Source: Chthoniobacterales bacterium
GTDB taxonomy: Bacteria > Verrucomicrobiota > Verrucomicrobiia > Chthoniobacterales > JACTMZ01
Direction of reading: 5' to 3'
Length of the DNA stretch: 43,701 nt
Assembly: GCA_021463515.1 (NCBI GenBank)
Contig: JAJTYZ010000108.1
Coordinates: 1 to 43,701, forward strand
The notes beneath the pieces were generated by a model. It worked only from the letters and a program-made list of their open reading frames with translations. It made no database searches and had not been told where the DNA came from. Positions 1 to 43,701 of this stretch are shown here, piece after piece. The position numbers and the translations under genes are program-made. Every line of letters begins with the position of its first letter. Position 1 is the first letter of the stretch.

Positions 1-261
1 GCGATTTGTTGGCATGACGACAAATTTTACGAAAGCCGCAAATATGCAGGACTCGACATCATGGACCGCGTCGGGGGCGGCGATAGCTTTGCCAGCGGCG
101 TAGCCTTCGGATTTCTCGAACACAATGATCCCCAACTTGCGGTGGATTACGGCGCGGCCCACGGGGCCCACGCCTCAACAACACCCGGTGACACCTCCAT
201 GGCCACACGAAAGGAAGTCGAAAAACTTATGAAAGGCGGCAGTGCCCGCGTTGTACGTTAA
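1..261 (+). CDS. PfkB-family sugar kinase, C-terminal part (probably 2-dehydro-3-deoxygluconokinase)
   Basis: The reading frame is open from the first base, so the gene starts before the window; 86 C-terminal residues are visible. The segment DRVGGGDSFASG (residues 22-33) is the PfkB signature 2 with the anion-hole glycines and the catalytic Asp (about residue 28). The family phosphorylates sugars such as 2-keto-3-deoxygluconate, fructose or ribose with ATP in the cytosol. The next two genes are an SDR oxidoreductase (3 nt downstream) and uxaC, so KDG kinase of the uronate pathway is the most likely role; this is inferred from context, because the substrate-binding N-terminal half is missing. 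Another sugar specificity is possible. Confidence 0.75.
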   Translation, partial: AICWHDDKFYESRKYAGLDIMDRVGGGDSFASGVAFGFLEHNDPQLAVDYGAAHGAHASTTPGDTSMATRKEVEKLMKGGSARVVR

Positions 262-264
262 GCC

Positions 265-1035
265 ATGAAACCTTCCGAACTTTTTAACCTCACAGGAAAA
301 ACGGTCGTTGTTATTGGAGGCACGGGTGAGCTCTGCGGCGCGATGGCCGAAGGAATGGCAGCGGCGGGAGCTCAAGTGGTGCTTGTTGGCCGTGATGCCA
401 CGAAAGCGGAGAAACGCATAGCCGCAATTCAGGCAGACGGTGGGGCAAGTTGCTTCGAGTCCTGCGAAGTTACTTCACGCAGCGCACTCAACAACCTTGC
501 CGATCGCATTCACGAAAAAGCGGGCAAAGTGGATGTGCTGGTCAATGGTGCCGGCATCAATAGTGCCACACCATTTCTCGACATTAGCGACGAAGAAATG
601 GACCGCATCATTTCGGTCAATTTGAAAGCCGTGCTGGTGTCATGCCAAGTCTTTGGCGCACGCATGTTAGCCACAGGTGGAGGAAGCATCATCAATCTTG
701 GCTCCATGTCGGGAATCATTCCTCTCTCTCGCGTTTTCACCTACTCCGCTACCAAAGCCGCCGTTCATAATCTTTCCAAAAATCTCGCGCGTGAATGGGC
801 CACACAAGGTCTGCGCGTCAACACCCTCGTTCCGGGATTCTTCCCCGCCGAGCAAAACCGCAAAGTCCTCACACCCGATCGTGTCGCGTCCATCATGGGC
901 CACACGCCCATGAAACGCTTTGGCGAAGCGCGGGAGCTTATCGGCGCAACTTTACTCCTCGCCTCCGACGCCGGAAGCTTCATCACTGGCAGCGAAATCG
1001 TTGTAGATGGAGGGTATGCAGCGATGACGATATGA
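265..1035 (+). CDS. SDR-family oxidoreductase, probable D-mannonate/fructuronate oxidoreductase
   Basis: The 256-residue product is a classical short-chain dehydrogenase. A Rossmann glycine motif GTGELCG lies at residues 19-25, NGAG at 94-97, the catalytic Ser is near 147, and YSATK gives Tyr160 and Lys164. The length is typical of the family. The ATG is 3 nt after the kinase stop, and the stop overlaps the uxaC start by 4 nt (ATGA), so translation is probably coupled. In uronate pathways an SDR can replace UxuB in reducing D-fructuronate to D-mannonate with NAD(P)H; this assignment is inferred from its position between a KDG-type kinase and uxaC. The fold call is very secure and the substrate call moderate. 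Confidence 0.85.
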
Positions 1036-2444
1036 ACTTCATTCACGATGATTTTCTGCTCGAAACGGAGCAGGCACGGCGGCTTTACCATGAGCACGCG
1101 GCACCTCAACCCATCATTGATTATCACTGCCATCTTCCCCCTCACGAAATTGCAGAGGATAAACGCTGGCCGGACATCACTTCCATCTGGCTGGGTGGAG
1201 ATCATTACAAATGGCGCGCCATGCGTGCGTGCGGAATTGAGGAACGATTTATCACCGGCAATGCCACACCATGGGAAAAGTTTGAAAAATTTGCCTCCAT
1301 CGCCCCCAAACTTTTGCGTAATCCGCTTTATCATTGGTCCCAGCTTGAGCTGGCTCGTTACTTCGAAATTGACGACCTCCTTTCCCCCGCGACCGCTCGC
1401 AACATTTACGATCGCTGTAATGAAAAACTCGCCCAACCCGAGTTTTCTGCACGTGCCCTCATGAAACGCTTTAACGTCGAGGTGGTTTGTACGACGGACG
1501 ACCCAGCGGACGCTCTCGAATACCATCGTGCTATTGCGGCGGATTCCAATTTTCCCATCCAAGTCCGCCCCACGTGGCGCCCCGATAAAGCACTCGCAGT
1601 AGAGCAACCGGGTGTGTTGGCTGATTGGCTTACCTCACTGGAAGACGTTACCGTCAGCCGTATTTCAACGTTGGATGATTTGCTCAACGCCCTACAAACG
1701 CGTCATAATTTTTTTGCAGAAAATGGATGTCGCCTTTCGGATCGCGGCGTCAATACCGTTTGGGCGGAGGACTGCACACGTGCGGAAGCCGCCGCTATTT
1801 TTATCAAAGCGCGTTACGGGCAAGCCGCGAATCCCGCCGAAGCGGCACGTTACAAATCCTTCATGCTCCATGAACTGGCAGTGATGGATGCGGCAAAAGG
1901 TTGGACGATGCAAATTCACTACGGGGCACAGCGTAATAACAACACGCGCATGATGCTTCGCCTTGGGCCGGATTCCGGTTTTGATTCCATTGGGGACTTG
2001 CCCATTGCCGCATCGCTCGCCAAACACTTTGATCGCCTTGACACCGCAGGAAGCCTGCCCAAGACCATCCTTTACAATCTCAACCCGAGAGATAATGCCG
2101 TCATTGCCACCATGACCGGTAATTTTCAAGACGGAATCACCGCTGGGAAATTGCAATTTGGAACGGGCTGGTGGTTTATGGATCAGTGGGATGGCATGAC
2201 GCGACAAATTGAAACGCTCTCGCAAATCGGCATCCTAAGCCAATTCGTCGGCATGCTTACCGACAGTCGGTCCTTTCTTTCCTACACACGTCACGAATAC
2301 TTTCGGCGGCTGCTCTGCAACATTCTTGGACGCGATATGCAACGTGGTCTTATTCCCGATGATGAAGAACTTGTCGGCAAATTAGTCCGCGACATTTGCT
2401 ACAACAACGCCCGTCGTTACTTTGGATTTTTTGACAACGTCTAA
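1032..2444 (+). CDS. uxaC: Glucuronate (uronate) isomerase UxaC
   Basis: UxaC interconverts D-glucuronate and D-fructuronate, or D-galacturonate and D-tagaturonate, the first step of uronate use. The 470-residue length matches the family. The N-terminus has the metal-binding DYHCHLPP motif (residues 30-37), the HxH of the amidohydrolase barrel, followed by the conserved [16 protein letters not shown] stretch. The C-terminal half has [20 protein letters not shown], which is highly characteristic of UxaC. I chose the ATG at 1032 because it matches the normal N-terminus and overlaps the upstream SDR stop; the longer open frame to 795 is a shadow of the SDR gene. It is the last gene of a three-gene + strand operon and converges on pfkA. 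Confidence 0.96.
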
Positions 2445-2449
2445 AAAAC

Positions 2450-2463
2450 AAGCGACGCCGCTT
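2450..2463 (-). terminator. Short intrinsic terminator for pfkA
   Basis: Read on the minus strand, AAGCG-GCGT-CGCTT forms a 5-bp stem with a 4-nt loop, followed by G and six T residues. It starts at the pfkA stop codon and lies in the 18-bp gap between convergent uxaC and pfkA. The stem is short, so strength is uncertain. Confidence 0.45.
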
Positions 2464-3587
2464 TAGCACCCAAAGCTCGTGCCCACCATCTCGGCAGAAC
2501 GAATAAGCGGATAATCCACCGGTACTAATTTTTTGCGACCGGCGACTTCTTCGAGAGGAACGGGAACAATCTCATTGCCCTGCAATCCCAACATCACCCC
2601 AAAACGTCCCTCCGCCGCTGATTCTGCGCAGGCCGTACCAAGACGCGTCGCCAACACTCGGTCGGCGGACGAGGGCGTTCCTCCGCGTTGAAGATGCCCC
2701 AGAATGGTGAGACGCGATTCCTGACTTGCTAATTCCTCAAGCTGTCGCGTCAGCCGAACCGCATGACCTAAGCGTTGTTGATCGTGAAACTTATCGAGAG
2801 TTTGGGAAATTTTATCCCGCGCAGCTTTTGTTTGCGCCGCATCACGCGAAACAATGAGTCGCTGAACTTTCAGCGCATCAGCCTTAGAAAGTGCCCCCTC
2901 CGCCACCACGATAATGCTAAAGCGTTTTCCTTGCCGCGTACGCATCTTAATCGCATCTGCAATAATTTTCACATCGTAAGGTTTTTCGGGAATGAGAATC
3001 ACATCCGCGCCGCCCGCCACGCCTGCTTCGAGAGCAAGCCAGCCTGCCCGATGGCCCATCACCTCCACCACAATGATGCGGTTATGACTTGTGGCGGTGG
3101 AATGCAAACGATCTATCGCTTCGGTCGCAATATCCAAAGCGGTATCAAAACCAAAGGAACGATCCGTGCAAACAATGTCATTATCAATCGTCTTGGGCAG
3201 CGTAATCACATGGAGTCCCGCACGCTGCAAACGCAGCGCATTTTTTTGCGTGCCTCCCCCACCCAAACACACCAACGCATCCAGCTTATGACGCTTATAG
3301 TTTTCAACAATGGAAGGCGTCATATCCAAAATGCGCCCGCCAATTTGCATACGATGCGGTTTGTCCCGACTCGTTCCAAGAATCGTACCACCCAAAGTCA
3401 GGATTCCGGAAAGTTGTTTGCTGTCCAATTCCACTGTCTGATCCTGCGCAAGTCCACGAAATCCATTACTAAATCCGAGAAGTCGCATCCCAAAACAATC
3501 CTGAGCTGCCCGCCCCACCGCGCGAAGCGCGGCGTTGAGTCCCGGACAATCTCCTCCGCTGGTAAGAAGCCCCAAATGCATGGCCAT
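2463..3587 (-). CDS. pfkA: 6-phosphofructokinase (ATP- or PPi-dependent, PfkA superfamily)
   Basis: The enzyme phosphorylates fructose 6-phosphate to fructose 1,6-bisphosphate. The 374-residue product has GGDCPGLNA (residues 11-19) at the phosphoryl-donor site, GGGGT (109-113) and PKTIDND (131-137), whose TIDND holds the catalytic Asp. In E. coli PfkA the second motif is GGDGS and the third is PGTIDND. Here Gly104 is kept (ATP-like) while Gly124 is Lys (PPi-like), and the Asp103 position is Gly, so the donor cannot be read with confidence. The [10 protein letters not shown] motif for sugar-phosphate binding is present. The first ATG is at 3587 and a second in-frame ATG two codons later (3581) is equally plausible. 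It is a single gene, divergent from leuC. Confidence 0.93.
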
Positions 3588-3700
3588 AACTGCATGTTAA
3601 CCATCATCATCACCCCCGCCGAGTGAAAATCAGCCGACAAACGATTTCCCGCACGCACTTGCTCCACGCCGTTCCCTTCGTTATTCTGCCGCGCTTACTT

Positions 3701-5113
3701 ATGGGTAAAACCTTGTTTGATAAAGTTTGGGCCGCGCACACCGTGCGTGAGTTGCCCAATGGAATGACACAACTTCTTATCGGCACCCACCTCATTCACG
3801 AGGTGACGAGTCCACAGGCTTTTGGAATGCTTCGTGATCTCAATCTCAAAGTACTTTATCCCCACCGCACCTTTGCCACCGTGGATCACATCGTCCCTAC
3901 GGATGAACGCGAGGAGCCGTTTTCTGACAAATTGGCGGATGCGATGATTAAAGAACTTCGCAAAAATTGCGCCGAGAACGACATTAAGTTTTTCGATCTT
4001 TCCAGCGGACATCAAGGCATTGTCCACATTGTCGGTCCCGAGCAAGGCATCACACAGCCCGGCACAACCATCGCCTGCGGTGATTCCCACACATCCACCC
4101 ACGGTGCCTTCGGTTCTATTGCCTTCGGTATTGGCACGAGTCAGGTGCGCGACGTGCTCGCCACACAAACCATGGCTCTACACAAACCGAAAGTACGTCG
4201 CATCAATGTGAATGGAAAACTTTCTCCCGGCGTCTATGCCAAAGACGTCATTCTCCACATCATTCGTATGCTCGGCGTCAACGGCGGCCTCGGCTACGCC
4301 TACGAATACGGCGGTTCTACATTTGATGCTTTCACACAGGAAGAACGCATGACCGTTTGCAATATGTCTATCGAAGGCGGGGCACGTGTGGGCTACGTGA
4401 ATCCCGACCAAACCACCTTCGATTACCTACGTGGTCGCCCCTATGCTCCGGCGCAAGCGCATTTCGATGCGGCTGTTGACCAATGGAAGGCTTTTGCGAG
4501 CGATGCGGATTGCACCTACGACGACATCGTGAATTTTCAAGCGTCCGATATTGGCCCTACCGTCACGTGGGGAATCAATCCCGGGCAGGCCATCTTTATT
4601 GATGAAAATATTCCCGCACTTGCCGACCTGCCTGCAAAAGATCGTGGTACTGCAGAGGAAGCCTACGCGCACATGAAATTGCGTCCAGGCACTCCCATTA
4701 AAGGCACGAAAATTGATGTCGCCTTCCTCGGTTCCTGCACCAATGGCCGCATCAGCGACCTCAAAGAAGTTGCGCAACATATCCAAGGCAAAAAGGTCAA
4801 ACCTGGCCTCAAAGCCATCGTTGTCCCGGGTTCCCAAGGCGTCTCGGCTATTGCCGAAGCCATGGGACTTGCGGAAATTTTTCGCGAAGCCGGTTTTGAA
4901 TGGCGTGGTGCGGGGTGCTCGATGTGCCTTGCCATGAATCCCGACAAACTCATCGGCGATCAACTTTGCGCCAGCTCCAGCAATCGTAATTTCAAAGGCC
5001 GTCAAGGCAGTCCCACGGGACGCACCGTTCTCATGAGTCCGCTCATGGTCGCCGCCGCCGCGCTCACGGGAGAAATTAGCGACGCCCGCGAAGTCTTTGG
5101 AATCCACGGATGA
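3701..5113 (+). CDS. leuC: 3-isopropylmalate dehydratase large subunit LeuC
   Basis: With LeuD it isomerises 2-isopropylmalate to 3-isopropylmalate in leucine synthesis. The product of 470 residues matches the family. The [4Fe-4S] ligands are visible as GSCTNGR (Cys346) and CSMC (Cys406 and Cys409); [13 protein letters not shown] (126-138) is the aconitase-family signature. The start at ATG 3701 gives the standard [11 protein letters not shown]-terminus; an open frame reaching back to 3623 adds residues unlike the family and is rejected. leuD follows 64 nt downstream after a heptamer repeat, so the two are probably one operon. No T-box or clear leucine attenuator is visible upstream. Confidence 0.97.
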
Positions 5114-5131
5114 CAGTCCTCACTCTCCGCC

Positions 5132-5166
5132 ACTGAAAACTGATAACTGACTACTGAAAACTGAAA
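5132..5166 (+). repeat. Five tandem ACTGAAA-type heptamers between leuC and leuD
   Basis: The units are ACTGAAA, ACTGATA, ACTGACT, ACTGAAA and ACTGAAA, followed by a partial ACTC. The block is 35 bp and sits in the 64-bp leuC-leuD gap, 11 bp before the leuD start. Heptameric short tandem repeats (STRR) of this sort are known from cyanobacteria and other bacteria; any function here is unknown. Confidence 0.85.
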
Positions 5167-5177
5167 ACTCTTAAACC

Positions 5178-5783
5178 ATGTCTCTCGCTAAAATTTCTCA
5201 ACTTGCCGGCACAGGAGTTTATGTGGCCGGTGATGATGTTGATACCGATCGCATCATTCCTGCCCGCTTTATGAAATGCGTCACCTTCGATGGACTCGGA
5301 GAGTTCGCATTTTACGACGAACGCTTCGATGCCAACAATCAACCGAAGGCGCACCCAATGAATGACCCCCAATTTGCAGGTGCAAGTATTCTTCTTTCCG
5401 GACGAAACTTTGGCTGCGGCAGCTCACGCGAACACGCACCACAGGCTCTCTACCGTCATGGTTTTCGTGCCGTCATTGCGGAAAGTTTCGCCGAAATTTT
5501 TTTCGGAAATAGCATCACCCTTGGGATGCCATGCCTCGTCATGGACGGACGCGATATTCGCGCTCTTGCGGAACTCATCGCCGAAGCGCCCCAGAGTGAG
5601 ATCAACATTGATATTACCGCCGGGCAAGTTGGCATCGCGGATGTCACATTTCCTGCGATGATTCCAAGTCACGCGCAAGAGGCACTTATCAATGGTCGGT
5701 GGGACGCCATTGCAGACCTGCTCGAAGGTCTCAACGCCGTCCACGCCACCGCCGATCGCCTTCCTTACATGCAAAAAGCCTAG
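5178..5783 (+). CDS. leuD: 3-isopropylmalate dehydratase small subunit LeuD
   Basis: This is the swivelling small subunit that completes the LeuCD isomerase. The product has 201 residues, the normal length. DDVDTDRIIPARFMK (19-33) and GCGSSREHAPQAL (79-91) are the diagnostic substrate-binding motifs of the family. It lies directly downstream of leuC, with the heptamer repeat in the gap. The chosen ATG at 5178 gives a conventional N-terminus. leuA and leuB are not in the window. Confidence 0.97.
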   Translation: MSLAKISQLAGTGVYVAGDDVDTDRIIPARFMKCVTFDGLGEFAFYDERFDANNQPKAHPMNDPQFAGASILLSGRNFGCGSSREHAPQALYRHGFRAVIAESFAEIFFGNSITLGMPCLVMDGRDIRALAELIAEAPQSEINIDITAGQVGIADVTFPAMIPSHAQEALINGRWDAIADLLEGLNAVHATADRLPYMQKA

Positions 5784-5853
5784 GGCACGCACCTCGTAAG
5801 CTTTCGTTGACGGCTGGAAATTGCGTGGTGATGTCCCTATCGTGACAAGCGTT

Positions 5854-7239
5854 ATGCCTAAGGTGTACCTCAAAACCTACGGGTGCCAGATGAACGAGCG
5901 CGACTCCGAACAAGTCGCCCAAATGCTCGTGGCGCGAGGGTATGAAATGACTCCCGAAGCAGCCGAAGCGGATGTCATTTTGCTCAATACTTGCAGCGTA
6001 CGCGACATGGCTGAGCAAAAGGCACTTGGGAAAATCGGACTCCTTGGGCGACTTCAAAAAGCACGCCCACACACGGTTTATGGTCTCATTGGCTGCATGG
6101 CGCAAAGTCGTGGCGCGTCACTCCTCGCCGATGTTCCGCATCTCGACCTCGTCGTAGGAACACAAAAGTTCCATCGCGTCGCAGACCATGTGGATGAAAT
6201 TCTTCGCCGTAAAATGGCGCACAATGCCGCGATGGATGACCTGCGATTTCCCGTGGTGGACATCGAAGCAGAGCCTGGCTCACAAGAAACCATCCGCGAC
6301 CACGCCAGCGTTCCCGCAAGTGCTTTTGTTTCCATCATGCAAGGTTGCAACATGCGTTGCACCTTTTGCATTGTTCCCGATACGCGCGGTTCTGAACGAG
6401 CGCGAAGCATTGAAACCATTGTCGCCGAAGTCCGCGACTTAGTCGAACGCGGTTGCCGTGAAGTCACTCTTCTCGGACAAATCGTCAATCTCTACGGTCG
6501 CCATGAATTTCCAAAGGTAAACGGACATAGTCCCTTCGTGCAGTTGTTGGACGCTGTGGATGCGATTGAAGGTCTTGAACGTCTGCGTTTCACGTCTCCG
6601 CACCCCATAGGGTTTCGTGACGATCTCATCGAATGTTTTGGCCGTCTGCCAAAATTGGCGGAGCATGTTCATCTGCCCTTGCAATCCGGCTCCAATCGCA
6701 TTCTTAAAGCCATGCACCGTGGCTATACGGCAGAAAAATTTCGTGCGCTCGTGGCAAAACTTCGTACGCAAAGCCCCGCTATTGCCATTACCACCGACAT
6801 CATTGTCGGCTTCCCAGGCGAAACGGAGGATGACTATGCCGCTACGCGAGAACTTACGGACGAAATCGGCTTCGACAATGCGTTTGTATTCCGTTACTCG
6901 CAGCGTAAGGACACCCCCGCTGCGACGATGGAAGATCAAATTGCGGAAGACATCAAAGAAGCACGCAATCACGATCTTTTGTCCGTCGTCAATCGTCATG
7001 CACAGCAGAAGCTCCAAAATCTCACCGGTCAAATCGTCGAAGTCCTTTGTACCGGAACCAGCCGTCACAATGACGCACGGCTTACCGGACGCACACGGGG
7101 CAATAAAATCGTCGTGTTTAAAAGTGCCGAAGATTTCACGGGAGAATTGGTAAACATCGAAATCACCGAAACATCCGGGTTCACCCTCTACGGCAGCAAT
7201 CCACAGTTAGCACTCCATCCCGATCTTCAGCCCAGCTGA
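5854..7239 (+). CDS. miaB: tRNA-2-methylthio-N6-dimethylallyladenosine synthase MiaB
   Basis: MiaB is a radical-SAM methylthiotransferase that converts i6A37 to ms2i6A37 in tRNAs reading UNN codons. The N-terminal UPF0004 domain carries three cluster cysteines (Cys11 in YGCQMNERDS, Cys47 in NTCSVRDMAEQKALG, Cys81 in GCMAQ). The radical-SAM CxxxCxxC is CNMRCTFC (Cys165, 169, 172), and a C-terminal TRAM domain follows from about residue 375. The length of 461 is typical. I chose ATG 5854 because it yields MPKVYLKTYGCQMN; the upstream TTG at 5821 in the same frame is less likely. The family motif GQNVN reads GQIVN here. It lies 70 bp downstream of leuD and converges on the peptidase gene. Confidence 0.96.
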   Translation: MPKVYLKTYGCQMNERDSEQVAQMLVARGYEMTPEAAEADVILLNTCSVRDMAEQKALGKIGLLGRLQKARPHTVYGLIGCMAQSRGASLLADVPHLDLVVGTQKFHRVADHVDEILRRKMAHNAAMDDLRFPVVDIEAEPGSQETIRDHASVPASAFVSIMQGCNMRCTFCIVPDTRGSERARSIETIVAEVRDLVERGCREVTLLGQIVNLYGRHEFPKVNGHSPFVQLLDAVDAIEGLERLRFTSPHPIGFRDDLIECFGRLPKLAEHVHLPLQSGSNRILKAMHRGYTAEKFRALVAKLRTQSPAIAITTDIIVGFPGETEDDYAATRELTDEIGFDNAFVFRYSQRKDTPAATMEDQIAEDIKEARNHDLLSVVNRHAQQKLQNLTGQIVEVLCTGTSRHNDARLTGRTRGNKIVVFKSAEDFTGELVNIEITETSGFTLYGSNPQLALHPDLQPS

Positions 7240-7292
7240 CACCCCCCCGAATCATCACAAGAAAATTTGCCGGTTGTAGAAAATACGGCTTT

Positions 7293-8174
7293 TTACATGC
7301 GCACGGAGGGTGACCATGCCATCATGCGAGCGGCATCATCAAAGATGTATTTCGTTTTGCTACCCAGCTGAACAAGGATGACATCACGTCCATGAAACTG
7401 CCCACTCGAGACGAGACAGCGCCCTGCGGCGATGGTGTAGCCGGTTTTCATGCCATTAAAAGCGGGAGAACGCGCGAGGAGTTTGTTGGTAGCTTTAAGC
7501 GTCGTTGTGCGTCCGCTGTTATGACGAAAATAGGCCACGGGTTGCCGCATAAATATCCGTAGCACAGGCTCGCGGTAGGCAAGGTAGGCGATACGAGCGA
7601 TGTCGCGAGCTGTCGAATACTGCGGAGCGGGAAGGCCATTACTATTGACGAAATGGGAATCACGGGCTCCGAGAGACCATGCAAGATTGTTCATGGTTGC
7701 GGCAAATGCCGACTCACTGCCGCTATGATCTCGTGCCAGTGCGGCACAGGCATCATTGGTGCTTTTGACCATGATAGCTTCCAACAAATTGCGGCGTGAG
7801 TAACGCTCGCCGGCACGCACTCCAAGTTTGGTTGGCTCGACGCGTGTGTCTTCGGGCTGAATGGTGACCATGGAATCAAAATTACCATGACGTGAAACGA
7901 TGAGGGCTGTAAGCAACTTTTGCGTGCTGGCCACTTGACGGCGCATATCCGCATTTTTTTGAAACAATGTTTCGCCTGTTCGAGCATCAATGAGAATCGC
8001 CGATTCGGCATGTAATGCAGGTGCATTAGATGGCCAGACGGCAGAAGAAGATGGTGCCATAGCCACCAAAGCTAAGGGCGGTGCTACAGGTTCGGCACGT
8101 TGGGCGATGGGCGTAGGAGTGGTTGCGCATCCAGCTAGAAGAGCCACGAGAACTAATGGGAAAAGTCGAATCAT
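7293..8174 (-). CDS. D-alanyl-D-alanine carboxypeptidase (peptidase S11), lipoprotein
   Basis: This is a penicillin-binding-protein-type DD-carboxypeptidase that trims the terminal D-Ala of peptidoglycan stem peptides. All three active-site motifs are present: S83-T-Q-K86, S138-T-N140 and K243-T-G245. The N-terminus is a lipoprotein signal ending LLAGC, with the lipidated Cys at 16, then a Pro/Ala-rich linker to about residue 55. The 293 residues cover the catalytic domain only; the C-terminal PBP5-type domain and amphipathic anchor are absent, consistent with lipid anchoring. Its start overlaps the folE2 stop by 4 nt, so the two are probably co-translated although functionally unrelated. Confidence 0.9.
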   Translation of the reverse strand: MIRLFPLVLVALLAGCATTPTPIAQRAEPVAPPLALVAMAPSSSAVWPSNAPALHAESAILIDARTGETLFQKNADMRRQVASTQKLLTALIVSRHGNFDSMVTIQPEDTRVEPTKLGVRAGERYSRRNLLEAIMVKSTNDACAALARDHSGSESAFAATMNNLAWSLGARDSHFVNSNGLPAPQYSTARDIARIAYLAYREPVLRIFMRQPVAYFRHNSGRTTTLKATNKLLARSPAFNGMKTGYTIAAGRCLVSSGQFHGRDVILVQLGSKTKYIFDDAARMMAWSPSVRM

Positions 8175-8983
8175 GATTTACGAATATGTTTTTCTACGAG
8201 CGCATAAGCGTTGTGATTGTGAATGCTTTCAAAATTTTCTGCCTCAACCCGCCACCATGCAATACGGGGATCATCATTGATTTGAGCCGCGATATTACGC
8301 ACGAGGTCTTCGACAAACACCGGGTTCGCATAAGCGCGTTCCGTCACAGCTTTTTCATCCGGACGTTTCAGAACGCTATACAGCTCGCTGCTAGCGGAGC
8401 GTTCAATTAAGGCTACCATTTCGGCAAGCGGAAGAGGCGGCACCGAGCGTAGCGCGAGCGTCACTTGGCCGCGTTGATTATGCGCCCCAACATTGCTGAT
8501 GGCCTTGGAACACGGGCAAAGCGTGGTGACATTGGCAATGACTGTCGTCACCAAATCATGCGATTGCTCATCCGCAGTGGCGCTAAAACGCGCCACATAA
8601 TCCACCAACCCGGGAGCACCGGTGACAGGTGCCTTTTTTTCGAGAAAAAAGGGAAATTCAAATTCGAGATGCGCCCGTTGACTATGCAAACGTCGGATAA
8701 GGGAACGCAGTAAATGCTCAATACCCTCCGTGCGCAAAATTGGGCCGTGCGCTTGAATGACCTCAAGAAAACGGCTCATGTGCGTGCCCTTAAATTCATG
8801 CGGCAATTCTGCCGTAAGTTGCACCGTGGCTATGGTGCTTTGTGTGTCCTCCGGCCCAACCGCAATCCGAATGGGAAAGCGCAAATTTTTGACGCCAACG
8901 CGATCAATCACAATTTGGCGATGGTCCGGTTCATTTTGCGTGTCCCGTAGTCCGACGGGCGAGGCGTCCTCCGATAGCTTCAT
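8171..8983 (-). CDS. folE2: GTP cyclohydrolase FolE2 (type IB)
   Basis: FolE2 (COG1469/MptA family) converts GTP to dihydroneopterin triphosphate, the first step to folate, using metals other than the zinc of FolE. The 270-residue length is typical. LCPCSK (155-160) contains the metal-ligand Cys, followed by GAHNQRGQVTL (166-176) with the conserved His. The N-terminal VGVKNLRFPI (29-38) and the GTHMSRF motif (66-72) are family hallmarks. The stop overlaps the S11 peptidase start by 4 nt. No folE is seen in the window. No Zur-like site was recognised upstream. Confidence 0.95.
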   Translation of the reverse strand: MKLSEDASPVGLRDTQNEPDHRQIVIDRVGVKNLRFPIRIAVGPEDTQSTIATVQLTAELPHEFKGTHMSRFLEVIQAHGPILRTEGIEHLLRSLIRRLHSQRAHLEFEFPFFLEKKAPVTGAPGLVDYVARFSATADEQSHDLVTTVIANVTTLCPCSKAISNVGAHNQRGQVTLALRSVPPLPLAEMVALIERSASSELYSVLKRPDEKAVTERAYANPVFVEDLVRNIAAQINDDPRIAWWRVEAENFESIHNHNAYALVEKHIRKS

Positions 8984-9043
8984 GCACAGGCAATTTACCT
9001 ACGATTGTTGCCGCACAAAAGGGATTTGTCCAAATACCTGAAG

Positions 9044-9910
9044 CTACGAAACTCTGATGCGGCTGACGCGGGCAATGAGGAAACGACTGAGCAGCACGTA
9101 AAAAACAAGCATGGGAAGGGTGACTGCCAAAGCACCTGCGGCAAAAACTCCCCCCATCGTGTCGGAGTAGAGTGAGTGTAACCCCAGGGGCAACGTGAAC
9201 CTCTCGGAATCCTGCAACAAAATGGCGGCAATGACGTATTCATTCCATGCGGCCGTGAAGGAAAAAAGTGCCGTCACCGCAAGTCCAGGAGCCGAGACAG
9301 GTAAGACAACACCTCGAAAAATTTCTGCCGGCGTACATCCATCCATACTCGCCGCCTCCTCAATCGTCTCGGGAATGCCGTCATAAAACACCTTCATTTG
9401 CCAAATGCTAAACGGCAAAATGCTGGCGAGATAAATAAGAATGACGCCAAAAAAGGTATTGATAAGCTTGATCTGCACGAGAATTAAAAAAATCGGCAGC
9501 AATACCATCGTTGCAGGGAAAAGCTGTGTCACAAGAAGGGTATGAAGAACGGTCGGACGTCCAAAAAACCGATACCGTGAAAGGGTGTAGCCTGAGGTCG
9601 CCGAGAGAATCACGCCTACCACGGTGACGGCAAGGGCAATGATGAGCGAGTTGGCGAGCCACCGTAAAAATTCGGTATCGGTCATGAGCCGATAAAAATT
9701 ATCCAATGTCGCATCACCAGGAAGTCGCCATGACGAAGCATCCGAAGGAGACGAAGGTTCGAGCGCGGGCACAAGGATTTGCCAAAGCGGCAGCAGAGCA
9801 AGAATCGCGGTGAATGATAAAAAGGCGTAGGACGCAATTTTTCTCATCAGGCCGTCAAACCAACGGCTTTCGGGTAAACCAGATTCTAATTTAGGACGCT
9901 TCTTTTTCAC
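9044..9910 (-). CDS. ABC transporter permease, MalG family (carbohydrate uptake)
   Basis: This is an inner-membrane permease of the CUT1 sugar importer type. The 288 residues form about six membrane segments, the first at about 27-47. The cytoplasmic EAA loop EEAASMDGCTPAEIFRGVVLP (starting at residue 184) docks the ATPase, and the large periplasmic P2 loop after TM1 resembles MalG. The start is a GTG at 9910; no in-frame ATG gives a better N-terminus. It stands alone: no malE, malF or malK is adjacent. It is divergent from two exported GH13-fold genes, which suggests a role with alpha-glucans or maltodextrins by inference only. Confidence 0.9.
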   Translation of the reverse strand: MKKKRPKLESGLPESRWFDGLMRKIASYAFLSFTAILALLPLWQILVPALEPSSPSDASSWRLPGDATLDNFYRLMTDTEFLRWLANSLIIALAVTVVGVILSATSGYTLSRYRFFGRPTVLHTLLVTQLFPATMVLLPIFLILVQIKLINTFFGVILIYLASILPFSIWQMKVFYDGIPETIEEAASMDGCTPAEIFRGVVLPVSAPGLAVTALFSFTAAWNEYVIAAILLQDSERFTLPLGLHSLYSDTMGGVFAAGALAVTLPMLVFYVLLSRFLIARVSRIRVS

Positions 9911-10035
9911 GACGGAGAACTCTTAGAGCAGAATTGAGGAAAGTCATTCGTGCAAGGCCAGAAGCAATATCGCGCCGCTTTTGCGAGTCAGGTGAATTGC
10001 AGGAACGCGCTCTTGGTGCGTGCGAAGTCGGCTGC

Positions 10036-10064
10036 TTGACAGTGCCAAGAGGACGACTTGTGAT
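10036..10064 (+). promoter_or_regulatory. Candidate sigma70 promoter of the GH13-fold gene pair
   Basis: TTGACA at 10036-10041 is followed after 17 bp by TGTGAT (10059-10064), a partial -10 match. The ATG of the downstream gene is at 10076, so the predicted transcript would begin only about 5 nt before it and would be nearly leaderless. Only a CAGG lies upstream of the ATG, so no strong ribosome-binding site competes with this reading. Confidence 0.35.
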
Positions 10065-10075
10065 AGCAGGTCTGT

Positions 10076-11851
10076 ATGTATCGTTTCCTTGTCGTTTGCG
10101 TGTTGGCATTCCTTGTTTGCGAGGGGCAAGCGAAAGACCAAATTTATGAAACATTCGGAGCAGACCTCATCCGCTACCATTTCCAGCGAGAAGCGGAAGG
10201 CTTGAAAATTCGAGTCTTGGGGGCGGGTGTGGATGGTCCTGATCAAATCGTCTTTGTGGCGTTTCATGCAAATGGCGACTCCGGTTCCTATCTCATTCCC
10301 CCTACACTCAAGCAAACCGGGTCTGCCACCTGGCTCCCCTTCGCCGCAGACACACTTATCATCGCGAATGCGTCAAATGGAAAGAGTGCTCCCTTGATAT
10401 ACCAGTGGGATAAAAATGAATGGCGTCCCCTCGCTGCGAAGAATGATCTCGTTTCCATCGCGTCCGCACCCGCACAACTCACCCTGCACATTCCCAACAA
10501 ACTCCTCGGCACCTCCGCGCAAATCCCCTTGGCGATTTATCTAAAAGACCTTCGTACTGATGGTGGTCGAGGAAGATTTTACGGAGCCGAAGACCAATCC
10601 GCCGTCTCCGGCATCGGTGAGCGCGTGATTCATCATTACCTGATCATGGAGTCCGGAAAAATCGGCACGCAATTTCTGAGGGCCGGACGACTCATGCCCA
10701 ATGCTGAGAAGATACGCATTTACCAAATGTCACTTCACATTATTGATGGAGAAAAAAATTTTCTCGAGACGTATGAGAAAACATGGGACGAATTGCAAGC
10801 ACGAGGCTTCACTCACATTTGGCTAACGAATGTGCCGCCTCCGGAAGCATGGGCAGACACCTTTCGTTCATTGGCAGATCGTCTTCATTCGAGAAAAATG
10901 AAAATGCTTGTGAGCTTCGACGCCTCGCAAGAAGGCGTGGATCGCGCTCTCCACACTTGGCAAAAGTTAGGAGCCGATGGCTTTGGCGTTCGCGTATCGC
11001 TCACAGCGTCGCCGGAAGAGTGGCGGCAATTTATAACCCAAGCTCGCAAGCGTGATCCCCAAGCCTATTTTATCCTTGAGAATGCAAATGACATCCCTAG
11101 CGAGGCGATAACGGCGTGGCTCGATGCAGGATTTGATGCGCTCCACGATCTCACAGCGCAACAAACCGTGAAGGCAATTTACGAAAAGGAGGCCAGTGCC
11201 AATGACAGAGACCCGAAATCGCGAAGGCCTCTTGTTGAAGATCACACGCTGCAAAGCATGGATCCCACTTTATGGGCGGTTCCCGACGAACGGTTATATC
11301 ACGCTGTGGCACCGCTGTTGTTTGGACTTTCTCGCGGGCCTGTGATGTTGGTGCAAAATCAAGACGCCGAATCTGCCGTGGAACAACGCGACTTTTACCA
11401 CCGCTTACTCAGCATCCTCAATCAGCCTGCATTTCGCGAAGGAGATTTTTATCCCCTCAACCCCGACAACCGTGAGAATCCCAATTATGGCCGGATAGAC
11501 AATGGCGAAAGCGGACGTTGGCTTTATAGTTACCTACGTTACGATCCCACCACACAGCAGCGATTCCTCGTGATTGTGAATCTTCACCCTCGTGAAACGC
11601 TCCACGACTTACGCGTGCGGCTAACACGTCCGGTCATGCAATTTCTCGGCTGGGATGACATTGCGGGGTCGAAAATAGTTCCAATTATGGTTCGAGATAC
11701 CTTAGGCGATATGCCGGCAGAGTCCGCAAACATTCAATCTACACCTGCGGAAATGGATGTTCCCGGGTTACCGTTAAAAGAGCTTCCTCCACTTTCCGCC
11801 GCTTATTATGAATTAACCCATCCCACACGTTTGCCAACACGCAATCCGTGA
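10076..11851 (+). CDS. Exported GH13-fold (alpha-amylase-like) protein, catalytically degenerate
   Basis: The 591-residue product begins with a signal peptide (hydrophobic residues 4-13, cleavage near EGQA-K). After an N-terminal beta-rich region (about 30-160) a GH13-like barrel is recognisable. Region II reads GADGFGVRV (299-307), where active enzymes have DGFRxD; the nucleophile position is Arg306 and the invariant Arg is Gly304. The acid Glu may survive as Glu335 (FILEN), but region IV is VEDHT (387-391) instead of NHD. The C-terminal half keeps the barrel end and a beta domain. The alignment is by eye. Hydrolysis is therefore unlikely; glycan binding or a structural role is inferred. Its stop overlaps the next gene (GTGA). 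Confidence 0.7.
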   Translation: MYRFLVVCVLAFLVCEGQAKDQIYETFGADLIRYHFQREAEGLKIRVLGAGVDGPDQIVFVAFHANGDSGSYLIPPTLKQTGSATWLPFAADTLIIANASNGKSAPLIYQWDKNEWRPLAAKNDLVSIASAPAQLTLHIPNKLLGTSAQIPLAIYLKDLRTDGGRGRFYGAEDQSAVSGIGERVIHHYLIMESGKIGTQFLRAGRLMPNAEKIRIYQMSLHIIDGEKNFLETYEKTWDELQARGFTHIWLTNVPPPEAWADTFRSLADRLHSRKMKMLVSFDASQEGVDRALHTWQKLGADGFGVRVSLTASPEEWRQFITQARKRDPQAYFILENANDIPSEAITAWLDAGFDALHDLTAQQTVKAIYEKEASANDRDPKSRRPLVEDHTLQSMDPTLWAVPDERLYHAVAPLLFGLSRGPVMLVQNQDAESAVEQRDFYHRLLSILNQPAFREGDFYPLNPDNRENPNYGRIDNGESGRWLYSYLRYDPTTQQRFLVIVNLHPRETLHDLRVRLTRPVMQFLGWDDIAGSKIVPIMVRDTLGDMPAESANIQSTPAEMDVPGLPLKELPPLSAAYYELTHPTRLPTRNP

Positions 11852-14367
11852 CATTGGACTTCATGGTCATTTCTTTCAGCCTCAATCGTTGGCGCACCGC
11901 ATTCCTTCTATTTTGCCTCGCGACGAGGTGGGGTTGTGCGGAGGAAATGTCAGCCCCAAAACCAGAAAGCCTCCTTGGTTGGATTCCCATGCAGCGGGTA
12001 ACTGCCGGCGATCAACTCCTCCTCGATTTGCGACGATTTTATTTTGAGGCACCGGGCAGCAATGAACAATTGGTCATAAGTGACTCCGTTCCGGGTAAAT
12101 TTTTAATCGCCATGGATACCACAAGCCGCACGTTGGCTATCAATGTAGGCAAACATACGGCGGGGCTGCTTGAAATTCCGTTACAAATTCAACGGGTTAC
12201 TCACCAGACGCGTGATCTCACCCAAGTCGGGCGCAAAGACATGAGCCTTGGGGCCACGACCAATCGAGAAGCTCGAACCGTTCTTCATGAGGGAGTACTG
12301 GTCATCGCTGTTCAACCTGCCGACGGGTACACCTTCACCTACCACGCCATTGGAGAATCACCTCACAATGTATCTGTCACCGGCTCCTTTAATCAATGGA
12401 ATCCCACCTCCCATAAACTCTGGCCTATCAGCGAAAACACCTTTCAGCTTTTCGTACGACTTCCTCCCGGGCCGCACTCTTACAAATTCATCGTGGACGG
12501 TCAGCAAATCCCGGACCCCGAAAATCCGGAGCAAGCTGACGATGGAAAAGGCGGCAAAAATACCATTGCTCGTGTCGGTACTTGGGATCGTGGGCGCGCT
12601 CCGGTTGTCTATGCAGAATCTGCCAATAACGAACAAATGGCTTTTCGTCTCATCCCGGGAGATTCAAACATTGTTCAAATATCCACAGTCCTTCAACTCC
12701 CCGGAGGGGACAGCCGCATCGTGCAACATCACCGCGAGGAAAATGTCGTAACGGTGGATACGACGGCGATGCCCGAGGGTTCATGGATTCGTCTCGCCGC
12801 AGCAGATGCCCTTGGCAATGTCAGTAAAGTCGCTCGAGCTCCCGTGCGTCCGTTCACCGATTTTCAATGGCAAGACGCCATCGTTTATCATGTCCTTACC
12901 GATCGTTTTGCCGATGGAGAGCCGAGCAACAATCGTCCCGTGGATGACACTCGCGTACTGCCTTCTCTTAATTTTCAAGGCGGGGATTTTCAGGGCATCC
13001 GTAAAAAAATGGAGGAAGGATATTTTTCATCACTTGGCATCAATGTATTGGAACTGGCACCCATTTTTCGCAATCCCGAAGGAGCATGGCAATCTTACCT
13101 ATCCTCCTCTCGATTTTCGACGGGTTACCATGGTGCTTGGCCAATTTCGATGCAGGACGTTGACGAACGCTTTGGAGGAAGTGCGGCTTTTAAGGAATTA
13201 GTGCAGGCGGCTCATGCGGGAGGAATGCGTGTCATTACGGGCAACGTCTTAAAGCACGTGCATCAAGAACACCCGCTCTGGAAAGAACAGCCAGAGTTTT
13301 TTACCTCGTTGGAATTAGGTGACGGCAAAAAAAATCTACGCCTCTCGAAGGACAATCCATGGACCACATGGAGTGAAAAATGGTTACCAAGGTGGGATGT
13401 CAACAATCCCGAGGTCACTCAGTATCTTTTGAAACATGCCACGCAAGTGGCCGAGCAATTTGATCTCGATGGGTACCTCTTTAATGCCGCACAGGACATC
13501 GAACATTCATTCTGGTGGCGTTACGGTGCCGCCATTCGCATGTTGATAAACCCCAAACGGCGCGTGCCGTTTTATAGCGTCGGCAAAACGCTCCTAAATC
13601 GTCAGGACATCGTGAGCTACGTGGGGTCCAATATGCTTAATGGACAATTTGATTTTCCGCTCTACAAAACCATCATAAGCGTCTTTGCGAAGCAGGATTT
13701 AGGAATGGAAATTTTGAACCAATCCCTCGTGGCCTCCGAATGGATTTATGGAAAGGAAACGCCGATGGCACCCTTTGTGGGGGGGGAGGAGACAGGCCGA
13801 TTTATGGCTTTTGCCGATGGTGATTTACCCGACCCGGCCGAACCTAACGAAGAAGAAGTCGGATGGAAAAAGCCACCCTCTGTGGACAACATCACCTCCT
13901 ACGAGAAGCTCAAGTTAGCACTCACATTTCTTCTCTCCATTGATGGCGTTCCCACAATTTATTACGGCGATGAAATCGGAATGACGGGGGCCGGTGCGCC
14001 CGATAATCAACGCATGATGTTGTGGGACGAGAAAGTGACTGACGAACAAAATGCCGTGCGTGAACATTTTCGTAAGGTCGCCGCCGTTCGTCATCAACAT
14101 CCCGCCCTTCGCTATGGAAGCCGTCGTGTGTTAGTTGCGGAAGGCGACCGTTATGCCTTCGTTCGAGCACATCTCGGCGACACGGTGCTGGCCGTATGGA
14201 ATCGCGGAAAATTCCAAACCGAATTCAGGCTCACCGTAGCACCGGAAATGCGTGATGGAGTTTACTTAGACGCACTTTCTGGCAACACCATGGAAGTGAA
14301 AAACGGACGTACTTCTTTCAAAATTCCACCCATGACTTCCGCTCTTTTCGTCGTCAAAGAAAACTAG
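11848..14367 (+). CDS. Exported CBM48 + GH13-fold protein with substituted catalytic triad
   Basis: The product is 839 residues from the GTG overlapping the previous stop, or 834 from ATG 11863. A signal peptide is followed by a beta-rich N-terminal part, a CBM48/AMPK-type glycogen-binding domain (about 155-243, core NVSVTGSFNQWNP), a linker domain, and a GH13 barrel from WQDAIVYHVLTDRFADG (341-357) to GVPTIYYGDEIGMTG (700-714). The barrel aligns closely with cyclomaltodextrinase-like enzymes, but the nucleophile Asp is Asn546 (DGYLFN), the acid Glu is Lys580 (SVGK), and the NHD motif is GEE (646-648). Region I has Gly465 in place of its Asp. It looks like an alpha-glucan-binding pseudoenzyme. 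It is probably co-translated with its upstream partner. Confidence 0.8.
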   Translation: MTLDFMVISFSLNRWRTAFLLFCLATRWGCAEEMSAPKPESLLGWIPMQRVTAGDQLLLDLRRFYFEAPGSNEQLVISDSVPGKFLIAMDTTSRTLAINVGKHTAGLLEIPLQIQRVTHQTRDLTQVGRKDMSLGATTNREARTVLHEGVLVIAVQPADGYTFTYHAIGESPHNVSVTGSFNQWNPTSHKLWPISENTFQLFVRLPPGPHSYKFIVDGQQIPDPENPEQADDGKGGKNTIARVGTWDRGRAPVVYAESANNEQMAFRLIPGDSNIVQISTVLQLPGGDSRIVQHHREENVVTVDTTAMPEGSWIRLAAADALGNVSKVARAPVRPFTDFQWQDAIVYHVLTDRFADGEPSNNRPVDDTRVLPSLNFQGGDFQGIRKKMEEGYFSSLGINVLELAPIFRNPEGAWQSYLSSSRFSTGYHGAWPISMQDVDERFGGSAAFKELVQAAHAGGMRVITGNVLKHVHQEHPLWKEQPEFFTSLELGDGKKNLRLSKDNPWTTWSEKWLPRWDVNNPEVTQYLLKHATQVAEQFDLDGYLFNAAQDIEHSFWWRYGAAIRMLINPKRRVPFYSVGKTLLNRQDIVSYVGSNMLNGQFDFPLYKTIISVFAKQDLGMEILNQSLVASEWIYGKETPMAPFVGGEETGRFMAFADGDLPDPAEPNEEEVGWKKPPSVDNITSYEKLKLALTFLLSIDGVPTIYYGDEIGMTGAGAPDNQRMMLWDEKVTDEQNAVREHFRKVAAVRHQHPALRYGSRRVLVAEGDRYAFVRAHLGDTVLAVWNRGKFQTEFRLTVAPEMRDGVYLDALSGNTMEVKNGRTSFKIPPMTSALFVVKEN

Positions 14368-14382
14368 CTGTCGGGTATCGCA

Positions 14383-14739
14383 TTAGCCGAACAGATTGTG
14401 TGCGACGAAGATCGCAATGACAATGAGTACCAAGCAAAGGAGCATGAAGAGAATCTTATCTCGGCGTACTTCTCTGCGTGTTTGACGTTTCCTTCGACTC
14501 CTCGTTTGCAGGCCCGAGTTCCCGCCGAGTACGCGATGCCCCAAGGGTTGAGGATGCGCAATGGTGGCGATATTATTGAGGCGTACTCTTTTGTCTGGAG
14601 AAGGTGAAGACCGATTGACCCGCGGTTTTTTACGAAGTTCCCTCTCCGCCTCTGCCATCTCCTGTTTAAGCTGTGCTTGTTGTTCCTCAAGTCGCTGAAC
14701 ATGCGCCGCCAGCGAGTTTGAAGGACTTTTACGCGCCAT
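14383..14739 (-). CDS. Small tail-anchored membrane protein with coiled coil, unknown function
   Basis: I do not recognise a family. The 118-residue product has a charged, Gln/Glu-rich heptad segment at about residues 12-38, a basic, Ser/Pro-rich middle, a strongly basic stretch (about 80-93) and one hydrophobic segment at the C-terminus (about 95-115), ending HNLFG. This predicts a bitopic protein with its N-terminus in the cytoplasm. It starts 4 nt after the stop of the coiled-coil gene upstream and is the last gene of a minus-strand run. Coding potential is supported by this operon spacing rather than by homology. Confidence 0.6.
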   Translation of the reverse strand: MARKSPSNSLAAHVQRLEEQQAQLKQEMAEAERELRKKPRVNRSSPSPDKRVRLNNIATIAHPQPLGHRVLGGNSGLQTRSRRKRQTRREVRRDKILFMLLCLVLIVIAIFVAHNLFG

Positions 14740-14743
14740 GGAG

Positions 14744-15361
14744 TCAGTGTCCTCCCACTTGAAGTTGCATAAACCAAAGCACGAGGCCCAACAATCCGAT
14801 CGCTGTGAGGGGAAGCGTGAAGGCGATTCCGGCCATCAGCCAATACCCAAATCCCTGACCTCCATTCGTGAACTCATCATCATAGGGGCTGGGCCCTGCC
14901 ACGGGATGTTCGGAAACGACCTGCGCCTGAGCTTTGACAAATACCGACCGTGCATCCTCCACCGTCCCATTGGCACGCGAAAGCTCTTTCTGAATTTCGT
15001 CCTGTGCCCAATCCTTGGGATTGATGGCTTCGAGCTCCTGCAGGTAGGAGGAAAAGCTATCGCGAACGTTTTTGAGAATTTCTAGTCGTTTGAGAGTTTC
15101 ATCCGTCTCACGCTGAATTTGCACCAGCGAAGATGTGAACTTATCCACCATTTCCGCACGTCCAGACTCAAATTGATCTTGGCGGTGACTTAGCTCTTCG
15201 TACTTTTGTCTTTCACGTTCGAGTTGCTCTTCCTGTTGTTTAAGGGCACTTAGGCGCTCTCGCATCTGCGCCGCTTTATCACCAAGTTGCTCGACCGGTG
15301 AAGCCGAAGTTCGGTCGTTGTCCTCAAGGAAATCTTCGCGAAATGAACGGGGATCAGCCAT
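14744..15361 (-). CDS. Coiled-coil protein with C-terminal membrane anchor, unknown function
   Basis: From ATG 15361 the product is 205 residues; an upstream extension to 15433 is possible but begins with an unlikely N-terminus. A long, highly charged coiled coil covers roughly residues 20-120 (many Gln, Glu, Arg and Leu heptads). A single hydrophobic segment lies near the C-terminus (about 177-198, WLMAGIAFTLPLTAIGLLGL). It shares its architecture (coiled coil plus tail anchor) with the next gene, which starts 4 nt after its stop. A cytoplasmic scaffold attached to the membrane is a reasonable inference, but no family is recognised. Confidence 0.65.
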   Translation of the reverse strand: MADPRSFREDFLEDNDRTSASPVEQLGDKAAQMRERLSALKQQEEQLERERQKYEELSHRQDQFESGRAEMVDKFTSSLVQIQRETDETLKRLEILKNVRDSFSSYLQELEAINPKDWAQDEIQKELSRANGTVEDARSVFVKAQAQVVSEHPVAGPSPYDDEFTNGGQGFGYWLMAGIAFTLPLTAIGLLGLVLWFMQLQVGGH

Positions 15362-15438
15362 AAATGAGTCTCTGCCTAAATGGTAATTTTTCCAACATCC
15401 CATGACGAGGAAAAAGTGCCCTCGAAGTCGCAAATCCG

Positions 15439-15849
15439 CTAATCTTTCCAGCGAACCAAATTTACACGTCCGCGCGTGATGACATCGAAGTCCGCATCCA
15501 CACGGGTGGCACTCGGAATAGGAACAAGCATCGTTCGTACTTCGTGCGGCTGCATATTTAAGATATTTCCCAGCGGGTTTTCCGCGAGCACCTGACCCGT
15601 GCCATCCACCACTTCGACTGTAAAAACAACGGAAGTAGCCGTGCGCGACGTTTGATTTTTTAAGCGAACGCCAACGGACATTCCTTCTTCCGCAATTTTC
15701 AATGGCTCCACTTCCAGCACCATCCCGGCAACATCACGCAGGCTTTCCACACTCACCCGGGGCTTTGAGAGCAAGACACGACTCCATACGACGGCACCAA
15801 CGAGAAGAAGAACCAATGCCGCGATAAGACCAAATTTTCCTGACATCAA
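15439..15849 (-). CDS. Single-pass membrane protein with periplasmic beta domain (FxLYD-like)
   Basis: The 136-residue product has an N-terminal membrane segment (about 6-26) and an extracytoplasmic domain of beta character. VRLKNQTSRTATSVVFTVEV and the following DGTGQVL, together with the spacing to PHEVRTMLVPIP, resemble FxLYD-type immunoglobulin-like domains; this is a pattern match by eye. Its start overlaps the stop of the pseudopilin gene by 4 nt (ATGA), so the two are probably translated together and may act in the same envelope assembly. Function is unknown. Confidence 0.65.
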   Translation of the reverse strand: MMSGKFGLIAALVLLLVGAVVWSRVLLSKPRVSVESLRDVAGMVLEVEPLKIAEEGMSVGVRLKNQTSRTATSVVFTVEVVDGTGQVLAENPLGNILNMQPHEVRTMLVPIPSATRVDADFDVITRGRVNLVRWKD

Positions 15850-16655
15850 AAGTAAGGATTATTTTCGTCCGGCTGGGTAAATACGCTCGCATATTCTGCG
15901 TCGTAAGGGAAGGCTCGAACAAATTCGATATGGCCATCCAGAAATGCGGCATTCGCCCAAAGATGATCCGGATCGTTTTTATACCACTGCGCTTTTTCAC
16001 TCACAGCCACCACGCCGCTCATCGTGCGGTGAATAGGGATGCTGCCAATCACGACTTTTTTGGAAGCAGCAGGATAAGACGTTACGCGAAGAGCTTTTCC
16101 GAGTGGAAGAAAATCGGAAGCAAATTTCGCATATGAAAACTCCACGCCAATAAACTTCGCAATGCCCATGGGTGCAATCACACCACCGATCTCATTGAAC
16201 CCCGACGCATAAAAATAGCTACTTCCATAGAGCTCATAACATGTCGAAGCTTTGCCAGCATCTGCAGGTGTGAGCCACCAAAGCGGTTCACCACGATCGC
16301 AGGGAGAGCGAAATATCTTCGGTGATTCCACGTAGGCATTGAGCGGACGTTCCTCGGCAGGTAATTCTCCTCCAAACATTGTCGCGGGAAATGTTCCTCC
16401 CTTTCCCTGAACACCACCCAACTCTTGCGGTGCTGCGACAGGCAAAAGGCCATCATGGTCGGCTGTATAATTTAGCAAAGCGACGGTGATTTGCCGTAAA
16501 TTGTGCTGACATCGAGCACGACGTGTCGCATCCAACGCCGATTCCACAGCCGGAAACATGATCCCCGAAAGCGTAGTGATAAGCCCTACAATCACCAAGG
16601 ATTCCACCAAGGTGAAACCTAAGCAATAGTTTCGCAATTTGCGGCGAAAAGGCAT
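15846..16655 (-). CDS. Prepilin-type N-terminal cleavage/methylation domain protein (pseudopilin-like)
   Basis: The 269-residue product starts at ATG 16655, preceded by AAGGA, in preference to an upstream GTG at 16691. The type IV prepilin motif is GFTLVESL, with Gly before the cleavage site and Glu at +5, followed by a hydrophobic helix and CQHNLRQITVALLNY. Near the C-terminus LWANAAFLDGHIEFV matches the H...DGH pattern common in DUF1559-like pseudopilins of Planctomycetes and Verrucomicrobia. Such proteins are processed by PilD and are exported to pilus-like or type II secretion assemblies; no PilD or secretion ATPase is in the window. It lies 10 bp downstream of the PEP-CTERM gene. Confidence 0.85.
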   Translation of the reverse strand: MPFRRKLRNYCLGFTLVESLVIVGLITTLSGIMFPAVESALDATRRARCQHNLRQITVALLNYTADHDGLLPVAAPQELGGVQGKGGTFPATMFGGELPAEERPLNAYVESPKIFRSPCDRGEPLWWLTPADAGKASTCYELYGSSYFYASGFNEIGGVIAPMGIAKFIGVEFSYAKFASDFLPLGKALRVTSYPAASKKVVIGSIPIHRTMSGVVAVSEKAQWYKNDPDHLWANAAFLDGHIEFVRAFPYDAEYASVFTQPDENNPYF

Positions 16656-16665
16656 TTTAGGATCC

Positions 16666-17586
16666 TTAATTCCGAGATGTTTTCGCAACACGATTTCGAC
16701 GCATGAAAAGAAATCCCAACACCACCGCAGCCAGGGTCAGCAACATCATGGAAGATGGCTCAGGAACTGTACTCGTGGTGTAAGCAACCGTCATGTTTCC
16801 TACGAGAGAGTTTGTGGTAATGGGTAACCCCGTATCCGTCGAAAACGGATTCGTTTTATTCATCCACGTCAGCAATAGATATGTCGCGTTCGTAGGAAGT
16901 GCCGGCTGAATTTCACTGAGCAAATAGGACTTTAGCGAAAGGCTGTTTGAAATACCGCCCGGATTAAAAAGAAGCTCCGGCAAACTTGGAGTCAGTGCCG
17001 ACACCGGTAAAAGATAACCCGTCTGCGTGGCCTGAACGAAGATTGCATCCTTATCGGTTGGGCTCGGGTCTCCGTCCTGCGCCGCCGCCAAAAAGAAATT
17101 TAAATTGTACTGAATCGCCCAATCTACGGCTCCACTCTCATCCCAAGACCCTCCTGTGCCATTTGTATCGTTCAAATATTGATTCATAGCCTGTGCCGGA
17201 AGAGGCCCCACTTGACCTGCATAGGACAAACTCGAAGCCGACACATTCCATAAACTTCCCCCTCCCGATTGGAATTGAAGCTGTAAATTCCCCGTCAATG
17301 CCGGAGACATGGCAAATCCCAATGCACCGAGTGCGCCTGCAGGGTCCACGAAATTGAAGCTATAAGTCCCATACGGATTATGCCCCGTTGGCGAATTCGT
17401 ATCCGGAAAAGTCAGCCAGTTACTAGTGGATGCTCCCTTCCCAATCACTGTGCTTGATGTCAGCAATTGGAAGTCTGCTGTCAACGCCCGCACCTCTCCC
17501 GTTGAAGCTAAAACAATCGCGGCACCGCTGAGGAGACCGATGGCGAACCGACGGCGGAATTTCCCGCCAACAAATGAGTTTTTCAT
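16666..17586 (-). CDS. PEP-CTERM sorting-domain protein
   Basis: This is a 306-residue exported protein. It has an N-terminal signal peptide (RRRFAIGLLSGAAIVLASTG) and a C-terminal PEP-CTERM tripartite signal at about 274-306: VPEPSS, a membrane segment, and the basic cluster MRRNR. Proteins with this signal are processed by an exosortase (EpsH/XrtA type) and exported to the surface or extracellular matrix; the exosortase is not in the window. The body is Ser/Thr/Asn/Gly-rich with no recognised enzymatic domain. It is the first gene of a five-gene minus-strand run and has a perfect palindrome 16 nt upstream of its start. Confidence 0.9.
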   Translation of the reverse strand: MKNSFVGGKFRRRFAIGLLSGAAIVLASTGEVRALTADFQLLTSSTVIGKGASTSNWLTFPDTNSPTGHNPYGTYSFNFVDPAGALGALGFAMSPALTGNLQLQFQSGGGSLWNVSASSLSYAGQVGPLPAQAMNQYLNDTNGTGGSWDESGAVDWAIQYNLNFFLAAAQDGDPSPTDKDAIFVQATQTGYLLPVSALTPSLPELLFNPGGISNSLSLKSYLLSEIQPALPTNATYLLLTWMNKTNPFSTDTGLPITTNSLVGNMTVAYTTSTVPEPSSMMLLTLAAVVLGFLFMRRNRVAKTSRN

Positions 17587-17601
17587 GAACCCTTATCCTA
17601 G

Positions 17602-17618
17602 ATGAGACAGCGTCTCAT
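17602..17618. promoter_or_regulatory. Palindromic operator candidate upstream of the PEP-CTERM gene
   Basis: ATGAGAC-AGC-GTCTCAT is a perfect 7-bp inverted repeat with a 3-bp spacer. On the minus strand it is flanked by TTGCAA on one side and TAGGAT on the other, 18 bp apart, so it would fill the spacer of a promoter with that -35/-10 pair. The size and symmetry suit a dimeric repressor such as a TetR-type protein; the regulator is not identifiable here. Confidence 0.45.
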
Positions 17619-17726
17619 TTGCAATAAGAAATTCAGGAAAAAATTTTCCTTATTGTAATAAATTGATTTCAAGCAAATTGCAGCGAGTTCTTAGCTATTG
17701 TCATGCAAAAAAAACACGCCCTTGCA

Positions 17727-18896
17727 TTAACGCCCGGGCACCATTTCCAGCAAATACCCTTTGAGATAAGCCGACTCGGGGAGTCCAAGAATTACGGGGT
17801 GATCGGGGCGTTGAAAATAATGCGCACGAAGACGGGCGGTTTTCTTGGCATCAATCATGGCATCGCGAATGACATCAAGAAATAGGGCATCCGAGACATG
17901 ATGCGAGCAGCAAAAAGTGGCCAAGAGTCCGCCATTTTCGAGGATCTGTGCCGTACGGAGGTGGATTTCTTTATACCCGCGCAGAGCATCATTGAGTCGC
18001 GCACGATCACGGGTGAAGGAAGGTGGATCGAGAATAATGAGATCGTAGGAATCACCTCGCGACGCCGCCGCTTTGAGGTAATCAAAGACATTGGCTTCTT
18101 CGACATCGAGCAGCACGTTATTGCGCGTTGCATTCGACGTAATGGCGGCACACGCGTCGGCGGAAATATCCACCGCTGTCACATGCGACGCCCCTGCACG
18201 AGCGCAGGCGAGGGCAAAGCCACCTTGGTTACTAAAGCAATCGAGCACGCGGCGACCTGCCGCATGTTGAGCCACCAGCGCGTAGTTATCGCCTTGGTCC
18301 AAATAAAGGCCGGTCTTTTGTCCTCCGGGTAATTCAACACCAAATGTGACGCCCCCGAGCACCACTTCCCTTACTCCCGCCGCTTCTCCACGCAAAACGC
18401 CCGTGTACAATTCCAATCCCTCCGCTCGCCGCACCGAGGCATCATTACGTTCGATAAGGCAGCGCGGATGAAAAGTTTCCATCACTGCATCCGCAAGCAA
18501 TTCTTTACGCTGATCCATCGCCAGCGTGAGCGTTTGCAGCACGGCGCAATCGCCATAGCGGTCGAGAATCACCCCGGGTAATCCATCGCTTTCGCTCCAT
18601 ACTTCACGGCGGGCGGTGGATGAAATACCGAGTTTGTCGCGGCAGGCACTCGCAAGCGTGAGCCGTCGGCGAAAAAAATCGGCGTCTAAATCCTGACGTT
18701 GACGCGAGAAGCGGCGGCCTGGGATTTTGGAGCGACTGTTGAAAATCGCGCTGCCTAAAAACCGATCCCGCTGATCCTTGAGTCCGACAACATCCCCATC
18801 CTTCGGATGTCCTGTGACCTTGAGAACCTCATTGTCGTGAACCCAATCATGTCCATGAAAAAGACGCGCACGTGAACGAATGATAACATTACCCAT
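17727..18896 (-). CDS. Class I rRNA methyltransferase, RlmI-like (PUA domain + SAM methyltransferase)
   Basis: RlmI-type enzymes methylate C5 of a cytosine in 23S rRNA (m5C1962 in E. coli). The 389-residue product has an N-terminal PUA-like domain (about 1-70), a central EEHEE-like region (SESDGLPGVILDRYGD, 101-116), the SAM-binding motif VLDCFSNQGGFALACARAGA (217-236), and the catalytic DPPSF (290-294) and CCSHHV (329-334) elements. The architecture and length fit the family well; the exact target is inferred. It is a single minus-strand gene downstream of kamA, separated by a hairpin repeat. Confidence 0.9.
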   Translation of the reverse strand: MGNVIIRSRARLFHGHDWVHDNEVLKVTGHPKDGDVVGLKDQRDRFLGSAIFNSRSKIPGRRFSRQRQDLDADFFRRRLTLASACRDKLGISSTARREVWSESDGLPGVILDRYGDCAVLQTLTLAMDQRKELLADAVMETFHPRCLIERNDASVRRAEGLELYTGVLRGEAAGVREVVLGGVTFGVELPGGQKTGLYLDQGDNYALVAQHAAGRRVLDCFSNQGGFALACARAGASHVTAVDISADACAAITSNATRNNVLLDVEEANVFDYLKAAASRGDSYDLIILDPPSFTRDRARLNDALRGYKEIHLRTAQILENGGLLATFCCSHHVSDALFLDVIRDAMIDAKKTARLRAHYFQRPDHPVILGLPESAYLKGYLLEMVPGR

Positions 18897-18956
18897 AAAT
18901 GATAAACCTTAGTGTTTATGAAGGTTCAAACAAAGTGCTGCGCTTAAAAAATAAAG

Positions 18957-18985
18957 GGAACGGACAGGAATGTCCGTTCTACGTT
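18957..18985. repeat. GGAA-loop hairpin repeat, copy 1 (also a likely terminator of kamA)
   Basis: AACGGACA-GGAA-TGTCCGTT (18959-18978) is a perfect 8-bp stem with a GGAA loop, flanked by GGG before and CTACGT after. A second copy with a different but complementary stem lies at 23775-23794. On the minus strand the hairpin is followed by CCCTTTATTTTTT and lies 30 bp after the kamA stop, so it could also terminate kamA. Confidence 0.75.
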
Positions 18986-19008
18986 GGTGGCACGTTTTAC
19001 GTGGGGAA

Positions 19009-20193
19009 TTAATAATCCAATACAGCTTCGGGGCGGGCTGCGGTGGCCGAGGTGGTGGGTTTCCCAGGTTGTTCGGGATATTCGAAAACTTTCCCTTCGT
19101 AGTTGCGTAGAACGATTTTTTCTTTGTCGTGAAACAACACGTAACCCGGGCTCACGGGGACTTTGCCTCCACCACCCGGAGCATCAATGACGAACTGCGG
19201 CACGGCATAGCCGGTGGTGAATCCACGCAACGCCTCGATAATTTCGAGTCCCTTCGACACCGTCGTTCGCAGATGCGCGGATCCTCGCACTAAATCGCAT
19301 TGGTAAAGGTAATAAGGTCGTACACGGCAGCGGAGGAGTTTGTGAATGAGGGTGCGCATGGTTTCCACATCATCATTCACTCCCGCAAGCAACACGCTCT
19401 GGTTTCCCATGGGAATGCCCGCATCAGCCAGTCGTCCGAGTGCATCGCGAACTTCGGTGGTCAGCTCACGCGGATGATTGACGTGAATGCTCATCCACAG
19501 CGGATGAAACTCTCGTAACATGGCACACAGCTCGGGCGTGATTCGTTGAGGTAAAAAAATCGGTACACGTGATCCAATGCGAATAAACTCGATGTGTTTA
19601 ATGGCATGAACACGCGCTATGATTTTCCGTAGGCGTTCGTCGGAAAGCAGCAGCGCATCCCCTCCTGAAAACAACACATCGCGAACTTCGGTATGTTCCT
19701 CGAGGTAGGCATAAGCTGCTTCAAAATCCGTCTCCAACTCCTGCTCCCCCACCCCGCTCACCACGCGGCTTCGCGTGCAGTAACGGCAATAGCTTGCGCA
19801 ACGATCGGTGACGAGAAAAAGCACGCGATCGGGATAGCGATGCACCAACCCGGGCACGGGCATGTCGCCATCTTCGCCGCACGGATCCGCCATTTCTCCC
19901 GGACTTATCGTTGCCTCCCCCCCCTGCGGAATGACTTGGCGTCGGATGGGGCAATTCGGATCGTTGGGATCTATGAGATTAAAAAAATGCGGCGTAATGG
20001 AAAAAGCGAGTTTGTGCGCCGTGAGAAGTAATCCCTCACGTTCTTCCTGCGTGAGGGTGAGGAAGTTTTCCGCTTGCGAAAGAGTTTTGACGCTATGGCG
20101 AAGTTGCCAACGCCAGTCATTCCACTCCTCGGGCTTAGCTGAAGACCAATATCCGGGAGCATAGCTGCGAAAATCGTGGTCGGGATGTGTCAT
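19009..20193 (-). CDS. kamA: Lysine 2,3-aminomutase KamA family protein
   Basis: This is a radical-SAM, PLP-dependent enzyme that converts L-lysine to L-beta-lysine. The product of 394 residues has the radical-SAM cluster CASYCRYC (Cys132, 136, 139), the FSGGDALLL motif (175-183), the PLP-lysine region VSKGLEIIE (Lys314) and DAPGGGGKVPV (337-347). It retains the GVND and YQCD motifs typical of true lysine 2,3-aminomutase, whereas EpmB proteins differ in the latter, so free-lysine isomerisation is favoured. The ATG at 20193 is preceded by AGGAG; the longer frame to 20583 is a shadow of murA. It starts 13 nt after the murA stop and is probably in that operon. No partner such as an acetyltransferase (ablB) is visible. 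Confidence 0.92.
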   Translation of the reverse strand: MTHPDHDFRSYAPGYWSSAKPEEWNDWRWQLRHSVKTLSQAENFLTLTQEEREGLLLTAHKLAFSITPHFFNLIDPNDPNCPIRRQVIPQGGEATISPGEMADPCGEDGDMPVPGLVHRYPDRVLFLVTDRCASYCRYCTRSRVVSGVGEQELETDFEAAYAYLEEHTEVRDVLFSGGDALLLSDERLRKIIARVHAIKHIEFIRIGSRVPIFLPQRITPELCAMLREFHPLWMSIHVNHPRELTTEVRDALGRLADAGIPMGNQSVLLAGVNDDVETMRTLIHKLLRCRVRPYYLYQCDLVRGSAHLRTTVSKGLEIIEALRGFTTGYAVPQFVIDAPGGGGKVPVSPGYVLFHDKEKIVLRNYEGKVFEYPEQPGKPTTSATAARPEAVLDY

Positions 20194-20206
20194 GGTGAAA
20201 GGACTC

Positions 20207-21466
20207 CTAGGCTTTGACGCGCTCAATATGCGCACCGAGAAAATTGAATTTTTCATCAATGCGCTCGTAGCCGCGATCAATGTGATAGACGCGGTTGATT
20301 TCGGTAACTCCTTCTGCCGCGAGCCCCGCAAGCAGCAACGCGGCTGAAGCACGCAAATCGCTCGCCATAACGGGAGCACCACTAAGTCTGCCATTGCCCG
20401 TAATAAATGCCGTCGGTGCTTCAAGGCGAATTTGTGCGCCCATGCGCGAAAGCTCGGCAACGTGCATGAATCGTTGGGGAAAAACGTGATCTGTAATAAC
20501 GCTCTCCCCCGGCGTCCGTACAAGCAACGCACACATTTGTGCCTGCATGTCGGTGGGAAACCCGGGATAAGGCGTTGTTTCAAGATGCAAGGGCGATGAT
20601 TTTTCCCCGGGTGAAATGGTCACGGCATCCGTTTCCGTTTCGATCTGAAAACCAGCCGTCCGTAAAGGCGTGATCACGGACTCCAGATGATCAGGGCGAA
20701 GGCGGCGCACCGTGAGCTTTTCACCGGCAATTGCTCCGGCTACCAACATTGTCCCCGCTTCAATGCGGTCGGGAATGACCGTGTAATCGGCACCATGCAA
20801 TTCTTTGACACCTTCGATCATGAGATGCGACGTTCCTGCACCGTGAATTCGTGCGCCCATGGCCTTGAGAAAATTTGCGAGGTCCACCACTTCGGGTTCC
20901 TCAGCAGCACCGTGAATTTCCGTGACGCCCTCGGCTAAGACAGCAGCCATCATCACATTGTCTGTCCCCAACACGGTCGTGCCATGCGTGCCACACATAT
21001 TGACAGAGCCTCCACGCAAGCGCGTGGCAAAAACTTTGACATTGCCGCCGGTGACACGCACGGCCGCACCGAGAGCTTCAAATCCGAGAAGGTGAAGATC
21101 AATCGGGCGATCTCCGATAACACATCCTCCTGGCAAGGCCACGCACGCTTCGCGTTCACGTCCGAGAAGAGGGCCGAGGACGCAGACGGATGCCCGCATT
21201 TTCCGCACAAGATCATAGGAGGCTTCGGTACGAATTTTATCCGCACGAATACTTACCACGCCGCTCGCCCGTTCCACCTCGCAACCAAGATGGCTGAGAA
21301 TGGTGAGCATATAATGAATGTCGCTGAGATCGGGAACGCCTCGAATCACGCAGGTGTCACGCGTGAGAAGTGCCGCAGCAAGAATGGGCAAGGCAGAGTT
21401 CTTGGAGCCGCTGACGCGAATCGAGCCACGCAGCTTTCGTCCACCGTGAACAAGAATTTTATCCAT
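20207..21466 (-). CDS. murA: UDP-N-acetylglucosamine 1-carboxyvinyltransferase MurA
   Basis: MurA catalyses the first committed step of peptidoglycan synthesis by transferring enolpyruvate from PEP to UDP-GlcNAc. The 419-residue length is typical. SGSKNSALP (19-27) supplies Lys22 and Asn23, and PGGCVIGDRP (112-121) holds the catalytic Cys115, the residue alkylated by fosfomycin, so the protein is not of the Asp-type resistant class. The PFPTDMQAQ-like loop (here YPGFPTDMQAQ) is also present. Its start overlaps the prmC stop by 8 nt. Confidence 0.97.
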   Translation of the reverse strand: MDKILVHGGRKLRGSIRVSGSKNSALPILAAALLTRDTCVIRGVPDLSDIHYMLTILSHLGCEVERASGVVSIRADKIRTEASYDLVRKMRASVCVLGPLLGREREACVALPGGCVIGDRPIDLHLLGFEALGAAVRVTGGNVKVFATRLRGGSVNMCGTHGTTVLGTDNVMMAAVLAEGVTEIHGAAEEPEVVDLANFLKAMGARIHGAGTSHLMIEGVKELHGADYTVIPDRIEAGTMLVAGAIAGEKLTVRRLRPDHLESVITPLRTAGFQIETETDAVTISPGEKSSPLHLETTPYPGFPTDMQAQMCALLVRTPGESVITDHVFPQRFMHVAELSRMGAQIRLEAPTAFITGNGRLSGAPVMASDLRASAALLLAGLAAEGVTEINRVYHIDRGYERIDEKFNFLGAHIERVKA

Positions 21467-22319
21467 GAAAACCTACCGCAAAACGCGGCACACCTTGATA
21501 ATCCTTGCGGAGTGAAATGTCCCGAAATTTACGAGCTTCTAAAGCTTCTTTTATCGCTTCTGACTGCCCAAGTCCGATCTCCAGCAGCAACACACCATGA
21601 GGTGCGAGATGATTGGGGACCACTTCCACAAGGCGGCGAATAATGTCTAATCCTTCCTTTCCACCATCGAGTGCGGAAGGAGGATCATGTTGAACTTCCT
21701 GTGAAAGTTCGCTGATTTCGCGCGATGGAATGTAAGGCAAATTAGCAACAACAAGATCAAAGGAGCCACCCTCGGGTGGAAATAAATCGGCGGTAAAAAA
21801 TGAAAGCAGCTCCTCACATTCATGCCGTGCCGCATTTTCTTTCGCAAGCTCAAGGGCGTCGCAAGAAATATCCGTTGCCTGAATCGAGGCGTTGGGAAGT
21901 TCTAGGGCAAGAGTAAGAGCGATCACTCCGCTTCCTGTGCCGACATCGAGAATGGCGAGGGGCGTTTCTTGCGCTTTTGCCTTTGCAATTTCGAGAGCAA
22001 TTTCAACGAGCTGTTCGGTTTCGGGGCGAGGCACAAGGGCGCGTTGATCGCAAAGAAAAGTACGCCCGTAAAATTCCACCGTACCTAAAATGTGCTGCAA
22101 GGGCTCCCGTGCGGTGCGGCGTTTCACCAATTCACGCAAAGGCGCACGATCACTTTCGCCGAGAGGACGATCAAATTGCAAATAAAGCTCCATGCGTTTT
22201 AACCCCAACTGATGCGCAAGGAGATGCTCGGCGTTAAGGCGCGGATTTTCTATGTTACGAGCCGCAAGATAGGTTTCCGCACCACGCAAAACCTCAAGTA
22301 AAGAAAGCATGTCAGCCAT
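21459..22319 (-). CDS. prmC: Peptide chain release factor N5-glutamine methyltransferase PrmC
   Basis: PrmC methylates the Gln of the GGQ motif of release factors; its substrate gene prfA is directly upstream. The 286-residue product has the SAM-binding DVGTGSGVIAL (125-135), the TD ribose-binding acid (149-150), and the active-site motif NLPYI (193-197), a variant of the usual NPPY that also occurs in this family. An N-terminal helical domain (about 1-75) recognises the release factor. It starts 2 nt after the prfA stop; Met4 is an alternative start. Confidence 0.95.
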   Translation of the reverse strand: MADMLSLLEVLRGAETYLAARNIENPRLNAEHLLAHQLGLKRMELYLQFDRPLGESDRAPLRELVKRRTAREPLQHILGTVEFYGRTFLCDQRALVPRPETEQLVEIALEIAKAKAQETPLAILDVGTGSGVIALTLALELPNASIQATDISCDALELAKENAARHECEELLSFFTADLFPPEGGSFDLVVANLPYIPSREISELSQEVQHDPPSALDGGKEGLDIIRRLVEVVPNHLAPHGVLLLEIGLGQSEAIKEALEARKFRDISLRKDYQGVPRFAVGFHG

Positions 22320-22321
22320 GC

Positions 22322-23398
22322 TTAAACGAGGCCCGCTTCCGCTAAACGGTCTTCCATGTCGTGCTGTTGGAGCGCACTCATCATTTCTTCGAGGTCCCCT
22401 TCCACGAAACGATCCAGATTGTAAAGCGTGAGGCCAATGCGGTGATCAGTCACTCGGTTTTGTGGGTAATTATACGTACGAATTTTTTCCTCGCGCCCAG
22501 CCCGACCAATGAGACTGCGACGATGCGCGGAATATTTGGCCTCCTCTTCGTTTCGCTTGTCCTCCAACAATCGCGTGCGCAAAATTTCCAATGCCGCTGC
22601 TTTGTTTTTTTGCTGAGAACGTCCGTCCTGACATCGCACGATTTTTCCCGTGGGGATGTGAAGAATTTGCACTGCGGAGTCCGTAGTATTGACCCCCTGT
22701 CCTCCCGGTCCTCCAGAACGACAGACTTCAATGCGAAGATCCTGGGGGCGAAGCTCAATATCCACTTCCTGCGCTTCGGGCAAAACAGCCACCGTCGCCG
22801 TGGAGGTGTGAATGCGGCCCTGCGCCTCCGTGGCAGGAACGCGCTGAACACGATGAACCCCGCTCTCATACCGCAAACGACGAAAAACAGCGTCGCCGGA
22901 AACCTTGAAAACAACCTCCTTAAAACCACCTAGGCCGGAAGCATTGGAATCCACAGGCTCAATTTTCAGCCCGTGTTCCTCCGCATAACGTTGATACATC
23001 CGATAAAGGTCTGCCGCAAAAAGTGCCGCCTCATCACCGCCCGTGCCGGCGCGAATTTCCATAATCGCATTGCGTTCCTCGCTCTCATCCGGGGGTAAAA
23101 GTGCGAACTGAATCGTATCCTCCAGCTCCGCAAGCCGCGTCTCAATCACCGGAATTTCTGCGCTCGCCAGCTCCGCCATTTCGGGGTCAGAGCCCTCGGC
23201 AAGCTCCTGATTTTCGCGCAACTGCCCGCGCAGTTTTTTCATTTCATCGCTGGCATCCGTGATCTCTTTGAGCCGCGCATGTTCACGCATGATTTTACGG
23301 GCTTTGACGGGATCGGCAAATAAATCATTGGAGCCGATCAGCACATCCAACTCCGCCAAACGCTCGCGTTTTTTTTCGATGAGCGGGGCAAGTTCCAT
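22322..23398 (-). CDS. prfA: Peptide chain release factor 1
   Basis: RF1 terminates translation at UAA and UAG. The 358 residues match the family. PAT (188-190) is the codon-recognition tripeptide of RF1 and distinguishes it from the SPF of RF2; GGQ is at 232-234 in RSGGPGGQGVNTTDSAV. No programmed frameshift is present, as expected for RF1. I chose ATG 23398; an upstream TTG at 23416 adds only six residues. It lies between rpmE and prmC in the order rpmE-prfA-prmC-murA, an arrangement known in other bacteria. Confidence 0.97.
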   Translation of the reverse strand: MELAPLIEKKRERLAELDVLIGSNDLFADPVKARKIMREHARLKEITDASDEMKKLRGQLRENQELAEGSDPEMAELASAEIPVIETRLAELEDTIQFALLPPDESEERNAIMEIRAGTGGDEAALFAADLYRMYQRYAEEHGLKIEPVDSNASGLGGFKEVVFKVSGDAVFRRLRYESGVHRVQRVPATEAQGRIHTSTATVAVLPEAQEVDIELRPQDLRIEVCRSGGPGGQGVNTTDSAVQILHIPTGKIVRCQDGRSQQKNKAAALEILRTRLLEDKRNEEEAKYSAHRRSLIGRAGREEKIRTYNYPQNRVTDHRIGLTLYNLDRFVEGDLEEMMSALQQHDMEDRLAEAGLV

Positions 23399-23455
23399 AT
23401 ATAAAACGGCGTCCAAGCCGAAAGCGACGTGACCGCCGTGAAAAAGAAAAGCCGG

Positions 23456-23680
23456 TTAAGCTTTGGAAGCACGGGCGGCTTTCACCGAACCGTAGCGACG
23501 CGAGAATTTCTCCACGCGACCGGCTGTGTCCACAAACCTCTGTTCGCCGGTGAAAAAGGGATGGCACGCGGCACAAATGCCGATTTTGACATTTTTGCGG
23601 GTGGAGCGGGTGTGATAAACGGCACCGCAAGTACAGGTGATCGTTGTTTCGGTATAATCAGGATGCAAGCCGGCTTTCAT
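23456..23680 (-). CDS. rpmE: 50S ribosomal protein L31 (zinc-binding type)
   Basis: The 74-residue product starts MKAGLHPDY and has the Cys-rich motif CTCG (Cys16, Cys18) and [24 protein letters not shown], the signature of zinc-binding (C+) L31. The C-terminal KAARASKA tail is basic. It is the first gene of the minus-strand block and divergent from nifJ; the 168-bp gap holds the second GGAA-loop hairpin. Confidence 0.96.
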
Positions 23681-23772
23681 GAAAAAAATGGAGCCGGATA
23701 TTATTCGCGAAATTTACCGAATGCAAGGAAAAGTTCTATGCGGCGTTTGAAAAAAATTGAAAATCGGATTCG

Positions 23773-23800
23773 GGAACGGGTTGGAAAACCCGTTCTACGT
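23773..23800. repeat. GGAA-loop hairpin repeat, copy 2
   Basis: AACGGGTT-GGAA-AACCCGTT (23775-23794) is a perfect 8-bp stem with a GGAA loop, again preceded by GGG and followed by CTACGT. Compared with the copy at 18959, the inner three stem positions differ on both arms yet still pair. It lies in the divergent rpmE-nifJ region and lacks a T-run, so here it is not a terminator. Confidence 0.75.
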
Positions 23801-23848
23801 GGAGACAAGAATCATTGACCCACCTCTACCGATGTATTAGCGTAGCTA

Positions 23849-26800
23849 ATGATGAAATCCTCCGCATTGAAGGCCACTCTGGATGCTAATGAAGCGGTGG
23901 CAGCTGTGGCTTATGCTCTCACGGAAACGCTCGCGATTTATCCCATTACGCCGTCATCACCGATGGCGGAGTTTTGTGATGAATGGTCGGCTAAAAATTT
24001 GCGAAATCTCTGGGGATCGGTGCCGCGCATGGTGGAAATGCAGAGCGAGGGCGGTGCGGCAGGTGCCCTCCATGGAATGCTTCAAGCGGGAACGATGTCC
24101 ACGAGCTTCACAGCTTCGCAAGGGCTGCTCCTCATGATTCCCAATCTCTACAAAATCACTGGTGAGCTATTGCCCTTTGTTCTGCATGTCACGGCACGCA
24201 CCTTGGCGACACACGCCTTGTCCATTTTTGGCGATCACTCCGATGTGATGGCGTGCCGTCAAATTGGGATGGCCATGCTGGCTTCAGCTTCCGTGCAAGA
24301 AGCGCAAGATATGGCGGCTATTGCCCATGCGGCAACACTACGCACCCGTGTGCCATTTATGCACTTTTTTGACGGCTTTCGTACGTCGCATGAAGTTGGA
24401 AAAATTGATCTTATCGGACACGACATTCTGCGTGCATTAGTAAAGGAGGAAGATGTGGCAGCATTTCGTGAACGTGCGCTCACGCCGGATGCGCCGATTT
24501 TGCGTGGCTCTGCTCAAAATCCTGACACTTTTTTTCAAGCGCGGGAGGCGTGCAATCCGTTTTACTCGCTTGTTCCTGGGGCGGTTGAACAATTGCTCGA
24601 AGCGTTTGCACAACTCACCGGGCGCCATTACAGGCTTTTCGATTACGAGGGTGATCCTCAGGCGGAGCAGGTGATTATCGTGATTGGCTCAGGCGCGGAA
24701 ACAGCCACGGAATGTTCTGCATGGCTCAATGCTCATGGCAAAAAAACGGGGATTCTTAAAGTGCGACTTTTTCGTCCGTGGTCCCTACAACACTTCATAG
24801 CAGCCCTTCCGGAGACCGTTCGCGCCATCGCGGTTTTGGATCGCACAAAAGAACCCGGAGCACTCGGCGAGCCGCTTTATCAAGATGTCGTAACATCCCT
24901 CGCCGAAGCGCGAACACTTGGATTATTGCCGAGGAGTTGTAATCCCGTGGTGGTCGGCGGACGTTTTGGGCTTTCCTCGAAAGAGTTTACTCCGGCCATG
25001 GCGAAGGCCGTTTTTGAAGAACTCGAAACGGGGGCACCGCGCAATCATTTTACCATCGGCATTATGGACGACGTAAGCGGCACGTCGCTTGATTGGAATC
25101 GCAATTGGGACATTGAACCGAACGATGTCACGCGAGCAGTATTCTTTGGGCTTGGGTCGGACGGCACTGTCGGCGCCAATAAAAACACGATCAAAATTAT
25201 CGGAGAAGAAACGGATAATTTTGCACAAGGCTATTTCGTCTATGACTCAAAAAAAGCGGGAGCGGTCACCATTTCGCATCTGCGCTTTGGACCGCGCCAG
25301 ATCCGCAGCACCTATCTAGTGAGCCATGCCAATTTTATCGGCGTTCATCAATGGGAATTTTTTGATCGCCTCGATATTCTGGATGTTGCCGCACAAGGTG
25401 CCGTGGTGCTGATCAATTCGGTGCATGGCTTCAAGAGCCTTTGGAACGCCCTCCCCGTGGAGGCACAGCAAACCATCGTCGAACGTCAGCTGCGCGTCTT
25501 CGTTATTGACGGCTACAAAGTCGCCCGTGAAACCGGCATGGGCGCACGGGTCAACACGATCATGCAAACCTGCTTCTTCGCAATTTCCGGCGTCCTTCCC
25601 CGCGAAGAAGCTATCGCTCACATTAAAAAAGCCATTGAAAAAACCTACGCCCGCAAAGGACCGGAGGTCGTCGAGAAAAATTTTGCAGCGGTAGATGCTA
25701 CACTCGCCGCCTTGCACGAGGTGACTGTGCCAATATCAGCCGATGGTCTGCGGCATCGTCCACCGCCTATTCCCGAGGAGGCACCGGAATTTGTAAAGCG
25801 TATTACCGGCGTGATGCTCGCAGGTCAGGGCGACTTGTTGCCGGTGAGCGCGTTTCCTGTGGATGGAAGTTGGCCGATGGGAACGACACAATGGGAGAAG
25901 CGAAACATTGCTCAGGAAATTCCTATCTGGGATGAAAAACTCTGCATTCAATGCAACAAATGCGTACTCGTCTGCCCACACGCCGCCATTCGCGCTCGGT
26001 ATTATGAAACGGATGTGCTTGCATCCGCTCCCGCAACCTTCAAAAGCGTGGCCTTCCGATCTCCCACACTCAAAGGCTTTAAATACACCGTGCAAGTGGC
26101 ACCGGAAGATTGCACGGGTTGCACCTTATGCGTTCAAGTTTGCCCGGCGAAGGACAAATCCAATCCTCGCCACAAAGCACTCGATATGGCACCCCAGTTG
26201 CCTTTACGCGATGCGGAACGCGTCAATTACCGCTTCTTCCTTGATTTGCCCGAACCCGATCGCAAATTGATAAAGGCGGAAGTTAAAGCCACGCAATTTT
26301 ACCAACCGCTCATCGAATATTCGGGTGCCTGTGCAGGATGCGGAGAAACACCTTACCTTAAGTTGCTCACGCAGTTGTTTGGAGATCGTCTGTTTATCGC
26401 CAACGCCACGGGATGTTCCTCCATTTACGGCGGCAATCTCCCGACCACACCTTATACCACCAATCGCGACGGGCGCGGGCCGGCGTGGTCCAACTCCTTA
26501 TTTGAGGACAACGCGGAATACGGCCTTGGGCTTCGTGTGGCGGTGGATAAACACCACGAAAGTGCCGTGGAATTACTCCAACTTCTCGCACCTCAAGTCG
26601 GCGAAGTTTTGGTGACGGAACTTCTCGGCGGTTACGCAGGTGATGAAGCAACATTAGAAGCTCAGCGAGCGCGGGTGATGATGCTTCGGGAAAAATTGCG
26701 CGACGTTCAAGACATCTCTGCACGACGACTGGAACTCATCGCCGATTATCTTGTCAAAAAATCCGTGTGGATCGTCGGCGGCGACGGCTGGGCGTATGAC

Positions 26801-27436
26801 ATAGGTTTTGGAGGACTCGATCACGTGCTGTGGAGTGGGCGCGACGTGAACATTCTCGTCATGGATACGGAAGTTTATTCCAACACCGGCGGACAATCTT
26901 CCAAGGCCACACCGATGGGTGCGGCCGCTAAGTTTGCGGTTTCCGGAAAAGCTCTTCCCAAAAAAGACCTTGCCCTTTATGCGATGATGAATGGCACCGC
27001 CTATGTGGCGCGAGTTGCTTTTGGATCGAAGGATGGACAAACCGTGCAGGCACTCACCGAGGCGGAGCAATTCCCCGGCGTTTCCCTCGTGGTTGCTTAC
27101 AGCCATTGCATAGCCCATGGTTATGGAATGCAGTTTGGCCTCGAACAGCAAAAGCTTGCCGTGGACTCCGGGTATTGGCCGCTTTTCCGTTTTAATCCGT
27201 TGCGGGATAAACACGGCGACGAACGACTCAAATTAGATTCTTCCGCACCGAAAGTTGCGCTGGAAAAATACACCGCTAACGAAATGCGCTACCGCATCGT
27301 CGAACGCACTCAACCAGAGCGTGCGCGTGCGTTACAGCAGGGCGCCCAGCAGCAGGTGCGCGAACATTACAAGCTTTACGAACGGCTGCGGGATGTGATG
27401 AAAGTTTCGGATGTTGATACGGAGGAGACAATTTAG
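23849..27436 (+). CDS. nifJ: Pyruvate:ferredoxin (flavodoxin) oxidoreductase
   Basis: PFOR oxidatively decarboxylates pyruvate to acetyl-CoA and reduces ferredoxin or flavodoxin. The single 1195-residue chain has the full domain order: N-terminal pyrimidine-binding domain (ATLDANEAVAAVAYALTET, YPITPSSPMAE), transketolase-C-like domain, gamma domain (GLGSDGTVGANKNTIKIIG), a two-[4Fe-4S] ferredoxin domain (CIQCNKCVLVCP from residue 699; CTGCTLCVQVCP from 755), and the TPP domain with proximal cluster Cys near 828 (CAGCGETPYL) and GGDGWAYDIGFGG (about 977). The start can be either of two adjacent ATGs (23849/23852). It begins a four-gene operon and indicates an anaerobic or facultative lifestyle. 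Confidence 0.97.
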   Translation: MMKSSALKATLDANEAVAAVAYALTETLAIYPITPSSPMAEFCDEWSAKNLRNLWGSVPRMVEMQSEGGAAGALHGMLQAGTMSTSFTASQGLLLMIPNLYKITGELLPFVLHVTARTLATHALSIFGDHSDVMACRQIGMAMLASASVQEAQDMAAIAHAATLRTRVPFMHFFDGFRTSHEVGKIDLIGHDILRALVKEEDVAAFRERALTPDAPILRGSAQNPDTFFQAREACNPFYSLVPGAVEQLLEAFAQLTGRHYRLFDYEGDPQAEQVIIVIGSGAETATECSAWLNAHGKKTGILKVRLFRPWSLQHFIAALPETVRAIAVLDRTKEPGALGEPLYQDVVTSLAEARTLGLLPRSCNPVVVGGRFGLSSKEFTPAMAKAVFEELETGAPRNHFTIGIMDDVSGTSLDWNRNWDIEPNDVTRAVFFGLGSDGTVGANKNTIKIIGEETDNFAQGYFVYDSKKAGAVTISHLRFGPRQIRSTYLVSHANFIGVHQWEFFDRLDILDVAAQGAVVLINSVHGFKSLWNALPVEAQQTIVERQLRVFVIDGYKVARETGMGARVNTIMQTCFFAISGVLPREEAIAHIKKAIEKTYARKGPEVVEKNFAAVDATLAALHEVTVPISADGLRHRPPPIPEEAPEFVKRITGVMLAGQGDLLPVSAFPVDGSWPMGTTQWEKRNIAQEIPIWDEKLCIQCNKCVLVCPHAAIRARYYETDVLASAPATFKSVAFRSPTLKGFKYTVQVAPEDCTGCTLCVQVCPAKDKSNPRHKALDMAPQLPLRDAERVNYRFFLDLPEPDRKLIKAEVKATQFYQPLIEYSGACAGCGETPYLKLLTQLFGDRLFIANATGCSSIYGGNLPTTPYTTNRDGRGPAWSNSLFEDNAEYGLGLRVAVDKHHESAVELLQLLAPQVGEVLVTELLGGYAGDEATLEAQRARVMMLREKLRDVQDISARRLELIADYLVKKSVWIVGGDGWAYDIGFGGLDHVLWSGRDVNILVMDTEVYSNTGGQSSKATPMGAAAKFAVSGKALPKKDLALYAMMNGTAYVARVAFGSKDGQTVQALTEAEQFPGVSLVVAYSHCIAHGYGMQFGLEQQKLAVDSGYWPLFRFNPLRDKHGDERLKLDSSAPKVALEKYTANEMRYRIVERTQPERARALQQGAQQQVREHYKLYERLRDVMKVSDVDTEETI

Positions 27437-27439
27437 CTG

Positions 27440-28468
27440 ATGGAGCTCACGACAGAATACCTAGGGCTTAAGCTTAAAAATCCACTTCTTCCGGGAGCCT
27501 CGCCGCTCTCCGATGATCTCGACACAGTGCGTCGCTTGGAGGATGCCGGTGCACCGGCGATTATCATGCGCTCGCTCTTCGAGGAACAGCTCATCATGGA
27601 GGAACAGGCCACTTTGGAGGATGTGAATTTGCATGAATTTTCCTCGCCCGAAGCTGCAAGCTATCTCCCCAACATCGCCGACTTTGCCCTTGGGTCGGAC
27701 GAGTACCTCAAACAAATCGCCCAAATAAAACAGGTCACCGAGATTCCCGTGATTGCCTCACTCAACGGCACGACGCTCGGAGGCTGGGTTCATCATGCAC
27801 GTTTAATACAAGAGGCTGGTGCCGATGCGCTGGAATTAAATACGTATTTTCTTCCCACAAATCTTTTACGAACCAGCAAGGATATTGAAGATCAAATCAT
27901 AGAGGTCTTTCGTGCGGTAAGAAACAAAGTAAACATTCCGGTTGCCGTAAAACTCTCTCCGTATTTCAGCGCACTGCCTCATTTTGCGTTGCAGCTGCAG
28001 CGGGTCGGTGCGGATGGCCTCGTGCTTTTTAACCGCTTTTATCAACCCGATCTCGACCCCGAGTCCTTGGACATAAAAATTACCCTCCAACTTTCCGATC
28101 CCTACGAATTGCGGCTGCGCTTGCGTTGGCTCGCCATTCTTAGTGCCCATCTTCACCTCGATCTCTCGGCCACCGGCGGCGTTCACACGGGATTGGATGC
28201 CATTAAAGCAATCATGGCCGGTGCCACTACCGTGCAAATGGTCTCCGCCCTTTTGCGCCATGGGCCGGAACATTTTCATCAGGTTCTAGAATTTCTCGGT
28301 CACTGGATGTCGGAGCATGAATACGAGAGCCTCGAACAACTTCGAGGCAGCCTCAATCTCACGACAGGCCCCGATCCCAGTGCCTTTGAACGAGCAAACT
28401 ACATGAAAATGCTCCTAAGTTGGCGTAAGATGACTCACGGATTTGGAATTCCGCCACAGCAATCATGA
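27440..28468 (+). CDS. Dihydroorotate dehydrogenase-like FMN protein without the catalytic Cys/Ser loop
   Basis: The 342-residue product has the alpha/beta barrel of the DHOD/PreA family: NPLLPGASPLSDD (14-26) at the FMN edge, VAVKLSP (168-174) with the FMN lysine, and SATGGVHTGLDAIKAIMAGA for phosphate binding. True DHODs have NxSCPN at the active-site loop; here it is NTYFLPTN (134-141), with no Cys or Ser in position to act as base. It starts 3 nt after the nifJ stop and overlaps the next gene by 4 nt. A nifJ-linked 'DHOD-like protein' is a recurring arrangement in several bacteria. A ferredoxin-linked flavoprotein role is inferred, and pyrimidine synthesis is doubtful. Confidence 0.88.
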   Translation: MELTTEYLGLKLKNPLLPGASPLSDDLDTVRRLEDAGAPAIIMRSLFEEQLIMEEQATLEDVNLHEFSSPEAASYLPNIADFALGSDEYLKQIAQIKQVTEIPVIASLNGTTLGGWVHHARLIQEAGADALELNTYFLPTNLLRTSKDIEDQIIEVFRAVRNKVNIPVAVKLSPYFSALPHFALQLQRVGADGLVLFNRFYQPDLDPESLDIKITLQLSDPYELRLRLRWLAILSAHLHLDLSATGGVHTGLDAIKAIMAGATTVQMVSALLRHGPEHFHQVLEFLGHWMSEHEYESLEQLRGSLNLTTGPDPSAFERANYMKMLLSWRKMTHGFGIPPQQS

Positions 28469-30603
28469 GTTTTTTAAAAGAGCACAGGGCAACGGCAACA
28501 AGTCTCGGACTTTTCGTTGCCGCATTATTTTGGAGTGTGACATGCCAACCACTGGCAGCGCAGGAGCACAACGGGCAGCAACTTGTCACAGCATCGCTTG
28601 TTGCTGACACAACAGCCATTGTGCCAGGCAAGCCATTTCGCCTTGGACTCCACCTTCGCATGGCACCCGACTGGCATGTGTATTGGCAAAACCCCGGAGA
28701 CGCTGGTCTTGATACGACATTTCATCTCCATCTGCCCGAAGGTTTCCAAGTAAGTCCCATGGCTTGGCCTCTCCCACAGCGCTTTGTGGAAGCCGGCGAT
28801 ATTCAGGTCTATGCCTACAATGAGGAAACCTTGCTCATTATCACAGTTACTCCCCCGCCCACATTATCGGACTCCGTGGAAATTAAAGCCAACGCCTCGT
28901 GGCTCGTGTGTAAAGTGAGTTGTATTCCCGGGCAGGCGGACCTCGCCATCACATTACCTATCGCTGCGGAAGCGTCACAAGCCAACGCCGAACTTTTTGC
29001 AAAATACGAAGCACTCCTCCCTTCCTCCGAGCCTCCTCCTTTTGACGTTCAATGGACGCCCACGCCAACCGGATGGAATCTCGGGCTGCGCAAATTGCCA
29101 ACCGAAGCGAGCCGCGTGGAATTTTTTCCCTATGCGAATGACGATGTTTCCCCGGGCCCTTCCGAATCTCGAGAAATCGTGGAAGGCCACGCCGATCTTT
29201 CCATTCCCATAGCCCAATCGGCGCCAGTACGCGGTGTGATTGCTTTGGAAAATGGGGAGCGTCGAGGGTGGATTGTCGCCAGCACAACGGCTTCAGCGGA
29301 ACCTCGTGAATCGTTGGCTCCTGCGGCCGCTGCCGCCGCACCGGCAACTTCCTTTTGGACCTTTCTCGCTTTTGCATTTATAGGCGGATTTATCCTCAAC
29401 CTCATGCCCTGCGTGTTGCCGGTGATTTCGCTGAAAATCTTTGGCTTCATGCGTCAGGCGGGAGATTCGCGAGCAAGTATTTTGAAACACGGCCTCGCAT
29501 TTATCGCCGGCATCTTTGTGTGGTTTCTCGGCCTCGCCGCCATTGTGGTGGGACTTAAAGCCGCCGGCAGCGAAGTGACATGGGCCTTCCAATTTCAAAA
29601 TCCATGGTTCAATTTCACCATCGGCGCAATTATCTTTGTCTTTGCACTCAATCTTTTTGGCGTCTTTGAAATTGTACTTCCCGGGCGTGCTGCCAGCGGG
29701 CTCGCCGAAGCTGCCGGTCGTAGCGGCCTCAGCGGTTCTTTTGCCCAAGGCATCCTCGCTACCCTGCTCGCGACTCCCTGCACCGCTCCCTTTCTCGGCA
29801 CCGCCCTTGGCTTTGCATTTAGTCGTTCTCCCGCTGTCATCTTCGCCATATTTGCCGCCGTCGCCGCGGGCATGGGATTCCCTTACATCCTTCTCTCCGC
29901 CAAACCCGGTTGGATGAAATACCTTCCAAAACCCGGCACATGGATGGAACGTCTTAAGCAATTCATGGGCTTCCCACTCATCGCCACCCTGCTGTGGTTG
30001 CTCTATGTGATCGGACAACAACGCGGCACAGAAGCGGTGATTTGGGCCTTGGCATCCTACCTTTTCCTTGGACTCGCTGTTTGGCTTTACGGTGCTTTTC
30101 TCGGGCCCCTGAGCTCCCTGCGCACCAAAACGCTGGCCACCCTTAGCATTCTCGCCTCACTCGCCGTAGGCCTTGGGTATTTTGCAGGTCAACTTTTTGC
30201 CGCTACCGCCGCTACACAGCCCACAAAATCCGCCACAACATCCACCGATGGCATCCCATGGGTTCCCTTTTCCCAAAATGCCTTAGATAAACTCCTCGCA
30301 GAAGGTCATGCCGTCTTTCTCGATTTCACCGCCGATTGGTGCATCACCTGCAAATTTAATGAAAAAACAGCCATCAATACCCCTGCCGTTCGCAAAGCAT
30401 TAAAGCGACTTAACATCGTGCCTATGAAAGCCGATTGGACCAACGCCAATCCGGAGATCACCCGCAAACTCGCACAATTCGGGCGTGTCGGCGTACCTTT
30501 CTACGTTTTTTATCCAGCAGGAAAATCCCGTGATCCCATCATTCTTCCAGAGCTGCTTACGGAACAAATCGTACTCCGTGTCCTCGATGCCACACATCCT
30601 TAA
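28465..30603 (+). CDS. DsbD/ScsB-like protein-disulfide reductase (thiol transporter with thioredoxin domain)
   Basis: It moves reducing equivalents from cytoplasmic thioredoxin across the inner membrane. The 712-residue product has a signal peptide, an N-terminal DsbD-alpha-like immunoglobulin domain with CKVSC (Cys149, Cys153), eight or so membrane segments (about 295-590) with the paired redox cysteines in MPCVLPV (Cys316) and TPCTAPF (Cys439), and a C-terminal periplasmic thioredoxin domain with WCITC (Cys626, Cys629). All three Cys pairs needed for the relay are present. It is translationally coupled to the DHOD-like gene (ATGA), and an exported thioredoxin-fold protein follows after 10 nt. 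Confidence 0.93.
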   Translation: MSFLKEHRATATSLGLFVAALFWSVTCQPLAAQEHNGQQLVTASLVADTTAIVPGKPFRLGLHLRMAPDWHVYWQNPGDAGLDTTFHLHLPEGFQVSPMAWPLPQRFVEAGDIQVYAYNEETLLIITVTPPPTLSDSVEIKANASWLVCKVSCIPGQADLAITLPIAAEASQANAELFAKYEALLPSSEPPPFDVQWTPTPTGWNLGLRKLPTEASRVEFFPYANDDVSPGPSESREIVEGHADLSIPIAQSAPVRGVIALENGERRGWIVASTTASAEPRESLAPAAAAAAPATSFWTFLAFAFIGGFILNLMPCVLPVISLKIFGFMRQAGDSRASILKHGLAFIAGIFVWFLGLAAIVVGLKAAGSEVTWAFQFQNPWFNFTIGAIIFVFALNLFGVFEIVLPGRAASGLAEAAGRSGLSGSFAQGILATLLATPCTAPFLGTALGFAFSRSPAVIFAIFAAVAAGMGFPYILLSAKPGWMKYLPKPGTWMERLKQFMGFPLIATLLWLLYVIGQQRGTEAVIWALASYLFLGLAVWLYGAFLGPLSSLRTKTLATLSILASLAVGLGYFAGQLFAATAATQPTKSATTSTDGIPWVPFSQNALDKLLAEGHAVFLDFTADWCITCKFNEKTAINTPAVRKALKRLNIVPMKADWTNANPEITRKLAQFGRVGVPFYVFYPAGKSRDPIILPELLTEQIVLRVLDATHP

Positions 30604-30613
30604 TTTTTCATCC

Positions 30614-31225
30614 ATGATCAAGCACTTCCTCCATCCAATTCTTCTTCTCACAACAATCCTCCTCCTTGCTCCGATCACCCACGCAGCACCGGAGATCGGA
30701 CAATCTGCACCCGATTTTACCGTGATTGATTCCGACGGTCACACCCACCATCTTGCAGATTATCGAGGAAAGTTTGTCGTCCTAGAATGGCTCAATCATG
30801 GATGCCCCTTTGTCGCCAAACATTACGACAGCGGACACATGCAAGCCTTGCAGAAAAAATACACCGACGCCGGTGTCGTTTGGCTTTCCATCATTTCCTC
30901 CAAACCCGGTTCTCAAGGCCATGCCACGCCCAAAGAAGCCAACCAAACTAAAGCCGAAAAGAAATCAGCCGCCACAGCTATTTTACTCGATGAGAGCGGC
31001 ACCGTCGGACGCCTCTACGCCGCAAAAGTCACCCCCCACATGTTTATCATCAATCCCGAAGGTGTCCTCGTTTATGCCGGAGGGATTGACGACAAACGAT
31101 CCACCGATGTCGCCGATATCGCCACCGCCAAGAACTACGTTGCGCAAGCTCTCGACGAAGCACTCGCCGGCAACTCCATCACCAAACCCACCTCCCAACC
31201 CTACGGTTGCTCCATCAAATATTGA
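30614..31225 (+). CDS. Exported thioredoxin-fold protein (AhpC/TSA-like redoxin)
   Basis: The 203-residue product begins with a signal peptide (ILLLTTILLLAPITHA). A redoxin fold follows: GQSAPDFTVIDSDG (29-42), then NHGCPFVAKHY (61-71) with a single Cys64 at the active-site helix, and VTPHMFIINPEGVLVYAGGIDD with the cis-Pro. A second Cys near the C-terminus (PYGCS) could act as resolving residue. The ATG at 30614 is selected because it gives the signal peptide; the open frame back to 30485 overlaps the DsbD-like gene in another frame. It is probably the periplasmic client of that protein. Similar proteins are annotated as thioredoxin family proteins of unknown target. Confidence 0.85.
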   Translation: MIKHFLHPILLLTTILLLAPITHAAPEIGQSAPDFTVIDSDGHTHHLADYRGKFVVLEWLNHGCPFVAKHYDSGHMQALQKKYTDAGVVWLSIISSKPGSQGHATPKEANQTKAEKKSAATAILLDESGTVGRLYAAKVTPHMFIINPEGVLVYAGGIDDKRSTDVADIATAKNYVAQALDEALAGNSITKPTSQPYGCSIKY

Positions 31226-31261
31226 AATCGAGTAAAGGTAAAAGGCTCTGTTGCAAAATAA

Positions 31262-31367
31262 ACCAAGGGGCATGGGCGTTTGCCTAAAGGCCATCTCCGC
31301 CTTCGGCTACGGTTCACCCGTGTTCCAAAATCAATCACAGGCGAGACGCCTGTACCCCCTGTCCAAG
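31262..31367 (-). repeat. Interspersed repeat family GGGGCATGGGCG, copy C (opposite orientation to copies A and B, with an internal insert)
   Basis: The copy runs from ACCAAGGGGCATGGGCG to a segment containing CCAAAATCAATCAC and ends at CCCCCTGTCCAAG. Within it ACAGGCG-AGA-CGCCTGT (31337-31353) is a perfect 7-bp hairpin. Relative to the copies at 34083 and 35127 it is reversed and carries about 35 extra bases after GGGCGT. It lies in the 273-bp gap between the redoxin and rhodanese genes; the rest of that gap shows no gene. Confidence 0.65.
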
Positions 31368-31498
31368 GCAGATCGTTTGGATGCCTCAAAGTGGCGCACT
31401 CATCACCACCGCCTCAGCTGTGTCTAACGAATTAGAAAATTCGTTTTACGTCCTTCCAAACTTTTTTTCTTTTTTGCGCCTTGGTGCCCTTGGCGTGA

Positions 31499-32071
31499 TT
31501 ACTGCTTATCTGCAGAGCAACATGATTGGCCTGTTCCCTGATTCCACGGCATTTTGGCAAGGACGCCCGTCATAGGGCAAACTCCGGTAATCCCGGAGAC
31601 AAAAAGGCCCATGCCCATGAGCAGCGGAATCCATGCAAAGAGCGGATGAACAGTCAGGGCAAGTGCTGCACCTAGAAAAATAAAAAAACCTGCCGTAGCT
31701 CGCATTTGGCGATCAAGCGGAATCACATGGCGCCCCCGACGTTCCACCGGCAATCCTGCCGCCACCCAAGCATCCGTGCCACCTTCTACCACAATGGGCT
31801 GAGAAAGCCCCGCCGCCCTGAGTTTCTCCGCCGCCTGCGTCGCTCGAACTCCCGACTTGCAAAGAATATAAACCGGAGCGTCAGGCGAGGCGTGAGTCAA
31901 AGAAAATGCCTTCGCATCCAAATCATGCAGTGGTTCCAGTCGTGCTCCCGCCGCGTGAACCGATGCAAATTCGCCCGGCGTACGAACGTCAATTACTATC
32001 AAATCCGAATCCTTATTCCAAAGTGCCGCCAAATCTGCGGGCTTAATTGTCTCAATGCAGGATGTTTCCAT
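31499..32071 (-). CDS. Rhodanese-domain protein with C-terminal membrane segments
   Basis: The 190-residue product has an N-terminal rhodanese domain (about 5-112) with the active-site loop CKSGVRA (Cys71), expected to carry a persulfide, plus DVRTPGEF (28-35). It is followed by two hydrophobic helices (about 125-170) ending ITGVCPMTGVLAKM, as in DUF2892-type proteins, and a C-terminal CC pair. This arrangement is common in sulfur-handling membrane proteins. The start at ATG 32071 is the only good choice. It is a single gene, opposite in direction to the nifJ operon, and no sulfur-oxidation genes are adjacent. Confidence 0.9.
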   Translation of the reverse strand: METSCIETIKPADLAALWNKDSDLIVIDVRTPGEFASVHAAGARLEPLHDLDAKAFSLTHASPDAPVYILCKSGVRATQAAEKLRAAGLSQPIVVEGGTDAWVAAGLPVERRGRHVIPLDRQMRATAGFFIFLGAALALTVHPLFAWIPLLMGMGLFVSGITGVCPMTGVLAKMPWNQGTGQSCCSADKQ

Positions 32072-32167
32072 AATGGCTCATATTACTACCAAGCTAATAC
32101 CGATGCAAACATTACCAAAAGGTAATGAAAGAACTAATGTATCAAAAGCACAAGTCAGCAGAGGCAC

Positions 32168-32848
32168 TTACCGGCGACGCCGACGAATCATGTAGCCACC
32201 CATCCCCAAAGCACTCATGGCAAGTAAGGCATACGTTGCTGGTTCGGGAACTGTGGTAAACCCATTGCCGCCTGCGGCACCTGCGCCGGAGGTGAATTGG
32301 GCATTGGGGAGGGAGCCACCGGCACCAAGGGTATATGCGCCTAAACCCCACGTTCCATCAACTGGAGTGATCCATGCAATGTCAGAACCATCAATAATAC
32401 CATTAGTTCTAAAGAAAAAGCCCATAGTCCCCTGCCCTGGAACTATAGAATTAGTGGTCAAAGTAGAATATCCAACAACCATGAGTTCGACGCCATTAGT
32501 AAAAGCACCGCTATAATTAAAAATAAAGTTTCCATCAGTAATCCCGGGACCACCAACATCACTATTAGCGAGCGATCCAACGAGAACAGTTCCTGTTGGT
32601 GCAAATCCATTCGTTGTATTAGCAAACAAATCGTTTAAAGAAGAATATCCTAACGTCGTAGGCAACGTAGCCCATGTATCACCATTGGTAACCGCTAGAA
32701 GATTAATCAATCCCCCACTAGCAAATGGAGAGCTACCAGTATTAGTTCCCGAGTACATAGTTCCCATGCCAAAAGAGAGATTGACTGATGACAAGGCAGT
32801 TTGAACCATCAATGCAATTAAAATAATAGGACAAAAAAGTGCTTTCAT
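32168..32848 (-). CDS. PEP-CTERM sorting-domain protein (small)
   Basis: The 226-residue product starts with a signal peptide (CPIILIALMVQTALS) and ends with VPEPATYALLAMSALGMGGY followed by MIRRRRR, the PEP-CTERM motif, membrane segment and arginine cluster (200-226). The body is rich in Gly, Thr, Asn and Ser. The sequence from here to about 33480 looks more AT-rich than its surroundings. It is placed 26 bp downstream of the TIGR02597-like gene on the same strand, so the two may be co-transcribed. Function is unknown; surface or extracellular localisation by exosortase is inferred. Confidence 0.9.
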   Translation of the reverse strand: MKALFCPIILIALMVQTALSSVNLSFGMGTMYSGTNTGSSPFASGGLINLLAVTNGDTWATLPTTLGYSSLNDLFANTTNGFAPTGTVLVGSLANSDVGGPGITDGNFIFNYSGAFTNGVELMVVGYSTLTTNSIVPGQGTMGFFFRTNGIIDGSDIAWITPVDGTWGLGAYTLGAGGSLPNAQFTSGAGAAGGNGFTTVPEPATYALLAMSALGMGGYMIRRRRR

Positions 32849-32874
32849 AGTAATTTAAACTCGTAGGTTTTTCT

Positions 32875-33942
32875 TTATTGATTAAAATTAACTGTATTGG
32901 TCCAAAACACTGTTCCCGTTCCGTTATTTGTCGCCTTACGGATCACATAACCGACTGCACTAGGTATGATATTATTGCCCACATCATTGGTTCCTGTAGA
33001 AGTACTCCTCCATCCACTATTTGTCACATAGTAATAGATTGATTTAGCCGCCTTATTAATGCCGCTTGCTGAATTATCAAAAACAAGTAACTGATCCCTA
33101 CGCTGGGGTAATATAACACCTAAACTCGGTGTGAAAGCTCCACTTGAAATTAATCCAAGATCATTAAGTGTTATATCTACAGGGCGACCAAGTGAAACAT
33201 AGTTGTCATTTCCAGTGTTTCCCTGCCTATCAAGCTGTACTGCCATGGGCCCCATATTCACACTACCTGCAACCGTTAGTTTAAGGTCCGATGCGGCATT
33301 AGTTGGGTTTCGTACTATAAAATACGAATCTGGAAGAATCGGCGTATTGTTAAAATTGTTTGTTCCCCCTGACGTATTACGCCAATATGTGTTAGTAACA
33401 AAATAATAAATGCTGCCAGCCGCACGATTTATTCCAATTCCTGCAAAATTTGGAAATAAAATTTGAGTTCGGCGCTGCGGTAAAATGACTCCCGCACTCG
33501 GTGTAAACGACACTCCTTGATCAGACGCTGGGAAGAGGGTGCCGAGGGTCCAGTAAGGAATAACCTTGATCTGAACCCCTGCGGAGAGTCCTGTAGGCTG
33601 GACGCCATTATCCACGAGAGTGATTGTGGTGCTGCTATTGGTCTGGACATCAAAAATCATGCCTGCCTGCGACCCATCCGCAGCTTGTACGTAATGGGGT
33701 GTGGTGGTGAGGTCACCAAAGCTAGCACCTGTAGCGGTAATGACAAAACCGTTTTGTGAAGTGACCGCCCCTTGAAAAACGGGTGCTTTGGTAAACGGGG
33801 CCGCAATGATGGTGTCTGAACCTTGAGGCGTATCAATCGTCATAAACCCCACCGGATCCGTGACCGCCGTGACCTCTGCATTTAGTCCCGTGACCGCGAA
33901 TAACGTTGCGGCAACAACGAGGAGGGGCGGAAAACTTTTCAT
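32875..33942 (-). CDS. TIGR02597-like exported protein with internal duplication
   Basis: The 355-residue product begins MKSFPPLLVVAATLFAVTGL, a signal peptide, and has no PEP-CTERM tail. Two copies of a domain of about 70 residues are visible: 146-215 (FTPSAGVILPQRRTQIL ... YFIVRNPTN) and 269-338 (FTPSLGVILPQRRDQLL ... GYVIRKATN). I recognise this pattern as the TIGR02597 family, which occurs in PVC bacteria; the identification is from memory. The ATG at 33942 is chosen because the longer frame to 34167 adds non-signal sequence. It precedes the small PEP-CTERM gene by 26 bp. Function is unknown. Confidence 0.8.
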   Translation of the reverse strand: MKSFPPLLVVAATLFAVTGLNAEVTAVTDPVGFMTIDTPQGSDTIIAAPFTKAPVFQGAVTSQNGFVITATGASFGDLTTTPHYVQAADGSQAGMIFDVQTNSSTTITLVDNGVQPTGLSAGVQIKVIPYWTLGTLFPASDQGVSFTPSAGVILPQRRTQILFPNFAGIGINRAAGSIYYFVTNTYWRNTSGGTNNFNNTPILPDSYFIVRNPTNAASDLKLTVAGSVNMGPMAVQLDRQGNTGNDNYVSLGRPVDITLNDLGLISSGAFTPSLGVILPQRRDQLLVFDNSASGINKAAKSIYYYVTNSGWRSTSTGTNDVGNNIIPSAVGYVIRKATNNGTGTVFWTNTVNFNQ

Positions 33943-34341
33943 ACGAGGCGAAAGTAAGCGAAGGGCTTGTTTTGTCAAATGCTTTTTTATTTTTCTTAAG
34001 GTCTCCTGAATTTGCTCGTGATGGGTGGATTGATGAACGCTTCGAGGGAGTAACTTTGAGGTGCCGCAACGATGTGTCTTGGGCAGGGAGCACAGGGGGT
34101 TGCCGGTGATTGTTTTTGGATCGCGGGCGGGACGCCCATGCCCCCTGGTTTTTTTAACGGAGAACACTATCTGTGATGACGCGGGGGCAACAATTGTACA
34201 TATTGTACGTGGGATAAAGTGCGTTTCGTGTCAGGGGAGTGATGCGGCTCCATAGCTACAGGCCGTCATTTGACAGCATGGTTGTGTGCGAATAAACTGG
34301 CGTTTATGGGCGGCAAGGAGTTTTCTAACGCTCGCCCTCGG
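33943..34341. other. Intergenic region without a recognisable gene
   Basis: This 399-bp gap separates the divergent TIGR02597-like and HNH genes. It contains repeat copy A (34083-34149) and a pair of direct ATTGTAC heptamers (34193-34199 and 34202-34208). Short open frames across it have no protein-like features. The promoters of both neighbours must lie here, but I see no convincing boxes. Confidence 0.6.
34083..34149 (+). repeat. Interspersed repeat family, copy A
   Basis: The core at 34108-34148 reads GATTGTTTTTGGATC and then GCGGGCGGGACGCCCATGCC before CCCTGG. It matches copy B (35144-35184) at about 34 of 41 positions in the same orientation, and copy C (31262-31367) in reverse. GGGCGGGACGCCC can form a short hairpin. 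It lies upstream of the HNH gene. Confidence 0.7.
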
Positions 34342-34953
34342 ATGAAGTCAGTTCTCGACAAGAATGTTTTAGTGCTCAACCGGCTGTGGCAGGCGGTGAA
34401 TGTCTGCAGTGCCCGGCGGGCCTTTACGCTGCTTTATCAAGGGCATGCTCATGTGGTGTGGCGGGATGAGGCCAACAACTACCTGACACACGATTTTCGC
34501 GGCTGGTATAATTTTTCCCAAGCGTCACCGAGCGAGGAAATGGTACATTCGGTGCGCTTCGACATTCGAGTTCCGACAGTCGTTGTCCTTCTGCTCTTCG
34601 ATCGCTTGCCGGGCAAGGAGGTCAAACTTACGCGGCAGAACATCTACGAACGCGATCATCACACGTGTCAGTATTGTGCGCGTCAGCTTGATTGCGAAGA
34701 CCTCAACCTCGACCACGTCCTGCCACGTCAGCGCGGTGGAGAAACGAGTTGGGAAAACGTCGTGTGTTCCTGCATCCCCTGCAACACCCGGAAAGGCAAT
34801 CGTCTTCCTCACGAAGCCAACATGCGACTGCTTAAAGAACCAAAACGTCCGCGTTGGCGGCCTTTCATCAATCTCACGTACGCGACGACGATCCATGATA
34901 CATGGCGGCATTTTGTGGATGTGGGGTGTTGGAATGTGGAGTTGGGTGATTAG
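34342..34953 (+). CDS. HNH endonuclease family protein
   Basis: The 203-residue product (from ATG 34342) has an N-terminal region, KSVLDKNVLVLNRLWQAVNV, typical of a widespread family of small HNH proteins, and then an HNH domain: CQYC (Cys109, Cys112), LDHVLPRQRGG (Asp124, His125), WENVVCSC (Asn139) and CIPCN (Cys144, Cys147, Asn148). Two CxxC pairs bind zinc and the central DH is the catalytic part. Upstream in-frame starts (34306, 34270) are possible but do not fit the family. No restriction or phage genes are adjacent. Two direct copies of an intergenic repeat flank it, which may indicate it arrived as a unit. Its biological role is unknown. Confidence 0.88.
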   Translation: MKSVLDKNVLVLNRLWQAVNVCSARRAFTLLYQGHAHVVWRDEANNYLTHDFRGWYNFSQASPSEEMVHSVRFDIRVPTVVVLLLFDRLPGKEVKLTRQNIYERDHHTCQYCARQLDCEDLNLDHVLPRQRGGETSWENVVCSCIPCNTRKGNRLPHEANMRLLKEPKRPRWRPFINLTYATTIHDTWRHFVDVGCWNVELGD

Positions 34954-35126
34954 AAAACGCCCCAAAAATTGCCTTCGGGTACCGCGCCCGCCTCGGGTGT
35001 CGTTTTCCGCGCCCTCGCGGGAAACATCGTGGTCCGAAACGAAGTTCAGCCTGTGAGAGCGCGGACTGTCACGCCAAATCGAATGTGGGGCGTCAGCTAA
35101 TCCAATCGAAGTGCCGAGTTAGGATG

Positions 35127-35184
35127 CACGGGTGTTTGCGTGTGGTTGTTTTTGGATCACGGGGGTGATGCCGATGCCCCCTAG
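35127..35184 (+). repeat. Interspersed repeat family, copy B
   Basis: The core GGTTGTTTTTGGATCACGGG continues through GGTGATGCCGATGCC and CCCTAG (35144-35184). It aligns without gaps to copy A and shares its orientation. It lies downstream of the HNH gene, so copies A and B bracket that gene as direct repeats about 1.0 kb apart. Confidence 0.65.
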
Positions 35185-35239
35185 ACTTTTGTAAACCACG
35201 ATCGTGCCGGTGTCGAAAGCGGAGATAGCCCTTAGGCAT

Positions 35240-35509
35240 AATGCTGTTCGGGAATTCCCACCGCATCCGAGTGTCCCGTAGGGACTTTTGAGAGAAGTCC
35301 GGTGATTTATCGCCGGATAACGGAGTTTTTGCGTTGTGCCCGTCCTAGAGGGACGGTTGAAATGCCTTTGGGGTTGAGTGCTGGACGGCGAAATGAATCC
35401 TCAGGCGTCCCTCTGGGACGCGCTCCCTTTTCCACGGGGATCCCGGCGATAAATCGCCGCGCTACTTTCAAGGTGTGCCTACGGCACGCAAAAATTCCCG
35501 AACGGCATT
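35240..35509. mobile_element. MITE-like element with 17-bp terminal inverted repeats and nested hairpins
   Basis: The left end AATGCTGTTCGGGAATT (35240-35256) is inverted at the right end as AATTCCCGAACGGCATT (35493-35509), with one mismatch. An identical 11-mer GCCCTTAGGCA lies just outside both ends (35228-35238 and 35510-35520) and could be a target duplication. Inside are six hairpins: GTCCC-GTA-GGGAC (35273), CCGGTGA...TCGCCGG (35299), CGTCC...GGACG (35341), GCGTCCC-TCT-GGGACGC (35405), CGGCGA...TCGCCG (35444) and GTGCC-TAC-GGCAC (35475). No transposase is encoded. It may be a non-autonomous element or a large folded RNA. Confidence 0.6.
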
Positions 35510-35612
35510 GCCCTTAGGCAATCACTCGTGTCTCCTGCTTTTTTTGGCTTATTCTCTGAGTTTACCTGTCTAAGAAACACGGGGTTTGCCCATGCGGGCT
35601 CATCGCTTTAGT

Positions 35613-36395
35613 ATGACGAGTGTGGAACTGATTGTCTTGGGGAGTGGAAGCAATGGGAACGCGGCTATTGTGCGAAGCGGGGAGACGACGTTGCTTTTAG
35701 ATGCGGGGCTTAGTGCCAAAAAAACTCTCACTCGTCTCGCGGCAGCAGGCATTGCTCCCTCGGAAATTGATGCGATTCTCCTCACTCACGAACACGGCGA
35801 TCATACAGGAGGCCTTCCCGTGTTGCTGCGTCATTTGCATTGTCCGATTTATGGCACGCGCTTAACGGCTGAGGAATTGCGCGGGCAACACGAACGCTTT
35901 GCTTCGTGCGAATGGCGACTCTTTGCCACAGGCGGAACTTTCACGATTTGCTCATTGGAAATTACCGCATTTTCCGTGCCTCACGATGCGGCGGATCCTG
36001 TGGGTTTCACTTTGCGCGATGGGACGTCGGCCCTTGGTGTTATTACCGATCTTGGTCACGTCAATCATTCCGTTGTTCATCATGTCACCGGTGTGAACTG
36101 CCTTTTTGTCGAAGCAAACCACGACGAACATTTGCTCCAAACGAACACCAAACGTCCCTTTGCCCTCAAACAACGCATCCTTTCTCCGCACGGCCATCTT
36201 TCCAACCGCGCCGCCGGAGACCTCGCCAAACGCGCCTTCACCGATGCTCTGCGACATGTCGTTCTCGGCCATCTCAGCCGTGATTGCAACACGCCCGAAC
36301 TTGCCACGGCCTGCGTGGTTTCTGCTCTTGAAAATCCGGCGATTCGCGTGTTATGCGCAGCGCAAGATGACGTCTTGCCGCCGGTATTTGTGTGA
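35613..36395 (+). CDS. MBL-fold metallohydrolase, WalJ/YycJ-like
   Basis: The 260-residue product has the metallo-beta-lactamase metal motif THEHGDH (58-64), preceded by VLGSGSNGNAAIV and TTLLLDAGLSAKKTLTRL, which are typical of the YycJ/WalJ group of small-molecule or nucleic-acid hydrolases. FVEANHDEHLL and a C-terminal VLGHLSRDCNTPELA provide the further metal ligands. Related proteins have been reported as 5'-exonucleases; the substrate here is unknown. I prefer ATG 35613, giving MTSVELIVLGSGSNGN; upstream starts at 35586 and 35592 cannot be excluded because no clear ribosome-binding site is present. It is convergent with the tRNA gene, whose 3' end is 4 bp away. Confidence 0.9.
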   Translation: MTSVELIVLGSGSNGNAAIVRSGETTLLLDAGLSAKKTLTRLAAAGIAPSEIDAILLTHEHGDHTGGLPVLLRHLHCPIYGTRLTAEELRGQHERFASCEWRLFATGGTFTICSLEITAFSVPHDAADPVGFTLRDGTSALGVITDLGHVNHSVVHHVTGVNCLFVEANHDEHLLQTNTKRPFALKQRILSPHGHLSNRAAGDLAKRAFTDALRHVVLGHLSRDCNTPELATACVVSALENPAIRVLCAAQDDVLPPVFV

Positions 36396-36398
36396 GCA

Positions 36399-36473
36399 TG
36401 GTGCGCGATGCAGGGTTCGAACCTGCGACTTCTTGCGTGTGAAGCAAGCGCTCTACCACTGAGCTAATCGCGC
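36399..36473 (-). tRNA. tRNA-Val (anticodon CAC), CCA encoded
   Basis: On the minus strand the acceptor stem GCGCGAT pairs with ATCGCGC, followed by A and an encoded CCA. T8-A9, the D arm GCTCAGTGGTAGAGC, the anticodon stem CTTGC/GCAAG with loop TTCACAC (anticodon CAC), and the T arm GCAGG-TTCGAAC-CCTGC are all present. It is 75 nt long with a short variable loop. CAC reads GUG, hence valine. Confidence 0.95.
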
Positions 36474-36519
36474 ACGAAACTTCTTTGATGCCATGCTACC
36501 TGCCAGACGTCAACTCTGC

Positions 36520-37017
36520 TCAAACGACGATCATTGGAATCGTCGTGTCCGGTGCTTGGTGCATCACGTGCATGACGCGGCGAAAACCTTCGTTGTTCAC
36601 CGTGATGCAGGAGAGGGAATCAGGCTGACCTCGGCGACCTTCGGGATGAAGTAAAATGGCATCGGCTTTGTAACCCTGGCCCGGTTTTCCCACAGGTTGC
36701 CCAGGGCCCGTCACTGCGGGAGTTTGTGCGGGCCAGCGTCCACTCGTTCGCTTAGGTTGCAATGTGTAACGCCCGGAAGGAACACCTCGCGACGCACCGA
36801 TGAAGCCATTTTCATTCGCCCGAAACGTGCCGAGATAGCCTTCGCGTCCGTAAATATACAAGGCTCCCGGAGAGCGACGATTTTGAGGATCATCGCGTTC
36901 GAGAATGACGCCCAGCCAACCGCGTGAACGCGCCCCCGCAGGAAGTTTTTTCGGATCATTTCGCTCGGGGCGATAAATGGCGCGTTTGGTTCGTGCCTTG
37001 GGCGAGCGATGCTTCAC
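36520..37017 (-). CDS. Small protein with L,D-transpeptidase/Tlde1-like C-terminus, function unknown
   Basis: The 165-residue product is very basic at the N-terminus (about 1-33) and has no signal peptide or membrane segment. [20 protein letters not shown] (48-67), PSGRYTLQP (80-88) and then [19 protein letters not shown] (122-140) resemble the order of motifs in DUF2778/Tlde1 and L,D-transpeptidase-like domains, with His124 and Cys137 as potential catalytic residues; the usual HG before Cys is LS here. The match is by eye only. Its start overlaps the ATPase stop by 4 nt, so the two are co-translated. No type VI secretion genes are nearby. I do not assign a function. Confidence 0.65.
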
Positions 37018-39407
37018 GACGGAGTTTCAGCAGCGGCGGCTGAATTTTTCTTCGGACGATAGGCAAGAAGGCGCAGACCATTGAGGCAAACCAGTACCGT
37101 GCTACCTTCGTGGCCTATCACACCTGCGGGAAGCGGTAGAGCAAAGCCCAGAGCGGCGGCGACAAGAAGAAGAATCACTCCCGAGGCAAAGGTGAGATTT
37201 TGAATGAGCACACGTTTTGCCTGGCGTGCCATACCGACGAGAATAGCGATATTTCCCAAACGGTCTCCCATAAGAACCACATCCGCTGTTTCCATGGCAA
37301 TATCCGAACCTGCGGCACCCATCGCCACGCCGAGGTTTGCGGCTGCGAGAGCAGGGGCATCATTGACACCATCCCCCACCATCATCACCACTCCCTCCTG
37401 CTTAAGCTCTTGAATGAAGCGAACTTTATCCACAGGCAAAAGCTCCGCACGAAATTCATCAATCCCTGCCTCTTCCGCAATGGCAGACGCGACGGCTTTT
37501 TGATCCCCTGTGAGCATGACGACTTTTGGAACGCCAAGCGCGTGAAGCTGCTTTACGATACGACGGGCTTCAGGGCGAATTGTGTCAGCCAGTGCAAACA
37601 CCGCCAATACATCCACGGTGTTTTCCGATGTCCACATGCCCAGCCAAACACAGGTTTTTCCACGAGCTTGCAAAAGCTCGACCTCCGGCAACATGGCGCC
37701 CATTCCTTTCGCTGCTAATTCGCGAAAAAAACGTTCGCTTCCCACAATGTAGCGCGTTTCTGCAACAACAGCCTCGGCACCTTTTCCTGTCACAGACCGA
37801 AAGGCCACCGCTTCCGGCAAGACCAATCCTGCACCCGTCGCTGTCGCCACAAGTGCTGCGGCCAAGGGATGCTCCGACTTTACTTCCAGCGCAGCGCAAA
37901 TTTCTAATGCGCAAGCTGCTTCGACGGACATCGCACCACGCAGAGGGAAATCATGGCCCGTGGGCGTGATCACATCGGTAACCTGCGGACGTCCCTCCGT
38001 GAGAGTTCCGGTTTTATCAAAGCACGCAATATTCACTCGTGCGGCGGCTTCTAAATGACGTCCGCCTTTGACAAGAATCCCATGGCGAGCGGCACCGCCG
38101 ATGGCTGACAAGACTGTTGCCGGCGTGCTAATAATGAGGGCGCACGGCGAGGCAACAACCATCAGCGTCATCGCACGATAAAACGCCAAACTAAAAGCCT
38201 CGTCCCAAAAGAGCCAAGGCACGAGAAATACCAAGCCCGTAAAAGCAATCACGAGTGCCGCGTAGGTTTGTTCGGCTTTTTCGAGAAATCGTTGGGTGCC
38301 GGATTTTTCGGCCTGGGCTTCGGCAACAAGCCGCACCATTTTTGCCAAAGTGGAATCCTCCGAAGCTTTGGCGACGCGAATTTCTAAGCCGCCAGATTGA
38401 TTCACCGTACCCGCAAAAACTTCGGCACCGACTTCCTTTGCTATAGGCAAGGATTCTCCGGTGAGGCTTGCTTCATCCACATTGCTGTGACCTTCCATGA
38501 CGACACCATCCACCGGAAGAAGCTCCCCCGGGCGAACAATCACGATGTCTCCAACGACGAGTGATTCGATTGCCACCAACTCCGAACCGGTTGTGGTTTT
38601 ACGCAACGCATTCTCGGGCCGCAAAGTCAGCAAGGACTCAATAGCCCGCTGCGTACGCTCCAAAGCATGATGCTGTAGGATGTGAGAAAAGCTGAAAAGA
38701 AACAGCAAAAGCGCACCCTCAAAAGGCGCACCTACTGCCGCAGCTCCCAAGGCCGCAAGCACCATCAGCAAATCAATATCAAGCGTCCGTTCCCGTAGGG
38801 ATGAAATCGCGGAGCGAACGCCATGTTGTCCTCCAAAAAGATAAGCACCCGCATACAAACACAAGGCGAGAGCATCCTTCCCCGCTGCGTGCTCCACGAT
38901 CGCCCCCGCAACGAGGCAGACTAAGGCCAAGATGCATAATATTTCTTCGTGGAGGTCGCCCGAAACAATCCGTGTCCACACGCTAGGGGGATTAGACGAA
39001 CGCGATTCGAGAGGTTCAATTTGGGCTCCTGCTAAACACACATCGCGCCATACCGCTTCCTCACTGGCGGCAGTTGCATCAAAAGTCAGACAAAGAACTC
39101 GACCAATGTACGTCGCTGTGGCATGACGCACACTCGGAATTTTTTCAATTCGACGCTCAAGCTTGGCAGCCGCCGCCTCACAAGCTCGTCCATCCAGACG
39201 CATCACGGTGCGGCGAAATCCGCCATCCGCCACCGAACCCATTTCCGGCTTTAAATGCTCCTCGGTAATCTGACGCAATTCCGCTTCAGAAATTTTTTGG
39301 GGGTCAAAGGAAATTTCTACACGTTCGCCATCTGCTTGGGGATTAACTCCCAGAATGCCTTCGTGATCAGCGATTGTGTGGCGCTTTGCTTTATGCGTGC
39401 AACTCAT
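37014..39407 (-). CDS. Heavy-metal translocating P-type ATPase (P1B-4-like)
   Basis: The 797-residue product is a complete P1B ATPase: TGES (316-319), the membrane motif SPC (420-422), phosphorylation site DKTGT (464-468), a SEHPLA motif in the nucleotide domain, GDGVND in the hinge, and HEGST in the last membrane helix (from 766). SPC with HEGxT is the signature of group P1B-4 (CoaT/CtpD type), linked to Co, Fe, Ni or Zn export, rather than the CPC of Cu or Zn/Cd pumps. Two N-terminal ferredoxin-like segments (about 8-55 and 64-112) look like HMA domains that have lost CxxC; only Cys76 remains in the second. No metal-responsive regulator is adjacent. Confidence 0.94.
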
Positions 39408-39460
39408 ACGGACACCTCCAAAAAATACCGAGGAGCTTCCCGTATTTCGAGCAACAAAGA

Positions 39461-40072
39461 TTAGCCTGTCACCCCCGGCACATGCCGAAGCCAGCAGGAG
39501 GCCATCAGCTCATGCCCCGCTGGTGTAGGATGCACCCCATCTTGAGCCCAATAATCGGCAGGATGTTGCGTGAGTGCGGCATCAAATTCCTTTTGGAAAG
39601 GAACAAACCGCGCCTTAAAATCTTGCGCCAGCTCCGCCACCACCGCCCGCCTCTCATCAACTTCCGGACGCCAGTCCGGCGTCACGGCACCGCAAGGAAG
39701 GACAAAAGGCTCGCAAAGTACCAGCTGCACCTGGGGAAGCACTTGCTGCGTCCATTCCAACAACAGCCGATAGATTTTCGCATAACGATCCACCTCAACG
39801 CCATTGCCACGCGTTTTCTCATGCCAGGTGTCATTGACTCCGGCAAGAATGCTAATCATGTCGGGCTTCAAATGCAGGGCATCCGGCTTCCACCGTGCAT
39901 AGAGGTCCACAATACGATTGCCGCTAATTCCGCGATTGAGCACTTGATGTTGGGTGCCCACACGCCGTGCAATGAGCGAAGGATAACCGCGCCCCAACGG
40001 ATCGCCTGATCCCCCGTCCTCCTTCTCACGGCCACAATCCGTGATCGAATCACCTTGGAAAAGAATCACCAT
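39461..40072 (-). CDS. SGNH/GDSL-family hydrolase (probable carbohydrate or acyl esterase)
   Basis: The 203-residue product has the four SGNH blocks: GDSIT (7-11, nucleophile Ser9), the Gly block in [13 protein letters not shown], and [10 protein letters not shown] with the catalytic Asp-His. No signal peptide is visible, so it is probably cytoplasmic. It lies 3 nt after the Gfo/Idh/MocA gene and is the last gene of the amino-sugar operon, which suggests removal of acyl groups from imported sugars; that is inference. The ATG at 40072 gives the standard N-terminus. Confidence 0.92.
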
Positions 40073-40075
40073 ATT

Positions 40076-41404
40076 TTAGATAAGATCGCTCAGCAATTTA
40101 ACGGACGGATTAAGCGTCACCAGATCGTTGATATTCACCGGAAGTCCCGTCGCCATAGACTTATTGGCAGCAGCACCGATAAGCAATGATGCCGCGCCTT
40201 GTTCATGGCCCGCGCTCCGCCCATACGGATCCCGCGTTGCCGCATGAGAAAATATCTGCTCTTGCAAAAGCGGGTCGCCACCTCCATGGCCGCCTTCAAG
40301 AACTTCGACCGAAATCTCCTGCGGCCCCTCAAATAATTTTTGCACAATGAGTTTAATTTCCGGGCCTGTATAGCCGTCAGTTTTTGCATCCCCCGTAATG
40401 ATATGGCTCGCGTGTTCCTCGCTATATTCGATGCGCCCGCGATCGCCGGAAATAGAGGCACGAAACCCTTCACGCGGACAGAACGTGTTGAGCGAATAAG
40501 TTAGCATCGCACCCTGACGATACCGAACCATCACGCTCATGGTATCCTCGATATCCACGCCCTCGCGGAAAACATTTTGATCTCGGATGTAGCCGGTTTC
40601 CTTTTCAGCATTGAGGTACATCTCACGCATCGTCGGGTCTTCATCGAGAGCGAGGCGGAACGGATCATCTTTTGCCTCTGCCACGCCGGTGTAGCGATCA
40701 TAACGCGTCCACGTTTCGTCCCCGCGTGCCACGGCGTTCTTTTTCCCGTAAAATACGAGATCGCCCATGGCAAAAACCGTCTCCGGGATGCCATTGATCC
40801 ACCAGTTGATCAGATCAAAATGATGCGTGGATTTATGCAAAAGAAGTCCACCGGAAAATTCTTTATGACTGTGCCAACGGCGAAAGTAATCCGCCCCGTG
40901 CGATGTGTTGAGCAAGTATTCGAAATCCACATGCATCACACGGCCAATCACGCCCTGCTCAATTAACTGACGCACTTTTGTCGGCCCCGCGCCCCAACGC
41001 ACATTAAACGTCGTGCGCACCTTGTGCCCTGTTCGTTTCACCGCATCGAAAATCGCCTGACATTTCTCCGCATCAATCGTCATCGGCTTTTCCGAAACCA
41101 CATCCGCTCCCGCTTCGAGACTACGCACGATGTACTCGTGATGGTAGCAATCGGGCGTACAAACAATCACCACATCAGGCTTTTGTTCCTTCATCATCAC
41201 ATCGAAATCCGCATAGGTCGGAACGGGCGGGATGCCAAATTCCTTCGACAACGCCTTCTGATGGAATGTACGGCGAACTTCGCTGGGATCACAAAGGCCT
41301 ACGAGTTCCGCATCCTTTTGGTACGTGCCTACGATAGGACGGGTGAACATAACAACTCTGCCACCGGTACCTACGGCAGCATAACGGGTTCTTTTTTGAC
41401 TCAT
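40076..41404 (-). CDS. Gfo/Idh/MocA-family oxidoreductase
   Basis: The 442-residue product is an NAD(P)-dependent sugar dehydrogenase. An N-terminal Rossmann domain has GTGGR (12-16) and the conserved EKPMT (105-109); the C-terminal domain has the catalytic pattern HKSTHHFDLINWW (Lys191, His194, Asp197). No Tat or Sec signal is seen. GH109 glycosidases share this fold but differ at the EKP site, where Lys is kept here, so a dehydrogenase or epimerase activity is more likely. It lies 6 nt from nagA and 3 nt from the SGNH hydrolase. The sugar substrate is unknown; an amino sugar is suggested by the neighbours. Confidence 0.92.
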   Translation of the reverse strand: MSQKRTRYAAVGTGGRVVMFTRPIVGTYQKDAELVGLCDPSEVRRTFHQKALSKEFGIPPVPTYADFDVMMKEQKPDVVIVCTPDCYHHEYIVRSLEAGADVVSEKPMTIDAEKCQAIFDAVKRTGHKVRTTFNVRWGAGPTKVRQLIEQGVIGRVMHVDFEYLLNTSHGADYFRRWHSHKEFSGGLLLHKSTHHFDLINWWINGIPETVFAMGDLVFYGKKNAVARGDETWTRYDRYTGVAEAKDDPFRLALDEDPTMREMYLNAEKETGYIRDQNVFREGVDIEDTMSVMVRYRQGAMLTYSLNTFCPREGFRASISGDRGRIEYSEEHASHIITGDAKTDGYTGPEIKLIVQKLFEGPQEISVEVLEGGHGGGDPLLQEQIFSHAATRDPYGRSAGHEQGAASLLIGAAANKSMATGLPVNINDLVTLNPSVKLLSDLI

Positions 41405-41410
41405 AATAAT

Positions 41411-42343
41411 TTAATGGGTGATTTGCGGAAGGCTGACACCAAAAGCTTCGGCGACATCGGTAGAAAAAAGGGCGCGAGCACGAGCCGCATCAACTCCAAG
41501 CCAACGCTCCATGTTCGCCACCCCTTCATCCGGCGTGAGTGCCGAACCCGCGAATCCTTGCCCTCCAGGTTGACGCACCACGCGATCGTCACCGACACAA
41601 ACCTCGATTTCGCCGATACGATAGGAACCATTAGGTGCCCCCGCTGCCGCCATGCAATCAGTGGTGAACAAAACACGCCCTTGCGGTTTCGCACGGAAAA
41701 AGTTTTTCAATACCGCAGGAGGCAAGTGAATCCCATCGGGAATAAAAAAAGCTGTCAGCTCATCACGCGCCAGCAACCGCTGCATCACGTTATCATGCCG
41801 GTGCATCATCGCCGGAACACCATTGCCCAGATGCGTACAAAACCGCGCCCCCGCCGCAATAGCCGCATCAATAGCCGCATCATCCGCATTCGTATGCCCC
41901 AGCGAAACAGCCACGCCATCCGCCGTCACCCGACGGATAAACTCCGCGCTCCCGGCCCACTCCGGAGCCACGGTGAGAAGCTTGATATTTCCTCCCGCCG
42001 CCGCCTGCAAACGTTGAAATGCAGCATAGTCCGGTGGCCCCATATACTTCGGATTATGAGCTCCACAAAATCCTAATACGGGGCTAAGCCACGGCCCTTC
42101 CAAATGATAACCACACGCGGCCTCACGCACGATGGCATCATTTTTTCGAATGTTCTCAAACCGCGCAAACTTCGCCTCCAGCCTTTCCAACGAGTCGGTG
42201 ATAAATGTTGGGAAAAATCGCAGCGTCTGATGTTTTGCTAAACCATCCACCGCACGGCGTACAGCGGACGGACTGAAATCTGCGGCCTGAAAATCCGTTC
42301 CAGCGAAGCCGTTGATTTGAATGTCGAATAGACTGAGGGACAT
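41411..42343 (-). CDS. nagA: N-acetylglucosamine-6-phosphate deacetylase, short form
   Basis: NagA deacetylates GlcNAc-6-P to GlcN-6-P. The motifs are clear: YHLEGPWLSP (79-88, metal-ligand Glu82), SLGHTNADD, THLGNGVPAMMHRH, DGIHLPP, TTDCMAAAG (catalytic Asp) and GSALT. The product is 310 residues against about 380 in the family: it begins at FDIQINGFAG, which in other NagA is after about 50 residues of the small beta domain, and the C-terminal part of that domain is also missing. The upstream frame overlaps the nagB stop and offers only a TTG at 42352, so no longer N-terminus exists. It is directly downstream of nagB. Confidence 0.93.
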   Translation of the reverse strand: MSLSLFDIQINGFAGTDFQAADFSPSAVRRAVDGLAKHQTLRFFPTFITDSLERLEAKFARFENIRKNDAIVREAACGYHLEGPWLSPVLGFCGAHNPKYMGPPDYAAFQRLQAAAGGNIKLLTVAPEWAGSAEFIRRVTADGVAVSLGHTNADDAAIDAAIAAGARFCTHLGNGVPAMMHRHDNVMQRLLARDELTAFFIPDGIHLPPAVLKNFFRAKPQGRVLFTTDCMAAAGAPNGSYRIGEIEVCVGDDRVVRQPGGQGFAGSALTPDEGVANMERWLGVDAARARALFSTDVAEAFGVSLPQITH

Positions 42344-42352
42344 AAACAGCAA

Positions 42353-43111
42353 TCAGGATTTTTCCAACAGCGAAGCCGAGTCTTTATCGAGGTAACACCA
42401 CGCCGCTTTATGTCGCTGCAAAATAGAAGCCGGGTGCATGGGAGTTACTTTGTTCGTCAAACAATCCTTCACCGCCTGCGCTTTGCGTTTGTCGGGAATC
42501 GTACAAATGATCGCCTTGGATTTCATGACCTGCCGAATGGACATGGAAATGGCTTTCTTCGGCACCTGCGCTAGCGTCTTAAACCAGCCCTCACCCATCT
42601 GCTGTTTGCGGCAGGCTTCATCTAAATCCACTACGAGGTAAGGCGCGGTTGCTTTGAAATCCGCCGGCGGATCATTGAAAGCCAGATGACCGTTTTCTCC
42701 AATGCCTGCAAAGCAGACATCAATCGGATGCTTCTTAATTATTTCGCCGACGCGCTTACATTCCGCCTGCGGATTGCCTTCGCCGCTGATGTAATGAAAT
42801 CCGGCCAGCGGCAGCGGAAGCTGTGAAACAAAGCGCTCCCAAAGATATTTGCGAAACGATGCAGGATGCGTGATGGAAACGCCGACGTACTCATCGAGGT
42901 GAAACGCCGTGACTTTGGTCCAATCAATTCCCTTGGCCTTAATCAAATTTTGCAGCATCTCAAACTGCGAGGCGCCCGTGGCGACAATGATGTTGGCGCG
43001 ACCGCGTTTCTTAATGGCCTGACGAATGAGCTTCGCTCCTAATTCCGCTGCAGCAGCACCGGAGAGTTGTTTGTTTTTATCAATGACGACCTGAGGCTGG
43101 CGTTTTTTCAT
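42353..43111 (-). CDS. nagB: Glucosamine-6-phosphate deaminase
   Basis: NagB converts GlcN-6-P to fructose 6-phosphate and ammonia, delivering amino sugars to glycolysis. The 252-residue product has ATGASQFEMLQNL (phosphate loop), FHLDEYVGV with the catalytic Asp, and GIGENGHLAFNDPP with the catalytic His and Asp. The C-terminal allosteric lid region is short, as in the monomeric or Gram-positive type. ATG 43111 is chosen over the TTG at 43120. It starts 9 nt after the FGGY kinase stop, and nagA begins 9 nt after its own stop. Confidence 0.95.
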   Translation of the reverse strand: MKKRQPQVVIDKNKQLSGAAAAELGAKLIRQAIKKRGRANIIVATGASQFEMLQNLIKAKGIDWTKVTAFHLDEYVGVSITHPASFRKYLWERFVSQLPLPLAGFHYISGEGNPQAECKRVGEIIKKHPIDVCFAGIGENGHLAFNDPPADFKATAPYLVVDLDEACRKQQMGEGWFKTLAQVPKKAISMSIRQVMKSKAIICTIPDKRKAQAVKDCLTNKVTPMHPASILQRHKAAWCYLDKDSASLLEKS

Positions 43112-43120
43112 AAAGGGCAA

Positions 43121-43701
43121 TTACACATCGGAAACATGCTTTTTCCAAGCATCGAAACGCTGACGATGAAACGCGAGGCGATCTGCTCGCGGCGTTCGTG
43201 TGCTTTCCGGAGCAGCGGGAATGTCTTGCACGGGACATCCCGCAAGGCGTGCTGCCCCGCTTAAACCATCCGTCGTTCCCGGACGAAGCGGACAGCCAAA
43301 AATATCCGCTGCCATTTGAAGCCAAAAGCTCAAGCGACTACCACCACCGAGTACAACGATTTCTTCGGAAGTTTCAAGGAAGCCTAGAGGAACAAGCGCA
43401 AAGATGGCATAAAGAATTCCCTCCATGGCAGCGTAGGCTTTTTCCTCCGGTGTCCCCTCCCCACGCCACGCCGCCTCGGTACCCCAACGGTTTGGATAAA
43501 AAAGCGGCGCATCGAGTGTCATTGCCGCACGACTTGCATAATCCGCAAAGCGCGGACTATCCACCGAGCCGAAAAGAAATTGATCCGCCCAATCCAGTGC
43601 CGAGCAGGCACTGCCGATCACAACCAATTCGTAAAATCCGCCGCCCGGATACAATCCCCACAAACCATGGTTGCTATAAGGCCCCAGCTGATCTTCCGCC
43701 A
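43121..43701 (-). CDS. FGGY-family carbohydrate kinase, C-terminal part (continues beyond the window)
   Basis: The frame is open to the last base, so only about 192 C-terminal residues are present. VVLGGGSRLSFWLQMAADIF, followed by GCPLRPGTTDGLSGAARLAG, is the FGGY_C signature of xylulokinase-like sugar kinases; the GGGS loop binds ATP. PYSNHGLWGLYPGGGFYELVVIGSA resembles the region before it. It heads the visible part of a tightly spaced operon with nagB and nagA; the substrate is unknown because the N-terminal sugar-binding domain is missing. Confidence 0.85.
   Translation of the reverse strand, partial: AEDQLGPYSNHGLWGLYPGGGFYELVVIGSACSALDWADQFLFGSVDSPRFADYASRAAMTLDAPLFYPNRWGTEAAWRGEGTPEEKAYAAMEGILYAIFALVPLGFLETSEEIVVLGGGSRLSFWLQMAADIFGCPLRPGTTDGLSGAARLAGCPVQDIPAAPESTRTPRADRLAFHRQRFDAWKKHVSDV

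Follow-up and report, generated by a model that had tools for sequence, protein, structure and literature searches.

Probable conversion of a conserved pair of GH13 genes to non-catalytic proteins in one lineage of Chthoniobacterales

In the plant isoamylase ISA1/ISA2, a CBM48-GH13 protein without catalytic residues is kept as a partner subunit; there, one partner stays active, whereas both genes of the bacterial pair described here are altered. The ectodomain of 4F2hc (SLC3A2), a GH13-type pseudoenzyme, is without domain B and the three catalytic residues (PMC8537225). In bacteria, the BmaN1 group comprises GH13 proteins with an aberrant triad, among which BmaN1 is active and a subgroup has all three positions substituted (PMC5347038). 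In the GH57 alpha-amylase-like proteins, kin of alpha-glucan enzymes, one or both catalytic residues are absent (PMC6037648). Thus, pseudoenzymes of such a kind are already known. No paired bacterial GH13 pseudoenzymes were found among the best-ranked open-licence literature, and a search of that literature for a freshwater Chthoniobacterales alpha-amylase returned nothing. The case described here is a variant in that both genes of a conserved pair were converted, within one restricted lineage, and in that one of the two is without domain B.

The window, i.e. the whole stretch of DNA analysed (43,701 nucleotides), corresponds to contig C11 in the draft assembly of genome G000, which is 65.65% complete, and it was compared with ten congeners (G001-G010). 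It carries, on the forward strand, two long intact frames with a 4-nt GTGA overlap, as the original prediction had described. Gene 1 (10076-11851) encodes P1, an exported-looking GH13-derived protein of 591 residues without catalytic triad or domain B; gene 2 (11848-14367) encodes P2, an exported-looking CBM48-GH13 protein of 839 residues with replaced catalytic residues. Export is putative for both, their hydrophobic N-termini having been judged by eye. A promoter-like element (10036-10065, forward strand) consists of TTGACA (10036-10041), 18 nt and GTGATA (10060-10065), followed by 10 nt to the gene 1 ATG. The TTGACA lies 39-41 nt 5' of this ATG in G000 and in the five congeners with mapped starts, and is also found upstream in three more (G005, G007 and G010; G006 was left out of this comparison). 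It is absent in G008 and in all three genomes from other families examined, and a generic sigma-70 scan flagged no site at the element. The divergent neighbour (9044-9910, reverse strand) encodes a maltose-type ABC permease whose best NCBIfam match is MalG (139 bits, under the model cut-off of 261). An assembly artefact was rejected because the flanking genes are common to the congeners, as far as the contigs reach, and contamination is 0.49. No plasmid record encoded a P1 relative.

Some features of the surroundings were noted in passing. The folE2 and malG genes are nearly adjacent in G000 and G008 (window 8984-9043), unlike in G004, where they are separated by an ORF (L046:3880-4563) whose sequence was recognised by eye as QueE-like radical-SAM. 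Further downstream, the window carries three ORFs (15439-17586), of which one gave a DUF1559-type match and another has a PEP-CTERM motif; they have homologues in G008 and gave no match in the congener stretches searched.

P2 belongs to GH13 by sequence: the Pfam Alpha-amylase model PF00128 matches residues 349-728 (4e-25, 89.4 bits, cut-off 22), and its best matches among PDB sequences are Anoxybacillus and Geobacillus alpha-amylases, maltogenic amylase and neopullulanase. The CBM48 domain predicted ahead of the barrel was recovered at residues 173-243 (12364-12576) by the Pfam model AMPK1_CBM (55.8 bits, cut-off 26.8), CBM_48 falling just under its own cut-off (18.8 against 22.4 bits). The GH13 barrel extends over residues 337-757 (12856-14118), and a C-terminal beta domain, delimited from the model and the domain rates, over residues 758-837 (14119-14358). 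The predicted structure (pLDDT 78.3, with residues 354-376, 409-429 and 497-509 poorly predicted) matches TVA II, neopullulanase and GTA in Foldseek. GH13 enzymes of the neopullulanase/cyclomaltodextrinase type (TVA II, neopullulanase) and alpha-amylases of the GTA/ASKA type are like P2 in fold, in sequence and in having their barrel flanked by an accessory beta domain on the N-terminal side and a C domain on the other, but differ from it in that the triad and most of the -1 subsite residues are replaced in P2.

The Asp/Glu/Asp triad reads Asn546, Lys580 and Glu648 in P2, NHD has become GEE (Gly646, Glu647, Glu648), and the flanking motif GVPTIYYGDEIGMTG is intact, in agreement with the residues first listed. 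That list was incomplete, however, for Asp465 of region I is replaced by Gly, and Arg544Leu, Lys549Gln and His550Asp are further changes. Among the seven residues that we take to be usually invariant in GH13, His470 alone remains; Gly465, Leu544, Asn546, Lys580, Glu647 and Glu648 stand for Asp, Arg, Asp, Glu, His and Asp. At the 138 positions that are invariant in 24 related proteins, P2 shows 31 changes, while any one of nine congeners put in its place shows none (eight cases) or one of 139. The changes affect six of the seven catalytic-site residues, on the list that we assume, against 25 of the 131 other invariant positions (Fisher P 5e-4). In the CBM48 domain, where we presume, by AMPK, two tryptophans on the ligand face, P2 keeps one (Trp184) and has Gln220 where all eight congeners shown have Trp. 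Selection of the pair for alpha-glucan binding in particular is putative.

Gene 1 gave no Pfam or NCBIfam match at E 0.01, does not reach the PF00128 cut-off, and matched a single PDB sequence at chance level (E 0.067); it is assigned to GH13 because it is orthologous to full-length GH13 proteins. It is orthologous to a protein some 850 residues long, from which it differs by trimming: compared with G009, P1 misses 258 residues in eight in-frame blocks (15+43+40+93+15+9+15+28), which include the beta2-alpha2 loop, the beta3-alpha3 insert (domain B, where 40 + 93 residues are lost from between positions 281 and 288) and the NHD segment. The alignment places Arg306 at the nucleophile and Glu335 at the acid position, as foreseen, and a gap at the stabiliser. 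The DHT first read as region IV of gene 1 was a misalignment and is ruled out, the NHDE columns being gaps in P1. Neither protein has the Asp/Glu/Asp of a functional enzyme (Arg/Glu/gap in gene 1, Asn/Lys/Glu in gene 2), and it is very probable that neither barrel is catalytic in the manner of a GH13 enzyme. The AlphaFold model of P1 (pLDDT 85.1, pTM 0.84) nevertheless has eight barrel strands and eight helices, so that the predicted (beta/alpha)8 architecture is present despite the lost blocks. In it, a beta domain (residues 21-205, 10136-10690), which evolves at near neighbour-gene rate, precedes the trimmed barrel (residues 206-448, 10691-11419, from the alignment and the model), and a second beta domain, seen in the model and in the G008 comparison, follows it (residues 449-582, 11420-11821). 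GlgE and TVA II are the first Foldseek matches of P1 and human 4F2hc has rank 30 (E 9.7e-12), every TM-score by query length being below 0.5.

The likeness of P1 to 4F2hc lies in the barrel, which is without domain B and the triad in both (PMC8537225 for 4F2hc). However, 4F2hc is an animal membrane protein bound to an amino-acid transporter, whereas P1, known from sequence and model, arose separately in bacteria and has an N-terminal domain of its own. The BmaN1 group resembles the window proteins as bacterial GH13 proteins with replaced catalytic residues, but BmaN1 is active and keeps the acid Glu, whereas the two window proteins form a pair, have no close relation to BmaN1 and include one without domain B. 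Its pattern (acid Glu kept, Lys and His at the Asp positions) is found in neither. The GH57 cases concern another fold family with hundreds of listed sequences, while here two GH13 genes in one operon of one small lineage are involved.

The relatives of the pair were the best 80 of 540 (78 loci), found through peptide patterns; since the window protein no longer matches one of these, LDGQFDFP, dead relatives may be under-sampled. For the alignments, 11 of the 78 loci were excluded because their genomes were represented already, and ORFs of at most 250 bits against active gene 2 were excluded too; the distant rows L058 and L069 were left out, and L129, L125 and L140 were omitted from the 86 rows in which invariance was assessed widely. 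For the triad alignment, each fused protein was reduced to the half concerned, and the gene-1 rows went from 35 to 34 on removal of L107, a gene-2 sequence. The gene-2 triad is D/E/D in 89 of 90 rows from several phyla, the window protein being the sole exception. The gene-1 triad is intact in 32 of 34 rows, with P1 and the G008 protein as exceptions. Beyond these rows, 68 of 213 genomes of the order match the gene-1 profile at 1e-10, some over about 60 positions only; among the best 30 of these loci, the triad is present in all 30 (29 by script, and L191, which equals L066, by alignment). As a side observation, G000 itself has a 681-residue frame (L195:1503-3548) that matches about 60 positions of this profile, has similar frames in other genomes of the order, and matched no NCBIfam model at 1e-60.

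The same pair is found in nine of the ten congeners, where gene 2 adjoins a longer gene 1 (841-980 residues as the longest frame in eight genomes; that of G006 is cut by contig ends). In seven loci of Opitutia, Opitutaceae and Puniceicoccaceae (L099, L100, L103, L106, L108, L110 and L120), genes 1 and 2 form one open frame of 1580-1615 residues with both triads intact, which indicates that the products belong together in relatives. This fused two-barrel tandem amylase of Opitutia/Puniceicoccaceae may merit a study of its own. The description of the two barrels as paralogue-like is weak: the active gene 1 and gene 2 of G009 give one short BLASTP match (25% identity, E 7e-4), although the two profiles align over the barrel with an hhalign probability of 98.9%. 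On the sequences compared, the pair is a conserved Verrucomicrobiota gene pair and not an old pseudoenzyme system, and the predicted inactivation is restricted, among the rows examined, to G000 and, for gene 1, its sister G008. Hence the idea of coupled pseudoenzymes under selection holds for the window proteins, which are very probably non-catalytic and for whose frames selection is supported, but not as a shared, established system, intact-triad orthologues being the rule.

The reading that we prefer, at close to even chances, is that two exported GH13 enzymes, conserved as a pair, were converted, in the window lineage, to still-selected, non-catalytic exported proteins whose barrels serve as scaffolds and whose beta-sandwich domains hold alpha-glucan or a partner. 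The ancestral pair would have consisted of exported enzymes with intact triads. Gene 1 would then have shed domain B and the active-site loops, its eight barrel strands being predicted to be kept, and gene 2 would have swapped residues in place. Constraint is concentrated outside the barrels, which would now give no more than structural support to the beta-sandwich domains; the latter would hold alpha-glucan or a partner outside the cytoplasm. Counting against this explanation are the dispensability of the pair in G008, the loss of one expected CBM48 tryptophan and the gene 1 barrel being the fastest domain. A variant, to which we give rather less than an even chance, has the pair in mid-conversion to a maltodextrin-capture or importer-docking complex, the P1 barrel converging on a 4F2hc-like pseudoamylase, the P2 residues being replaced in place and the constrained beta-sandwich domains being the working parts.

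Gene decay would account for the same residues differently: extracellular starch degradation would have been lost, selection weakened or ended, and the frames would be open for lack of time. This is unlikely. In codon models, omega = 1 on the window branch is rejected for gene 2 (delta lnL 116), by domain with values of 64.5 for the barrel, 12.7 for the other N-terminal domains and 5.0 for the C domain (5 taxa). For gene 1 (6 of 10 taxa), it is rejected for both tips jointly (108) and for the G000 tip (26.6), weakly for the G008 tip (3.2); malG gives 119 in the same test. By domain (6 taxa), the joint values are 36 (N), 30 (barrel) and 46 (C), while the two single tips give 1.2 and 1.9, 14.0 and 1.7, and 11.6 and 0.02, respectively, so several single-branch, single-domain fits do not reject neutrality. 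The omega values themselves are rough, since synonymous sites are saturated, the gene-2 branch sits at its upper length bound in free fits and base composition differs in the codon fits (GC3 0.51 versus 0.70-0.89); the rejections were therefore used instead. A neutral phase with a probability of at least 0.05 of having met no stop codon would allow about 79 substitutions in gene 2, changing 6.7% of residues, too few to replace six of the seven catalytic residues: the probability of at least six such changes is about 5e-7, by a bound that ignores indels and treats all residues alike. Recent neutral decay as the full account is ruled out by these rejections together with this bound.

Selection on both frames is thus supported. 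Where it acts was examined from domain rates, taken as the window branch over the congener tree. The gene 2 barrel gives 0.90 and the other gene 2 domains 0.14, 0.27, 0.29 and 0.22; the gene 1 barrel gives 0.95, its N domain 0.27 and its C domain 0.32; the neighbours give 0.24 (malG), 0.23 (folE2), 0.23 (dac) and 0.43 (the gene at 14744). Relative to the congener tree, the barrels therefore outpace the flanking domains of the same protein by a factor of 3-6, the flanking domains evolving at near-housekeeping pace; in 20 bootstraps, with the stem counted with the congener tree, the ranges for barrels and for accessory domains are separate. In absolute rate, the gene 2 barrel is little faster (0.875 versus 0.40-0.74 for the accessory domains), and the gene 1 barrel is clearly the fastest domain (1.37 versus 0.72 and 0.25). 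That the relaxed parts are the barrels, i.e. the catalytic parts, is also what decay would produce. Plain decay of the pair is nevertheless unlikely because omega = 1 is rejected, because TTGACA is kept in G000 (though not in G008) and because the flanking domains keep near-housekeeping pace. Unlike pseudogenes, the two genes have open frames and reject omega = 1 (for gene 1, at both tips jointly). The original prediction had named, as speaking against it, orthologues with an intact triad beside a decaying copy; the former exist, while decay of this copy is unsupported by the rate and stop-codon tests, though G008 has apparently lost gene 2.

In G008 (88% complete), gene 2 was not found, the only match being part of a different GH13 gene, on contig C67, at 29% identity, and gene 1 lies on a different contig from malG, away from the permease gene. 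The pair is therefore dispensable in the sister, which favours decay, as do the few GH13 stretches in both genomes and the gene-1 barrels of G000 and G008, just 37% identical. The C domains of the two are 70% identical. Gene 1 of G008 encodes 590 residues, and its lost blocks overlap those of P1 without being identical, so that the main losses are probably older than the split, and each lineage has since been trimmed further. Two observations on G008 are recorded here for themselves. Compared with window 7293-17586, its locus L073:8886-15875 is rearranged: neither gene 1 nor gene 2 adjoins malG any longer, and a block homologous to 14744-17586 lies on the other side of dac-folE2-malG. In L075:5179-6886, a branching-enzyme-like gene seems to span more than one frame, by a frameshift or an assembly error.

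A protein-protein role without sugar binding, in which P1 and P2 would dock to the maltose-type importer or to another envelope complex, or form structural subunits of it, comparably to the 4F2hc heavy chain of amino-acid transporters, is still less probable. The absence of domain B and triad from P1, as in the 4F2hc ectodomain (PMC8537225), the presence of 4F2hc among the Foldseek matches, the adjoining permease gene and the well-kept gene 1 C domain, the best conserved part, all fit it; but GlgE and TVA II outrank 4F2hc at TM-scores that are uniformly low, the permease neighbourhood is also found where the enzymes look active, and gene 1 of G008 is no longer beside the permease gene. New or residual chemistry at the altered sites is very improbable: BmaN1 carries Lys and His at two of the three catalytic positions and yet is active (PMC5347038), Glu335 is kept in gene 1 and Glu647/Glu648 are present in gene 2, but the acid Glu of BmaN1 is Lys580 in gene 2, domain B and the active-site loops of P1 are gone, and the gene 1 catalytic positions differ between G000 (Arg/Glu/gap) and G008 (His/Ala/gap), so that no new site is conserved.

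The genome setting bears on what still-selected, non-catalytic proteins could do. Stretches (not genes) matching PF00128 number five in G000 and five in G008, against 16-24 in the nine other congeners; two of those in G000 are GlgX and GlgB. MalG-like, MalF-like and GH77 genes are present in all eleven genomes, GH77 passing its NCBIfam cut-off and the permeases falling short of theirs. That the maltodextrin route was lost as a whole is therefore unsupported, and the lineage looks able to import and use maltodextrin while being GH13-poor, although the missing third of G000 may hold further genes. On the preferred reading, conversion to scaffolded binding proteins, captured maltodextrin would be fed to the retained maltose-type importer and the cytoplasmic GH77 enzyme, and the lineage would presumably rely on sugar released by others.

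Both proteins have active-looking relatives that occupy the same locus in other members of the genus. It is therefore possible to read in which order, and under which selective regime, an enzyme turns into a pseudoenzyme, and then to test this on matched pairs of proteins. The model of P1 suggests that a bacterial GH13 barrel can shed domain B yet keep its eight strands. For genomes such as this one, an automatic "alpha-amylase" label can overstate starch degradation.
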